This document shows, one piece after another, positions 1 through 64,000 of a stretch of DNA of 64,000 nucleotides (position 1 is its first letter; every line of letters starts with the position of its first letter). This DNA is from Herbidospora galbida (lineage in GTDB: Bacteria > Actinomycetota > Actinomycetes > Streptosporangiales > Streptosporangiaceae): positions 248,001-312,000 of the forward strand of contig NZ_SZQA01000002.1 of assembly GCF_005233835.1 (NCBI RefSeq). Direction: 5' to 3'. Position numbers and translations under genes: made by a program. The notes under the pieces were generated by a model that did not search any database, was not told the DNA's origin, and saw only the letters and a program-made list of their open reading frames with translations.

Positions 1-458
1 GCGACGTCCGGCGGCTGTGCGAAGACCACGGCGAGAGGTGGGTGCTGGCCTACGTCTGCTACGTCGAGGCCTATCTCGCGTGGGGGTCGGGCGACCACGC
101 CGGAGCCGAGCGGCTGGCGCGCGAGTCGCTGACGTACAGCAGGATCTTCAACGATCTGATCGGCACGGTGCTCGACGTCGAACTGCTCGCGCTGGTGCTC
201 GTCGGCACCGGCGACGCCGCCGGCGGCGCGCTCCTGCAGGGCGCGGCGGCGGTCGTCTGGGAGTCGGTCGGCTCTCCTCTGTACGGCTCCCGCCACTTCA
301 CCGCCGCCCACGACGAATGCGCCCGAAGGGCGGCGATCGAACTGGGCGAGGAGGCTTACCAGACGGCGCTGGCGCGCGGCAGGGGGATGGGACTCGACCG
401 GGCGTTAGAACTTTCCACCCGAGGTAGAGAATTATCCACCGCCGCCCCTCAAACGTGA
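1..458 (+). CDS. C-terminal end of a regulatory (STAND/AfsR-like) ATPase, 5' truncated by window
   Basis: The open frame enters from the left edge (first full codon at position 3) and ends with TGA at 456-458. The visible ~150 residues are alpha-helical, TPR-like, and end in a block (positions ~235-400) that resembles the C-terminus of the next gene: an accumulating-locus helix ('GALLQGAAAVVWESVG'), then an 'ARRAAIELGEEAYQTALARGRGM' type helix matching 'RRVLGERDYLDAYAEGRRM' downstream. This makes the two genes tandem paralogues. Such C-terminal helices are typical of large actinobacterial NB-ARC/TPR regulators. The ATPase part lies outside the window, so whether it carried a DNA-binding domain is unknown. 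The stop directly abuts the next reading frame, so the two are probably cotranscribed. Confidence 0.7.
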   Translation, partial: DVRRLCEDHGERWVLAYVCYVEAYLAWGSGDHAGAERLARESLTYSRIFNDLIGTVLDVELLALVLVGTGDAAGGALLQGAAAVVWESVGSPLYGSRHFTAAHDECARRAAIELGEEAYQTALARGRGMGLDRALELSTRGRELSTAAPQT

Positions 459-2513
459 TTGCGCCGTGAAACCCTGACGGCCGTGAACCTTCCGGCGGAA
501 ACCAGTACCTTCGTCGGGCGAGACGCGGAGTTGTCCGAGGTCGGCCGACTGATCACCGAGTCGTCGGTGGTGACGCTCGCCGGTCCGGGCGGCGTGGGGA
601 AGACGCGTCTGGCATTCCGCGCGGCGGCGCAGCACGCCAGGGTTCACCTGGAGCCGGTCCGGGTGGCCGAGTTGGCCGCCGAGCGCAACGGCGATCTGCT
701 CGCCCACGCGGTCTCCGCTGCGCTCGGCCTCCCGGAGCAGTCGGTCCGGCCCCAGGGCGAGGTGCTGGCCGCACACCTCGCCGACAGCCGTCTGCTGATC
801 GTGCTCGACACGGTCGAACACCTCATCGGGCCCGTCCGCACTCTGGTCGGCCAGGTGCTGGCGAAGGCGCCCGGCGTCCGGTTCCTGGTCACCGGCCGCC
901 AGCCGATCGGCCATCCGGCCGAACGCGTCTTCCGGGTACGCCCGCTCGCCGAGGCCGACGCCCTGCGCCTGTTCGCCGAACGCGCCGCCGCCGTCGTCCC
1001 CGGCTTCACCTCAACCGACGAGGTCGCCGAGCTCTGCCACCGCATGGAGGGCCTGCCGCTCGCCATCGAACTGGCCGCCCGGCGGCTGCGCTCGATGACC
1101 CCCAAAGAGCTGGCCGACCGGCTCGACGACCGGTTCGCGCTGCTCTCGGGCCACCCGGGCCGCACCGGCCGGCACGCCGCGCTGCGGACGTCGGTCGGCT
1201 GGAGCCACGAACTGTGCACCCCCGACGAGCGGCTGCTCTGGGCCCGGCTGTCGGTGTTCGCCGGCTCGTTCGAGGCCGAGGCGGCCCAGTACGTCTGCGG
1301 CGACGACCGCCTGCCCAACGTGCCCGGCACCCTGGCCAGACTGGCCGACAAGTCGGTCGTCTGCGTCGTCGGCGAGCGGTTCCACATGCTGGAGACGGTC
1401 CGCGTCTACGGCCGCGAGTGGCTGCGCGAACTCGGCGAGGAGGAGCACCTGATGCTCCGCCACCGCGACCACTACGTCTCGCTGGCCCGCCGCGCCGAGG
1501 CCGACTGGTGCGGCCCCAACCAGGCGTCGTGGTCCGACTGGGCGCGCGGCGAGATGCCGAACCTGCGCCTGGCCCTCGACCGGAGCATCGCCAGCCCGAT
1601 CGGCCTCGACCTGGTGGGCCGCCTGTGGTTCGTCTGGTACTGCCTCGGCCACGCCCGCGAAGGCCGCCACTACCTCGACCGGGCGTTGGAACGTAACACC
1701 GCGGACAGCCCCCAGCGCACCCGCGCCCTGTGGGCCGCCGCCTTCGTCGCCTTCGCCCAGGGCGACCACGACCAGATGGCCATCCGCCTCACCCAGGCCC
1801 GCGAGGCCGCCCTCGCCCAGGAGGATCCGGCCGCCATCGGCCACGCCTGCACCGGCGCCGCGAGCCTGGCCCTGTTCCAGGGCGACTTCGACGCCGTACG
1901 CCTGCTCGCCGAGGAGGCCATCGACCACCTCGACCGCGTCGGCGGCCGCTACGTCGCCCGCCTGTCGGCGATGTCGCTGCTGGCGCTGGCCCTGATCGGC
2001 CGGGGCGACCCCGACGAGGCGGTGATCGTCCTGGAGGGCCAGCGGGCCGCCTGCGAGGCGCTCGGCGAAGAGTGGTCCCGCTCGATGGGCGACCAGATCA
2101 GGGCCGCCGCCGAACTCGGCCGGGGCGACGCCGTCACCGCCGACCGCTACGCCCGCACCTCCCTGCGCACGATCTGGCGCCTGGGCGACGTGATGGGCAG
2201 CGCGATGGCCGTCGAACGCCTCGCCGCCTGCGCCGTCGCGATGGGCGACGCCGTCCGCGCGGCCCGCCTGCTGGGCGTGGGGGAGCGGCTGTGGGCCGAG
2301 TTCGGGCCGACCCACTTCGCGCCGCCCGGTTTCGTCGAGTCGCGTGGCCGCACCGACCGGCGCACCCGCCGGGTCCTCGGCGAACGCGACTATCTCGACG
2401 CCTACGCCGAAGGCCGGCGCATGTCCCTCGACGGCGGCGTCGGCTACGCCCTGGGCGGTCTTCCCAATTCCGGAGCGATGCGGTGGAATCATCCCGCCGA
2501 TGAATGCCGATGA
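459..2513 (+). CDS. STAND-family (NB-ARC/TPR) regulatory ATPase
   Basis: 684 residues from a TTG at 459; a GTG at 483, eight codons later, is an equally possible start and neither has a clear ribosome binding site, fitting translational coupling to the upstream frame. An N-terminal P-loop module shows Walker A GPGGVGKTR (residues 42-50), a Walker B LLIVLD near 112-117 and the NB-ARC GLPLAIELAA motif near 203-212. About 330 residues of TPR-like helices follow to the C-terminus. This is the architecture of AfsR/COG3903-type signal-transduction ATPases, but no winged-helix SARP or LuxR DNA-binding domain is present at either end, so it must act through a partner or as a sensor. The usual Walker B-flanking DN-C-EH sequence reads DTVEH here. 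The last 14 nt overlap the following sigma-factor gene. Confidence 0.8.
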   Translation: MRRETLTAVNLPAETSTFVGRDAELSEVGRLITESSVVTLAGPGGVGKTRLAFRAAAQHARVHLEPVRVAELAAERNGDLLAHAVSAALGLPEQSVRPQGEVLAAHLADSRLLIVLDTVEHLIGPVRTLVGQVLAKAPGVRFLVTGRQPIGHPAERVFRVRPLAEADALRLFAERAAAVVPGFTSTDEVAELCHRMEGLPLAIELAARRLRSMTPKELADRLDDRFALLSGHPGRTGRHAALRTSVGWSHELCTPDERLLWARLSVFAGSFEAEAAQYVCGDDRLPNVPGTLARLADKSVVCVVGERFHMLETVRVYGREWLRELGEEEHLMLRHRDHYVSLARRAEADWCGPNQASWSDWARGEMPNLRLALDRSIASPIGLDLVGRLWFVWYCLGHAREGRHYLDRALERNTADSPQRTRALWAAAFVAFAQGDHDQMAIRLTQAREAALAQEDPAAIGHACTGAASLALFQGDFDAVRLLAEEAIDHLDRVGGRYVARLSAMSLLALALIGRGDPDEAVIVLEGQRAACEALGEEWSRSMGDQIRAAAELGRGDAVTADRYARTSLRTIWRLGDVMGSAMAVERLAACAVAMGDAVRAARLLGVGERLWAEFGPTHFAPPGFVESRGRTDRRTRRVLGERDYLDAYAEGRRMSLDGGVGYALGGLPNSGAMRWNHPADECR

Positions 2514-3063
2514 CCCGCCCCCTCTGACCGACGACGAAGCGGTCGGCCGTTCGCTCGCCGGTGACCTGACCGCCTACGAGGCGCTCGTCACCCGGTACAC
2601 CGCGATCGCCCACCGCACGGCGTTCCTGCTCGGCGCGGGCGACGAGGCCGAGGACGTGGTCCAGGAGGCGTTCGTCAAGGCCTATCGTCATCTGAGGTCG
2701 TTCCGGCGCGACTCGGCCTTCCGGCCGTGGCTGCTGCGCATCGTGGCCAACGAGACCCACAACGCGACCCGCTCACGCGGGCGCCGGGCCGACCTGTCGG
2801 TCCGGCTGGAGGCGGTGCGCAAGCCGGGCGGCCCGGAAGATCCGCAGGACACGGCGGTGGCGGGCGACCGGTCGGCGCGGCTGCTCGCGGCGGTCCGGGC
2901 CCTGCCTGATCGGGAACGCGAAGCGGTGGTCTGCCGGTATTTCCTGCAGTTGTCCGAAGCGGAGACGGCCGAGGTCCTCGACTGCCCGATCGGGTCGGTG
3001 AAGAGCCGCACCCACCGGGGCCTGCGGCGGCTGAGGGAGGAGGTGGATCGTGAACTCCTCTGA
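2500..3063 (+). CDS. ECF-type RNA polymerase sigma factor (first of three)
   Basis: 187 residues from ATG 2500, which overlaps the end of the ATPase gene by 14 nt. Region 2 is recognisable around residues 20-85 (core-binding GDEAEDVVQEAFVKAYRHL, then FRPWLLRIVANETHNATR) and region 4 at the C-terminus (LPDREREAVVCRYF...LSEAETAEVL...IGSVKSRTHRGLRRLREE, the helix-turn-helix that reads the -35). No extra C-terminal domain is present. A membrane protein gene overlaps its 3' end by 14 nt and is very probably its regulator. The overlap with the ATPase suggests that ATPase, sigma and partner form one transcription unit. The target regulon cannot be inferred. Confidence 0.9.
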   Translation: MNADDPPPLTDDEAVGRSLAGDLTAYEALVTRYTAIAHRTAFLLGAGDEAEDVVQEAFVKAYRHLRSFRRDSAFRPWLLRIVANETHNATRSRGRRADLSVRLEAVRKPGGPEDPQDTAVAGDRSARLLAAVRALPDREREAVVCRYFLQLSEAETAEVLDCPIGSVKSRTHRGLRRLREEVDRELL

Positions 3064-3757
3064 CGACCCCTTCGAGGCCGAACTCCGCGCCCTGGGCGAG
3101 TCCCTCCACGTGCCGCCGCCGCCCACCGCGATGGCCGACCGGGTGCTGACCGCGTTGCGGGAGCCCGAGCCTAAGCGCCGGTTCACCACCAAGCGCCTGG
3201 TGGCCGTCCTGGCCGCCTTCCTGGTCGTGCTGGTCGCCGCCACCCCGCAGGGCCGCGCGGCGGTCGCCGAGGTGCTGCGGTTCGCCGGGGTCGAGATCGA
3301 GGTCGGCGGCTCCGCGCCCCTCCCGTCGGGCTCGCCGTCGCCGCTGCCGTCGGAGACGAGCGCCGCCCTGGCCGAGGCGCGCGGGGCGGTGGCCTTCCCG
3401 CTGGTCGTACCGGCCGCGCTCGGCGAACCCGACCAGGTCAGGGTGGCCGACGGAGGCCAGGTCGTCAGCATGTACTGGGACGGGATCCGCCTCGACCAGT
3501 ACGACGGCTCCCTGCGCGAGGTCTGGCACAAACAGCTCGGCGACCCCTACCCGCAGCAGCTCTGGCTCGGCACCACCTCGGCGGTGTGGATCCCCCAGCA
3601 ACACGGCATCGAATACCTGCCCGCGGGCGGCGGGAACCCGGTCTCCCTCCGCCTGGCCGGTCCCACCCTGATCTGGCAGCACGGCCGCGTCGGCCTGCGC
3701 CTCGAAGGCGTGCCCGACGTCGAGGAGGCCAAGAAGATCGCGGCGTCAGCTCGCTAG
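3050..3757 (+). CDS. single-pass membrane protein, putative anti-sigma factor of the preceding ECF sigma
   Basis: 235 residues from GTG 3050, preceded by a strong GGAGGAGG ribosome binding site inside the sigma gene. Topology: ~40 N-terminal cytoplasmic residues including a basic stretch (PKRRFTTKR), one membrane segment (residues ~45-63, LVAVLAAFLVVLVAAT), a Ser/Pro linker, then an extracytoplasmic domain of ~140 residues. No HxxxCxxC zinc anti-sigma motif is seen, so it is not a ZAS protein; the C-terminal half is reminiscent of DUF4367-like extracytoplasmic domains. The gene order and 14-nt overlap are the main argument for an anti-sigma role. Its 3' end overlaps the convergent deaminase gene by 12 nt. 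Confidence 0.7.
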   Translation: MNSSDDPFEAELRALGESLHVPPPPTAMADRVLTALREPEPKRRFTTKRLVAVLAAFLVVLVAATPQGRAAVAEVLRFAGVEIEVGGSAPLPSGSPSPLPSETSAALAEARGAVAFPLVVPAALGEPDQVRVADGGQVVSMYWDGIRLDQYDGSLREVWHKQLGDPYPQQLWLGTTSAVWIPQQHGIEYLPAGGGNPVSLRLAGPTLIWQHGRVGLRLEGVPDVEEAKKIAASAR

Positions 3758-4759
3758 CCAGGCGTCGATGTCGGCGATGATCTCCTTGCGCACCGGCTCG
3801 GGGGCCGTTGACGACCTGATCGACTGGCGGGCCAGCTCCGCCAGCTCGGCGTCGGAGAAGCCGTAGACATCCCTGGCCAGTTCGTACTGCGGCAGCAGCC
3901 GGGCGCCGAACAGGAGCGGGTCGTCGGCGCCCAGCGCGATCGGCACCCCGGCCTCGAAAAGCCTTCTCAGCGGTACGTCCTCAGGACCCCGCGCCACCCC
4001 CAGGCCCACGTTGGAGAGCGGGCACACCTCGCAGGTGATCTGCCGGTCGGCCAGCCGCTCCATCAGCCGCCCGCTCTCGGCGGCGCGCACGCCGTGACCG
4101 ACCCGGTCGGCCCCCAGGTCGTCGACGCACTCGGCGACCGAGGCCGCGCCCAGCAGCTCGCCGCCGTGGGGCACCGCCAGCAGCCCGGCCCGCTTCGCGA
4201 TCCGGAACGCCGCGTCGAAGTCGCGCGCCCGGCCGCGCCGCTCGTCGTTGGACAACCCGAACCCGACCACGCCCTTGTCGGCGTACTGCGCCGCCAGCCG
4301 GGCCAGGGTGCGGGCGTCGAGCGGATGGCGGGTGCGGTTGGCCGCCACGATCACCGCGACCCCGACCCCGGTCGCCCCGGACGCCACCCGGGCCGCGTCG
4401 AGCGCCAACTCCAGTGTCTCGGTCAGGCCGCCGAACCGGGAGGCGTAGCCCGACGGGTCGACCTGGATCTCCAGCCACCGCGACCCCTCACGGGCCTCGT
4501 CTTCGGCCGCCTCGCGGACCAGCCGGTAGACGTCGGAGGGCCGCCGCAGCACCGACCGGGCGATGTCGTAGAGCCGCTGGAACCGGAACCAGCCGCGTTC
4601 GTCGGTGGCGTGCAGCTGCGGCGGCCAGTCCTGCACCAGGGCGTCCGGTAGGTGGACCCCCTGCTCGCGGGCGAGCTCGATGAGCGTTGAATGGCGCATC
4701 GAACCGGTGAAGTGCAGGTGGAGATGTGCCTTGGGGAGTTTGTCGAGTGGGCGCCGCAT
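3746..4759 (-). CDS. add: adenosine deaminase
   Basis: Zn-dependent hydrolase converting adenosine to inosine in purine salvage. From ATG 4759 the protein begins MRRPLDKLPKAHLHLHFTGS, the usual family N-terminus. Metal and catalytic landmarks are all present: the HLHLH pair, VPHGGE (ligand His and proton-shuttle Glu), DRVGHG, and the ALGADDP Asp pair. ATG 4759 is chosen because AGGA lies seven bases upstream; ATG 4765 and GTG 4781-4783 are in-frame alternatives adding two or eight residues. Length (~337 aa) is normal for the family. It is transcribed away from the second sigma-factor gene, with only ~70 bp between start codons, and converges on the membrane protein gene at 3050. Confidence 0.92.
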   Translation of the reverse strand: MRRPLDKLPKAHLHLHFTGSMRHSTLIELAREQGVHLPDALVQDWPPQLHATDERGWFRFQRLYDIARSVLRRPSDVYRLVREAAEDEAREGSRWLEIQVDPSGYASRFGGLTETLELALDAARVASGATGVGVAVIVAANRTRHPLDARTLARLAAQYADKGVVGFGLSNDERRGRARDFDAAFRIAKRAGLLAVPHGGELLGAASVAECVDDLGADRVGHGVRAAESGRLMERLADRQITCEVCPLSNVGLGVARGPEDVPLRRLFEAGVPIALGADDPLLFGARLLPQYELARDVYGFSDAELAELARQSIRSSTAPEPVRKEIIADIDAWLAS

Positions 4760-4832
4760 CTCCATATCCTGCCGCAACAGCACTCAACCCTTCACCCGGT
4801 TCACGCGTTGTGGACGAGCGAAAGGGGAGCCC

Positions 4833-5327
4833 ATGACCGATGAAGACGAAGCGGCCTTCGACGAGTTCGTGGCCGCGCGCAGCACGGCGCTGCTCCGTAC
4901 CGCGATCCTCGTCTGCGGCGCCAGCGCTCACGACGCTGAGGATCTGGTGCAGGGCGCGCTGGAGAAGGTCTACCGCCACTGGTCCCGCATCCGGGCCGAC
5001 AACCCGGAGGCCTACGCCAGGAAAGTGGTGGTCAACAGCGCCATCACCCGCTCGCGCCGCCGGCGCGTGATCCAGGAGATCACGTTCGCCGCGCCGCCCG
5101 ACACCCCCGTCGACGCCCCCGACCTCGGTCTTCGCGAAGCGATGCTGACCGAGCTGCGCAAACTGCCGGCCCGCATGCGGGCCGTCCTGGTGCTGCGCTA
5201 CTGGGAGGACCAGTCGGAGGCCGAGACCGCCGCCCAGCTCGGCTGCTCGGTCGGCACGGTGAAGAGCCAGGCGGCGCGGGGGCTCGCCAGGATCCGAGAA
5301 GCGATGGTCGAAGGAGTGCCAGCATGA
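4833..5327 (+). CDS. SigE-family ECF sigma factor (second of three)
   Basis: 164 residues from ATG 4833 behind an AAAGGGGAG ribosome binding site. It starts with the acidic helix and FDEFVAARSTALLRTAILVCG typical of the actinobacterial SigE-like ECF subfamily, followed by DAEDLVQGALEKVYRHW (region 2.2) and a region 4 with LRYWEDQSEAETAAQLGCS and GTVKSQAARGLARIRE. The stop overlaps the start of the next gene as ATGA, so sigma and partner are translationally coupled. It is about 60% similar by eye to the sigma factor at 6290, indicating a local duplication of the sigma/partner pair. The region 2/4 linker is short and there is no sensory C-terminal extension. Confidence 0.92.
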   Translation: MTDEDEAAFDEFVAARSTALLRTAILVCGASAHDAEDLVQGALEKVYRHWSRIRADNPEAYARKVVVNSAITRSRRRRVIQEITFAAPPDTPVDAPDLGLREAMLTELRKLPARMRAVLVLRYWEDQSEAETAAQLGCSVGTVKSQAARGLARIREAMVEGVPA

Positions 5328-6253
5328 ACGTCGAAGAAGCACTGAAAGAGGCGATGCGCGCCCAGGTGGGGGAGGTCTACGCCCCGCCGTCGATGGGCAG
5401 CGCCGTCCGGCGCCGCCGCCGCCGTTCGCTCGTCCGGTTCCGTACGACCGGAGCCGTGCTGGTGACCGCGGCCGTCGCGATCACCGTCCCGGTCGTCCTG
5501 ACCAACACCACCCCGCAGGCCGGGCCGGCCTCCGGCGCCTCGGCGCCCGCGATCGCGGTGCCCGGGATCGTGGTGCCCGACGTGGTCGGCATGAACGCCA
5601 AGAAGGCCTACCTGCTCCTGGAGCAGGCCGGTCTGACCCCCATGATCATGACCCCCGGAGAGGGGGCCGACAAGGCCGGCGTGGTCGCCGGCGAGAACGT
5701 GATCCTGACCGAGCCCGCCGCCGGAGCCGTCGCCGACCCGAAGGCGCTCGTCCAGATCAAGGTCCCGTGGGTCCCCGCGCCGACCGCCTCTCCCGAGCCC
5801 CCCGCCGACAAGCCGGCGACCACTTCCGACCTGGGCGACCTCGGCGACGGCCTGACCTGGATGGGCGTCCACGTCGGCTACCTGCCCGAGGGCGTCAAGT
5901 GGAGCGGGAACTCCTACGCGGGCGGCTTCGGCCCGAAGTCGGCCACCGTCCCCTACGTCACCGAGGGCCTGGAGGAGGGCATGTACTCCATCCAGGTGAT
6001 CGTCGGCGTCGACCAGAACCTGCTGCGCCGCGACGGGCAGAAGGTCGGCCCCGACACCTGGGTGAACAACTACAACGAGGGCGGCGGCGAGGAGCCGTTC
6101 GGCCCGGCGACCACCCTCACCGCCAGCCGTGACATCCCCGGTGACCAGGTCGTCCAGGTCCTCTTCAGCCCCGACTACAGCGCCTCCCTCGGCGAGGAGC
6201 GCGCCCGCACCGAGATCGCCAAGGTGATCGAGCACATCCGCCTCGAGAAGTAG
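5324..6253 (+). CDS. membrane-anchored PASTA-domain protein, putative sigma-factor regulator
   Basis: 309 residues, start ATG 5324 overlapping the sigma stop. The cytoplasmic N-terminus is ~40 residues with an Arg cluster (VRRRRRRSLVRFR), followed by one membrane segment (residues ~42-60), a short Gly/Ala linker, then a PASTA domain at residues ~84-148, recognisable by VPDVVGMNAKKAYLLLEQAG and the closing ILTEPAAGAVADPKALVQIKV. A Pro-rich linker and a ~130-residue C-terminal domain of no family I recognise follow. PASTA domains bind muropeptide or peptidoglycan in PknB-type kinases and PBPs. Here the context suggests a cell-wall-sensing partner for the ECF sigma encoded just upstream. That role is inference. 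Confidence 0.75.
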   Translation: MNVEEALKEAMRAQVGEVYAPPSMGSAVRRRRRRSLVRFRTTGAVLVTAAVAITVPVVLTNTTPQAGPASGASAPAIAVPGIVVPDVVGMNAKKAYLLLEQAGLTPMIMTPGEGADKAGVVAGENVILTEPAAGAVADPKALVQIKVPWVPAPTASPEPPADKPATTSDLGDLGDGLTWMGVHVGYLPEGVKWSGNSYAGGFGPKSATVPYVTEGLEEGMYSIQVIVGVDQNLLRRDGQKVGPDTWVNNYNEGGGEEPFGPATTLTASRDIPGDQVVQVLFSPDYSASLGEERARTEIAKVIEHIRLEK

Positions 6254-6289
6254 GGCAACCTCCCCGCCCGGTCAGGCGTATGTGAGGGC

Positions 6290-6775
6290 ATGACGGGATT
6301 CGCGGAATTCGTCGCCGCCCGGGGCACCGCCCTGCTCCGGACGGCGTACCTCACCTGCGGGTCCGTCCATGAAGCCGAAGACGTGCTGCAGGCCGCCCTG
6401 GAGAAGGCCTGCCGCAACTGGTCCCGGATCGACGATCGCGATCCGGAGCCCTACGTGCGGCGCATCATCGTCAACACCGTCATCAGCCGGGCCAGACGAC
6501 GGGCGATCCTGCGGATCATCCCCACGGGATCGCCTCCCGACCTGCCGGCGCCCGCCGATGACGTGGTGCTGCGCCACGTGCTCATGGACGGCCTGCGAGC
6601 CCTGCCACCCCGTCAGCGCGCGGTGATCGTGCTGCGCTACTGGGAGGACCTGACCGAGAGCCAGACCGCCGAGATCCTCGGCTGTTCCGCCGGCACGGTG
6701 AAGAGCCAGACGGCCAAGGCCATGGCCCGCCTGCGCACCCTGCTGGGCGAGGAGGCGACCAATGCTGGAGCATGA
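6290..6775 (+). CDS. SigE-family ECF sigma factor (third of three)
   Basis: 161 residues from ATG 6290 with GTGAGGG upstream. It has the same opening (FAEFVAARGTALLRTAYLTCG), region 2 (EAEDVLQAALEKACRNW, YVRRIIVNTVISRARR) and region 4 (LRYWEDLTESQTAEILGCS, GTVKSQTAKAMARLR) as the sigma factor at 4833. The intergenic distance from the PASTA gene is 36 bp on the same strand, so the four genes 4833-7340 may be one operon. Its 3' end overlaps the next gene by 14 nt, the same arrangement as in the first cassette. Confidence 0.92.
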   Translation: MTGFAEFVAARGTALLRTAYLTCGSVHEAEDVLQAALEKACRNWSRIDDRDPEPYVRRIIVNTVISRARRRAILRIIPTGSPPDLPAPADDVVLRHVLMDGLRALPPRQRAVIVLRYWEDLTESQTAEILGCSAGTVKSQTAKAMARLRTLLGEEATNAGA

Positions 6776-7340
6776 CCTCCGGGAGGCGATGGCCGCCGAG
6801 ACCGCGACCCTGGCAGCCGCCCCCGACCTGGCCGAACGCGTCGAACGCCGGGCCCGCAGCCGAAGGTGGCGCACCCGCCTCGCCGTGCTCCTCGTCCCGT
6901 TCCTGGCCGCCGCCGGCTGGTTCCTCGTCCCCCAAGCGCTCGGTACGGGCGCCGTGCCGGCCGACCAGATCATCGACGGCGTACTGGTCACCCATCTGCC
7001 GCCCGGACTGATCAGAGCGCCGGAGGACCCCCCGGACGACGACGATTTCCCGGGGGTCACCGCCCTCTGGTCCACCGGCGGAGGGAAGCCGTTCACGGAC
7101 GGCGGCGACGGAATCTCGGTCTCCGTCTACCGGAGTGCCGACATCGAGAACACCCCGGCCTCGCTGGACGAGTTCGGCGCGGGAGAGCCCCGGGAGATCG
7201 CCGGGAAATGGGGCCGCCACGGCATGATGATGGGCATCGAGGTCTTCTACTGGGTGCCCCGGCCCGGCGTGATCGTCATGGTCATGGCCGTCGGTGCCGA
7301 CCTGGAGCCGGTCGTCGAGGGGATCGTGGTCCCCGGCTAG
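6762..7340 (+). CDS. single-pass membrane protein, putative partner of the third sigma factor
   Basis: 192 residues from ATG 6762. There is a ~37-residue N-terminal cytoplasmic stretch ending [11 protein letters not shown], one membrane segment (residues ~38-56, [18 protein letters not shown]), and a ~135-residue outer domain rich in Gly and Asp with the stretch PPDDDDFPG. No PASTA domain and no zinc-binding anti-sigma motif are present. The position immediately after, and overlapping, an ECF sigma gene is the only functional clue. The stop TAG is shared base for base with the stop of the convergent aminotransferase gene (CTAG, 7337-7340). Confidence 0.65.
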
Positions 7341-8536
7341 CGGGCCTCGCCGAAGAGCTTGCCCAGCCGGGTGACCCCTTCGGCGAGGTCGTCGTCGCCC
7401 AGGGCGTAGGAGAGCCGGAAGTACCCCGGCGTGCCGAACGCCTCGCCCGGCACCACCGCGACCTCGGCCTCCTCCAGCACCAGCTCGGCCAGCTCGACCG
7501 ACGACGCCGCCCGGCGCCCCCGGATCTCCTTGCCGATCAGCTCCTTGACCGACGGGTAGACGTAGAAGGCCCCGAACGGCTCGGGGCAGACCACGCCCGG
7601 GATCTCGTTCAGCATCCGCACGATCGTCTGCCGCCGCCGGTCGAAGGCGGTCCGCATCTCGGCCACCGCCGACAGATCGCCCGACACGGCCGCCAGCGCC
7701 GCCGCCTGGGCCACGTTCGACACGTTGGACGTCGAGTGCGACTGCAGGTTGGTGGCCGCCTTCACCACGTCGGAGGGGCCGATGAGCCACCCGACCCGCC
7801 AGCCCGTCATCGCGTACGTCTTGGCCACGCCATTGAGCACCACGACCTTGTCGGCCAGCTCGGGCACGGCGGTCGCGATGCTGGTGAACTTCGCGGAGCC
7901 GTACACGAGATGCTCGTAGATCTCGTCGGTCACGACCCACAGGTCGTGCTCGACCGCCCAGCGGCCGATCGCCTCGACCTGCTCGGGGGAGTGGACCGCC
8001 CCGGTCGGGTTCGACGGGGAGACGAACAGCAGCGCCTTGGTCCGCTCGGTCCGGGCCGCCTCCAGCTGCTCCACCGACGCCAGGTAGCCGCTGCCCTCGT
8101 CGGTGACGACGTCGACCTGGACGCCCCCGGCCAGCTTGATCGCCTCGGGGTAGGTGGTCCAGTAGGGCGCCACGACCAGCACCTCGTCACCCGGGTCGAG
8201 CAGGGTCGCGAAGACCGCGTAGACGGCGTGCTTGCCGCCGTTGGTGACCAGCACCCGGCCCGCGTCGACCTCGAACCCGGAGTCGCGCAGCGTCTTGGCC
8301 GCGATGGCCTGCTTCAGCTCCGGCAGGCCCCCCGGCGGCGTGTACTTGTGGAACCGGTCTTCCGCGCAGGCCGCCACGGCCGCCTCGACGATGTAGCCGG
8401 GCGTCGGGAAGTCGGGCTCCCCGGCGCCGAACCCGATCACGGGCCGGCCGGCGGCCTTCATGGCCTTGGCCCGGGCGTCGACGGCGAGGGTGGCTGACTC
8501 GGAAATGGCGGCGACACGCGCGGAGATTCGGCTCAT
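7337..8536 (-). CDS. aspC: aspartate aminotransferase (class I/II, PLP-dependent)
   Basis: About 399 residues from ATG 8536 ([21 protein letters not shown]), the usual actinobacterial start; a GTG at 8540-8542 would add two residues. It transfers the amino group between aspartate or glutamate and 2-oxo acids. Fold-type I landmarks are: [10 protein letters not shown] near the N-terminus, [14 protein letters not shown], the substrate-binding SPSNPTG, DEIYEHL, the PLP-lysine motif [12 protein letters not shown] and the C-terminal Arg in YFRLSYAL. Subgroup I-gamma enzymes of this kind are common in actinobacteria just upstream of the tRNA-Trp/secE locus. It is transcribed away from that locus. 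Confidence 0.9.
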
Positions 8537-8677
8537 GCGCACATGTTTTCAGACCGGTATCCCGCCGCCCCGCCATATCCACGATGCGGACGGTACCGTT
8601 GACCTGCGCGGCCGTGCTGGTTCGACGAAGTGACCGATCCTGCGTACACTTCCACGTCTAGTGGCCCACAACGGCGG

Positions 8678-8706
8678 TGAACAGTTCGCCTGTTCTCCTG
8701 TAGTGT
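8678..8706 (+). promoter_or_regulatory. promoter for tRNA-Trp (and possibly secE-nusG)
   Basis: TGAACA at 8678-8683, a 17-bp spacer and TAGTGT at 8701-8706 lie 12 bp ahead of the mature tRNA 5' end. The -35 and spacer contain a perfect inverted repeat GAACAG-TTCGC-CTGTTC (8679-8695). A second candidate, TTCGAC (8622-8627), 17 bp, TACACT (8645-8650), lies upstream. Confidence 0.55.
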
Positions 8707-8718
8707 GGTGCACGGCTT

Positions 8719-8791
8719 AGGGCACTAGCGCAATTGGTAGCGCACCGGTCTCCAAAACCGGCGGTTGGGGGTTCGAGTCCCTCGTGCCCTG
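8719..8791 (+). tRNA. trpT: tRNA-Trp (anticodon CCA)
   Basis: 73-nt cloverleaf. Acceptor stem AGGGCAC (8719-8725) pairs with GTGCCCT (8784-8790), with discriminator G at 8791. The D-arm is GCGC/GCGC, the anticodon stem CCGGT/ACCGG encloses loop CTCCAAA with anticodon CCA at 8752-8754, and the T-loop is GTTCGAGTC. The 3' CCA is not encoded and must be added by nucleotidyltransferase. A tRNA-Trp gene upstream of secE-nusG is a conserved actinobacterial arrangement. Confidence 0.97.
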
Positions 8792-8836
8792 CGGAGTGCG
8801 GTCCGCGCACTAAGGGCGTATGAGCCGCCGGTTGCG

Positions 8837-9118
8837 ATGGACACGACGGATCAGGTGAGGACTGTGGCGATCGACACGCGCGGCGAGGCCGCGGCTCAGC
8901 CGGAAAAGCCGAGTGGCGAGAAGAAGGCCAAGCGCACCACCCCTGCCCTTTTCTATCGGCAGGCAGTAGCGGAGCTCCGCAAGGTCATCTGGCCGACGCG
9001 CAAGGAGCTGATCAACTACACCATCGTGGTCCTCGTTTTCTGCCTGATCATGGTCGGAATCGTGTCCGCACTAGACTTCCTTTTGACGCAGGGTGTGCTG
9101 GCGGTCTTCGGTTCCTGA
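8837..9118 (+). CDS. secE: preprotein translocase subunit SecE
   Basis: 93 residues from ATG 8837. The N-terminal ~35 residues are polar and variable (a GTG at 8864 preceded by GTGAGG is a plausible alternative start that would drop nine residues). The conserved amphipathic helix ELRKVIWPTRKEL is at 46-58, followed by one membrane segment (61-84). SecE clamps SecY in the membrane as part of SecYEG. Single-span SecE is the normal Gram-positive form. It lies 45 bp downstream of tRNA-Trp and 44 bp upstream of nusG, so all three may share a transcript. Confidence 0.95.
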   Translation: MDTTDQVRTVAIDTRGEAAAQPEKPSGEKKAKRTTPALFYRQAVAELRKVIWPTRKELINYTIVVLVFCLIMVGIVSALDFLLTQGVLAVFGS

Positions 9119-9162
9119 CCCGCCCAGCACAGTAAAACCCGACGGAAAGAGGAATAGCCATC

Positions 9163-9933
9163 GTGTCCGAGTCCCCGCTGCCGGCCGACGACTCCCGCGA
9201 CGAGTGGGACGACGAGGCCGTTGAAGAGGTCGACGAGGCCGCTGACGACGCTGCGGAGGCCGACGAGGCCACCGAGGCTGAGGCTTCCGTCGCCGCCGAC
9301 TCTGACGACGAGAACGTCGACGAAGACGGCGACATCCTCCCCGACGTCGACCCCGTCGAGGAGTTCAAGCGCCAGCTCCGCGGTCAGCTGGGCGAGTGGT
9401 ATGTGATCCACTCCTATGCCGGCTACGAGAACCGCGTGAAGCAGAACATCGAGAGCCGCACGGGCAGCCTCAACATGGAGGACTACATCTTCCAGGTCGA
9501 GGTGCCGACCCACACGGTGACCGAGTTCAAGGGCGGCAAGAAGACCCCGATCAAGGAGCGCGTGCTGCCGGGCTACGTCCTGGTCCGCATGGAGCTCACC
9601 GACGAGTCGTGGGCGGCGGTCCGCAACACCCCGGGCGTCACCGGGTTCGTCGGTCTGTCCAACAAGCCCAGCCCGCTGAACCTCGACGAGGTCGCCAAGC
9701 TGTTGGCGCCCGAGCCGACCGAAGAGGTCAAGAAGGCCGCCACCAAGTCGGCCGCCTCGACCGTCGAGTTCGAGATCGGCGAGTCGGTCACCGTCATGGA
9801 CGGCCCGTTCGCCACGCTCCCGGCCTCGGTGAGCGAGATCAGCCCCGAGTCGCAGAAGCTCAAGGTGCTGGTGTCGATCTTCGGTCGCGAGACCCCCGTT
9901 GAGCTGTCGTTCAACCAGGTCTCGAAGATCTGA
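9163..9933 (+). CDS. nusG: transcription termination/antitermination protein NusG
   Basis: 256 residues from GTG 9163 with AAAGAGG upstream. Residues 1-75 are an Asp/Glu/Ala-rich low-complexity extension common in actinobacteria. The NGN domain starts at about residue 78 ([20 protein letters not shown]) with the RNAP-contacting [10 protein letters not shown] and TPGVTGFVG segments, and the KOW domain occupies ~200-240 ([14 protein letters not shown]). NusG binds the RNAP clamp and affects pausing, Rho action and ribosome coupling. The acidic tail has no known function. Confidence 0.97.
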
Positions 9934-9963
9934 GGCGGTCGCCTACAATAAGACGTTCGGCTG

Positions 9964-9990
9964 GAGCCGCTCCTTCGCGAAGGGCGGCTC
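9964..9990 (+). promoter_or_regulatory. nusG-rplK intercistronic hairpin with upstream -10-like box
   Basis: GAGCCGC (9964-9970) pairs with GCGGCTC (9984-9990), extended across one bulged T by CCTT-CGCG-AAGG. A TACAAT box sits just upstream at 9944-9949, overlapping the region after the nusG stop, without a good -35. It could start an rplK-rplA transcript, with the hairpin in its 5' leader, or the hairpin may be an RNA processing or attenuation site in a nusG-rplK transcript. Confidence 0.45.
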
Positions 9991-10057
9991 TCCGACATGT
10001 TCCCCCTCCGATTCGCCGGGGGAGCGCATCATCGAATAACAGGACCCGGAGAGAGTC

Positions 10058-10489
10058 ATGCCTCCCAAGAAGAAGATCGCGGCGTTGGTGAAGGTCCAGC
10101 TTCCCGCTGGCCAGGCCACCCCCGCCCCGCCGGTCGGTACCGCCCTTGGTCCCCACGGCGTCAACATCATGGAGTTCGTCAAGCAGTACAACGCTGCGAC
10201 GGAGTCCCAGCGGGGCAACATCATCCCCGTCGAGATCACCATCTTCGAAGACCGCACCTTCCAGTTCGTCACCAAGACGCCCCCGGCGCCCGAACTGATC
10301 AAGAAGGCCCTCGGTCTGAAGAGCGGCTCGAACAACCCGCTGAAGACCAAGGTCGGCCAGCTCTCCAAGGAGCAGCTCCGCGCCATCGCCGAGCAGAAGA
10401 TGCCCGACCTGAACGCCAACGACATCGAGATGGCCGAGCGCATCATCGCCGGCACCGCCCGCTCCATGGGCATCACCATCGCCGAATAA
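10058..10489 (+). CDS. rplK: 50S ribosomal protein L11
   Basis: 143 residues from ATG 10058 behind CGGAGAGAG. N-terminal domain [20 protein letters not shown] with the conserved Pro pair; C-terminal RNA-binding domain with [20 protein letters not shown]11 binds 23S rRNA at the GTPase centre and is the site of thiopeptide action and of RelA-type activation. Length and motifs are normal. It is the first ribosomal gene of the rplK-rplA pair. Confidence 0.98.
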
Positions 10490-10503
10490 CTCGCGAGGGA
10501 GCG

Positions 10504-10604
10504 CCGGTTTCCGGACTGAGGAGCGCAGGGGAGCGCAGCGACCCGGAGCGACGAGGGAAGAGACCGGATCAAAGCGACCGAGCCGCCGTGCCGAAGGCGC
10601 GGCA
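10504..10604 (+). repeat. structured intergenic element, copy A (between rplK and rplA)
   Basis: About 100 nt, nearly the same as 29388-29494. A core of ~46 nt starting GGACTGAGGAGCGCAGGGG (10513) differs at two positions from the other copy. The core is bracketed by CCGGTTTC (10504-10511) pairing with GAGACCGG (10560-10567). A second hairpin follows, GCCGTGCC-GAA-GGCGCGGC (10585-10603), with one U-G pair. The element ends 65 nt before the rplA start. It contains no ORF of its own and resembles no insertion sequence. Confidence 0.8.
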
Positions 10605-10668
10605 CATCATTCCAAGTGGGAGGGCCGAGCGCGGTCCACACCACGAACTTTCCTTTGGAGAGATAGCA

Positions 10669-11382
10669 GTGAAGCGCAGCAAGAGCTGGAAGAACGCGGC
10701 CGCCCAGGTCGACCGCGACGCCCTGCTGGCCCCCCTCGACGGGGTCCGCCTGGCGAAGAAGACCGCGAGCACCAAGTTCGACGCCACCGTCGAGGTCGCC
10801 CTGCGTCTGGGTGTCGACCCGCGCAAGGCCGACCAGATGGTCCGCGGCACCGTCAACCTCCCGCACGGCACCGGTAAGACCGCCCGGGTCCTGGTCTTCG
10901 CGACCGGTGACCGTGCCGAGGAGGCGCGCGCCGCCGGAGCCGACATCGTCGGCGCCGACGAGCTGATCGACGAGGTCGCCAAGGGCCGCCTCGACTTCGA
11001 CGCGGTCGTGGCCACCCCCGACCTCATGGGCAAGGTCGGCCGCCTGGGCCGCGTGCTCGGTCCCCGTGGCCTCATGCCCAACCCGAAGACCGGCACCGTC
11101 ACGCCGGCCGTCGGCAAGGCCGTCACCGACATCAAGGGCGGCAAGATCGAGTTCCGCGTGGACCGTCACGCGAACCTCCACTTCATCATCGGCAAGGCGT
11201 CCTTCGACGAGCGTCAGCTCCTCGAGAACTACGCCGCCGCCCTCGACGAGGTGCTGCGTCTCAAGCCGTCGGCCGCCAAGGGCCGCTACCTCAAGAAGGT
11301 CACCTTCGCGACGTCGATGGGCCCCGGCATCCCGGTCGACCCCAACGTCACCCGTGGGCTGACCGCCGAGCTCGAGGCCTGA
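10669..11382 (+). CDS. rplA: 50S ribosomal protein L1
   Basis: 237 residues from GTG 10669, preceded by TTGGAGAG; the open frame runs further upstream but through the repeat element, so the longer start is rejected. Family landmarks: [53 protein letters not shown] and the C-terminal [11 protein letters not shown]1 forms the mobile stalk at the E site and in many bacteria autoregulates its own mRNA. The 179-nt gap from rplK, holding the structured repeat, is unusually long for this pair. Confidence 0.98.
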
Positions 11383-11420
11383 TCGCCTGCTTTCCGGCAG
11401 ACGCGACAGCGCCTGAACAG

Positions 11421-11456
11421 CCCCCGTCCGGGTACCGGACGGGGGTTGTGTCTTTT
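11421..11456 (+). terminator. intrinsic terminator after rplA
   Basis: Perfect 11-bp stem CCCCCGTCCGG (11421-11431) with CCGGACGGGGG (11435-11445), loop GTA, followed by TTGTGTCTTTTCT. It closes the rplK-rplA unit. Confidence 0.9.
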
Positions 11457-11532
11457 CTGTGCGAATCCTGAGGACAGGACCGCGCTCCAGAACGGCCCAA
11501 CGTAGGCTCGGGCCGACGAAGGGATTGACAAG

Positions 11533-12354
11533 ATGCGCAGATTCTTAGTGGCCGCCGGGGTCGTCGCCGCCCTGGCGGTGGCCGGTTGCGGGACCACGAC
11601 TGCCCAGCCGCTGGGGGACGTCAAACTCTCCGCCGCCGAGGCCATTCAGCAGACGGCCCAGAAGGCCGACTCGATCGACTCCTACAGCGCCGACATCGTG
11701 CTCGACTTCGCCGACCCCAAGGGTCAGAAGGGCACCGTCCAGGGCAGCATGCTGTTCCAGCAGAAGCCCACCCTCGCCTCCGACGTGACCCTCAGCCAGG
11801 TGTCCTTCGGCGGTCAGTCCGTTCCCGGCGGGCTGCGCGTGGTGCTGGCCGACGAGGTCGCCTACGTGAAGATGGACCTGCTCAAGACCCTGATCGGCAC
11901 CGACAAGCCGTGGGTGAAGATCGACCTGAAGCAGCTCGGCGACGCCAAGGCGGCCAGCCAGTTCCTCGACCAGGCCCAGCAGATCGACCTGAAGACCAGC
12001 GTCACCCTGCTGACCGCGTCCAAGGACGTCAAGGCCGTCGGCACCGAGTCGGTGAACGGCGTCGACACGACCCACTACGCCGGCAGCTTCCCGGTCGAGG
12101 CGGCCGTGCTGCTGCTGCCGAAGGAGACGCAGGAGCGGGTCAAGGGCCAGCTCTCCCAGCTGAAGAACGTCAAGTTCGACGCCTGGATCGACGGTGAGGG
12201 ACTGCCCCGCAAGATCGGCATCAACGGTGCCGAGCAGGGTGCGAGCTTCTCCGCCACCCTGCTGTTCAAGTCGTTCAACGAGCAGCTCGGCATCGCCGCG
12301 CCGCCCGCCGACCAGGTCGGCGACCTGCCCAAGAACATGCCCGTGGGCGGCTGA
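11533..12354 (+). CDS. LppX/LprG-like lipoprotein
   Basis: 273 residues from ATG 11533 with GAAGGG upstream. The signal peptide ends in a lipobox VAGC with Cys19 as the acylation site, so the protein is anchored to the outer face of the membrane. The mature part has the low-complexity start, alternating beta pattern (SYSADIVLDFADP, VQGSMLFQQKP, DEVAYVKMDLL, KPWVKIDLKQL, VNGVDTTHYAGSFPVEAA) and the DAWIDGEGLPRKI repeat characteristic of LppX_LprAFG/LolA-like lipoproteins that carry hydrophobic ligands in mycobacteria. The ligand here is unknown. It is a monocistronic gene between two terminated ribosomal units, with a possible TAGGCT -10 box at 11503-11508. Confidence 0.8.
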   Translation: MRRFLVAAGVVAALAVAGCGTTTAQPLGDVKLSAAEAIQQTAQKADSIDSYSADIVLDFADPKGQKGTVQGSMLFQQKPTLASDVTLSQVSFGGQSVPGGLRVVLADEVAYVKMDLLKTLIGTDKPWVKIDLKQLGDAKAASQFLDQAQQIDLKTSVTLLTASKDVKAVGTESVNGVDTTHYAGSFPVEAAVLLLPKETQERVKGQLSQLKNVKFDAWIDGEGLPRKIGINGAEQGASFSATLLFKSFNEQLGIAAPPADQVGDLPKNMPVGG

Positions 12355-12355
12355 T

Positions 12356-12384
12356 TTGGTGTTGCGGGCTTGACACCGTACTCT
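12356..12384 (+). promoter_or_regulatory. candidate promoter of rplJ-rplL
   Basis: TTGGTG (12356-12361), 17-bp spacer, TACTCT (12379-12384). The -35 begins right after the lipoprotein stop codon. A TTGACA at 12370-12375 lies inside the spacer but has no -10 at proper distance. Confidence 0.4.
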
Positions 12385-12389
12385 TAGTC

Positions 12390-12594
12390 CTGCCAAAGAC
12401 CGCCGGTTGTCTCCGGGTGCCTATCCCGGTGACCGAAGGTCCCACGTTTGTGGGCGACCCGCGCAGGTGTGACTGAGAGCCTCTGACAAGCCTTTCGTGG
12501 AGCTTGCTGAGAGCCCCGTGCGCCCTGCGCCCGGGGCTCGTCTGTTTTCTTGGGGCCTTCAATCCCTTCCGGCGGCACATCTGGAAGGAGGCCC
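12390..12594 (+). promoter_or_regulatory. rplJ (L10) 5' leader with intrinsic-terminator-like attenuator
   Basis: The ~200-nt leader fits the position and general form of the ribosomal protein L10 leader family, in which the L10-L7/L12 complex binds its own mRNA. Near its 3' end GAGCCCCG (12511-12518) pairs with CGGGGCTC (12532-12539), with an inner GCG/CGC, followed by GTCTGTTTTCTT (12540-12551). That is a complete intrinsic terminator placed ~45 nt before the rplJ start. It implies transcription attenuation as in Firmicutes. Assignment rests on location and structure, not on a covariance-model match. Confidence 0.65.
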
Positions 12595-13119
12595 ATGGCG
12601 AAGGCGGAGAAGGCCGGCGCGGTCGACGAACTCAAGGCTGAGTTCGATGGCAGCAGCGCCGCCGTTCTGACCGAATACCGCGGGCTCACCGTCGCCCAGC
12701 TCAAGCAGCTGCGCGTCTCTCTCGGTGGGCATGCGAAGTTCGCCGTGGCGAAGAACACGCTGGCCAAGATCGCGGCGAACAACGCCGGGATCACTGCCCT
12801 CGACGACCTGCTCTACGGCCCGACCGCGATCGCGTTCGTCAAGGGCGACGTGGTGGAGGCCGCCAAGGGTCTGCGTGAGTTCGCCAAGGCCAACCCCCTT
12901 CTGGTGATCAAGGGTGGGGTCGTCGACGGCAAGTCGATGACGCCCGCCGAGATCTCCAAGCTCGCTGACCTCGAGTCCCGCGAGGTGCTCCTCGCGAAGC
13001 TGGCCGGTGCGCTGAAGGCCAAGCAGTCCACGGCTGCCGCCACCTTCGCCGCGCTGCCCACGCAGATGGCTCGACTGGCCGAGGCCCTGCGCGCCAAGCG
13101 CGAGGAGTCCGGGGAGTAA
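12595..13119 (+). CDS. rplJ: 50S ribosomal protein L10
   Basis: 174 residues from ATG 12595 behind an excellent GGAAGGAGG. N-terminal rRNA-binding domain with [19 protein letters not shown] and [14 protein letters not shown]; the C-terminal helix that docks L7/L12 dimers ends [16 protein letters not shown]. The open frame extends to 12550 without support. L10 forms the base of the stalk and, with L7/L12, is the likely feedback regulator of its own leader. Confidence 0.98.
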
Positions 13120-13200
13120 GCAGGTCCGCGCAAGCGGGGGGAAGCGCAAACCGCGGTCCCTTTTCACGTTTTTCAGCACGATCCTTATGGAGGAACCATC

Positions 13201-13593
13201 ATGGCGAAGCTCAGCACCGACGAGCTGCTCGACGCTTTCAAGGAGATGACCCTCCTTGAGCTGTCCGACTTCGTGAAGCTGTTCGAGGAGACCTTCGACG
13301 TCAAGGCCGCCGCCCCGGTCGCGGCCGTGGCCGTCGCCGGCCCCGGCGGCGCCGCTCCGGCCGAAGAGGCCGAGGAGCAGGACGAGTTCGACGTCATCCT
13401 CGAGGCTGCCGGCGACAAGAAGATCCAGGTCATCAAGGAGATCCGCGCGCTCACCAGCCTGGGCCTGAAGGAAGCCAAGGACCTGGTCGACGGCGCTCCG
13501 AAGCCGGTCTTCGACGGCAAGGTCAACAAGGAGCAGGCGGAGAAGGCGAAGGCTGCCCTCGAGGGCGCCGGCGCCAAGGTCACCGTCAAGTAA
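13201..13593 (+). CDS. rplL: 50S ribosomal protein L7/L12
   Basis: 130 residues from ATG 13201 after TATGGAGG. N-terminal dimerisation helices ([29 protein letters not shown]), an Ala/Gly/Pro hinge (~38-56), then the factor-binding C-terminal domain ([35 protein letters not shown]). Multiple dimers recruit translation GTPases. It lies 81 bp after rplJ. Confidence 0.98.
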
Positions 13594-13607
13594 GTAGCGT
13601 CACCCGC

Positions 13608-13644
13608 GAAGCGGTCTGCCCCAGGTGCCTGGGCGGGCCGCTTC
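13608..13644 (+). terminator. hairpin terminator after rplL
   Basis: 14-bp stem GAAGCGGTCTGCCC (13608-13621) with GGGCGGGCCGCTTC (13631-13644), including two G-U pairs, loop of nine. There is no T-tract, as is common for actinobacterial terminators. Confidence 0.75.
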
Positions 13645-13717
13645 CGGCGTTTCCGGACCCGGTTCCGGTCCCAGACTGATTTGATCGCTTTCAGCCGGCG
13701 CCCCGGCGTGGCCCACG

Positions 13718-13723
13718 TACAAT
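13718..13723 (+). promoter_or_regulatory. -10 box TACAAT of a leaderless transcript
   Basis: TACAAT ends six bases before the GTG start at 13730, so the predicted transcription start coincides with the first base of the start codon. No Shine-Dalgarno sequence precedes the gene and no clear -35 is seen. Confidence 0.5.
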
Positions 13724-13729
13724 CCGCCC

Positions 13730-14239
13730 GTGGCCAGGATCCGCCGTGAGGCCCCCCGTCGTCTCAACCTGGCCCTGCTGGCCCTGGTCCTCGTGCTGGG
13801 GGCGGCCGCCGGATGGGTGTGGACGCTCAGGGCCTCGGCCCTGGCCCGCGAGGCCGACGAGGCCGCCGCGGTCTCGGCCGCCTCCACCCACGCCGTCAGC
13901 CTGATGTCGCTCGACCACCGCACCTTCGACACCGCCTTCCGCGGTGTGGTGTCGACGTCGACGGGGGAGACCAGAGCCCGTTACGAACGCGACCAGGCCG
14001 CCACCCGCGAGACCGTGATGAAGGACAAGGTCCTCCAGACGGGGGTGCTCCGGGGAGCGGGGCTGGCGTCCATGAACGCCGAGGGGACCCGCGCCCAGGT
14101 GCTCGTGGTCGCCGACGTGATGATCGACTTCACCGGCCGGAAGGGCGACGAGCCGGAGGAGCGCTTCTACCGCTGGCGCATGGATCTGGCCAAGGAGAGC
14201 GGACGCTGGCTGGTCGCGAACGCGGAGCTGGTGTCGTGA
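13730..14239 (+). CDS. small membrane protein, Mce-associated/VirB8-like fold (first of a pair)
   Basis: 169 residues from GTG 13730. Basic N-terminus, one membrane helix (~13-32), then an extracytoplasmic domain opening with an Ala-rich helix (ALAREADEAAAVSAASTHAV) followed by LMSLDHRTFDTAFRGVVSTS and ending GRWLVANAELV. The LDHRT/FDTAF segment and the closing 'WLV...' strand are typical of actinobacterial Mce-associated membrane proteins, which adopt a nuclear-transport-factor-2/VirB8-like fold. No Mce genes lie in this window, so its role here is unknown. It forms a pair with the next gene. Confidence 0.65.
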   Translation: MARIRREAPRRLNLALLALVLVLGAAAGWVWTLRASALAREADEAAAVSAASTHAVSLMSLDHRTFDTAFRGVVSTSTGETRARYERDQAATRETVMKDKVLQTGVLRGAGLASMNAEGTRAQVLVVADVMIDFTGRKGDEPEERFYRWRMDLAKESGRWLVANAELVS

Positions 14240-14745
14240 TGGCCGTCGTCCAGCGCGCCCTGCGGCTGACCTCCCTGCTCGTCGTGCTGGCCGTGCTGGC
14301 CCTGGGCGGGCTCGGGCGGCTCTATCTCGACCTCAAACGGGTCCAGGACACCTCGGCGGCCTCGGCCGAGGCGGCGCAGGCGGCCCGGGCGTACGCCGCC
14401 GACATGCTCTCCTACGATCACCGGACCATCGAGGCCGATCTCGCGCGGGCCCGCAGCCACGCCACCGGCCCGCTGGCTGAGCACTACGCCAATCTGGCCG
14501 GCACCTTCATCCCGCAGGTGCGCCGGCAGCAGAAGGTCCAGCAGGCGACGGTGGCCGCCGTGGCGGTCGAGGAGGCCAGCCCCGAAAGGGTCAAAGTGCT
14601 GGTCTTCCTGAACACCACCACAAGCCGGACAGAAGGGCCGGCGGAGGTCGTACAGAACAGAGCGCGGCTGGTCATGGTGGTTACGGACGGTCGCTGGCTC
14701 GTGTCGGGGCTCTCGACGTTGATCGGCAACACGCCCATCCGCTGA
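14239..14745 (+). CDS. small membrane protein, Mce-associated/VirB8-like fold (second of a pair)
   Basis: 168 residues from ATG 14239, overlapping the previous stop as TGATG; the GTG at 14236 would add only one codon. Same layout as its neighbour: membrane helix (~10-28), Ala-rich helix (ASAEAAQAARAYAADML), SYDHRTIEADLARARSHATG, and a C-terminal GRWLVSGLSTLIG strand. The two are clearly tandem paralogues and probably heterodimerise or share a complex. Function not known. Confidence 0.65.
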   Translation: MAVVQRALRLTSLLVVLAVLALGGLGRLYLDLKRVQDTSAASAEAAQAARAYAADMLSYDHRTIEADLARARSHATGPLAEHYANLAGTFIPQVRRQQKVQQATVAAVAVEEASPERVKVLVFLNTTTSRTEGPAEVVQNRARLVMVVTDGRWLVSGLSTLIGNTPIR

Positions 14746-14814
14746 GTCCCGAGACCCAATTGTTGGTCACGTTTGGGTTTTGGTTTGAGCGGCCTAGGGA
14801 ATGTCCAGGGCGTT

Positions 14815-14848
14815 GGAAGGTCGATCAACGGTCATCGTTGGGCCTTCC
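14815..14848 (+). terminator. hairpin after the membrane-protein pair
   Basis: Nested stem: GGAAGG (14815-14820) with CCTTCC (14843-14848), enclosing CAACG-GTCAT-CGTTG (14826-14840). There is no T-tract. It lies in the 446-nt gap before rpoB, upstream of the rpoB promoter; apart from the promoter I see nothing else in that gap. Confidence 0.45.
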
Positions 14849-15057
14849 GTGTGACAGAGCGTTAGCGGACTCGGGTCGAGGGTATCGACTGGGCTCGGCG
14901 GGTTGTCGATAGGGCTTCGCAACCGGCGGTCGTCTCACGGAAGGGAAAAACCCAGCGTGCTGGCCATTGGTTAGCCGAAATGTCGTCTCTCGGGCTTGAC
15001 GTTTGAGCCCAGACGGGTGATGCTGCCAGCAACGTGGAGCGCAGAGCGAGAGCGGAG

Positions 15058-15086
15058 TGGACAGGTGTATGCCCATCGGCTACACT
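15058..15086 (+). promoter_or_regulatory. rpoBC promoter
   Basis: TGGACA (15058-15063), exact 17-bp spacer, TACACT (15081-15086). The following CCCCTTTGCGCTGCC resembles the transcript start region of streptomycete rpoB promoters as I recall them. It leaves a ~100-nt leader. A weaker TTGACG (14996-15001) with GATGCT lies upstream. Confidence 0.75.
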
Positions 15087-15191
15087 GCCCCTTTGCGCTG
15101 CCCTTTGACGACCGTTTCTCTGAGTAACCTCGCTTTCCTTGGTCGTCTGGCGTGCGTGTAGTCAGTCCGCGAGCCCTCGGAAGGACATCTG

Positions 15192-18656
<3,465 letters not shown>

Positions 18657-18670
18657 GGGGGAGATAGCAC

Positions 18671-22546
<3,876 letters not shown>

Positions 22547-22564
22547 TCATCCAAGGTTCATCAC

Positions 22565-22599
22565 GGAAGCCCGGCCTCGGCCGGGCTTCCGGCTTTTTC
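22565..22599 (+). terminator. intrinsic terminator of rpoBC
   Basis: 12-bp inverted repeat GGAAGCCCGGCC (22565-22576) and GGCCGGGCTTCC (22579-22590), then GGCTTTTTC. Confidence 0.92.
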
Positions 22600-22708
22600 A
22601 CGTCTCTTCGCGCGGTATAGTTGACACGGACTCAATCACGGCCTGCGTTTGAAAGGTGGGCCGCGGGACTCAAGGTACGAATCCCGACGACCCGTACTCG
22701 CGACCGTT

Positions 22709-22737
22709 TTGACGTGTCGCTACCGGCTGGGTAGTCT
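22709..22737 (+). promoter_or_regulatory. str operon (rpsL) promoter
   Basis: TTGACG (22709-22714), 17-bp spacer, TAGTCT (22732-22737). The transcript would start near 22744, giving a ~230-nt leader whose first bases form GCCCATG-GGTT-CATGGGC (22748-22765). A TTGACA at 22621-22626 has no matching -10. Nothing coding is seen in the 429-nt gap 22547-22975. Confidence 0.65.
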
Positions 22738-22975
22738 TCTCTTTCGTGCCCATGGGTTCATGGGCCCAAAACGCGTGCGCGCAGCTTGCCAGCGAAGCGC
22801 GCCGTGTGCCCCTGGTTCCCGATTTCCAGGTCCGGGGTGTTGCGTCAACAGTGCGCGACACGCCCGACCGCGTGGGTCGGCGGAGAGGGAAAACCAGCAG
22901 GTCATGACACCGGCAGTACCTGCGAATAAGCATGTTCACGATTCACCGGCCAAGGCACGAAACGGAGTTGTTGTA

Positions 22976-23349
<374 letters not shown>

Positions 23350-23350
<1 letters not shown>

Positions 23351-23820
23351 TGCCTCGCAAGGGTTCTCCTGGCCGCCGCCAGCTCATGGCCGACCCGGTT
23401 CACAACTCGCCGCTGGTCACCGCCCTGATCAACAAGGTTCTCCTCGACGGCAAGCGCTCGATCGCCCAGTCGATCGTGTACGGCGCCCTCGAGGGCTGCA
23501 AGGACAAGACCGGCAACGACCCGGTCGTCACGCTGAAGCGCGCCCTGGACAACGTGAAGCCGACCCTCGAGGTCCGCAGCCGCCGTGTCGGTGGCGCGAC
23601 CTACCAGGTCCCGGTCGAGGTCCGCGCCGCGCGCAGCACCACGCTGGCCCTCCGCTGGCTGGTGCAGTACTCGCGTGCACGCCGCGAGAAGACCATGACC
23701 GAGCGCCTCATGAACGAGCTCCTCGACGCCAGCAACGGCCTCGGGGCGAGCGTGAAGAAGCGCGAGGACACCCACAAGATGGCCGAGTCCAACAAGGCCT
23801 TCGCCCACTACCGCTGGTAG
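23350..23820 (+). CDS. rpsG: 30S ribosomal protein S7
   Basis: 156 residues from ATG 23350, coupled to rps[25 protein letters not shown] opening, [26 protein letters not shown] in the middle and the C-terminal helix [14 protein letters not shown]7 nucleates the 30S head. Length is standard for actinobacteria. Confidence 0.98.
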
Positions 23821-23859
23821 TCGGCGGATTTTCGACGAGACGACGAGGACGCGAGAGAA

Positions 23860-25953
<2,094 letters not shown>

Positions 25954-25964
25954 CACCTCGCCAG

Positions 25965-25996
25965 CGTCCGGCCGCCACGTCAGTGACGGCCGGACG
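25965..25996 (+). terminator. fusA-tuf intercistronic hairpin
   Basis: CGTCCGGCCG (25965-25974) pairs with CGGCCGGACG (25987-25996), with a further CAC/GTG inside. No T-tract. It may partially terminate, or stabilise fusA mRNA, allowing separate control of the highly expressed tuf. Confidence 0.5.
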
Positions 25997-26044
25997 GGAC
26001 CGGGCGATTGAAGTCAAGTCAGAAATCTCTAAGGAGACAGACCA

Positions 26045-27238
<1,194 letters not shown>

Positions 27239-27243
27239 TACCC

Positions 27244-27273
27244 GATGGCCGGGTCCCCACGGGCCCGGCCATC
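27244..27273 (+). terminator. hairpin terminator after tuf
   Basis: 10-bp perfect stem GATGGCCGGG (27244-27253) with CCCGGCCATC (27264-27273), no T-tract. The 129 nt beyond it lead to rpsJ and must hold the S10 promoter; I see only a weak TATAGC (27342-27347) candidate there. Confidence 0.75.
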
Positions 27274-27402
27274 ACATTGCTTCACCCGCCGTGATCCCGC
27301 AGCCGCTTCGGGTCTCCGAAGTGACTGCCGGATCACGGACATATAGCGGCAACCTGCCGCACGTTACTTGTTCAGACGACAGCGAAGGACACCGAGGCCA
27401 TT

Positions 27403-27711
27403 ATGGCGGGACAGAAGATCCGCATTCGGCTCAAGGCCTATGACCACGAGGTCATCGACAGCTCGGCCAAGAAGATCGTCGAGACGGTGACGCGTACGGG
27501 CGCCAAGGTCGCGGGCCCGGTGCCCCTGCCGACCGAGAAGAACGTGTACTGCGTGATCCGTTCGCCGCACAAGTACAAGGACAGCCGCGAGCACTTTGAG
27601 ATGCGTACGCACAAGCGGCTGATTGACATCATCGACCCGACGCCCAAGACCGTCGACTCGCTCATGCGGCTCGACCTGCCTGCCGGCGTCGACATCTCGA
27701 TCAAGCTCTGA
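27403..27711 (+). CDS. rpsJ: 30S ribosomal protein S10
   Basis: 102 residues from ATG 27403. [24 protein letters not shown] opening, the extended loop [34 protein letters not shown]10 sits in the 30S head and also partners NusB in antitermination. It is the first gene of the S10 operon, 15 bp before rplC. Confidence 0.98.
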
Positions 27712-27725
27712 GGGAACGCACTGAC

Positions 27726-28379
27726 ATGGCTAACCAGATCAAGGGCGTCCTGGGCAAGAAGCTCGGCATGACCCAGGTCTTCGACGAGGGCAACCGGATC
27801 GTCCCGGTCACCGTCGTGGAGGCCGGTCCGTGCGTGGTGACCCGGGTCCGCACTCCGGAGCGCGACGGCTACTCCGCCGTTCAGCTCGGCTTCGGCCAGA
27901 TCGACCCGCGCAAGGTGAACAAGCCCCTGGGCGACTACCTGCGCAAGCACGACATCACGCCGCGCCGCTACTTCGTCGAGGTCCGCACCGACGACGCCTC
28001 CGAGTACACGCTCGGCCAGGAAGTCACCGCCGGCACCTTCGAGGCCGGCCAGTTCGTCGACGTCACCGGTAAGAGCAAGGGCAAGGGCTTCGCGGGTGTC
28101 ATGAAGCGTCACGGCTTCAAGGGCCTGGGCGCCTCGCACGGTACCCAGCGCAAGCACCGCTCGCCCGGCTCCATCGGTGGCTGCGCCACCCCGGGCCGCG
28201 TCTTCAAGGGCCTGCGCATGGCCGGTCGGATGGGCAACGTCCGCACCACCATCCAGAGCCTGAAGGTGCACGCCGTCGACGCCGAGAAGGGCCTCATCCT
28301 GATCAAGGGTGCGATCCCCGGCGCGAACGGCAGCCTGGTCCTCATCCGCACCGCTGCCAAGAAGGGGGCTGCCAAGTGA
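27726..28379 (+). CDS. rplC: 50S ribosomal protein L3
   Basis: 217 residues from ATG 27726. [27 protein letters not shown] at the N-terminus, [14 protein letters not shown] and [15 protein letters not shown] loop reaching the peptidyl transferase centre. L3 is an early-assembly protein. Its TGA overlaps the GTG start of rplD. Confidence 0.98.
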
Positions 28380-29026
28380 GCACCATTGACGTCCTCGACG
28401 CGAGCGGCGCCAAGACCGGCGACTCGATCGACCTGCCCGAGAGCATCTTCGGCGCCAAGGTCAACGTGCCGCTGATCCACCAGGTCGTCGTGGCCCAGCT
28501 GGCGGCTCGCCGCCAGGGCACCCACGCCACCAAGACCCGCGGCGAGGTGTCCGGCGGTGGCAAGAAGCCGTACCGCCAGAAGGGCACCGGCCGGGCCCGT
28601 CAGGGTTCGACCCGCGCGCCGCAGTTCACCGGCGGTGGCACCGTGCACGGCCCGCAGCCGCGCTCGTACGAGCAGCGCACGCCCAAGAAGATGAAGGCCG
28701 CGGCCCTGCGCCAGGCCCTGTCCGACCGGGCCGGCGGCAACCTCGTCCACGTCGTGAGCTCCCTGGTCACCGGCGACACGCCGAAGACCAAGACCGCTCT
28801 CGAGGCGCTCCGTAAGATCACCGGCTCGCGCAGCGTGCTCGTGGTCGTCACCGAGCACGACGAGCTCACCTGGCTGAGCCTGCGCAACGCCCCGGAGGTC
28901 CACCTCCTGGACGCCGGCCAGCTCAACACGTACGACGTGCTGTGCAGCGACGCCGTCGTCTTCACCAAGGAGGCCTACGACGAGGTCGTGGCCCGCCTGG
29001 AGAAGAGCGGGAAGGAAGACGCCTGA
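28376..29026 (+). CDS. rplD: 50S ribosomal protein L4
   Basis: 216 residues from GTG 28376. The central loop [27 protein letters not shown] lines the exit tunnel. In E. coli L4 represses the S10 operon; no equivalent leader structure was recognised here. It overlaps rplC by 4 nt and shares one base with rplW. Confidence 0.97.
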
Positions 29027-29328
29027 TGGACAAGATCACCGACCCGCGCGACATCATCATCAAGCCGATCGTCTCTGAGAAGAGCTACGGCCTGATCGAC
29101 GAGCACAACAAGTACACGTTCCTGGTCAAGCAGGGTGTGAACAAGACGCAGGTGAAGATCGCCATCGAGCAGATCTTCGGTGTGAAGGTCACCGGCGTCA
29201 ACACCATCAACCGCCAGGGCAAGCGCAAGCGGACCCGCTTCGGCTACGGCCAGCGTCCGGGTACCAAGCGCGCGATCGTCAGCCTTGCGGAGGGCGAGCG
29301 CATCGACATCTTCGGCCAGATCGGCTGA
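29026..29328 (+). CDS. rplW: 50S ribosomal protein L23
   Basis: 100 residues from ATG 29026 (TGATG overlap with rplD). [22 protein letters not shown] and [22 protein letters not shown]23 docks trigger factor and SRP at the tunnel exit. The next 190 nt are noncoding, whereas the other gene boundaries of this operon are nearly gapless. Confidence 0.97.
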
Positions 29329-29342
29329 TTGATAGGTAAACC

Positions 29343-29369
29343 GGCCTACCGTGCTCGTGGCGGTAGGCC
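29343..29369 (+). promoter_or_regulatory. rplW-rplB intercistronic hairpin
   Basis: Perfect 9-bp stem GGCCTACCG (29343-29351) with CGGTAGGCC (29361-29369), directly before the second copy of the structured repeat. No T-tract; role unknown (attenuation or mRNA processing). Confidence 0.5.
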
Positions 29370-29387
29370 AACGTAGGGGTGGTTTGG

Positions 29388-29494
29388 CCGCGTCCGTGTC
29401 TGGACTGAGGAGCGCAGGGGAGCGAAGCGACCCGAAGCGACGAGGGAAGACGCGGACTGAAAGCGGTCAAACCCGCCGCGCCGAAGGCGCGGCA
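29388..29494 (+). repeat. structured intergenic element, copy B (between rplW and rplB)
   Basis: Second copy of the element at 10504-10604, same orientation. The core GGACTGAGGAGCGCAGGGG starts at 29402. The bracket stem is CCGCGTC (29388-29394) with GACGCGG (29449-29455): different bases from copy A, but still paired. The 3' hairpin is GCCGCGCC-GAA-GGCGCGGC (29475-29493), fully Watson-Crick. It ends 24 nt before the rplB start. Confidence 0.8.
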
Positions 29495-29518
29495 ATTAGA
29501 CAGGGATGAACGAAAAAG

Positions 29519-30355
29519 ATGGGCATCCGTAAATACAAGCCGACGACCCCGGGTCGACGCGGCGCGAGCGTCTCGGACTTCGCCGAGATCACGCGCAGCA
29601 CGCCCGAGAAGTCGCTGCTTGCCCCCCTGCACAGCAAGGGCGGCCGTAACGTCCACGGGCGGGTCACCGCCCGGCACCAGGGTGGCGGCCACAAGCGGGC
29701 GTACCGGATCATCGACTTCCGACGCCACGACAAGGACGGGATCCCGGCCAAGGTCGCTCACATCGAGTACGACCCGAACCGCACCTCCCGCATCGCTCTG
29801 CTGCACTACGCCGACGGCGAGAAGCGCTACATCCTCGCGCCGACCGGCATCAAGCAGGGGGACCGCATCGAGAACGGCCCCGGGGCCGACATCAAGCCGG
29901 GCAACTGCCTGCCGCTCCGCAACATCCCGACCGGTACCTTCATCCACGCGGTGGAGCTCCGTCCGGGTGGTGGCGCCAAGCTCGGCCGCAGCGCCGGCGC
30001 GCAGATCCAGCTCCTCGCCAAGGAGGGCATGTACGCCACGCTGCGTATGCCGTCCGGCGAGATGCGCCAGGTCGACATCCGCTGCCGGGCGTCGATCGGC
30101 CAGGTCGGCAACGCCGAGCAGGCCAACATCAACTGGGGTAAGGCCGGCCGTATGCGGTGGAAGGGCAAGCGCCCGACCGTCCGTGGTGTCGCCATGAACC
30201 CGGTCGACCACCCGCACGGCGGTGGCGAGGGCAAGACCTCCGGTGGTCGCCACCCGGTGAACCCGAAGGGCAAGCCCGAGGGCCGCACCCGCCAGGCCAA
30301 CAAGGCCAGCGACCGCCTGATCATCCGGCGTCGGAGCAAGAGGAAGAAGCGGTAG
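29519..30355 (+). CDS. rplB: 50S ribosomal protein L2
   Basis: 278 residues from ATG 29519. [41 protein letters not shown], and the C-terminal peptidyl-transferase region [20 protein letters not shown] with the conserved His. It is required for subunit joining and peptide bond formation. It begins a second gapless gene run that reaches rpsQ. Confidence 0.98.
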
Positions 30356-30366
30356 GAGCAGCCGAA

Positions 30367-30645
30367 ATGCCACGTAGCCTTAAGAAGGGTCCCTTCGTGG
30401 ACGACCACCTTCAGAAGAAGGTGGACGCCCAGAACGAGAAGGGCACCAAGAACGTCATCAAGACGTGGTCGCGGCGCTCCATGATCGTGCCCGACATGCT
30501 CGGCCACACGATCGCCGTCCACGACGGCCGCAAGCACGTCCCGGTGTTCGTCACCGAGTCGATGATCGGCCACAAGCTCGGCGAGTTCGCGCCCACGCGG
30601 ACCTTCCGCAGCCACGTCAAGGAAGACCGCCGCAGCCGGCGGTAA
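30367..30645 (+). CDS. rpsS: 30S ribosomal protein S19
   Basis: 92 residues from ATG 30367 (upstream extension to 30157 rejected as it lies inside rplB). [63 protein letters not shown]19 is a 30S head protein contacting the A-site finger. Confidence 0.98.
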
Positions 30646-30675
30646 GCGTCCTTCGAAAAGCAATAGGAGACAGCG

Positions 30676-31029
30676 ATGGAAGCCAGGGCACAGGCGCGGT
30701 ACGCGCGCCACACGCCCCGGAAGGCCCGCCGCGTGGTGGACCTCATTCGCGGCCTGGGCGCTTCGGAGGCGCAGGCCGTGCTGCAGTTCGCGCCGCAGGC
30801 GGCGAGCGAGACCGTTTACAAGGTCCTCTCGTCCGCGATCGCGAACGCGGAGCACAACTTCAAGCTCGACCGCGAGACGCTGGTCGTGAGCCGCGCGTGG
30901 GTCGATGAGGGCCCGACGCTCAAGCGGTTCCGCCCCCGCGCCCAGGGTCGCGCCTATCGGATCAACAAGCGGACCAGCCACATCACCGTGATCGTGGAGT
31001 CCCGCGAGCCGAAGGGGAGGGCCCGCTAG
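30676..31029 (+). CDS. rplV: 50S ribosomal protein L22
   Basis: 117 residues from ATG 30676 after [30 protein letters not shown] opening and the tunnel beta-hairpin [20 protein letters not shown]. Its TAG overlaps the rpsC GTG by one base. The protein is about average length with no macrolide-type insertion seen. Confidence 0.98.
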
Positions 31030-31880
31030 TGGGTCAGAAGGTTAACCCGCACGGGTTCCGCCTCGGCATCACGACCGACTTCAAGAGCCGGTGGTACGCC
31101 GACAAGCTCTACAAGTCGTACGTCGCCGAGGACGTGGCGATCCGCCGCATGCTGCAGAAGGGCATGGAGCGGGCCGGCATTTCCAAGGTCGAGATCGAGC
31201 GCACGACCGACCGCGTCCAGGTCGACATCCACACCGCCCGGCCGGGCATCGTCATCGGCCGTCGTGGTGCGGAGGCCGACCGCATCCGCGGCGACCTGGA
31301 GAAGCTGACCAAGAAGCAGGTTCAGCTCAACATCCTCGAGGTCAAGAACCCCGAGATCGACGCGCAGCTCGTCGCGCAGGGCGTGGCCGAGCAGCTCTCC
31401 AGCCGTGTCTCGTTCCGCCGCGCCATGCGCAAGGCGATGCAGTCGGCGATGAAGAGCGGCGCCAAGGGCATCCGGGTCGCGTGCTCGGGTCGTCTGGGCG
31501 GCGCGGAGATGTCGCGTTCGGAGTTCTACCGCGAGGGCCGCGTGCCCCTGCACACGCTCCGCGCCGACATCGACTACGGCTTCTACGAGGCCAAGACGAC
31601 CTTCGGCCGCATCGGCGTGAAGGTCTGGATCTACAAGGGCGAGGCCCCGACCAGCCGCGCCGAGCGTGAGGCGGCCGCTGCCGGCGCCCGCGCCGGTGGC
31701 CAGCGTCGCGACAACGACCGTCGTGGCGGCGGCGCCGAGCGTCCCCGTCGTGGTGGCGGCGACCGTCCGCGCCGTGGCGCCGGTGCCGGTCGTGGCGACC
31801 GCGCCCCCCGCAATGAGGCGGCCGCCCAGGCCGCCCCCGAGACCGGCCCGGCGGAGCAGCCGGGTGCTGAAGGGAGCTGA
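31029..31880 (+). CDS. rpsC: 30S ribosomal protein S3 with Arg/Gly-rich tail
   Basis: 283 residues from GTG 31029. KH domain [22 protein letters not shown]-terminal S3 domain with [19 protein letters not shown] and [11 protein letters not shown] ending near residue 212. Beyond this is a ~70-residue low-complexity tail with [23 protein letters not shown] and [12 protein letters not shown] blocks, ending acidic. Actinobacterial S3 proteins commonly have an extension; here it is notably RGG-like. Confidence 0.97.
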
Positions 31881-31882
31881 CC

Positions 31883-32302
31883 ATGCTGATCCCGCGCAGG
31901 GTCAAGCACCGCAAGCAGCACCGGCCTGACCGCAGCGGAGCCGCCAAGGGCGGCACCCGGGTCGTGTTCGGCGAGTTCGGCATTCAGGCGCTTGAGCACT
32001 CCTACGTGACCAACCGTCAGATCGAGTCGGCTCGTATCGCCATGACCCGGCACATCCGCCGTGGCGGCAAGGTGTGGATCAACATCTACCCCGACCGTCC
32101 CCTCACCAAGAAGCCCGCGGAAACGCGAATGGGTTCCGGTAAGGGTTCGCCCGAGTGGTGGATCGCCAACGTCAAGCCCGGTCGCGTCATGTTCGAGCTG
32201 TCGGGTGTCGCCGAGCCCATCGCCCGTGAGGCGATGCGCCGCGCGATGCACAAGCTGCCCATGAAGTGCCGGTTCGTCAAGCGTGAAGTGGGTGAGGCGT
32301 GA
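31883..32302 (+). CDS. rplP: 50S ribosomal protein L16
   Basis: 139 residues from ATG 31883. [60 protein letters not shown]16 organises the A-site tRNA elbow region and L27. Its stop overlaps the rpmC start (TGATG). Confidence 0.98.
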
Positions 32303-32538
32303 TGGCTAAGGGCCTGACCGCCGGTGAGCTGCGCGTGGAGGACGGGGAGGTGCTCGTCCAGAAGCTCAAGGAGGCGAAGGAGGAGCTGTTCAACCTCCGC
32401 TTCCAGGCTGCGACCGGTCAGTTGGAGAGCCACGGGCGGCTGCGCGCCGTCCGCCGCGAGATCGCCCGTATCTACACCGTGATGCGCGAGCGCGAGCTTG
32501 GAATCGTCACGGTCGAGAAGGAGCCGAGCGATGGCTGA
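32302..32538 (+). CDS. rpmC: 50S ribosomal protein L29
   Basis: 78 residues from ATG 32302 (GTG 32299 is immediately upstream in frame). Two-helix protein with [42 protein letters not shown] at the tunnel exit near L23. It overlaps rpsQ by 8 nt. Confidence 0.95.
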
Positions 32539-32824
32539 AACAACTGAGAACGTCGAGACCACCGAGAAGACCGCGCGGAACTACCGCAAGACCCGTGAGG
32601 GCCTGGTCGTCAGCGACAAGATGGACAAGACCGTCGTCGTCGCCGTCGAGGACCGCGTGAAGCACCCGCTGTACGGCAAGGTCATCCGCCGTACGACCAA
32701 GTACAAGGCCCACGACGAGGAGAACACCGCCGGCGTCGGCGACCGTGTCCTCCTCATGGAGACCCGGCCGCTGTCGGCGACCAAGCGCTGGCGCGTGGTC
32801 GAGATCCTCGAGCGGGCCAAGTAA
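32531..32824 (+). CDS. rpsQ: 30S ribosomal protein S17
   Basis: 97 residues from ATG 32531, which lies inside the end of rpmC. A ~15-residue Thr/Glu-rich N-terminal extension precedes the OB fold [33 protein letters not shown] and [20 protein letters not shown]. It is an early 16S rRNA binder and the last gene of the S10 section. Confidence 0.97.
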
Positions 32825-32844
32825 CATAACGCGATCGCGCCTCG

Positions 32845-32992
32845 TGGGGGCCGTGCTTCGGCCCGGCCCCCATGACGGTGTCCAAGGAGCCTCCGGCACG
32901 TCCGGAGACTCGCCCGCGGCGGCGGTCAGCTTGCTGGCTGGCGCCGAGGGACAAGACATGTAGGTTCGGCCAGGCTCGGGGCCCGCCCCGAG
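32845..32992 (+). terminator. S10/spc boundary: three consecutive hairpins
   Basis: In the 197-nt gap between rpsQ and rplN: TGGGGGCCG (32845-32853) with CGGCCCCCA (32864-32872); CTCCGG (32891-32896) with CCGGAG (32902-32907); CTCGGGG (32975-32981) with CCCCGAG (32986-32992). The first could end the S10 transcript. The last sits ~30 nt before the rplN start and could be a leader element. No convincing spc promoter was found. Confidence 0.55.
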
Positions 32993-33021
32993 AACCGGCA
33001 CGACACATCAGGAGTTCAGCT

Positions 33022-33390
33022 GTGATTCAGCAGGAGTCGCGACTCAAGGTCGCCGACAACACGGGTGCCAAGGAGATCCTCTGCATCCGCGTTCTCGGTG
33101 GCTCTGGGCGTCGCTACGCCGGGATCGGCGACATCATCGTCGCCACCGTCAAGGACGCGATCCCCGGCGGCGGTGTGAAGAAGGGTGACGTCGTCAAGGC
33201 CGTCATCGTCCGCACCGTCAAGGAGCGTCGCCGTCAGGACGGGTCGTACATCAAGTTCGACGAGAACGCCGCGGTCATCATCAAGGACAGTGGCGACCCC
33301 CGGGGCACGCGTATTTTCGGCCCGGTCGGCCGCGAGCTGCGTGACAAGAAGTTCATGCGCATCATCTCGCTGGCGCCGGAGGTGCTCTAA
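33022..33390 (+). CDS. rplN: 50S ribosomal protein L14
   Basis: 122 residues from GTG 33022 after CAGGAG; the longer frame to 32872 crosses the hairpins and is rejected. [27 protein letters not shown] and [25 protein letters not shown]14 contacts L19 and the 30S bridge B5. First gene of the spc section; rplX follows without a gap. Confidence 0.98.
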
Positions 33391-33663
33391 ATGGGGAAGC
33401 TGCACGTGAAGAAGGGTGACCTGGTTCAGGTCATCGCGGGCAAGGACAAGGGCGCCAAGGGCCGGGTCATCGCCGCGCTGCCGACCGAGGATCGAGTGAT
33501 CGTCGCCGGCGTGAACATGATCAAGAAGCACTCGAAGGAGACCAACCAGGGTCCCCGCGGCGCCAAGGAAGGCGGCGTCACCACCCTGGAGGCCCCCATC
33601 CACGTGAGCAACGTCAAGAAGCTCAAGGATGACGAGAAGCCGAAGGACGAGGACGCCAAGTGA
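33391..33663 (+). CDS. rplX: 50S ribosomal protein L24
   Basis: 90 residues from ATG 33391, immediately after the rplN stop. KOW motif [21 protein letters not shown], then [39 protein letters not shown]. Shorter than the ~105-residue average, with a Lys/Asp/Glu tail. Assembly initiator. Confidence 0.97.
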
Positions 33664-34229
33664 CTGCCCAGACCGCTGAGCGGGTGACCCCCCGTCTCAA
33701 GCAGAAGTACCGCGAGGAGATCGCGGCCCAGCTGCGCGAGCAGTTCGGCATCGAGAACGTCATGCTGACCCCGGGTCTCACCAAGATCAAGGTGAACATG
33801 GGTGTCGGCGAGGCCGCTCGCGACTCCAAGCTGATCGAGGGCGCGGTTCGCGACCTCACCGCCATCACCGGACAGAAGCCGGCCGTCGTCCGCGCCCGCA
33901 AGTCCATCGCGCAGTTCAAGCTGCGTGAGGGCATGCCGATCGGCGCGCACGTCACGCTGCGCGGCGACCGCATGTGGGAGTTCCTCGACCGCCTGCTGTC
34001 GCTGGCCCTGCCGCGTATCCGCGACTTCCGTGGTCTGTCGCCCAAGCAGTTCGACGGGCACGGCAACTACACCTTCGGTCTCACCGAGCAGGTCATGTTC
34101 CACGAGATCGACCAGGACAAGGTCGACCGGCAGCGCGGTATGGACATCACGGTCGTCACGACCGCCCGCACAGACGACGAGGGCCGCGCGCTGCTGAAGC
34201 TGCTCGGGTTCCCGTTCAAGGAGGCCTGA
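33660..34229 (+). CDS. rplE: 50S ribosomal protein L5
   Basis: 189 residues from GTG 33660 (4-nt overlap with rplX). [83 protein letters not shown]. It binds 5S rRNA and P-site tRNA. An AAGGAGG in its last codons serves as the rpsN ribosome binding site. Confidence 0.98.
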
Positions 34230-34234
34230 TCCAA

Positions 34235-34420
34235 ATGGCGAAGACGTCACTGAAGGTCAAGGCGGCCCGCAAGCAGAAGTTCGAGGTCCGGGCGTACACT
34301 CGTTGTTCGCGCTGCGGCCGTCCGCGCGCCGTCTACCGCAAGTTCGGCCTGTGCCGCGTGTGCTTCCGTGAGATGGCGCACCGGGGCGAGCTGCCCGGCA
34401 TCACCAAGTCCAGCTGGTAA
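34235..34420 (+). CDS. rpsN: 30S ribosomal protein S14, zinc-binding type (S14Z)
   Basis: 61 residues from ATG 34235. Zinc site Cys24, 27, 40, 43 ([20 protein letters not shown]), the short C+ form. Many actinobacteria also carry a zinc-free S14 elsewhere under Zur control; none lies in this window. The frame extension to 33974 lies within rplE and is rejected. Confidence 0.98.
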
Positions 34421-34489
34421 TTCCAGAGCATCACTACGCCGTAGGTCCCCTTCATTCTTGGGAAACCGCGGCGAGGAGGGCCATCGATC

Positions 34490-34888
34490 ATGACGATGAC
34501 CGACCCGATCGCAGACATGCTGACGCGTCTGCGTAACGCGAACTCGGCGTATCACGACACCGTGACCATGCCGTACTCGAAGATCAAGGCGCACATCGCC
34601 GAGATCCTCCAGCAGGAGGGTTACATCCAGTCCTGGAGCGTCGAAGACGCCAAGGTTGGCAAGAACCTCGTGGTGGAGCTGAAGTTCGGCCCGAGCCGTG
34701 AGCGTTCGCTCGCCGGCATCCGCCGGGTTTCGAAGCCCGGTCTGCGGGTTTACGCCAAGAAGGACAACCTGCCCCGAGTCCTGGGCGGGCTGGGCGTCGC
34801 GATCATCTCGACGTCCGGCGGCCTGATGACCGACAAGCAGGCCGGCAAGCGCGGAGTGGGCGGGGAAGTCCTCGCCTACGTCTGGTAA
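34490..34888 (+). CDS. rpsH: 30S ribosomal protein S8
   Basis: 132 residues from ATG 34490. [55 protein letters not shown]-terminal [14 protein letters not shown]. In E. coli S8 represses the spc operon at rplE; no S8-like site was recognised here. Confidence 0.98.
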
Positions 34889-34906
34889 GAGGGGAGGAAC
34901 CACAGC

Positions 34907-35449
34907 ATGTCGCGAATCGGACGGCTGCCCATCCCTGTACCGAGCGGTGTCGACATCACGATCGACGGCCGGAGTGTCCAGGTCAAGGGCCCGAAGGGCA
35001 CGCTTTCTCACACCGTCGCCGAGCCCATTGAGGTTTCGCGCGGTGACGACGGCAATCTCGCCGTCACCCGTCCCAACGACGAGAACAAGGTCCGTGCGCT
35101 GCACGGCCTGTCCCGCACCCTGATCGCCAACATGGTGACCGGTGTGACCGCGGGTTACTCGAAGACGTTGGAGATCGTCGGCGTCGGCTACCGCGTTCAG
35201 GCCAAGGGCCCGACGCAGCTCGAGTTCTCGCTCGGGTTCAGCCACCCGGTGATCGTCGACGCGCCGGAGGGCATCTCCTTCCGCGTCGAGAAGCCGACCC
35301 TGTTCCACGTGGACGGGATCGACAAGCAGAAGGTCGGCGAGGTCTCGGCCAACATCCGCAAGCTGCGCAAGCCTGACCCGTACAAGGGCAAGGGCGTGCG
35401 CTACCAGGGCGAAGTCGTCCGCAAGAAGGTCGGAAAGGCTGGTAAGTAG
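34907..35449 (+). CDS. rplF: 50S ribosomal protein L6
   Basis: 180 residues from ATG 34907 behind [45 protein letters not shown], and [16 protein letters not shown] near the end. It lies near the sarcin-ricin loop. Confidence 0.98.
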
Positions 35450-35451
35450 TC

Positions 35452-35829
35452 ATGGCTGCGAAGTACGGCAAGCACAGCGCCGCTCGCGCCATTTCGCGAG
35501 CCCGCCGCCACCGCCGCGTGCGGAAGAACGTCGTCGGCACGCTGGAGCGTCCGCGCCTGGTCGTGAACCGGTCCGCGCGGCACCTGTTCGTGCAGATCGT
35601 CGACGACGGCAAGGGTCACACGATCGTGAGCGCGTCCACCATGGACTCCTCGCTTCGTTCCCTTGAGGCCGACAAGACCGAGAAGGCGAAGAAGGTCGGC
35701 GAGCTTCTCGCTCAGCGGGCCAAGGACGCCGGGATCACTTCGGTCGTCTTCGACCGTGGTGGCAACCGCTACGCGGGTCGCATCGCGGCCCTGGCGGACA
35801 GCGCCCGTGAAGGCGGGTTGAGCTTCTGA
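35452..35829 (+). CDS. rplR: 50S ribosomal protein L18
   Basis: 125 residues from ATG 35452, two bases after rpl[35 protein letters not shown] and the C-terminal [24 protein letters not shown]. 5S rRNA binder. Confidence 0.98.
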
Positions 35830-35866
35830 TGACCCGTCCTATGAGCAATGAGAAGAGGAACCACTG

Positions 35867-36499
35867 ATGGCTGGAGCTCCGCGTCGGGGTGCCGGCGGCG
35901 GTGGCGAGCGGCGGGAACGTCGTGACGATCGCCGCGGTGGCGCCCAGGAGAAGGGCGTCTCGTACATCGAGCGCGTCGTGAAGATCAACCGCGTGGCCAA
36001 GGTCGTCAAGGGTGGTCGGCGCTTCAGCTTCACCGCGCTGGTCATCGTCGGCGACGGCAACGGCCTCGTCGGGGTCGGCTACGGCAAGGCCAAGGAGGTG
36101 CCCGCGGCGATCGCCAAGGGTGTCGAAGAGGCCAAGAAGCACTTCTTCAAGGTGCCGCGCATCCAGGGCACCATCCCGCACACCGTGCAGGGCGAGGACG
36201 CCGCCGGCGTCGTCCTCCTGCGTCCGGCCTCGCCCGGTACCGGTGTCATCGCGGGTGGCCCGGTGCGCGCGGTCCTGGAGTGCGCCGGGATCCACGACGT
36301 GCTGTCCAAGTCGCTCGGCTCGGACAACCCGATCAACATCGTGCACGCCACCGTGGCGGCTCTGAAGGGCCTCTCGCGCCCCGAGGAGATCGCCGCCCGT
36401 CGTGGTCTGCCGATCGAGGACGTCGCCCCCAAGGCGATGCTCAAGGCGCGCGCCGAGGGTCTCGCCGAGGCTGCGGCCGCTGCGAAGGCGGGGAGCTGA
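35867..36499 (+). CDS. rpsE: 30S ribosomal protein S5
   Basis: 210 residues from ATG 35867 after AGAAGAGGAA. A ~30-residue Gly/Arg-rich N-terminal extension ([19 protein letters not shown]) precedes the core [46 protein letters not shown] and [22 protein letters not shown]. Spectinomycin-loop residues look wild type. Confidence 0.97.
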
Positions 36500-36501
36500 C
36501 C

Positions 36502-36684
36502 ATGGCCCGCCTGAAGATCACGCAGACCCGGTCCAAGATCGGCGGCAAGCAGAACCAGCGTGACTCGCTGCGTTCGCTTGGCCTGAAGCGAATCGGCGAC
36601 GTCGTCGTGAAGGAGGACCGTCCCGAGATCCGCGGGATGGTCGCCGTCGTGACGCACCTCGTCGAGGTTGAAGAGGTCGACTAG
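36502..36684 (+). CDS. rpmD: 50S ribosomal protein L30
   Basis: 60 residues from ATG 36502. [44 protein letters not shown], the standard short bacterial L30. The apparent upstream extension lies inside rpsE. Confidence 0.97.
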
Positions 36685-36686
36685 TC

Positions 36687-37142
36687 ATGACTGAGAACGC
36701 ACCGCTGAAGATTCATGACCTGCGTCCCGCCCCGGGTGCCAACAAGGCCAAGGTCCGCAAGGGCCGTGGTGAGGGCTCCAAGGGCAAGACGTCCGGTCGT
36801 GGTACGAAGGGTTCCCACTCGCGTACCACCGTGCCTCTCGGCTTCGAAGGTGGCCAGGTTCCGCTCCAGCGGCGGCTGCCGAAGCTGAAGGGCTTCTCCA
36901 ACTCCCTGTTCAAGACGACCTACCAGGTCGTCAACCTTGACAAGCTGGGCGAGGTCTTCTCCTCCGGTGGCGACGTGACCGTCGCCGACCTGGTGGCGAA
37001 CGGTCTGGTCCGGAAGAACGAACTGGTCAAGGTTCTCGGAACCGGCGACATCTCCGTGGCGTTGAACGTGCAGGCGCACGCCTTCTCCGCCAGCGCCAAG
37101 GAGAAGATCGCCGCGGCCGGCGGCTCCACCACGGAGCTGTAG
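36687..37142 (+). CDS. rplO: 50S ribosomal protein L15
   Basis: 151 residues from ATG 36687. [55 protein letters not shown]. Tunnel-wall protein of late assembly. The dense spc gene run stops here; 215 nt separate it from secY. Confidence 0.98.
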
Positions 37143-37158
37143 GCCTCACGCATCACGA

Positions 37159-37189
37159 GGCGCGGGGGCTCGTTATGAGCCTCCGCGCC
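37159..37189 (+). terminator. rplO-secY intercistronic hairpin
   Basis: 13-bp stem from GGCGCGG (37159-37165) with CCGCGCC (37183-37189), continuing through one G-U pair to GCTC-GTTAT-GAGC. No T-tract follows. It probably limits read-through so that secY-adk is expressed less than the ribosomal genes. Confidence 0.65.
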
Positions 37190-37255
37190 CGTAGTGCGTT
37201 AGAGTTCGCTGGACAGTTAGCCGAGTCTCACTGTCAAAACGCTCGTTTGTCATTT

Positions 37256-37284
37256 GTAAGACCCGCTGTTTTGGTAAGACCCGC
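37256..37284 (+). repeat. short direct repeat upstream of secY
   Basis: GTAAGACCCGC occurs at 37256-37266 and again at 37274-37284, an 18-base period, in an AT-richer stretch (37230-37290) about 75 nt before the secY start. It may be a regulator site or part of a secY promoter; no good -35/-10 pair was found. Confidence 0.5.
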
Positions 37285-37357
37285 AAGAAGACCTGCCGAT
37301 GGACGACCCCCGCACCATCGCTCACCGTTACCGCGTCTCTGGCGCGCAGGAGGGACC

Positions 37358-38674
37358 GTGCTAACCGCTCTTACCCGGGCATTCCGGACGCCGGACCTGC
37401 GCAAGAAGCTGCTTTTCACCCTGGGTATCATTGTGATCTTCCGCCTGGGCTCGGTGCTGCCGACGCCCGGTGTGAACACGGAGAACGCCCGTAAGGCTCT
37501 GGAAGCGGCTCAATCTAGCGAACTCAGCAGCATCTACGGGATGGTCCAGCTCTTCAGTGGCGGCGCGTTGCTGAAGCTTTCAGTTTTCGCGCTGGGCATC
37601 ATGCCCTACATCACGGCCAGCATCATCCTGCAGCTGCTGACTGTCGTGATCCCCCGCCTCGAAGCCCTCAAGAAGGAGGGCCAGGCGGGCACTGCGAAGA
37701 TCACACAGTACACCCGGTATCTCACCATCGGCCTGGCGGTTCTCCAGTCGACGGCCTTCGTCGCACTGGCCCGGTCCGGACAGCTGTTCGGCACCTCCGC
37801 CAACGATCTCCCGATCCTGCTCAACGACGACATCTTCACCGTCGTGGTGATGGTCGTCACGATGACCGCGGGTACGGCCGTCATCATGTGGCTCGGTGAG
37901 CTCATCACCGACCGCGGCGTCGGCAACGGCATGTCGATTCTGATCTTCACTCAGATCATCGCGGTCTTCCCGTCGGAACTGATGAACATCTTCCGGCAGA
38001 AGGGCGCCTTCACCTTCACGATCGTCATGATCGTCGGCATCTTCATGATCGCCGCGGTCGTGTTCGTGGAGCAGGCGCAGCGCCGCATCCCGGTGCAGTA
38101 CGCCAAGCGCATGGTCGGCCGCCGGATGTACGGCGGCACCTCGACCTACATCCCGCTGAAGGTCAACCAGGCCGGCATCATCCCGGTCATCTTCGCCTCC
38201 TCGCTGCTCTACCTGCCTCAGCTGCTGGTCACGCTGTTCGCCAACAGCCAGGAGAGCAACGTCGTGGTCGAGTGGATCGCGCAGAACTTCGGTTCCGGCG
38301 ACACCCCGATCTACATGGCGACCTTCTTCCTCCTGATCGTGTTCTTCACGTACTTCTACGTGTCCATCACCTTCAACCCCGTTGAAGTCGCCGACAACAT
38401 GAAGAAGTACGGTGGGTTCATTCCGGGCATTCGTCCGGGCCGGCCGACCGCCGAGTACCTGAACTACGTGCTCACCCGGTTGACCGCACCGGGGTCGCTG
38501 TATCTGGGCCTGATCTCCATGGTTCCGATCTTCGCCCTCACGCTGGCCGGCGCGACCCAGAACTTCCCGTTCGGAGGAACGAGCATTCTGATCATGGTGG
38601 GTGTCGGTCTCGACACGGTGAAGCAGATCGAGAGCCAGCTCCAGCAGCGCAACTACGAGGGCTTCCTGAGATAG
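37358..38674 (+). CDS. secY: preprotein translocase channel subunit SecY
   Basis: 438 residues from GTG 37358 with GCAGGAGGGA upstream; the ORF extension to 37175 crosses the hairpin and is rejected. Ten membrane helices are visible, with the conserved N-terminus [31 protein letters not shown], the plug region [20 protein letters not shown], and [26 protein letters not shown]. It forms the protein-conducting channel with SecE. The stop is shared with the adk start (TAGTG). Confidence 0.98.
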
Positions 38675-39360
38675 TGCGTCTCGTCCTGGTCGGGCCCCCC
38701 GGAGCGGGCAAGGGGACGCAGGCCCAGTTCATCGCATCACATCTGTCGATCCCGAAAATCTCGACAGGTGACATTTTCCGCGCCAACGTGTCGGGTGGCA
38801 CGGAGCTCGGAAAGCTGGCCAAGACCTACATGGACCGCGGGGACCTGGTTCCCGACGAGGTCACGATCGCGATGGTCCGCGGTCGCCTCGCGGAAGACGA
38901 CGCGCAGGACGGTTTCCTGCTCGACGGGTTCCCGCGGAACGTGGCGCAGGCCGAGGTCCTCAAGAAGATGCTGGCTGACCTGGGCTCCGGGCTCGACCTG
39001 GTGCTGGAACTCGTGGTCGACGACGACGAGGTGGTCCGCCGCCTCGCCGGTCGCCGCACCTGCCGCTCGTGTGGCAAGGTCTGGCACGTCGACTTCGACC
39101 CGCCCAAGAAGGAAGGCGTCTGCGACGCCTGCGGCGGCGAGTTGTTCCAGCGTGACGACGACCGTGAGGAGACCATCAGGCACCGCCTGGAGGTCTACCA
39201 GGAGCAGACGTCGCCTCTGATCAACTTCTACGCCGACGAGGGCATCCTGCGGGGCGTCGACGCGACCGGCCCGGTCGAAGAGGTCACCGGCCGCGCGATG
39301 GGTGAACTGCGCAAGTTCAACCACGAGCACGTCGACGACGCCGAAGGCGACGAGAGCTAG
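38674..39360 (+). CDS. adk: adenylate kinase, zinc-lid type
   Basis: 228 residues from GTG 38674. P-loop GPPGAGKGT at 7-15, [11 protein letters not shown], and the LID domain with Cys130, 133, 150, 153, a four-Cys zinc site. It interconverts AMP+ATP and 2 ADP. The C-terminal tail is acidic and longer than usual. secY-adk-map is a conserved order. A 17-bp hairpin follows. Confidence 0.97.
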
Positions 39361-39374
39361 ACCGCAAGACCCAC

Positions 39375-39413
39375 CGGAACGCCACCTCACGGAATACGTG
39401 GGGTGGCGTTCCG
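39375..39413 (+). terminator. 17-bp hairpin terminator after adk
   Basis: CGGAACGCCACC (39375-39386) pairs with GGTGGCGTTCCG (39402-39413), and the pairing continues inward to a GAATA loop (39392-39396). No T-tract; very stable. Confidence 0.8.
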
Positions 39414-39484
39414 CATGTAGGGGACAATGTATTGAATCGGGCATATGCCCCTGAAAGATGATCCACCCAAGGGGTGCCTACGGG

Positions 39485-40288
39485 ATGTTTCGGAAGAACA
39501 AACACGGGATTCAGATCAAGTCGGCCGAGCAGATCGCCAAGATGCGCGCGGCCGGCCTCGTCGTGGGGCGCACGCTCGATCTGCTGAGGCGGTCGGTCGA
39601 GCCGGGCATGACGCCGCTCGACCTCGACGCCATCGCCGAGAAGGCGATCAGGGACGAGGGCGCGATCCCGTCCTTCAAGGGCTACCAGGGCTTTCCGGCG
39701 ACGATCTGCGCGTCGGTCAACCAGGAGGTCGTCCACGGCATCCCGACCGACGCGCGGCCGCTGCGCGACGGCGACATCATCTCGATCGACTGCGGGGCCA
39801 TCCTCGACGGCTGGCACGGCGACTCGGCCGTCACCGTCCCGGTGGGGGAGGTCGACCCGAAGCTGCTGGAGCTGATCCGGGTCACCGAGGAGTCGATGTG
39901 GGCCGGTATCCGGGCCCTGAAGGTCGGCGCCCACCTGTCGGACATCGGCCACCAGGTCGAGCGTTACGTACGCTCCCAGGGCCGCTACGGCATCCCCCAG
40001 GAGTACGGCGGCCACGGCATCGGCACCGAGATGCACATGGACCCGTGGGTGGCCAACCACGGCAAGCCCGGCAGGGGGCCGAAACTGGAGGCCGGCATGT
40101 GCCTGGCGATCGAGCCGATGGTCAATCTCGGCACCGACCAGACCCGCGTGCTGGCCGACGACTGGACGGTCGTCACCCAGGACGGCAAGGCGTCGGCGCA
40201 TTTCGAGCACAGCGTGGCGGTCACTGCGGAAGGCCCGCTCGTTCTGACGGCTCTCGACGGCGGCAAAGAACGGCTTGCCACTACATAA
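39485..40288 (+). CDS. map: methionine aminopeptidase, type I
   Basis: 267 residues from ATG 39485 (MFRKNKHGIQIKSAEQIAKM); the open frame extends to 39458 without a ribosome binding site. Dimetal ligands are recognisable: Asp in SIDCGAILDGWHGDSAV (two), His in GGHGIGTEMH, Glu in AIEPM and Glu in HFEHSVAV. It removes N-terminal formyl-processed methionine. It is separated from adk by the strong hairpin, so it is likely to have its own promoter. Confidence 0.97.
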   Translation: MFRKNKHGIQIKSAEQIAKMRAAGLVVGRTLDLLRRSVEPGMTPLDLDAIAEKAIRDEGAIPSFKGYQGFPATICASVNQEVVHGIPTDARPLRDGDIISIDCGAILDGWHGDSAVTVPVGEVDPKLLELIRVTEESMWAGIRALKVGAHLSDIGHQVERYVRSQGRYGIPQEYGGHGIGTEMHMDPWVANHGKPGRGPKLEAGMCLAIEPMVNLGTDQTRVLADDWTVVTQDGKASAHFEHSVAVTAEGPLVLTALDGGKERLATT

Positions 40289-40319
40289 TTGGTAAAAAGA
40301 CGCATTTGGAGGTTCGGCC

Positions 40320-40763
40320 ATGGCATTCAGTCCGGAGATGCGCGCCTCTGACGCCGACCGCGAGAAGGTCGCGGCCGCGCTTCGGGAGCACATGGTCGTC
40401 GGCCGCCTGAACGCCGAGGAGTTCGGCGAGCGCCTGGAGGCGGCCTATGCCGCCAAGACATTCGGCGAACTCCGGGTGCTCACGCGAGACCTGCCGGACA
40501 TCGACCTGAAGAACCTCCCCGCGCGTCCTGAGCCGATGAAACCGCAGGCCGCGCCGGTGTCGGGGAACCTGAAGGGGGCCTGGGCCGGCTGGGCCTTCGT
40601 CTCCCTGGTGAACTGGGGCGTCTGGCTGGTCATCGTGCTGACGGGCGGAGAGCTGATCTATCCCTGGCCGCTGTGGGTGATGGGGCCCTGGGGGATCGGG
40701 CTGCTCATCGCGACGCTCGCCCAAAGTCAGAACGACGGGAAAAAGCGCGAATTGGGCTCCTGA
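40320..40763 (+). CDS. DUF1707 domain membrane protein
   Basis: 147 residues from ATG 40320 behind TTTGGAGG. Residues 8-60 (MRASDADREKVAAALREHM, GRLNAEEFGERLEAAYAAKT, ELRVLTRDLPD) are a textbook DUF1707/SHOCT-like domain, which actinobacteria place at the N-terminus of small membrane proteins. Two membrane helices follow (~89-109, 115-134), then a short basic tail. The 31-bp gap suggests cotranscription with map. Function unknown; the DUF1707 domain may be an assembly or recruitment module. Confidence 0.85.
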   Translation: MAFSPEMRASDADREKVAAALREHMVVGRLNAEEFGERLEAAYAAKTFGELRVLTRDLPDIDLKNLPARPEPMKPQAAPVSGNLKGAWAGWAFVSLVNWGVWLVIVLTGGELIYPWPLWVMGPWGIGLLIATLAQSQNDGKKRELGS

Positions 40764-40891
40764 ATGTGCCGTTGTGCACGCTCGGCATTGAGTGTGCATT
40801 CGTCCACAGAACAACAGGTTGCGTCTTCCTAATGTGAGCGGTGTCCGGAGATGAGCAGCATCCCCGGAAGGTCTCACTGGAGGACAGACAA

Positions 40892-41359
40892 ATGCGCAAG
40901 CTCCCCCGCGTTCTCGCCGGCACCGCCCTCGCCGCCGGTCTCATGGCCGGCGCCGTGGCCGCCCCCGCGACCGCCGGCGCCACCGCGTCGACGGGCTCCG
41001 CGGCGGCCGCCTCGTCCAAGCACTTCTTCGGCCCCTACTTCTCGCACTGGGGCGACAAGTTCGAGAAGAGCCACCGCTCCTACTTCAAGGGCTACTGGAC
41101 CAAGAGCGGCAACCAGTACTGGTTCTACGGCGACCTCTTCGACACCGACCGCGACCGCCAGTGGTCGTACGTCTGGTACCGCTACACCGACCGCTTCGGC
41201 AAGAGCCACACGAAGTGGTTCAAGAACCGGTCCTTCGGCCACGGCGACTTCGACAAGTTCTTCGGCTTCAAGAAGGGCTTCGTGAAGGACGTGGACTTCC
41301 GGGTCTGCGAGGGGACCAGCCGGTTCGACGACTGCGGTGGCTGGAACGACGCCTTCTAA
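40892..41359 (+). CDS. small secreted aromatic-rich protein, unknown
   Basis: 155 residues from ATG 40892, with CTGGAGGACA upstream. A clear Sec signal peptide (residues 1-~29: MRKLPRVLAG, then an Ala/Gly-rich core ending ATAGA). The mature part (~115 residues) is very rich in Tyr, Trp, Phe, Lys, His and Asp, for example HFFGPYFSHWGDKFEKSHRS, NQYWFYGDLFDTDRDRQWSY and VWYRYTDRFGKSHTKWFKNR, and has only two Cys (139, 148), which could form a disulfide. I recognise no family. Composition suggests a compact beta-rich domain that binds wall polymer or another ligand. It is monocistronic and strongly terminated. Confidence 0.8.
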   Translation: MRKLPRVLAGTALAAGLMAGAVAAPATAGATASTGSAAAASSKHFFGPYFSHWGDKFEKSHRSYFKGYWTKSGNQYWFYGDLFDTDRDRQWSYVWYRYTDRFGKSHTKWFKNRSFGHGDFDKFFGFKKGFVKDVDFRVCEGTSRFDDCGGWNDAF

Positions 41360-41382
41360 GTCGTGCGGCACCTGATAAAGCG

Positions 41383-41420
41383 GGGCCCGTCCTGACAAGG
41401 ACGGGCCCTGTTGAGTTTCA
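41383..41420 (+). terminator. intrinsic terminator of the secreted-protein gene
   Basis: Perfect 11-bp stem GGGCCCGTCCT (41383-41393) with AGGACGGGCCC (41398-41408), loop GACA, then TGTTGAGTTT. Confidence 0.9.
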
Positions 41421-41546
41421 TGCCGACTCTTTGCCTTAAGGGCTCGTTGACCGGGTTGTCGCCGGGTAGATGATCTTTGTCGGCCGGGTGGGAGTCCCTC
41501 GGCCACCGGACGTCCCGGCTGAGCGGGCCGTCCGGGCGCGAAGCCA

Positions 41547-41600
41547 CCGGGCCCACCCGATCCGGCATGTCGGCGGTGCCGGACGGGTGGGCCCGGTTTT
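41547..41600 (+). terminator. second, 20-bp hairpin with TTTT before infA
   Basis: CCGGGCCCACCCG (41547-41559) with CGGGTGGGCCCGG (41584-41596), one bulged A, then TCCGGCA with TGCCGGA (41577-41583), loop of nine, tail TTTT. It is the strongest hairpin seen in the window. It lies ~50 bp upstream of the infA promoter candidate and insulates infA from upstream transcription. Nothing else is evident in the 451-nt gap 41360-41810. Confidence 0.85.
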
Positions 41601-41650
41601 GCGCTATCCTGGAATGCGGTTGTGTACGAGGGCCCGTTCTGTGTGATCGT

Positions 41651-41680
41651 TTCGCGTTCCGCACCGGGTTGCCGTACACT
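41651..41680 (+). promoter_or_regulatory. candidate infA promoter
   Basis: TACACT at 41675-41680, the same -10 as rpoB, with TTCGCG at 41651-41656 (18-bp spacer). The leader to infA would be ~125 nt. Confidence 0.5.
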
Positions 41681-41810
41681 CCTTTGTCGGTTCACTATGA
41701 CCTTTTGCGTGGCGGCCTTGCCGCCGCCGCTCTCTGAACGCCTGAAGGTCGCGGCTGATTAGTGTTCCGAAGCCTCAGACGACCGAGCATCAGTGAAACG
41801 TGAGGAACTT

Positions 41811-42032
41811 TTGGCCAAGAAAGACGGCGCCATCGAGATCGAGGGCACTGTGGTCGAGTCGCTCCCGAACGCCATGTTCCGGGTGCAGCTCGACAACGGC
41901 CATAAGGTCCTGGCCCACATCAGCGGCAGGATGCGCATGCACTACATCCGCATCCTCCCGGACGACCGGGTCGTCGTGGAGCTTAGCCCCTACGACCTCA
42001 CTCGCGGCCGGATCGTCTACCGGTACAAGTAG
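41811..42032 (+). CDS. infA: translation initiation factor IF-1
   Basis: 73 residues from TTG 41811, giving the canonical [20 protein letters not shown] start. GTGAGG (41800-41805) lies five bases upstream as ribosome binding site; the in-frame GTG at 41793 would add six residues and place that site inside the gene. OB fold with [20 protein letters not shown] and [15 protein letters not shown]-1 blocks the A site during initiation. Confidence 0.97.
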
Positions 42033-42047
42033 GAACGATTAAGGACT

Positions 42048-42161
42048 ATGAAGGTCAAGCCGAGCGTCAAGAAGATCTGTGACAAGTGCAAGGTGATCCG
42101 CCGGCACGGTCGAGTCATGGTGATCTGCGACAACCTGCGCCACAAGCAGCGTCAGGGCTAG
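42048..42161 (+). CDS. rpmJ: 50S ribosomal protein L36, zinc type
   Basis: 37-residue gene from ATG 42048 with AAGGAC upstream, 15 bp after infA, ending TAG 42159-42161. [20 protein letters not shown] then [17 protein letters not shown]. Zinc ligands Cys11, Cys14, Cys27 and His32 are all present, so this is the C+ form. It is the smallest gene in the window. L36 stabilises 23S helices near the peptidyl transferase base. Confidence 0.97.
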
Positions 42162-42167
42162 TCGCCA

Positions 42168-42374
42168 CCGGCCCCTGCTGAGTCCGTCCACGGTGACGGA
42201 CTCGACGCATGTGCGGGGCCGGGTCTGTAATCGCGCGCCACACTCGCGAAGGCGTCTTCTTTCGGAGACGAACCACGCGGGAGACCCCCGGTCGGAGGCC
42301 GGGGCCCTCACCCCGGGCATTGGGGAGGGGCGTGGGGCGCAGGACCTCCGCGAAACGAAGGAGAATGCCCGACC
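42168..42374 (+). promoter_or_regulatory. structured leader between rpmJ and rpsM
   Basis: Two-tier hairpin: outer CCGGCCCC (42168-42175) with GGGGCCGG (42215-42222), inner 9-bp GAGTCCGTC (42180-42188) with GACGGACTC (42195-42203). Further G/C-rich inverted segments continue to ~42340. In E. coli the equivalent leader, before rpsM, is a pseudoknot bound by S4 (rpsD product). Position makes this an attractive autoregulatory candidate, but the structure drawn here is not the E. coli one. Confidence 0.5.
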
Positions 42375-42755
42375 ATGGCTCGCCTGGTTGGCGTCGACCT
42401 CCCCCGCGACAAGCGGCTGGAGATCGCTCTCACCTACATCTACGGCATCGGCCGTACCCGCGCGCTCGAAATCCTGGACGCCACCGGCGTCTCCGGCGAC
42501 CTGCGCGTGCACCAGCTCTCTGACACCGAGCTCGTGCCCATGCGTGACTACATCGAGGCGAACTTCAAGATCGAGGGTGACCTCCGTCGCGAAGTTCAGG
42601 CCGACATTCGTCGCAAGATCGAAATCGGCTGCTACCAGGGCATCCGGCACCGCAAGGGCCTGCCCGTCCACGGTCAGCGGACGCAGACGAACGCGCGTAC
42701 CCGCAAGGGCAAGAAGAAGACCGTGGCCGGCAAGAAGAAGCCGGGCAAGAAGTAG
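42375..42755 (+). CDS. rpsM: 30S ribosomal protein S13
   Basis: 126 residues from ATG 42375 after [60 protein letters not shown], and a Lys/Gly tail. Forms inter-subunit bridge B1 in the 30S head. Confidence 0.98.
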
Positions 42756-42792
42756 TCCTTAGCTGCAGCCCATTTCAGGAGATAGCGCTTAA

Positions 42793-43197
42793 ATGCCGCC
42801 GAAGAGCCGCCAGGGCGCACCCAAGAAGGTGCGCCGCAAGGAAAAGAAGAACGTCGCTCACGGGCACGCCCACATCAAGAGCACGTTCAACAACACGATC
42901 GTTTCGATCACCGACCCGAACGGGAACGTGATCTCCTGGGCCAGCGCCGGCCACGTCGGGTTCAAGGGCTCCCGTAAGTCCACCCCCTTCGCCGCCCAGA
43001 TGGCCGCCGAGAACGCCGCCCGCCGCGCCATGGAGCACGGCATGCGCAAGGTCGACGTCTTCGTCAAGGGCCCCGGTTCCGGCCGGGAGACCGCGATCCG
43101 TTCGCTTCAGGCGACCGGGCTCGAGGTCGGGTCCATCCAGGACGTGACGCCGGTCCCGCACAACGGTTGCCGTCCGCCGAAGCGCCGCCGCGTCTGA
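42793..43197 (+). CDS. rpsK: 30S ribosomal protein S11
   Basis: 134 residues from ATG 42793 after [61 protein letters not shown], and [17 protein letters not shown]. Platform protein near the E site. Confidence 0.98.
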
Positions 43198-43217
43198 CGT
43201 CCAGGAGATAAGAGAAA

Positions 43218-43844
43218 ATGGCTCGTTACACGGGTGCGGACTGCAAGCTTTGCCGCCGCGAGAAGACCAAGCTCTTCCTCAAGGGCAAGAAGTGTGAGTC
43301 CGCGAAGTGCCCCATCGAGATCCGTCCTTACCCCCCGGGTGAGCACGGTCGCGGTCGGCCGAAGGAGTCTGAGTACCAGCTCCAGCTTCGTGAGAAGCAG
43401 AAGACCCGCCGCATCTACGGCATCCTCGAGAAGCAGTTCCGGAACTACTACGAGGAAGCCAACCGCAAGTCCGGCAAGACCGGCGAGAACCTCCTCCAGA
43501 TCCTGGAGAGCCGTCTCGACAACGTGGTCTACCGCGCCGGTTTCGCCGAGTCGCGCGACGCCGCCCGCCAGCAGGTCCGCCACGGTCACGTGACCGTGAA
43601 CGGCAAGAAGGTGGACATCCCCTCCTACCGCGTGCGTGAGCACGACATCGTGGAGATCCGCGAGAAGTCGCGCAACCTCATGCCCTACGAGGTGGCCCGC
43701 GCCACCGCCGGTGACAAGACCGTCCCGGCGTGGCTGGGTGTCGCTCCCGAGGCCATGCGGGTGCTCGTGCACCAGCTCCCGGTCCGCCAGCAGATCGACA
43801 CGCTGGTCCAGGAGCAGCTCATCGTCGAGCTCTACTCCAAGTAA
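43218..43844 (+). CDS. rpsD: 30S ribosomal protein S4, zinc-binding form
   Basis: 208 residues from ATG 43218 with CAGGAGATAA upstream. N-terminal zinc knuckle [18 protein letters not shown] plus ESAKCPIE, then the S4 RNA-binding domain ([38 protein letters not shown]). S4 is a primary 16S binder and a regulator of this operon in enterics. A strong hairpin follows before rpoA. Confidence 0.97.
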
Positions 43845-43856
43845 GTAGTGCTCCTT

Positions 43857-43895
43857 GATGCCGCATGGTCCGGTTTGACCGGATCGTGCGGCATC
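43857..43895 (+). terminator. 17-bp rpsD-rpoA intercistronic hairpin
   Basis: GATGCCGCA (43857-43865) pairs with TGCGGCATC (43887-43895) and pairing continues through two G-U pairs to GTCCGG-TTTGA-CCGGAT. No T-tract; ~60 nt before the rpoA start. It probably acts as a partial terminator or as an mRNA end protector between ribosomal and polymerase cistrons. Confidence 0.65.
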
Positions 43896-43954
43896 ATGGT
43901 TGTTGTCGAGTGGCGTCAAATAGCGGGCGCCGCCGTCTGTGAAGGGAATCACGC

Positions 43955-44971
43955 ATGCTCATCGCACAGCGTCCCAGTCTCGTCGAGGAGTCCCTCGAGG
44001 AGCACCGGTCCAAGTTCGTCATCGAGCCGCTGGAGCCGGGCTTCGGTTACACCATCGGCAACTCCGTGCGGCGCACGCTGCTGTCGTCCATTCCGGGCGC
44101 GGCCGTGACCTCCATCCGCATCGAGGGTGTGCTCCACGAGTTCTCGACCGTTCCCGGGGTCAAGGAAGACGTCACCGACATCATCCTGAACCTCAAGAAC
44201 CTGGTCGTCTCCTCCGAGCACGACGAGCCGGTGGTCATGTACCTGCGCAAGCAGGGCCCCGGTGAGGTCACCGCCGCCGACATCGCGCCCCCGGCCGGTG
44301 TCGAGGTGCACAACCCCGACCTCCACATCGCCACGCTGAACGGCAAGGCGAAGCTGGAGATGGAGCTGACCGTCGAGCGCGGTCGCGGCTACGTCTCCGC
44401 CGCCCAGAACAAGCAGCCCGGCCAGGAGATCGGCCGCATTCCGATCGACTCGATCTACTCGCCGGTGCTCAAGGTCACCTACAAGGTCGAGGCGACGCGT
44501 GTCGAGCAGCGCACCGACTTCGACCGGCTGATCCTCGACGTCGAGACCAAGCCGTGCATGAAGCCCCGCGACGCGGTGGCCTCGGCCGGCAAGACCCTCG
44601 TCGAGCTCTTCGGCCTGGCCCGTGAGCTCAACGTCGAGGCCGAGGGCATCGACATCGGCCCGTCGCCGACCGACGCCGCCCTGGCGGCCGACCTGGCGCT
44701 GCCGATCGAGGAGCTCAACCTCACGGTCCGGTCCTACAACTGCCTCAAGCGCGAGGGCATCCACACCGTGGGCGAGCTCGTCGCGCGCAGCGAGCAGGAC
44801 CTGCTGGACATCCGCAACTTCGGCGCGAAGTCCATCGAAGAGGTCAAGCAGAAGCTGCACGAGATGGGTCTCGCGCTCAAGGACAGCCCGCCCGGATTCG
44901 ACCCGTCCGCTGTCGCCGGTGGCGGCTACGACGACGAGGACGGCGGCTTCATCGAGACCGAGCAGTACTGA
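43955..44971 (+). CDS. rpoA: DNA-directed RNA polymerase alpha subunit
   Basis: 338 residues from ATG 43955 after GTGAAGGGAA. N-terminal dimerisation domain ([36 protein letters not shown]), linker near residues 235-250, C-terminal domain ([47 protein letters not shown]) that binds UP elements and activators, and an acidic tail. Normal length. Confidence 0.98.
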
Positions 44972-45000
44972 TCTTCCGCTAGAACGATCATTTAGATCGG

Positions 45001-45033
45001 CCCGACCCCGGTACCTGATACGGCCGGGGCGGG
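45001..45033 (+). promoter_or_regulatory. rpoA-rplQ intercistronic hairpin
   Basis: CCCG-A-CCCCGG (45001-45011) pairs with CCGGGG-CGGG (45024-45033), 10 bp with one bulged A. It lies ~15 nt before the rplQ ribosome binding site AAAGGAG. Confidence 0.5.
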
Positions 45034-45052
45034 TTATCCAAAGGAGCATGTC

Positions 45053-45565
45053 ATGCCCAAGCCCACCAAAGGCGCCCGTCTCGGTGGCTCCCCGGCGCAC
45101 GAGAAGCTGATCCTGTCGAACCTCGCGACGCAGCTTTTCCAGCACGGGAAGATCAAGACCACCGAGGCCAAGGCCAAGCGCCTGCGCCCGCTGGCGGAGC
45201 GGCTGATCACCAAGGCGAAGAAGGGCGACATCCACAACCGTCGCCAGGTGCTGACCGTCGTCCGTGACAAGGGCGTCGTCCACCACCTCTTCACCGAGAT
45301 CGCCCCCACCTTCGCGGAGCGTCCCGGTGGCTACACCCGGATCACCAAGATCGGTCAGCGTAAGGGTGACGCCGCTCCCATGGCCGTCATCGAGCTCGTC
45401 ACCGAGCCGCTGAACGCCGTCACCACGACCCGCAAGGCCCCCGAGCCCGCCGCCGCCCCGGCGCCGGAGCCCAAGGCCGACGAGGTCGAGGAGACCAAGG
45501 CGGAGGCTTCCGCCGACGAGGCCGAGGTCACCGAGACCGAGGCCAAGAAGGACGACGAGGCCTGA
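45053..45565 (+). CDS. rplQ: 50S ribosomal protein L17 with extended tail
   Basis: 170 residues from ATG 45053. Core (residues 1-~118) [72 protein letters not shown] ~50-residue Ala/Glu/Pro/Lys tail follows, typical of actinobacteria and absent in E. coli. Confidence 0.97.
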
Positions 45566-45581
45566 TCCTTCGGGTTTCAGC

Positions 45582-45625
45582 CGGGTCCGGTGTCCCCACG
45601 GGACACTGGACCCGTTTCTTTTTCA
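45582..45625 (+). terminator. intrinsic terminator after rplQ, directly before truA
   Basis: 15-bp stem: CGGGTCC (45582-45588) with GGACCCG (45608-45614), continuing through a G-U pair to TGTCCC/GGGACA, followed by TTTCTTTTTC (45615-45624). A fully formed terminator with a U-tract, ending only ~17 nt from the truA start. Confidence 0.92.
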
Positions 45626-45641
45626 CCAAAGGGGTTTGTCG

Positions 45642-46445
45642 ATGCGGCTGCGGCTCGATCTGGGATATGACGGGACCGACTTCTCGGGATGGGCCAAGCA
45701 GCCCGGCAGGCGTACCGTCCAGGGAGAGCTCGAAGCCGCCCTGGGCCGCATCCTGCGCCTGCCCGAACCCCCGTCCCTGACCGTGGCGGGCCGCACCGAC
45801 GCCGGCGTGCACGCGCGGGGCCAGGTCGCCCACGTCGACCTGGCCGACGACGTCGAGGAGCCCGCCATGCTGCTCCGGCGGCTCGCGGGGGTGCTGACGC
45901 CCGACGTGCGGGTGAACCGCGTCAGCGTCGCCCCGCCCGGCTTCGACGCCCGCTTCTCGGCCATGTCCCGCCGGTACGGCTACCGCGTGAGCGACAACGC
46001 CGGGGGAGTCGACCCGCTGCGGCGCAAAGACGTCCTCTGGTACAACCGGCGCCTCGACGTCGGGCTCCTGAACGCCGGCTCGGCGGCCCTGCTGGGCGAA
46101 CACGACTTCGCGGCCTTCTGCAAGAAGCGCGAGGGGGCGACGACGATCCGCGAGCTCCAGCGGCTGTCGTGGGAGCAGGGCGAGACGTTCCTGACGGCGA
46201 CAGTGGTCGCCGACGCCTTCTGCCACTCGATGGTCAGGGCGCTGGTGGGCTCCCTGCTCATGGTCGGGGACGGCCGCCAGCCCATCGAGTGGCCGGGCGA
46301 GGTCCTCCGCCGCGCGGTACGCGATTCGGGCGTCCACGTGGCACCGGCTCTGGGCCTGACCTTGGAGGAGGTCCGGTACCCGGCGGACGCGGAACTCGCG
46401 GGCCGGGCGGAGATGACCCGCCGGGTGCGCACGCTCAGCACGTGA
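45642..46445 (+). CDS. truA: tRNA pseudouridine(38-40) synthase
   Basis: 267 residues from ATG 45642, with AAAGGGG seven bases upstream; a TTG at 45636 would add two residues. [20 protein letters not shown] opening and catalytic Asp in [29 protein letters not shown], and [14 protein letters not shown]. It isomerises uridines 38-40 in the anticodon stem-loop. It is placed after rpoA-rplQ in most actinobacteria. It converges, with a 7-bp gap and no terminator, on the next gene. Confidence 0.95.
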
Positions 46446-46452
46446 CCGCCAT

Positions 46453-48978
46453 CTAACCGGTGACGCGCTTCTCGATGATCTCGGCGGTCTGGTCGCGGAA
46501 GGCGCCGCTGACCGGGCCGAGGTCCTTTTCCTTCTCGGCCGGGGTGTGGCCGTCGGCGTAGGTGGCGTAACTGAAGACGATGTAGCGGCCCCAGACCATG
46601 CCCGCCGCGTAGCCTCCGCTGATGGCCACCCTGTCGGCGCCCGAGTCGGGGTCGCCGTTGAGGCCGCGGAACCACAGGTTGCTGCCGAGGTTCTTGGTCT
46701 GGTCGACGGCCAGAGCGGCGTCCTTGGTGGGGAGTACGGCTATGCCGGTGGTGACGGCGTACTGCTTCTTGCCGTCGACGTAGGTCGCGCGGAGCACCCG
46801 GCGGCAGTCGTTCTCCGACAGGGACTGGGCGAACGCGCCGGCGGCGGCCGAGGCGCAGTCGTCGGTGACGTTGACCTTGACGCGCTTGAAGGTGCGGCCG
46901 TTCACGCTGATCTTCGCGTCGGGGAAGGCCTCGTTGATCGTCAGTTTGCGGGGGTCGGTCGTCTCCGAGTCGAGCATCGCCGCCTCGACCGTCGGGGCCG
47001 GGTCGGCCTCGCCGCCGGGGGCGGCCGGGGCGTTGGTCACCGGGGGAGCGGCTGCCTCGTTGGCCGGCTCGTCTTCGCCCGCGTAGGCCATGTAGGCCGA
47101 GGCCCCGATGGCCGCGATCACGACGAGGGAGCCGCCGGCCAGCAGCACCTTCTTGACGCCGCCGCCCTTCTTCCTGACGGGCACCTCGGTGATCGGGGCG
47201 GCCTCGGCCGGGCGGTAGCCCTTGGGCAGCGGCGGATGGACGATCCCCTCGGTCACCGGCGCGGCGCCCAGGCTCTCGAACCCTCGCCCCGGAGACGCCG
47301 GGGCGGCCGGCGGCACGGGGGGAGTGAACAGGTTCTCCTGCGTCTGCTCCGGCTGGGGGTCGACCTTCTGCAACGGCATCTCCGGATCGGTGGGGACGTC
47401 GGCCGCGGTCCCGTTCACCGCGCCGAACGCTTGCGGGCTCTCCTGGACGGCCGGGTCGAACGCCTGGAAGGCCGGTTGCTCCTCGCGGGGGATCGTCGTC
47501 TCGGCGGGCTCCTCGTCGGGGATCGCGGCCGACGGCCACGGGGTGCCGGTGTCGCTGGCCCACTGCTGCGCGGGCGGCCACGGCGTGGCCTCGGGGCGGT
47601 CGCCCGGGACGGTGGCCACGCCCGTGTCGGGCTCGGCGGGAGACCCGGCCGCGTGGGCGGCCGCGGGCCAGTGGCGCGGGTAGACGGGCGGGTCGTCGTG
47701 GGACTCGACCGGCTCGCCGGGGGCGGCGGACTCCTCGACTGGAAGGCGCGGCGGCCAGACGGCGATGTCGCCCGGCTCGCCGGGGCGCTCGCTCTCGTCG
47801 GCGGGCCACTCGGGGAGCGGGGGGAGGCCGGAGGTGGTGGCGTCCACACCGGTGGGCTCTTCCACCGGCGTCGGCTCCGCGGTCGGTGCGGCGGGCCAGC
47901 CGGGCCATTCCTGGGCCGGGGCGGGCGGCCACGAACCGGCCTTGCCGTGGTCGCGGGTCTCCTCGGTCTCCGGATCGTAGGCGGGCACCGGCCAGGCGGC
48001 GTCGCGGTCGCGGGTCTCCTCGGTGTCCGGCGCGTAGACGGGCGGGGGCCAGGCGCCCCGCGTGTCCTGCGTGTCGACGTCGCCTTCGGAGACGGGAACC
48101 CAGGCGGACCGGGTGTCGCCTTCCGGCAGCTGCGGCTCGGCGTCGGGTTTCGGCGGGATCGGCGGCCAGGCGGCGCGGGAGTCGCGCGTCTCCTCGGTTC
48201 CGGGGTCGTAGACGGGGGCCGGCCAGGCTGATCGGGTGTCGTTCTCGGGCTCGGGCTGCGCGGGGGTGGGCCAGGCCGAGCGGGTGTCGTTCTCGGCTTC
48301 GGGCTGCGCAGGGCCAGGCCAGGCTGATCGGGTGTCGTTCTCGGGTTCGGGCTGCGCGGGGGTGGGCCAGGCTGATCGGGTGTCGTTCTCGGGGTGCGCG
48401 GGGGCGGGCCAGGCCGAGCGGGTGTCGCGCGTTTCCTCGGTCTGCGGGTCGTAGGCGGGCCAGGCGGGCGGGGCCTCCTGGGGCGCCTCGGGCTCGGGGG
48501 CGGTGGGGACCGGCCACGGGGCCCTCGGGTCGCGCGTCTCTTCGGTCTGCGGGTCGTAGGCCGGAGGGGGCCAGGCGGACTGCGGGTCGGGCGAGGCCTT
48601 CGGGAAGCCGAAGTGGCCCGTCGGGGGAGCCTCGGGGGTGTGCTCGGTCACCGGCGCGGGCGGCTGCCACGAGCGGGGCGCCGGCCAGGTCGAGCCGGGT
48701 TCGTCGGAGCGTTCCGCGCCTTCGGGGGCGAACCAGCCGCCGGAATCTTCGGGCTCGCGAGCCGGGGCCGGGGGCCACGTCGGGGGCTCGGCGGGAGGGG
48801 CGGCGGGAGCGGGTGGCCACTCCGGCTGGGCAGGGCGGGTCGTCGGGACGGCGAACCAGCCGTTGCCGGAGCCCTCTCCGGGCTGCGGGTAGTTCTCGTC
48901 ACGAGCCGACTGCCCGAAACTGGGCGGGGGCACCTTGCCCTCGTGGTCGTGCTCGGAGGCGGAATCCTGGCCACGCAT
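46453..48978 (-). CDS. large Pro/Trp-rich repeat membrane protein with extracellular domain
   Basis: 841 residues from ATG 48978. Residues 1-~600 are cytoplasmic, low-complexity and Pro/Glu/Trp-rich. Within them are DTRSAWP repeats between 185 and 252 (a 16-residue period: DTRSAWP-x-PAQPExEN) and five copies of YDPxTEETRD between 141 and 343. WPP/WPAP motifs are scattered throughout. A basic patch RKKGGGVKK (602-610), one membrane helix (~611-632) and an outer linker lead to a ~165-residue C-terminal domain (675-841; KLTINEAFPDAKISVNGRTF, DDCASAAAGAFAQSLSENDC, GGYAAGMVWGRYIVFSYATY). This domain resembles the lipoprotein encoded just upstream. I recognise no named family. Transcribed with the two upstream genes. 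Confidence 0.75.
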   Translation of the reverse strand: MRGQDSASEHDHEGKVPPPSFGQSARDENYPQPGEGSGNGWFAVPTTRPAQPEWPPAPAAPPAEPPTWPPAPAREPEDSGGWFAPEGAERSDEPGSTWPAPRSWQPPAPVTEHTPEAPPTGHFGFPKASPDPQSAWPPPAYDPQTEETRDPRAPWPVPTAPEPEAPQEAPPAWPAYDPQTEETRDTRSAWPAPAHPENDTRSAWPTPAQPEPENDTRSAWPGPAQPEAENDTRSAWPTPAQPEPENDTRSAWPAPVYDPGTEETRDSRAAWPPIPPKPDAEPQLPEGDTRSAWVPVSEGDVDTQDTRGAWPPPVYAPDTEETRDRDAAWPVPAYDPETEETRDHGKAGSWPPAPAQEWPGWPAAPTAEPTPVEEPTGVDATTSGLPPLPEWPADESERPGEPGDIAVWPPRLPVEESAAPGEPVESHDDPPVYPRHWPAAAHAAGSPAEPDTGVATVPGDRPEATPWPPAQQWASDTGTPWPSAAIPDEEPAETTIPREEQPAFQAFDPAVQESPQAFGAVNGTAADVPTDPEMPLQKVDPQPEQTQENLFTPPVPPAAPASPGRGFESLGAAPVTEGIVHPPLPKGYRPAEAAPITEVPVRKKGGGVKKVLLAGGSLVVIAAIGASAYMAYAGEDEPANEAAAPPVTNAPAAPGGEADPAPTVEAAMLDSETTDPRKLTINEAFPDAKISVNGRTFKRVKVNVTDDCASAAAGAFAQSLSENDCRRVLRATYVDGKKQYAVTTGIAVLPTKDAALAVDQTKNLGSNLWFRGLNGDPDSGADRVAISGGYAAGMVWGRYIVFSYATYADGHTPAEKEKDLGPVSGAFRDQTAEIIEKRVTG
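48227..48412 (-). repeat. 48-bp tandem repeat inside the 841-residue gene
   Basis: Four units with a 48-bp period starting at 48227, 48275, 48323 and 48371; the last is shortened by two codons. Each encodes a copy of ENDTRSAWPxPAQPEx. DNA identity between units is high, with differences mostly conservative, pointing to recent unit expansion. Confidence 0.85.
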
Positions 48979-49039
48979 ACCCGGAAGCGTATCGGCGCAC
49001 GCGAGATCGTCGTGCCGCTATGGGCGTTTCCGCATTTTG

Positions 49040-49759
49040 CTAGCCGCGGCCACCCCGCACTGACCTGGTGTCGAGCGCGGGGAACACCGTGGCGTCGGTG
49101 ATGTCTACGGCAGCCTGGTATAGGCGCTTGAGCTCGGCTTTCTTCGGTTCGTGGCCGTCTTTGAACTGGAACCAGAGCAGAATCGCATAATGCCCGTGGG
49201 TCCAGCCGCCGGCATAGGCCTCGCCGTCGCCGAGCTCCTTGGTGTGGTCGTCGTCGCCCGCGAGCGGCTTCAGGTAGTCCTTGCGTTCCTTGCCCGCGCC
49301 GGCCCCGGCGACGCTCTTGGCGCCCTTGCTGGTCTTCAGGTTGGCGACGCCGACGGTGCCGATCACGGTGCCCTTGGCGTCGTGGAAGCTGGCGCGGGCG
49401 AGCTGGTTGCAGCCGGCCGCCTTCAGGGCCTTCTGCAGCTTCTCGCCGGTGACCGCGTTCTTGCAGTCCTTCTTCTCCATCTCCCGGACGGTCATCTTGT
49501 AGGAGCGGCCTTTGCTCTTGAAGCGGCTGCGGCCGAAGATCTCGTTCAGGGTGAGCGGATCGGGGTCGGTCTCGCGCGCGGCGGCGTACCCGAACGTGCC
49601 TCCGGGGGCGACGGGCAGGCTCGGCTTGGGCGAGGCCGAAGCGGTGGCGGCGGGCGCGGCGGCGCCGTCGGAGCAGCCGGACAGCAGGCCGACGAGGAGG
49701 GTGGCGACCAGACCGGCGGGGACGGCGCCGGCGAACCGGCGTCTGGCGGGGGAACCCAT
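49040..49759 (-). CDS. lipoprotein sharing the extracellular domain of the downstream repeat protein
   Basis: 239 residues from ATG 49759 (MGSPARRRFAGAVPAGLVATL...); the open frame to 49816 adds 19 residues that would break the signal peptide. Lipobox LLSGC, acylated Cys at about residue 29. The mature part has an Ala/Ser/Pro linker and a domain DPDPLTLNEIFGRSRFKSKG, KKDCKNAVTGEKLQKALKAA, GCNQLARASFHDAKGTVIGT, GGWTHGHYAILLWFQFKDGH. Spacing of the two conserved Cys, the LTxNExF start and the GGW/Y-H/GRY strand match the C-terminus of the 841-residue protein. Family not recognised. It lies 26 bp from the CAP gene upstream and 61 bp from the repeat gene downstream. Confidence 0.75.
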   Translation of the reverse strand: MGSPARRRFAGAVPAGLVATLLVGLLSGCSDGAAAPAATASASPKPSLPVAPGGTFGYAAARETDPDPLTLNEIFGRSRFKSKGRSYKMTVREMEKKDCKNAVTGEKLQKALKAAGCNQLARASFHDAKGTVIGTVGVANLKTSKGAKSVAGAGAGKERKDYLKPLAGDDDHTKELGDGEAYAGGWTHGHYAILLWFQFKDGHEPKKAELKRLYQAAVDITDATVFPALDTRSVRGGRG

Positions 49760-49785
49760 GACCTTGAGATTAACCGCAGACCGGG

Positions 49786-50469
49786 TCAGGAATACCCGAA
49801 GTCCTGCGTCCACCACGGCCCGCCGGGTTCGAGGGTGACGCCGACCCCGGTCACGGTCAGCTGGCAGTTGAGGATGTTGCGCCGGTGGGAGGGGCTGTTC
49901 AGCCAGCTCTTCACCGCGTCGGCGGCGTTCCGGTAGCCCTTGGCGATGTTCTCGGCGCCGCCCAGCCGGTAGCCGGCGCGGGTCATGCGATCCCAGGGGC
50001 TGGCGCCGTCGGGCGACTCGTGGACGAACTTCCCGGTCGCCGCCATCTCGGCGGAGTGCTGCCGGGCCGAGGCCACCAGGCGGGGGTCGATCCGCAGCTT
50101 GGGGCAGCCGGCCCTGGCGCGGGCCTCGTTGACGAAGAACACCACGTTCTCTTCGAGCTCGGCCACGTGGCTGCTGACCTGGGGCGGCCTCCTGTCGGCC
50201 GCGCCTCCGGAGGAGGCCACCGACTCCTCGCCGCCCACGGGTGCGACCGGGACCAGCCCGGGACGGTGGCGGGGCGGCGGCGACGGGGTCGCCTTGGCGG
50301 CCGGCTGGTTGTCGCGCAGGTAGACCTCACTGGAGCCGTTGCCGAGCACGGTGATCCGGCCGATCACGATGCCTAAGACCAGGACCGCCAGGACGCATGC
50401 CAGAACGCCCAGCAGCGTCCCGCGTCGGGCGCTTGGCTGGGAATGCCGGTTGTGAGGGTTCTGCCACAT
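49786..50469 (-). CDS. CAP-domain (SCP/YkwD-like) membrane-anchored protein
   Basis: 227 residues from ATG 50469. Short cytoplasmic N-terminus, signal anchor (~17-38, GTLLGVLACVLAVLVLGIVI), Pro/Ala-rich linker, then a CAP domain at ~105-227: FVNEARARAGCPKLRIDPRL, ARQHSAEMAATGKFVHESPD, GAENIAKGYRNAADAVKSWL, NSPSHRRNILNCQLTVTGVG, WWTQDFGYS. The His/Glu cavity residues typical of bacterial CAP proteins are present. Bacterial members are extracellular and function is mostly unknown. First gene of the three-gene minus-strand cluster; no Shine-Dalgarno sequence precedes its start. Confidence 0.88.
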   Translation of the reverse strand: MWQNPHNRHSQPSARRGTLLGVLACVLAVLVLGIVIGRITVLGNGSSEVYLRDNQPAAKATPSPPPRHRPGLVPVAPVGGEESVASSGGAADRRPPQVSSHVAELEENVVFFVNEARARAGCPKLRIDPRLVASARQHSAEMAATGKFVHESPDGASPWDRMTRAGYRLGGAENIAKGYRNAADAVKSWLNSPSHRRNILNCQLTVTGVGVTLEPGGPWWTQDFGYS

Positions 50470-50479
50470 ACCGCAGCCA

Positions 50480-50507
50480 AATATAGGGATCCGAGAGCCT
50501 GTTGAAA
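50480..50507 (-). promoter_or_regulatory. promoter of the CAP-domain gene cluster
   Basis: On the minus strand: TTTCAA (50507-50502), 16 bp, TATATT (50485-50480). The transcript should start near 50473, only about four bases before the ATG at 50469, so the mRNA is nearly leaderless. Confidence 0.5.
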
Positions 50508-50588
50508 ATGAGAATGGAGAGACCGGATGGGTAGCTGACCCGCAGATCAGGGCAGCGGAGTAAGCGCTCCGTTTTGGACCGTTGCGTT

Positions 50589-50617
50589 TTGCTCAAGTCG
50601 GCGGCGGCGGGTATGGT
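50589..50617 (+). promoter_or_regulatory. rplM-rpsI promoter
   Basis: TTGCTC (50589-50594), exact 17-bp spacer, TATGGT (50612-50617). It is followed by a ~140-nt leader. Confidence 0.6.
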
Positions 50618-50694
50618 GGTGGATCGTTGTGTGTGCTTCAGTCCTTCGCTGACTGAACACGGCGCGTCCGGCGTCATCTCCCGTATGTGTGGAG

Positions 50695-50733
50695 ACGGAA
50701 GGTTGTGCCGCTGTGTGCCCTCACAACCTCCGT
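50695..50733 (+). promoter_or_regulatory. rplM (L13) leader hairpin
   Basis: ACGG-A-AGGTTGTG (50695-50707) pairs with CACAACCTCCGT (50722-50733): 12 bp with one bulged A and a 14-nt loop, 30 nt before the start codon. It matches the position of the L13 leader known from other bacteria; I cannot confirm a match to that family by eye. Confidence 0.5.
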
Positions 50734-50762
50734 GTGTTCATCATCCGACAGAAGGCACTGCC

Positions 50763-51206
50763 GTGAGCACGTTCACCCCGAAGCCCAACGACGTCGAGCG
50801 TCAGTGGTACGTCATCGACGCCACCGACGTCGTTCTCGGCCGGCTGGCAAGTCACGTCGCGGTCCTGCTCCGTGGCAAGCACAAGCCGATCTTCGCGAAC
50901 CACGTCGACACCGGCGACTTCGTGATCATCGTCAACGCCGACAAGATCCACCTGTCCGGCAACAAGCTGGCGCAGAAGAAGGCCTACCGCCACTCCGGCT
51001 ACCCGGGCGGTCTGCGCTCGGTCAGCTACGGCGAGCTGATGGAGAAGCGTCCCGACCGGGCCGTCGAGAAGGCCGTCAAGGGCATGCTGCCCAAGAACGC
51101 CCTCGGCCGGAAGATGGCCAAGAAGCTCAAGGTCTACGCCGGTCCGGAGCACCCGCACCAGGCGCAGAGCCCGGTGCCCTTCGAGATCACTCAGATCGCC
51201 CAGTAA
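50763..51206 (+). CDS. rplM: 50S ribosomal protein L13
   Basis: 147 residues from GTG 50763; the upstream open frame to 50574 spans the promoter and is rejected. [72 protein letters not shown]. Early 50S assembly protein, cotranscribed with rpsI. Confidence 0.98.
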
Positions 51207-51236
51207 CGCCGAGCCAGGAAAGTTAAGAGGAGAACC

Positions 51237-51758
51237 GTGGCTGAGACCACCGGTACCGAGACGCTCGTCGAGGGCGAAGTCGAGGACTTCGCGGGCGAGG
51301 AATTCCCGTCCGAGTACACCACCGAGTCGGCTCCCGCCGCCGACGCCCCCGTGCGCAAGCCCGTCACCACGGGCAACTCGTACGGCACCGGCCGCCGCAA
51401 GGAGGCCGTGGCCCGTGTCCGCATCGTTCCGGGCACCGGCAAGTGGACGATCAACGGTCGTAGCATCGACGTCTACTTCCCGAACAAGGTCCACCAGCAG
51501 ATCGTCAACGAGCCCTTCGTGGTGCTCGGCGCCGAGGAGCAGTTCGACGTCATCGCCCGCATCGACGGCGGCGGCGTGACCGGCCAGGCCGGCGCCCTGC
51601 GCATGGGCCTGTCCCGCGCGCTGGCGATCCTCGACGCGGAGACCAACCGGCCGCCGCTGAAGAAGGCCGGCTTCCTCACCCGTGACGCCCGCGCCACGGA
51701 GCGGAAGAAGTACGGCCTCAAGAAGGCCCGTAAGGCTCCGCAGTACAGCAAGCGTTAA
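51237..51758 (+). CDS. rpsI: 30S ribosomal protein S9
   Basis: 173 residues from GTG 51237 behind TTAAGAGGAG. A ~45-residue acidic N-terminal extension ([20 protein letters not shown]) precedes the core [21 protein letters not shown] and ends with the invariant KAPQYSKR, whose C-terminal Arg touches P-site tRNA. The extension is common in actinobacteria. Confidence 0.98.
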
Positions 51759-51759
51759 G

Positions 51760-53091
51760 TTGGGCCGCCTCTTCGGCACCGACGGGGTACGTGGGGTCGC
51801 GGGTCGCGACCTCACCGCCGAGCTGGCCATGGACCTGTCCGTGGCCGCCGCGCACGTCCTGCGCGATGCCGGGAGGAGCCGCCCGCTCGCCGTCGTAGGC
51901 CGGGACCCGCGCGCTTCGGGGGAATTCCTCGAAGCCGCTGTGGTCGCCGGCCTCGCGTCGTCTGGCATGGACGTGCTCCGTCTCGGCGTGCTGCCCACCC
52001 CGGCGGTCGCTCATCTGACCCCTGAGCTGGGAGCCGACCTCGGTGTCATGCTCTCGGCCTCGCACAACCCGGCGCCCGACAACGGCATCAAGTTCCTCAA
52101 CCGCCACGGCTTCAAGCTGCCCGACGTGGTGGAGAACGAGATCGAACGGCGTCTCGGGGAGAAGTGGGAACGTCCCGTCGGCGCGGCCGTGGGCCGGGTC
52201 CGGGAGGCGTACGGCGAGACCGAACGCTATGTCTCCCACGTCCTCAGTTCCCTGCCGCACCGTCTCGACGGTCTGCGGGTCGTCGTCGACTGCGCCCACG
52301 GCGCCGCGCACATGGTCGCCCCCGAGGCGCTGCTGCGCGCCGGGGCCGAGGTCGAGACGATCGGCACCGCCCCCGACGGCCTCAACATCAACGACGGCGT
52401 GGGCTCCACCCACCTGGGCCCGCTGCGTGAGGCGGTGCTGGCGCGCAGGGCCGACGTGGGCATCGCCTACGACGGCGACGCCGACCGCTGCCTTGCGGTG
52501 ACCGCCGACGGCGCCGAGATCGACGGCGACCAGATCATGGCGATCCTCGCGATGGCGATGCGCGCCGAGGGCCGCCTGGCCAAGGACACGGTCGTCGCCA
52601 CGGTGATGTCCAACCTGGGCTTCAAGCTGGCCATGCGCGAGGCGGGGGTGACGGTCGTCGAGACGGCCGTCGGCGACCGCTACGTGCTGGAGCGCATGCG
52701 CGAAGACGGCTTCACCTTCGGCGGTGAGCAGTCGGGGCACGTCATCATGCTCGACCACGCGACCACCGGCGACGGCCTGCTGACCTCGCTCCACCTGCTC
52801 GCGGCGGTGGCCCGTTCGGGCAAGCCGCTGGCCGAGCTGGCTTCGGTGATGACGAAGCTGCCGCAGGTCCTCGTCAACGTGAAGAACGTCGACAAGAACC
52901 GCGCGGGCGCCGCCGCCCTGCTGGCGGCGGTCGCGCAGGCCGAACTGGAACTCGGCGACACCGGCCGGGTGCTGATCCGGCCGAGCGGAACCGAGCCGAT
53001 GATCCGCGTCATGGTCGAGGCGGCCTCGCACGACCAGGCGACGGAGATGGCAGATCGACTGGCCGAGGTCGTCCGAGTCACCTGCGGATGA
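51760..53091 (+). CDS. glmM: phosphoglucosamine mutase
   Basis: 443 residues from TTG 51760, one base after the rpsI stop, giving the usual [14 protein letters not shown] start. Phosphoserine Ser101 in LSASHNP, Mg loop DGDADRC, sugar loop GGEQSGH, and phosphate loop [12 protein letters not shown]. It converts GlcN-6-P to GlcN-1-P for UDP-GlcNAc and peptidoglycan. No separate ribosome binding site, so it is likely coupled to rpsI. Ends at a bidirectional hairpin. Confidence 0.96.
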
Positions 53092-53107
53092 ACTAGGCCA
53101 TCTTGCG

Positions 53108-53139
53108 AGGGCGGTTTCTGATCTCTCAGAAGCCGCCCT
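53108..53139. terminator. bidirectional hairpin between glmM and the PhoX-like gene
   Basis: 14-bp stem AGGGCGG (53108-53114) with CCGCCCT (53133-53139), continued by a T-G pair and TTCTGA/TCAGAA, loop TCTC. The minus-strand gene stop codon (53126-53128) lies inside the right arm, so the structure spans the last codons of that gene. Confidence 0.8.
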
Positions 53140-54532
53140 TGTGCCATGGTCCCCAGATGGCGAACGACAGGCCCTGGGACGACTGCACATTGACGTACAG
53201 GGTGTGAGAGCCCGGACCGAACGAGGCCCCGGCGAACTCCGCGCCCCCGTCGGTGCCGACCAGCCGCGAGAAGTCGAAGATCTGGCCGCGCCGGGTGAGG
53301 CCGCGCAGGTAGTTGCCGCCGTCGCCGTCCTCGCACAGGACCAGCGTGCCGTGCTTGCTCGTGGTGATGTTGTCGGGCAGGTCGAGCGCCAGCGACGAGG
53401 GCGACTCGTAGATCAGGCGCAGCCGCCCGGAACGGGTGTCGTGGGCGAAGACCTGGCCCCGGCCCTTGCCGAACCCCGACGGGGGCGTCTCGCCGGGTGC
53501 GGTCGCGCCGCCCTGGGTCGAGACGAAGTAGATGACGCCGTTGTCGTACACGGCCCCTTCGAGCCGGGAGAACAGCGCCGCGCCCTGGTCGCGGCCCTGG
53601 TTGCCGACGTACTGGATGGCCTGGTCGTTGGTGGGTTTCGTGGTGAACGTCGGGTCGGGGTCGTCGATGTCGACCCAGGTGGTCTCCCAGATCGAGCCCG
53701 GCGCGAGCCCCACCGACAGGTCGGCGCGCGGGCTGCGCTTCACCGCGAGCATCTGGAGCCGGCCACCGTCGAGGATCCGGCCCGCCCGGCCGGGGTGCTT
53801 GGGCGCCAGGTAGCGGTAGAAGCCCGAGGGGAAGCCGAAGTTGTCTTCGGTCAGGTAAATGGCGCCGCTGCCGGGGTCGAAGGCCGCCGATTCGTGGGCG
53901 AACCGACCGGCCTTCCTGATGGGTGTACGTGATGCGCTCCGCCGCAGCGGCACCTCGAAGATGTAGCCGTGCTTCTGCTTGAGCAGCGTGTTGTCGGCGC
54001 CGGTGAAGTCGTTGCCGACGTCGGGCCCGTTGACGGTCTCCTCGCAGGTCACCCAGGCTCCCCACGGCATGGGCCCGCCGGAGCAGTTCATCTGGGTGCC
54101 GTTCAGCGACACGCCCGAGCTGACGACCTCGCCGAACCGCGTGACGGTGAGCGTGGCGCAGCCGCCGCCGGCCGCCGGGTCGTAGGCGGCGGCCACGTCG
54201 CCGAAGGCCCCGACCGGGCCGTTGACCTCGTGATTGCGCACCAGGATCGCGGTGCCGCGCGGCCCGGAGAAGGCGGCCATGCCGTCGTGGCGGCCCGGGG
54301 TGAGGCCGCCCTGGGTGAAGGCGCTGCCCGCGGGGTTGAACGACCGGTAGGCGAACCCCTTCGGCAGTTCGAGGCGGACCACGCCGTCGCGCAGGTCGGC
54401 GACGGGGGCCAGCGGGCCGTAGTCGGCTCCGTGGACGCGTGTGGGCCGGGCGCCGGCCGCGGCGACCCCGGCGAAGGGGCCGCCTAACAGGGCGATCCCG
54501 GCGCTGCCGGTGATGAACGAACGTCGATCCAT
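53126..54532 (-). CDS. PhoX-like alkaline phosphatase (DUF839 family), Tat-exported
   Basis: 468 residues from ATG 54532 with CAGGGAG upstream. Twin-arginine signal DRRSFITGSAGIALLGG and Ala-rich cleavage region to ~residue 27. The body shows PhoX/DUF839 features: LPKGFAYRSF, HDGMAAFSG, ILVRNHEVNG, MNCSGGPMPWGAWVTCEET, HESAAFDPGSGAIYLTEDN, GFYRYL and a C-terminal LYVNVQ. The E/N/D clusters are candidate Ca/Fe ligands. PhoX enzymes hydrolyse phosphomonoesters outside the cell. No pho box was found. It lies 40 bp downstream of glmS on the same strand. Confidence 0.85.
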   Translation of the reverse strand: MDRRSFITGSAGIALLGGPFAGVAAAGARPTRVHGADYGPLAPVADLRDGVVRLELPKGFAYRSFNPAGSAFTQGGLTPGRHDGMAAFSGPRGTAILVRNHEVNGPVGAFGDVAAAYDPAAGGGCATLTVTRFGEVVSSGVSLNGTQMNCSGGPMPWGAWVTCEETVNGPDVGNDFTGADNTLLKQKHGYIFEVPLRRSASRTPIRKAGRFAHESAAFDPGSGAIYLTEDNFGFPSGFYRYLAPKHPGRAGRILDGGRLQMLAVKRSPRADLSVGLAPGSIWETTWVDIDDPDPTFTTKPTNDQAIQYVGNQGRDQGAALFSRLEGAVYDNGVIYFVSTQGGATAPGETPPSGFGKGRGQVFAHDTRSGRLRLIYESPSSLALDLPDNITTSKHGTLVLCEDGDGGNYLRGLTRRGQIFDFSRLVGTDGGAEFAGASFGPGSHTLYVNVQSSQGLSFAIWGPWHKGGF

Positions 54533-54572
54533 GAGGGCTCCCTGGTCATTCGCCGTTCATGTCACATTAATC

Positions 54573-56408
54573 TCATTCCACCGTCACGGACTTGGCGAGA
54601 TTGCGGGGCTGGTCGACGTCCAGGCCCTTGGCGCTGGCGAGCTCGCAGGCGAAGACCTGCAGGGGAACCGTCGTGACCAGCGGTTGCAGGAGCGTCGGGA
54701 CGGCCGGGACGCGGATCAGCGCGTCGGCGTAGGGTTCGACGGCCGTGTCGCCGTCCTCGCAGACGACGACGGTCATCGCGCCCCGGGCGCGGATCTCCTG
54801 GATGTTGGAGACGATCTTGCCGTGCAGGGTCGGTTCGCCCTTCGGCGACGGGACCACGACGACGACCGGCAGGCCCTCCTCGATCAGGGCTATCGGGCCG
54901 TGCTTCAGTTCCCCGGCCGCGAAGCCCTCGGCGTGCATGTACGCCAGCTCCTTGAGTTTCAGCGCGCCCTCCATGGCCACCGGGTAGCCGACGTGGCGTC
55001 CGAGGAACAGGACGCAGCGCTGGTTCTTCAGCGTGCGGGCGAGTTCGCGTACCGGCTCGACGGTGGTCAGCACCGCCTCCACGTCGGCGGGGGCCTTCGA
55101 GAGGCGGGCGAGGATGCCGGCGATCTCCTCGTCGGGGAGGGTCCGGCGGCGCTGCGCCAGGTAGAGGGCCATCAGGTAGCAGGCGACGAGCTGGGTCAGG
55201 AAGGCCTTCGTCGAGGCGACCGCGATCTCCGGCCCGGCGTGGGTGTAGATCACCGCGTCGGCCTCGCGCGGGATGGTCGAGCCGTTCACATTGCAGATCG
55301 CCAGCACGGCGGAGCCCTGTTCGCGGGCGTGCCGCAGCGCCATCAGGGTGTCCATGGTCTCGCCCGACTGGGAGATCACCACGATCAGCGTGCCGGAGCT
55401 CAGGATGGGGTCGCGGTAGCGGAACTCGCTGGCCAGCTCGACCTCGCAGGGCAGCCCGGCCCAGCGTTCGACCGCGTGCTTGGCGATCAGTCCGGCGTGG
55501 TAGCTGGTGCCGCAGGCCACGATGATCATCTTGTCGACCGTGCCGAGCGGGAGCCTGACCTCGTCGAGCCGCAGCCGGCCCTGTTCGTCGACCCGGCCGA
55601 GAAGCGTGTCGGCGATCGCGCGGGGCTGTTCGGCGATCTCCTTCAGCATGAAGTGGTCGTGGCCGCCCTTCTCGGCGGCCGTCGCGTCCCAGTCGACGAC
55701 GAACTCGCGGCAGGAGACCGGTATGCCGTCGAAGTCGGTGATCGTGACGTCGTGGGCGCGCAGTTCGACGACCTGGTCCTGGCCCAGTTCGATGGCGCGG
55801 CGGGTGTGCGCGATGAAGGCGGACACGTCGGAGCCCAGGAAGTTCTCCCCGACGCCCCGGCCGACGACCAGCGGCGAGTTGCGGCGCGCCCCGACGACCA
55901 GGTCGGGTTCGGCGGTGTCCACCGCGAGCAGGGTGAACGCGCCCTCCAGCCGCCGGCAGACGCGGCGCATCGCCTCGGCGAGGCCCGCGCCGGTGGCCCG
56001 TTCGTCCTCGATGAGGTGGGCGACGACCTCCGTGTCGGTGTCGGAGGCCAGGATGTGGCCCTTCTCGGCCAGGCCGGCCCGGAGGGCGGCGAAGTTCTCG
56101 ATGATGCCGTTGTGGATGACCGCGACCTGGGCGGGACAGTCGGTGTGGGGGTGGGCGTTCTGGTCGGTCGGGGCCCCGTGGGTGGCCCAGCGGGTGTGCC
56201 CGATGCCGACGGTGGCCTCGACGAGCGAGCTCTCGGCCAGCGCGGCCCGGAGATTGGCGAGCTTCCCGGCTCTCTTCTGTACGCTCAGCTTCCCGTTGAC
56301 CAGGGCGATCCCCGCCGAGTCGTAGCCCCGGTACTCCAACCGGGCCAAGCCGTCGACGACGACGTCGATGGCGAGACGTGAACCCACGTATCCGACAATC
56401 CCGCACAT
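54573..56408 (-). CDS. glmS: glutamine-fructose-6-phosphate aminotransferase (isomerizing)
   Basis: 611 residues from ATG 56408 so that Cys2 (MCGIVGYVG) becomes the N-terminal nucleophile; the open frame continues to 57503 but has no merit. Glutaminase domain with [17 protein letters not shown] and ASDTDTEV; two SIS domains with [24 protein letters not shown]; and the C-terminal AKSVTVE. It makes GlcN-6-P, the substrate of the neighbouring GlmM. GGGGGCG precedes the start. No glmS ribozyme was recognised in the 93-bp divergent gap with coaA. Confidence 0.97.
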
Positions 56409-56487
56409 AGTTCGCCCCCAATCACGTATGGGACAGAACATTCCTTTTCGCCAGTCCTGGAAACTCCACCGGCGGTCAAGATCGGGG

Positions 56488-56493
56488 TAGGGT
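56488..56493 (+). promoter_or_regulatory. -10 box TAGGGT of coaA
   Basis: TAGGGT ends eight bases before GTG 56502, placing the transcript start at or next to the start codon. It supports GTG 56502 over TTG 56493. Confidence 0.4.
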
Positions 56494-56501
56494 TGGGCGT
56501 C

Positions 56502-57425
56502 GTGGCGGATCGGGACGCGTATGTCGAGCTGAGCCGGGCCCAGTGGGGTGAGCTGCGGCGCAATACGCCGATGACGCTCACCGAGGCCGAACTCGAAGAG
56601 CTCAGGGGGGTCGACGACCCCATCGATCTGGCCGAAGTGACCGATATCTACCTGCCGCTGACCCGGCTGCTGAACCTTCACTTCACCGGCGCCCGCCAGC
56701 GCGGGGCCGCCGTCAGCACCTTCCTCGGCGACGACGCCGCGCCGCCTCCCTACATCCTGGGCATCGCCGGCAGCGTCGCGGTCGGCAAGTCGACCACGGC
56801 ACGGTTGCTGCACACTCTGCTCGCCCGCTGGCCCGAGCACCCGCGCGTCGACCTGATCACCACCGACAGCTTCCTCTACCCCAACGCGATCCTCGCCGAG
56901 CGCGACATCATGCACCGCAAGGGCTTCCCCGAGAGCTACGACCGGCGGGCCCTGGTCAAGTTCGTGGCCGACGTGAAGCGCGGCCGGTCCGAGGTGCACG
57001 CCCCGGTCTACTCCCACCTCGAATACGACGTCGTGCCGGGCGCCCGGCAGGTGGTGAAAAGCCCCGACATCCTGATCGTCGAGGGCCTGAACGTCCTGCA
57101 GCCGGCACCGCCCACGGCGCTGGCGGTGAACGACTACTTCGACTTCTCGATCTACGTCGACGCCCGGGTGGAAGACATCCGAGGCTGGTACGTCGACCGT
57201 TTCCACAAGCTCCGGCGCACCGCCTTCTCCGACCCGAAGTCCTACTTCAGGCACATCGCGGAACTGTCGGAGGACGAGGCGACCGTCTTCGCGCGGAACG
57301 TGTGGCGCGACATCAACGAGCGCAACCTGGTGGAGAACATCGCTCCCACGCGCGGGCGGGCGGGGCTCATCCTCCAGAAGGGGCCCGACCACTCGATCAG
57401 AAGGATCCGGTTGAGGCGGGTCTGA
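56502..57425 (+). CDS. coaA: pantothenate kinase, type I
   Basis: About 307 residues from GTG 56502 ([20 protein letters not shown]); a TTG at 56493 gives three more. P-loop [51 protein letters not shown], and IVEGLNVLQ. First step of CoA synthesis, feedback-inhibited by CoA in type I enzymes. Divergent from glmS. Confidence 0.96.
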
Positions 57426-57481
57426 TGTGAAGGTTTTCCACAGGTTCCGGCGGATGCGAAACCGCGTTCGACGCCTGCGGC

Positions 57482-57487
57482 CATAAT
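57482..57487 (+). promoter_or_regulatory. -10 box CATAAT of the DUF389 gene
   Basis: CATAAT ends seven bases before GTG 57495, so the mRNA is predicted to be leaderless. No -35 consensus recognised. Confidence 0.45.
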
Positions 57488-57494
57488 CGGTCGC

Positions 57495-58451
57495 GTGCTG
57501 CACATTCGGGTCATCAGCCCCGCCCCGGTCACCGACGCGGTCGTGGGGTGCCTGAGGGAAGCGACGGGGGTCACCAACCTCGTGGTTCTCGCCGGGGTCG
57601 CGCGATCTCCCGAGGGTGATCTCGTCGAGTTCGACGTCGCCCGGGAGGCCGCCAACGGGGTCATCGAGAGCCTGCGTGGCCTCGGGATCGAGAGCAGCGG
57701 GTCGATCGCGGTCGAGAAGATCGACATCGCGATCTCCGAGGCCGCCGACCGGGCCCGTGAGGAGGCGCCCGGCGAGGGCGACGACGCTGTGGTCTGGGAG
57801 GAACTCGCCGCACGGGTGGCCGACGACAGTCGCATGACGTGGGCGTTCGTCGTCTTCCTCGCCATCGCCACGCAGCTCGCCGCGATCGGGGTGCTGCTCA
57901 ACTCGCCGATCCTGATCGTCGGGGCGATGGTGCTCGGGCCCGAGTTCGGGCCGATCGCGGCCGTCTGCTTCGGGCTCATGCAGCGGGAGTACGGGCTGAT
58001 CGGGGCCGCGGTCCGCAACCTGGTCATCGGGTTCGCCGCGGCCATCGCGGTCACCCTGGCCTGCGCGCTGGTGGCCCGGGGGCTCGGCTGGATCGAACCG
58101 GCGATGATCGCCGAGGGGAACACCGAAGAGGTCAACTTCATCGTCAAACCCGACCGGTGGTCGTTCATCGTCGCCCTGCTGGCTGGGATCGCCGGAGTGC
58201 TGTCGATCACGGCCGGGAAGTCGTCGTCGCTGGTCGGGGTGTTCATCTCGGTCACCACCGTGCCGGCCGCCGGATACGCCGCCGTCGCGGTCGCCCTCGG
58301 CGAGTGGGCCGAGGTCGGGCAGGCGGCGCTGCAGCTCGGGGTGAACATCCTCGGCATGGTCATCGCGGGCACGCTCACCCTGCTGGCCCAGCGGCTCCTC
58401 TGGGGGAAGTACGGCGAACGAGTCGGTCCGCGACCACGGTCTGACCGATGA
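57495..58451 (+). CDS. DUF389 family membrane protein
   Basis: 318 residues from GTG 57495. Residues 1-~85 form a soluble ACT-like ferredoxin fold (MLHIRVISPAPVTDAVVGCL, VEKIDIAISEAADRA), then a linker and about six membrane helices with SRMTWAFVVFLAIATQLAAI, GVLLNSPILIVGAMVLGPEF, GPIAAVCFGLMQREY and FIVKPDRWSFIVALLAGIAG. The SPILIVGAMVLGPEFGPI motif is diagnostic of DUF389. Function unknown; the N-terminal domain suggests ligand gating of a transporter-like core. Monocistronic in appearance. Confidence 0.88.
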   Translation: MLHIRVISPAPVTDAVVGCLREATGVTNLVVLAGVARSPEGDLVEFDVAREAANGVIESLRGLGIESSGSIAVEKIDIAISEAADRAREEAPGEGDDAVVWEELAARVADDSRMTWAFVVFLAIATQLAAIGVLLNSPILIVGAMVLGPEFGPIAAVCFGLMQREYGLIGAAVRNLVIGFAAAIAVTLACALVARGLGWIEPAMIAEGNTEEVNFIVKPDRWSFIVALLAGIAGVLSITAGKSSSLVGVFISVTTVPAAGYAAVAVALGEWAEVGQAALQLGVNILGMVIAGTLTLLAQRLLWGKYGERVGPRPRSDR

Positions 58452-58491
58452 CTCGTTCTTATGGGCGACGACCCGTCGACAGGTGAAGGAG

Positions 58492-58497
58492 TACTGT
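58492..58497 (+). promoter_or_regulatory. -10 box TACTGT of the ABC operon
   Basis: TACTGT ends seven bases before ATG 58505; a GAAGGAG also overlaps this area (58485-58491), so the start could be leaderless or served by a distant ribosome binding site. Confidence 0.45.
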
Positions 58498-58504
58498 CCC
58501 GATC

Positions 58505-59395
58505 ATGACCATCCTCGCCACCGAGGCGCTCACCAAGCGATATCCCCGGGTCACCGCGCTCGACGGGCTCACCGTCTCCGTCGGCGCCGGGGTGACCGGG
58601 CTGGTGGGCGCCAACGGCGCGGGCAAGTCCACGCTGATCAAGATCCTTCTCGGGCTGGTCCCGGCGAGCGAGGGCTCGGCCCGGGTGCTCGGCCTCGACC
58701 CGGCCACGCAGGGGCAGGAGATCAGGCGCTCCGTCGGCTACATGCCGGAGCACGACTGCCTGCCGCCCGACCAGTCCGCCACCGAGTTCGTCGTCCACAT
58801 GGCCCGCATGTCCGGCCTGCCGCGCACCACGGCCCGCGAACGGGCCGCCGACACGCTGCGCCACGTCGGGCTCCAGGAAGAGCGCTACCGGCCGATCGGG
58901 GGCTACTCGACCGGCATGAAGCAGCGGGTCAAGCTGGCCCAGGCGCTCGTCCACGACCCCAAGGTCATCTTCCTCGACGAGCCGACCAACGGCCTCGACC
59001 CGCAGGGCCGCGACGAGATGCTGCGCCTGGTCCACCGGATCGGCACCGAGTTCGGCATCAGCGTCCTGGTCTGCTCCCACCTGCTGGGCGAGCTCGAACG
59101 CATCTGCGACCACGTGATCGTCATCGACGCCGGGCGGTTGCTGCGCTCCTCGGCGATCGGCGAGCTCACCCAGGCGTCCCAGGTGATCTCCGTGGAGGTC
59201 GAGGAGGGCCTGGAGAAGCTGGCCGCCCGGCTGACCGAGACGGGCGAGACCGTCGCCGTCGAGGGCCGCTCCCTGACGGTGCAGGTGCGCGCCGACGAGA
59301 CCTACGACCTGCTCAGAGACGCGGTCGTCGACCTCGATCTCAACCTGGTCCGCCTGGAGCAGCGCCACGCCCGCATTGAGGATGTGTTCCGATGA
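58505..59395 (+). CDS. ABC transporter ATP-binding protein (first pair)
   Basis: 296 residues from ATG 58505. Walker A GANGAGKST, signature YSTGMKQRVKLA, Walker B VIFLDEPTNGLDP, switch His in CSHLLGELE. The ~75-residue C-terminal extension (SVEVEEGLEKLAARLTETGE) is typical of drug/lipid exporter-type ATPases (DrrA/CcmA class). ATGA overlap with the permease gene makes them one functional pair. Confidence 0.93.
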   Translation: MTILATEALTKRYPRVTALDGLTVSVGAGVTGLVGANGAGKSTLIKILLGLVPASEGSARVLGLDPATQGQEIRRSVGYMPEHDCLPPDQSATEFVVHMARMSGLPRTTARERAADTLRHVGLQEERYRPIGGYSTGMKQRVKLAQALVHDPKVIFLDEPTNGLDPQGRDEMLRLVHRIGTEFGISVLVCSHLLGELERICDHVIVIDAGRLLRSSAIGELTQASQVISVEVEEGLEKLAARLTETGETVAVEGRSLTVQVRADETYDLLRDAVVDLDLNLVRLEQRHARIEDVFR

Positions 59396-60258
59396 GCCAG
59401 CCCACCGGCGTCATTCACGACATCGGTTACCGCCACTACGACGGGCCCCGGCTCGGGCGGGGCGCCGCCGCCGTCGCGCTGGGCGTGCACAGCCTGCGTG
59501 GCACCTTCGGGCTCGGCCGCACCTTCAAGTCGAAGATCATGCCGTTCCTGCTGTTCGGGGCCATGATGCTCCCGGCCGTGGTGTCGATCGCGATCATGGC
59601 GCTGCTGAAGCAGGCGCCGATGAGTTACACCGACTACGCGGTCTTCATGCAGCCGGTCATCGCGATCTTCCTGGCCGCGCAGTCGCCGGTGCTGGTGGCG
59701 CCCGACCTGCGCCACCGGGTGATCCCGCTCTACCTGTCGCGGCCCAACACGATCATCGACTACATCGGGGCCAAGCTCGCGGCGATGATCGTGGCGCTGC
59801 TGATCCTGATGGTCGTGCCGCTCACCGTGCAGTTCATCGGCGAGCTGCTGATCGACCTGCCGATGCCCCTGCACACCCACGAATACCTCGCCGCGCTCGG
59901 CGGTTCGCTGCTCAACGCGGTGCTGCTGACGTCGATCGGGCTGACGCTGGCGTCCTTCACGCCGCGCCGGGGGCTCGGGGTCGCCTCGGTGATCGCGTTC
60001 TACATGTTCACGCTGGCCGCCTCGGCGGTGCTCACCGGGGTGCTCGAGAGCGAGGGCTACAGCGACGCCGCGTCGTGGAGCATCCTGCTCAACCCGTTCT
60101 TCCTGGTCAACGCCGTACAGACCAATCTGTTCGGCACTCAGCCCACCGAAGGTCTGCCCTTCCCGCCCGGGGCGGGGCCGGCGCTGATCCTCCTCGCCGT
60201 GGTGGCCCTGGCCCTCACCGGGCTCTACGCCCGCTACCGGAAGGCGCTGGCCGCATGA
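59392..60258 (+). CDS. ABC-2 type permease (first pair)
   Basis: 288 residues from ATG 59392. A cytoplasmic N-terminus with HDIGYRHYDGPRLGRGAAAV is a distinctive opening shared by a group of actinobacterial ABC-2 permeases. Six membrane helices follow (FLLFGAMMLPAVVSIAIMAL, YAVFMQPVIAIFLAAQSPVL, ...). Overlaps both neighbours. Substrate unknown. Confidence 0.88.
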   Translation: MSQPTGVIHDIGYRHYDGPRLGRGAAAVALGVHSLRGTFGLGRTFKSKIMPFLLFGAMMLPAVVSIAIMALLKQAPMSYTDYAVFMQPVIAIFLAAQSPVLVAPDLRHRVIPLYLSRPNTIIDYIGAKLAAMIVALLILMVVPLTVQFIGELLIDLPMPLHTHEYLAALGGSLLNAVLLTSIGLTLASFTPRRGLGVASVIAFYMFTLAASAVLTGVLESEGYSDAASWSILLNPFFLVNAVQTNLFGTQPTEGLPFPPGAGPALILLAVVALALTGLYARYRKALAA

Positions 60259-61163
60259 GCGTGATCGAGATCCGGCAGGTCAGCCGGTGGTACGGCAACG
60301 TCGTCGCGGTCAACGACGTGACGATGACGATCGGCCCCGGCGTGACCGGCCTGCTCGGCCCCAACGGCGCCGGGAAGTCGACCCTGCTGCACCTGATGGC
60401 CGGTTTCCTCCAGCCGTCGGGCGGCACGGCCACCCTCGACGCCAAGCCGATCTGGAAGAACTACGACGTCTACCGCACGATCGGCCTGGTGCCCGAGAAA
60501 GAGGGCGTCTACAACTTCCTCACCGGGTGGCAGTTCGTGCAGTCGGCCGCCCGGCTCCACGGCCTCGGCGACGACGCGGCCGAACGGGCCATCGCCCAGG
60601 TCGACATGGCCGCCGCCAAAGACCGGCGGATCGAGACCTATTCCAAGGGCATGCGGCAGCGCATCAAGGTCGCGGGGGCGCTCGTCCACGAGCCGTCGGT
60701 GCTGCTGCTCGACGAGCCGTTCAACGGCATGGACCCGCGCCAGCGGCTCCACCTGATGGACCTGGTCCGCGACCTCGGGGCGGCCGGCAAGACCATCGTG
60801 TTCAGCTCCCACATCCTCGAAGAGGTCGAACGGGTAGCCCAGCAGATCGAGGTCATGGTCGCCGGCCGGCACGCCGCCTCGGGCGACTACCGGGAGATCC
60901 GGCGGCGGATGACCGACCGGCCCCACCTGTTCAGGGTGCGCTCCTCCGACGACCGGCGGCTGGCGGCCGCGCTGATCGCCGACACCGCCTCAGACGGGGT
61001 GTCGTTCACGCCGCAGGGTCTGGAGGTCCGCACCGTCGAGTTCCGGCGCTTCACCCACCAGCTCCCGAGGCTCGCCCGCGACCTGGGCGTCCGCCTGTGG
61101 CAGGTGTCCCCGACCGACGAAGACCTGGAAAGCGTCTTCTCCTACCTGAGCGGCCGATCATGA
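60255..61163 (+). CDS. ABC transporter ATP-binding protein (second pair)
   Basis: 302 residues from ATG 60255, overlapping the permease stop. Walker A GPNGAGKST, signature YSKGMRQRIKVA, Walker B VLLLDEPFNGMDP, SSHILEEVE. C-terminal ~85 residues form a regulatory extension (PHLFRVRSSDDRRLAAALIA). Paralogue of the ATPase at 58505. Confidence 0.92.
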   Translation: MSVIEIRQVSRWYGNVVAVNDVTMTIGPGVTGLLGPNGAGKSTLLHLMAGFLQPSGGTATLDAKPIWKNYDVYRTIGLVPEKEGVYNFLTGWQFVQSAARLHGLGDDAAERAIAQVDMAAAKDRRIETYSKGMRQRIKVAGALVHEPSVLLLDEPFNGMDPRQRLHLMDLVRDLGAAGKTIVFSSHILEEVERVAQQIEVMVAGRHAASGDYREIRRRMTDRPHLFRVRSSDDRRLAAALIADTASDGVSFTPQGLEVRTVEFRRFTHQLPRLARDLGVRLWQVSPTDEDLESVFSYLSGRS

Positions 61164-61876
61164 ACACCGTCGTCGCGTCCATCACCTACCGGGCCATGCT
61201 GGGCCGCAAGCGGATCTGGCTGCTGGCCCTGCTGCCCATCGCGCTGATCGCCTTCGCCCTGCTGTTCCGCTTCATCGGGGGCGGCGACGAGAGCGTCGCC
61301 GTGGAACTCATGCGGACCTTCGCGATCGGCACCATGCTGCCCCTGCTCGGCCTGATCGCCGGGACCGGGGTGATCGCGCCGGAGATCGAAGACGGCACGA
61401 TCATCCACCTCATGTCGAAGCCGATCTCACGTCCGGTGATCGCGCTCACCAAGTTCGTCGTGGCGGCCTCGCTGATGGTGGCCTTCTCGGTGATCCCGAC
61501 CTACGTGGCGGCCTACATCCTGATCGGCACCGAATCGGGCATCGCCAGTGGCTTCGCGCTGGGCGCCCTGTTCGCCGGGATCGCCTACGCCGCCGTGTTC
61601 CTCCTCCTCGGAGTCGTCTCCCGGCACGCCGTCACCATCGGCGTGATCTACGCGTTGGTGTGGGAAGGTCTCATCGGCGGGTATGTGCCGGGAGCCCGGC
61701 GTTTCTCCATCCAGCAGTGGGCCCAGTCGATCGCCGACCAGGTGACGACCTCGGCCTTCCTGAAGTCGGAGGTGGCGCTGAGCTTCGCCGTCCCGGCCAT
61801 GATCATCGTCGTGGTGGGGTCGGTACTGTGGGCCGGTCAGCGGCTACGGGTGCTCTCACTCACGGGGGACGAGTGA
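61160..61876 (+). CDS. ABC-2 type permease (second pair)
   Basis: 238 residues from ATG 61160 (ATGA overlap). Six membrane helices, with TGVIAPEIEDGTIIHLMSKPISR, the characteristic ABC-2 cytoplasmic loop after helix 2. No long N-terminal extension, unlike the first permease. Its stop overlaps the acpS start, so the cofactor gene is translationally coupled to the exporter. Confidence 0.88.
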   Translation: MNTVVASITYRAMLGRKRIWLLALLPIALIAFALLFRFIGGGDESVAVELMRTFAIGTMLPLLGLIAGTGVIAPEIEDGTIIHLMSKPISRPVIALTKFVVAASLMVAFSVIPTYVAAYILIGTESGIASGFALGALFAGIAYAAVFLLLGVVSRHAVTIGVIYALVWEGLIGGYVPGARRFSIQQWAQSIADQVTTSAFLKSEVALSFAVPAMIIVVVGSVLWAGQRLRVLSLTGDE

Positions 61877-62331
61877 TCGTCGGTATCGGGGTCGACCTGG
61901 TGGACGTCGCACGGTTCGCGGCCACCCTGGAACGCCGGCCCGCCCTGCGCGAACGCCTCTTCACCGAGGTCGAACTCCAGGGCCGCTCGGTCTCGACCGG
62001 GCTGGTCTCCGGCCAGGCCGGTGCGCTGTGCACCGGCCACGCCGGAGACGAACTCTGCGGCGAGACCTTCGCCGACGCGGGCCGCGAGGTCCCGGTGGCG
62101 TCTTTGGCGGCCCGCTTCGCCGCCAAGGAGGCGGTCGCGAAGTCCCTGGGCGGCCCGCCGGGCCTGGCCCACCGCGAGGCCGAGGTCGTCGTCGGCGACC
62201 ACGGCCGGCCGATGCTCATGGTCAGCGGGCGGGCCGAGGAGATCGCGGGAGAACTGGGCGTGCGCCGATGGCACCTGTCGTTGAGCCACGACGGCGGCTT
62301 CGCGGTCGCCTACGTGATCGCCGAAGGCTGA
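61873..62331 (+). CDS. acpS: holo-[acyl-carrier-protein] synthase with an internal insertion
   Basis: 152 residues from GTG 61873. GIGVDLVDVARFAATLER (Mg ligand Asp8), RFAAKEAVAKSLG (Glu86), and the C-terminal WHLSLSHDGGFAVAYVIAEG. It transfers 4'-phosphopantetheine from CoA to acyl carrier proteins. Typical AcpS has ~120-125 residues. Here ~30 extra residues (about 36-73, containing Cys53 and Cys62) sit between FTEVEL and PVASLAARF. The insertion is in frame and of normal composition, so the gene looks intact. Confidence 0.92.
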   Translation: MIVGIGVDLVDVARFAATLERRPALRERLFTEVELQGRSVSTGLVSGQAGALCTGHAGDELCGETFADAGREVPVASLAARFAAKEAVAKSLGGPPGLAHREAEVVVGDHGRPMLMVSGRAEEIAGELGVRRWHLSLSHDGGFAVAYVIAEG

Positions 62332-62461
62332 TCGGCCCCCCGCCGTCGACGGGTTCTGCTCCGTTACGGCTCCGCCCACCCCGGCACTGACCGCCGCCCC
62401 GGCCGGCAGGCGGCCGACCAGCGCTCCTCGGCCGCCGAGGCGAAGCGCCGCGACGGCGGGA

Positions 62462-62467
62462 TAGCGT
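62462..62467 (+). promoter_or_regulatory. -10 box TAGCGT of nnrDE
   Basis: TAGCGT ends seven bases before ATG 62475; no ribosome binding site is present, so a leaderless mRNA is predicted. Confidence 0.45.
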
Positions 62468-62474
62468 CGTCACT

Positions 62475-63935
62475 ATGTGGACTGCTTTCACCAGCGATCA
62501 GGTCAGGCAGGCCGAGCACGCTCTGATGGCCCTCGTGCCCGACGGCGAGCTCATGCAGCGGGCCGCCGCCGGCCTGGCCGCCGTCTGTGCGCGGCTGCTG
62601 CCCGGTGTCTACGGGTCCCGGGTCGTCCTGCTCGTCGGAGGCGGGGACAACGGCGGAGACACGCTCTACGCCGGGGCACGGCTCGCCGCGCGGGGGGCCC
62701 GTGTCGAGGCGGTGCTCGCGGGGAGCAGGACCCATGAGGGCGGGCTGGAGGCGCTCAAGCGGGCCGGCGGGCGGGTGATCGAGGCGGGCGAGGTCGGCGC
62801 GCCCGACCTGATCCTCGACGGGCTGCTCGGCATCGGCGGTAAGGGCGGCCTGCGGGAGCCCTATGCCACGCTCGCCCGGATCGCCGCCGAGTCGGGGGCC
62901 CTGGTGGTGGCGGTCGACGTACCGAGCGGGGTGGACTCCAGCACCGGCGAGGTGGCGGGGGAGGCCGTGAAGGCGCAGGTCACCGTCACGTTCGGGGCCC
63001 GGAAGGCCGGGTTGCTCGTCGACCCGGGGGCCGAGCGGGCCGGGATCGTCGAACTGGTCGACATCGGGCTGACGGCCCACCTGCCCGAGCCGGAGATCAC
63101 CGCGCTGACCGCCGCGGACGTGGCCGGGCTGCTGCCGGTGCCGGGGATCGAGTCGGACAAGTACCGGCGGGGCGTCGTCGGGGTCCTGGCGGGGAGCGAC
63201 CGGTTCGCGGGGGCGGCCGTGCTCGCCGTCGGCGGGGCCGTCAGGGCAGGGGCGGGGATGGTCCGGTTCGCCGGGCCGGAGGACGCCGTCCACCAGGTCA
63301 GGGCCCGGTGGCCCGAGGCGGTCACGACCCTGCTGAAGGAGGACCCGGTCGAGGAGGTCGGGCGGGTCCAGGCCTGGGTGCTCGGGCCCGGCATGGGGAC
63401 CGACGAGCGGGCCCGGCGGATCGCCGCCGAGGTGCTCGGCACCGACCTGCCGGTGATCGTGGACGCCGACGCGCTCACCATCGTCTCCAAGAACCCCAAG
63501 CTGCTGCACCGCCAGGCTCCCACGCTGATCACTCCGCACGCCGGTGAGCTGGGCAGGCTCCTGGGCGTCGACCCGAAGGACATCGAGGCCCGACGGATCG
63601 AGCACGTCCGCAGGGCGGTCGAGGAGCTCCAGGTGACCGTGCTGCTCAAGGGCTCGACCACGGTGGTCGCCGAACAGGGCCGGCCGGTCAGGGTGAACAC
63701 GACCGGGACCTCCTGGCTGGCCACGGCGGGGACCGGCGACGTCCTGTCGGGCATCTCGGGGACGCTGCTGGCCGCCGGGCTGGCCCCCTACGACGCCGGC
63801 AGCGTGGCCGCTTTTCTCCACGGCCTGGCCGCCCGGAAGGCCGCCGAGGGCGCGCCGATCGCCGCACTCGATGTGGCCGTCTCGTTGCCGGATGTGATCC
63901 GGCACCTCCGGACGGCTGCAAATATGGATGCATGA
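62475..63935 (+). CDS. nnr: bifunctional NAD(P)H-hydrate epimerase / ADP-dependent dehydratase
   Basis: 486 residues from ATG 62475. N-terminal YjeF_N epimerase domain (1-~210; DGELMQRAAAGLAAVCARLL, VGGGDNGGDTLYAGARLA, VAVDVPSGVDSSTGEV) and C-terminal kinase-like dehydratase (~215-486; KYRRGVVGVLAGS, VLGPGMGTDERA, VIVDADALTIVS, ITPHAGELGRLLG, NTTGTSWLATAGTGDVLSG). It repairs damaged NAD(P)HX. The stop overlaps the alr start (ATGA). Confidence 0.95.
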   Translation: MWTAFTSDQVRQAEHALMALVPDGELMQRAAAGLAAVCARLLPGVYGSRVVLLVGGGDNGGDTLYAGARLAARGARVEAVLAGSRTHEGGLEALKRAGGRVIEAGEVGAPDLILDGLLGIGGKGGLREPYATLARIAAESGALVVAVDVPSGVDSSTGEVAGEAVKAQVTVTFGARKAGLLVDPGAERAGIVELVDIGLTAHLPEPEITALTAADVAGLLPVPGIESDKYRRGVVGVLAGSDRFAGAAVLAVGGAVRAGAGMVRFAGPEDAVHQVRARWPEAVTTLLKEDPVEEVGRVQAWVLGPGMGTDERARRIAAEVLGTDLPVIVDADALTIVSKNPKLLHRQAPTLITPHAGELGRLLGVDPKDIEARRIEHVRRAVEELQVTVLLKGSTTVVAEQGRPVRVNTTGTSWLATAGTGDVLSGISGTLLAAGLAPYDAGSVAAFLHGLAARKAAEGAPIAALDVAVSLPDVIRHLRTAANMDA

Positions 63936-64000
63936 GCAGCAGCTTCGTCACTCCTGCCGAGGCCAGGGTCGACCTTTCGGCCATCCGTCACAACGCCGCC
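63932..64000 (+). CDS. alr: alanine racemase, 3' truncated by window
   Basis: The first 23 codons from ATG 63932: MSSSFVTPAEARVDLSAIRH then NAA. The AEARVDLSAIRHN segment is the N-terminal strand/helix of PLP-dependent alanine racemase, which provides D-alanine for peptidoglycan. acpS-nnr-alr is a conserved actinobacterial order, which supports the call despite the short sequence. Confidence 0.85.
   Translation, partial: MSSSFVTPAEARVDLSAIRHNAA

Follow-up and report, generated by a model that had tools for sequence, protein, structure and literature searches.

The window, by which we mean the whole 64,000-nt stretch of a Herbidospora galbida contig analysed here, comes from a genome of 8.3 Mb and contains the gene of a SigE-family ECF sigma factor, sig1, which runs directly into that of a partner protein, par1. 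The surrounding genes lie in the order sig0-par0, add (minus strand), sig1, par1, sig2, par2, aspC (minus strand), secE and nusG, where we take add to be adenosine deaminase and aspC an aminotransferase, the labels secE and nusG likewise being our assumption. In window coordinates, the features are:

about 2500-3757: sig0-par0, a pair of ECF sigma and partner upstream of add
3746-4783, minus strand: add, between sig0-par0 and sig1
4784-4810, plus strand: predicted autoregulatory ECF promoter of sig1, TCAACC (-35), N16, CGTTG (-10)
4833-5327, plus strand: sig1, SigE-family ECF sigma of 164 aa, DAED motif intact
5324-6253, plus strand: par1, open reading frame of 309 aa with an ATG start
6255-6281, plus strand: predicted promoter of sig2, GCAAC, 17-nt spacer, CGTAT
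6290-6775, plus strand: sig2, SigE-family sigma
6762-7340, plus strand: par2, second partner, without PASTA and with the same N-terminal module as par1

sig1 scores 171.9 bits against TIGR02983 (cut-off 141.55; E 9.5e-51) and carries the Sigma70_r2 and r4_2 domains of Pfam; sig2 matches TIGR02983 with E 6.3e-52. The genes of sig1 and par1 overlap by 4 nt, the ATGA at 5324-5327, and with a sigma over the cut-off immediately upstream the translational coupling of par1 to a SigE-type ECF sigma, proposed earlier from the sequence alone, is confirmed. The closest named partner proteins, 83-84% identical to par1, belong to Herbidospora species. As for the upstream pair, no Pfam family matches par0 up to E 1, and sig0-par0 adjoins add in many of the relatives listed.

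Within par1, the following parts can be told apart:

5324-5443, plus strand: N-terminal cytoplasmic part and putative sigma-binding module, residues 1-40, conserved
5444-5503, plus strand: predicted membrane helix, residues 41-60, with basic residues on its N-terminal side
5570-5761, plus strand: PASTA domain, residues 83-146, by PF03793 and fold match
5846-6250, plus strand: C-terminal Mog1/PsbP-like domain, residues 175-309, like the C-terminal domain of RseB/MucB

The original prediction had placed a PASTA domain at about residues 84-148, just outside the membrane. A profile search locates PF03793 at residues 83-146 with 28.5 bits, above the curated cut-off of 23.2 (E 1.5e-6; profile positions 2-61 of 64), in one stretch and as a single domain, and a whole-genome PASTA scan, with 11 matches genome-wide, scores the same site at 30.8 bits. 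In an AlphaFold model of par1 built on 65 aligned orthologues, residues ~80-150 reach block mean pLDDT values of 92-97, but 66 for residues 111-120. VIA-align ranks the PASTA domains of S. aureus PBP1 and M. tuberculosis PknB top, with Z 10.6 and 10.3; 60 residues of the former superpose at rmsd 1.3 and 64 of the latter at rmsd 2.9. The best Foldseek E for a PASTA match is only 3.1e-3, at a probability of 1.00, and phmmer of par1 against solved structures returned chance matches only and no PASTA. That the PASTA match itself arose by chance is ruled out by the Pfam score, the fold alignment and the presence of the domain in most orthologues. The hydrophobic segment at about residues 41-60 and a PASTA domain that starts at about 81 agree with a position just outside the membrane, on a topology that would be single-pass and bitopic with the N-terminus inside.

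PASTA domains are generally found as kinase antennae and as tails of penicillin-binding proteins. In par1, Pfam finds PASTA alone up to E 1, no Ser/Thr kinase domain of the PknB/Stk1 kind appears at that threshold, and the match to the NCBIfam PASTA-kinase model is weak and confined to residues 30-147 (17.3 bits against 450); the protein is thus kinase-free, as had been supposed. Two proteins of the same genome, with three and four PASTA matches, look kinase-like by eye, so the usual PASTA-kinase route can exist in parallel. PF03793 matches occur in 197 of 198 genomes of other lineages, most of those listed in frames of more than 550 aa. Two other PASTA proteins stand apart: in the H. galbida genome an open frame of 145 aa (L007:1498-1932, minus strand) has a hydrophobic segment and one PASTA match of 40.8 bits and is too short for a kinase or a penicillin-binding protein, and L008:1-1716 has a terminal PASTA domain on a protein with RCC1-like repeats (by eye).

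On either side of the PASTA domain the model varies in quality. Its confidence is modest to low for the N-terminal part and membrane helix, where residues 1-40 are modelled with helices at 3-15 and from 23 and a basic stretch at 29-40, the second helix spanning 23-50 within the low-confidence region. The C-terminal domain is predicted with block mean pLDDT values of 91-98, and in this model residues 175-309 form a Mog1/PsbP-like fold. Compared with the C-terminal domain of E. coli RseB, it gives Z 9.6 and rmsd 2.6-2.8 over 89-95 residues; Tsi3 (Z 9.1), MucB (8.9), Mog1 (8.9) and PsbP (similar Z) come close, and the model of a PASTA-less paralogue (L071) puts 3hlz first with Z 10.2 and RseB second with Z 9.6. 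Because Mog1, PsbP and Tsi3 nearly match the Z of RseB, the likeness to RseB is one of fold and not proof of homology. RseB and MucB also differ from par1 in being separate periplasmic proteins, at 10-17% identity to its C-terminal domain. An RseB-like role for this domain is, on the model, a suggestion only.

A family-wide search gave matches in 90 of 297 genomes, and all seven genomes of the genus have them, that of H. galbida included. We sorted 108 partner loci into 65 partners behind close relatives of sig1 (set A1) and a remainder of 39 (set A2), most of them paralogues that lack PASTA and follow a sig2-like sigma, leaving out four: two fragments (L062, L098), one frameshifted locus with an apparent PASTA start (L077) and one without an assigned sigma (L080). 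A set of 62 orthologous sigmas (A4) omits L039, L059 and L061, whose sigma frames are broken; the partners of L050, at a contig end, and L061 are incomplete. The broken sigma or partner frames of L039, L059, L061 and L077 reflect frameshifts or sequencing errors, and the pair may be dispensable in these relatives. The 4-nt overlap of sigma and partner recurs in 65/65 A1 pairs, where the choice of start favoured it and almost all of the starts chosen fall at the aligned N-terminus.

What lies outside the membrane is far less constant. Pfam finds PASTA in 52 of the 65 A1 members (E up to 0.01; best 1.4e-18) and not in the other 13, a count with which a reading by eye agrees, and in 0/39 members of A2. 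Two of the 13 A1 members without PASTA carry the cyclophilin domain PF00160 (best E 1e-29):

L085:4001-4921: cyclophilin-type partner, an apparent membrane-anchored prolyl isomerase without PASTA and C-terminal domain
L088:3332-4240: cyclophilin-type partner, an apparent membrane-anchored prolyl isomerase without PASTA and C-terminal domain

Both keep the same N-terminal module, stand behind sigmas 75 and 77% identical (tblastn) and retain the synteny of add, sigma, aspC, secE and nusG. As judged by eye, neither has a recognisable C-terminal domain, which makes this domain exchangeable too. Among PASTA-bearing members, the membrane segment (67%) and residues 1-40 (60-62%) lead in mean pairwise identity, ahead of the C-terminal domain (49%) and PASTA (37%); the 62 sigmas reach 80% (mean column identity 81%). 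The N-terminal part and membrane helix are therefore the best conserved parts of par1 and PASTA the least conserved folded part. With 13 of 65 orthologues lacking it as well, PASTA is ruled out as the core of the switch.

When the presence of PASTA is mapped onto a tree of 70 sigmas, it requires 4 changes (4-5 across bootstraps), compared with a mean of 17.5 for shuffled labels and 0/500 shuffles as low, and well-supported branches force at least 2. The history that we prefer from this tree has PASTA gained once and lost or replaced three times, with fewer losses possible; L066 and L116 may never have had the domain.

These patterns bear on the possibility that PASTA only positions the protein, at the septum, a pole or the growing wall, and that the RseB-C-like domain is the sensor. 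The higher conservation of the C-terminal domain would suit such a division of labour, as would its retention in the PASTA-less paralogues and (by eye) in several PASTA-less orthologues, and PASTA domains are described as localising kinases (PMC13147305). However, the cyclophilin-type members dispense with the C-terminal domain as well, and we regard this alternative as somewhat unlikely. For PASTA, we put the role of an accessory antenna or locator ahead of that of a proven muropeptide sensor.

Part of the evidence that par1 works with its sigma comes from the N-terminus. Profile A3, built from the first 62 residues of 29 diverse members, finds, in the H. galbida genome, par1 and the tandem par2 (E 8.7e-6), the next match having E 0.55. 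In an order-level sample it matches in 149 of 297 genomes, all in the same family among the matches listed, and across 396 genomes of the phylum it adds 18 loci, spread over 17 genomes from other families. Fourteen of these 18 proteins start between -14 and +22 nt from the end of a sigma homologue; no sigma was found beside the other four. Assuming a chance rate of 1%, which is our own figure, the probability of 14 of 18 falling behind a sigma is ~3e-25. By eye, several of these distant partners (L125-L142) have propeller-like outer parts, and none of the 14 has PASTA. Within the genome, 11/11 sigmas over the TIGR02983 cut-off have a coupled partner (L173-L183). The outer parts of these partners are varied and mostly unclassified. 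When the nine other than par1 and par2 were scanned, one exceeded a Pfam cut-off, with a PD40 beta-propeller repeat (E 2.3e-4).

Could par1 be a co-expressed envelope protein, or an activator of the sigma, and not an anti-sigma factor? In its favour, a recognised anti-sigma domain, the class I (ASDI/zinc) kind included, is found by Pfam neither in par1 (up to E 1) nor firmly in the 65 orthologues (E up to 0.01), where a single DUF2275 match reaches 0.0083. Weak matches to NCBIfam models are present: par1 matches CU044_5270 over residues 15-73 (E 0.0055), 7/65 A1 members match CU044_5270 at E up to 0.01, and one of the 65 weakly matches NF052375, the NCBIfam 'anti-sigma factor' model (E 2.5e-4). 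Two of the nine scanned partners, which are of par1's kind, likewise match NF052375 weakly and below its cut-off (E 1.9e-5 and 2.1e-4), and both also weakly match CU044_5270. Against this alternative, the N-terminal profile predicts a sigma neighbour in distant families whose outer parts differ, so a function shared with the sigma is likely needed. We consider it improbable that par1 is a bystander or activator; coupling, synteny and the N-terminal profile together lend strong support to its partnership with sig1.

Short anti-sigmas such as CnrY, of the ASDII class, have, as does par1, a short helical region before one membrane helix; a search of solved structures with profile A3 gave no relative (best E 1), hence no sequence relation there to CnrY-type anti-sigmas. 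Among the Pfam matches of the 65 orthologues, none bears the name of the RsgI N-terminal domain. The ASDII class is named in PMC8103513. As described in that source, kinase-regulated ECFs of the ECF43 type have the DAED motif replaced by uncharged residues. The motif is present in 61 of 62 orthologous sigmas and reads DSED in the remaining one, and with DAED intact a kinase-type regulation of the sig1 family was set aside as unsupported.

Upstream of sig1 we find a conserved motif, CTCAACC-N16-GCGTTG, that resembles an ECF promoter. Of 67 sigma upstream regions, two (L059, L061) were not assessable, and the 65 judged include the distant slot relatives L100 and L115. CAAC[CT]-N15..18-CGTTG precedes 60 of these 65, with a spacer of 16 in 60/60, compared with 6/13000 in shuffled controls; the strict form TCAACC-N16-CGTTG is present in 57, and the motif is missing from L016, L060, L100, L115 and L116. 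PASTA, PASTA-less and cyclophilin partner types have this predicted promoter in common. In the 8.3-Mb genome, strict TCAACC-N16/17-CGTTG occurs once, at sig1's own promoter, and exact CAACC-N16-CGTTG-N-GGA once in each genus genome (7/7), at the sigma's own promoter; among the matches listed, genus genomes G001 and G002 have a second exact TCAACC-N16-CGTTG elsewhere. A motif restricted to sig1's own promoter fits an autoregulated local circuit, and the promoter sequences suggest that sig1 is probably autoregulated. When at most one mismatch is allowed in the longer motif, it gives 10-19 matches per genome against 2-7 in the control. A regulon drawn from TCAACC-N16-CGTTG with up to one mismatch proved too noisy to use, at 132-165 matches per genome against 25-39 in the backward control. 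The tandem pair appears to be set apart: GCAAC-N17-CGTA[TA] is found in 26 of 33 sig2-type upstream regions (33 of the 39 A2 members yielded one), 0/67 sig1-type regions and 0/9900 shuffles, so that sig2-par2 seems, by its upstream sequence, to have a promoter class of its own, unlike that of sig1.

The strict motif, which in this genome marks sig1's own operon only, indicates no cell-wall regulon, with the proviso that such a scan would miss targets with relaxed motifs. This touches a further part of the original prediction, that muropeptide or cell-wall sensing is linked directly to transcription. In that scheme, PASTA is a receptor for muropeptides or lipid II, and bound fragments release the sigma directly, replacing the PASTA-kinase step. 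The location of PASTA on the sigma partner invites the idea, and the logic exists by way of a kinase in M. tuberculosis, where PknB acts on RseA, the anti-sigma of SigE (PMC10027907), and the outer part of PknB is reported to bind muropeptides (PMC3145798) and mDAP lipid II (PMC6428115). The PknB-RseA-SigE system thus shares with sig1-par1 a PASTA region outside and an ECF SigE output. It differs in that PknB is a kinase acting on a separate anti-sigma (PMC10027907), whereas par1 is the coupled partner itself and kinase-free, and in that PknB has four PASTA domains (PMC3145798) and par1 one. Putative ligand residues of PknB are placed in the PASTA3-4 linker (PMC6428115), a site that the single PASTA of par1 does not have.

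PASTA columns conserved in at least 70% of the 52 PASTA-bearing orthologues are V84, P85, D86, V87, G89, L99, A102, G103, V126, Q129, P131, G134, G140 and V143, by our reading mostly residues of the fold; D86, in the VPDVxG start, is the sole column that is mainly charged, and the PASTA domain in the window contains no arginine. According to the review PMC6151718, the PASTA domain of M. tuberculosis PonA2 bound neither muropeptides nor beta-lactams. Together with the orthologues that do without PASTA, these points lead us to regard a muropeptide receptor as unlikely. What stands of the earlier interpretation is that a SigE-coupled and kinase-free protein has a genuine PASTA domain beyond the membrane; the sensing of muropeptides or the cell wall does not follow from a single PASTA, conserved mainly for its fold, and a promoter motif confined to its own operon.

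The nearest parallel in organisation is RsgI of C. thermocellum, which, like par1, combines an N-terminal cytoplasmic domain, one membrane helix and divergent C-terminal sensors; eight SigI/RsgI pairs and a lone RsgI9 are described (PMC12203970). RsgI differs in that it pairs with SigI and not with a SigE-family ECF, and in having a periplasmic autocleavage domain; the sensors listed in that source bind carbohydrates or are glycosidase, peptidase-like or unknown domains, none of them PASTA (PMC12203970). We propose, by analogy, that par1 may work like an RsgI-type modular anti-sigma, family membership aside. By its description, RsiV, the anti-sigma of SigV, offers a second likeness, as an anti-sigma that itself binds an envelope-related protein, lysozyme, outside (PMC4183432).

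We therefore favour, as reasonably likely, a model in which sig1 and par1 form an autoregulated pair of the sigma/anti-sigma type, with par1 a modular scaffold and PASTA an accessory. par1 is probably a scaffold of the anti-sigma kind whose outer domains can be exchanged, PASTA being one optional module; we infer its binding and inhibition of the sigma, as well as any ligand. The basic N-terminal part of par1 would hold sig1 inside the cell, while the outer part, PASTA and the RseB-C-like Mog1/PsbP domain, would read the state of the envelope. An event outside, either a ligand or the loss of a partner followed by proteolysis, would free sig1, which would then, from TCAACC-N16-CGTTG, transcribe chiefly the operon it belongs to. 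The scaffold would be modular, presenting PASTA with the C-terminal domain, the C-terminal domain alone, or a cyclophilin to a closely related sigma, and PASTA would be an accessory antenna or locator added onto a C-domain core.

In a broader context, it is tempting to speculate that SigE-family ECFs of Actinomycetota share a sigma-holding plug-in receptor of about 60 residues, with outer domains that may be PASTA, cyclophilin, propeller-like or RseB-C-like, and that in Streptosporangiaceae the PASTA version couples the state of the wall directly to transcription without a kinase; we offer this as a tentative possibility. In titles and abstracts we found no description of PASTA on an anti-sigma or other sigma partner, and its presence there may open a one-step route from envelope to transcription. 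Nature supplies the variants on near-identical sigmas, with PASTA, with none or with a cyclophilin, and the swap or loss of outer domains while the sigma is kept suggests a plug-in antenna for gene control. The PASTA partner family may thereby offer an entry point to the many SigE-family sigmas found in actinomycetes.
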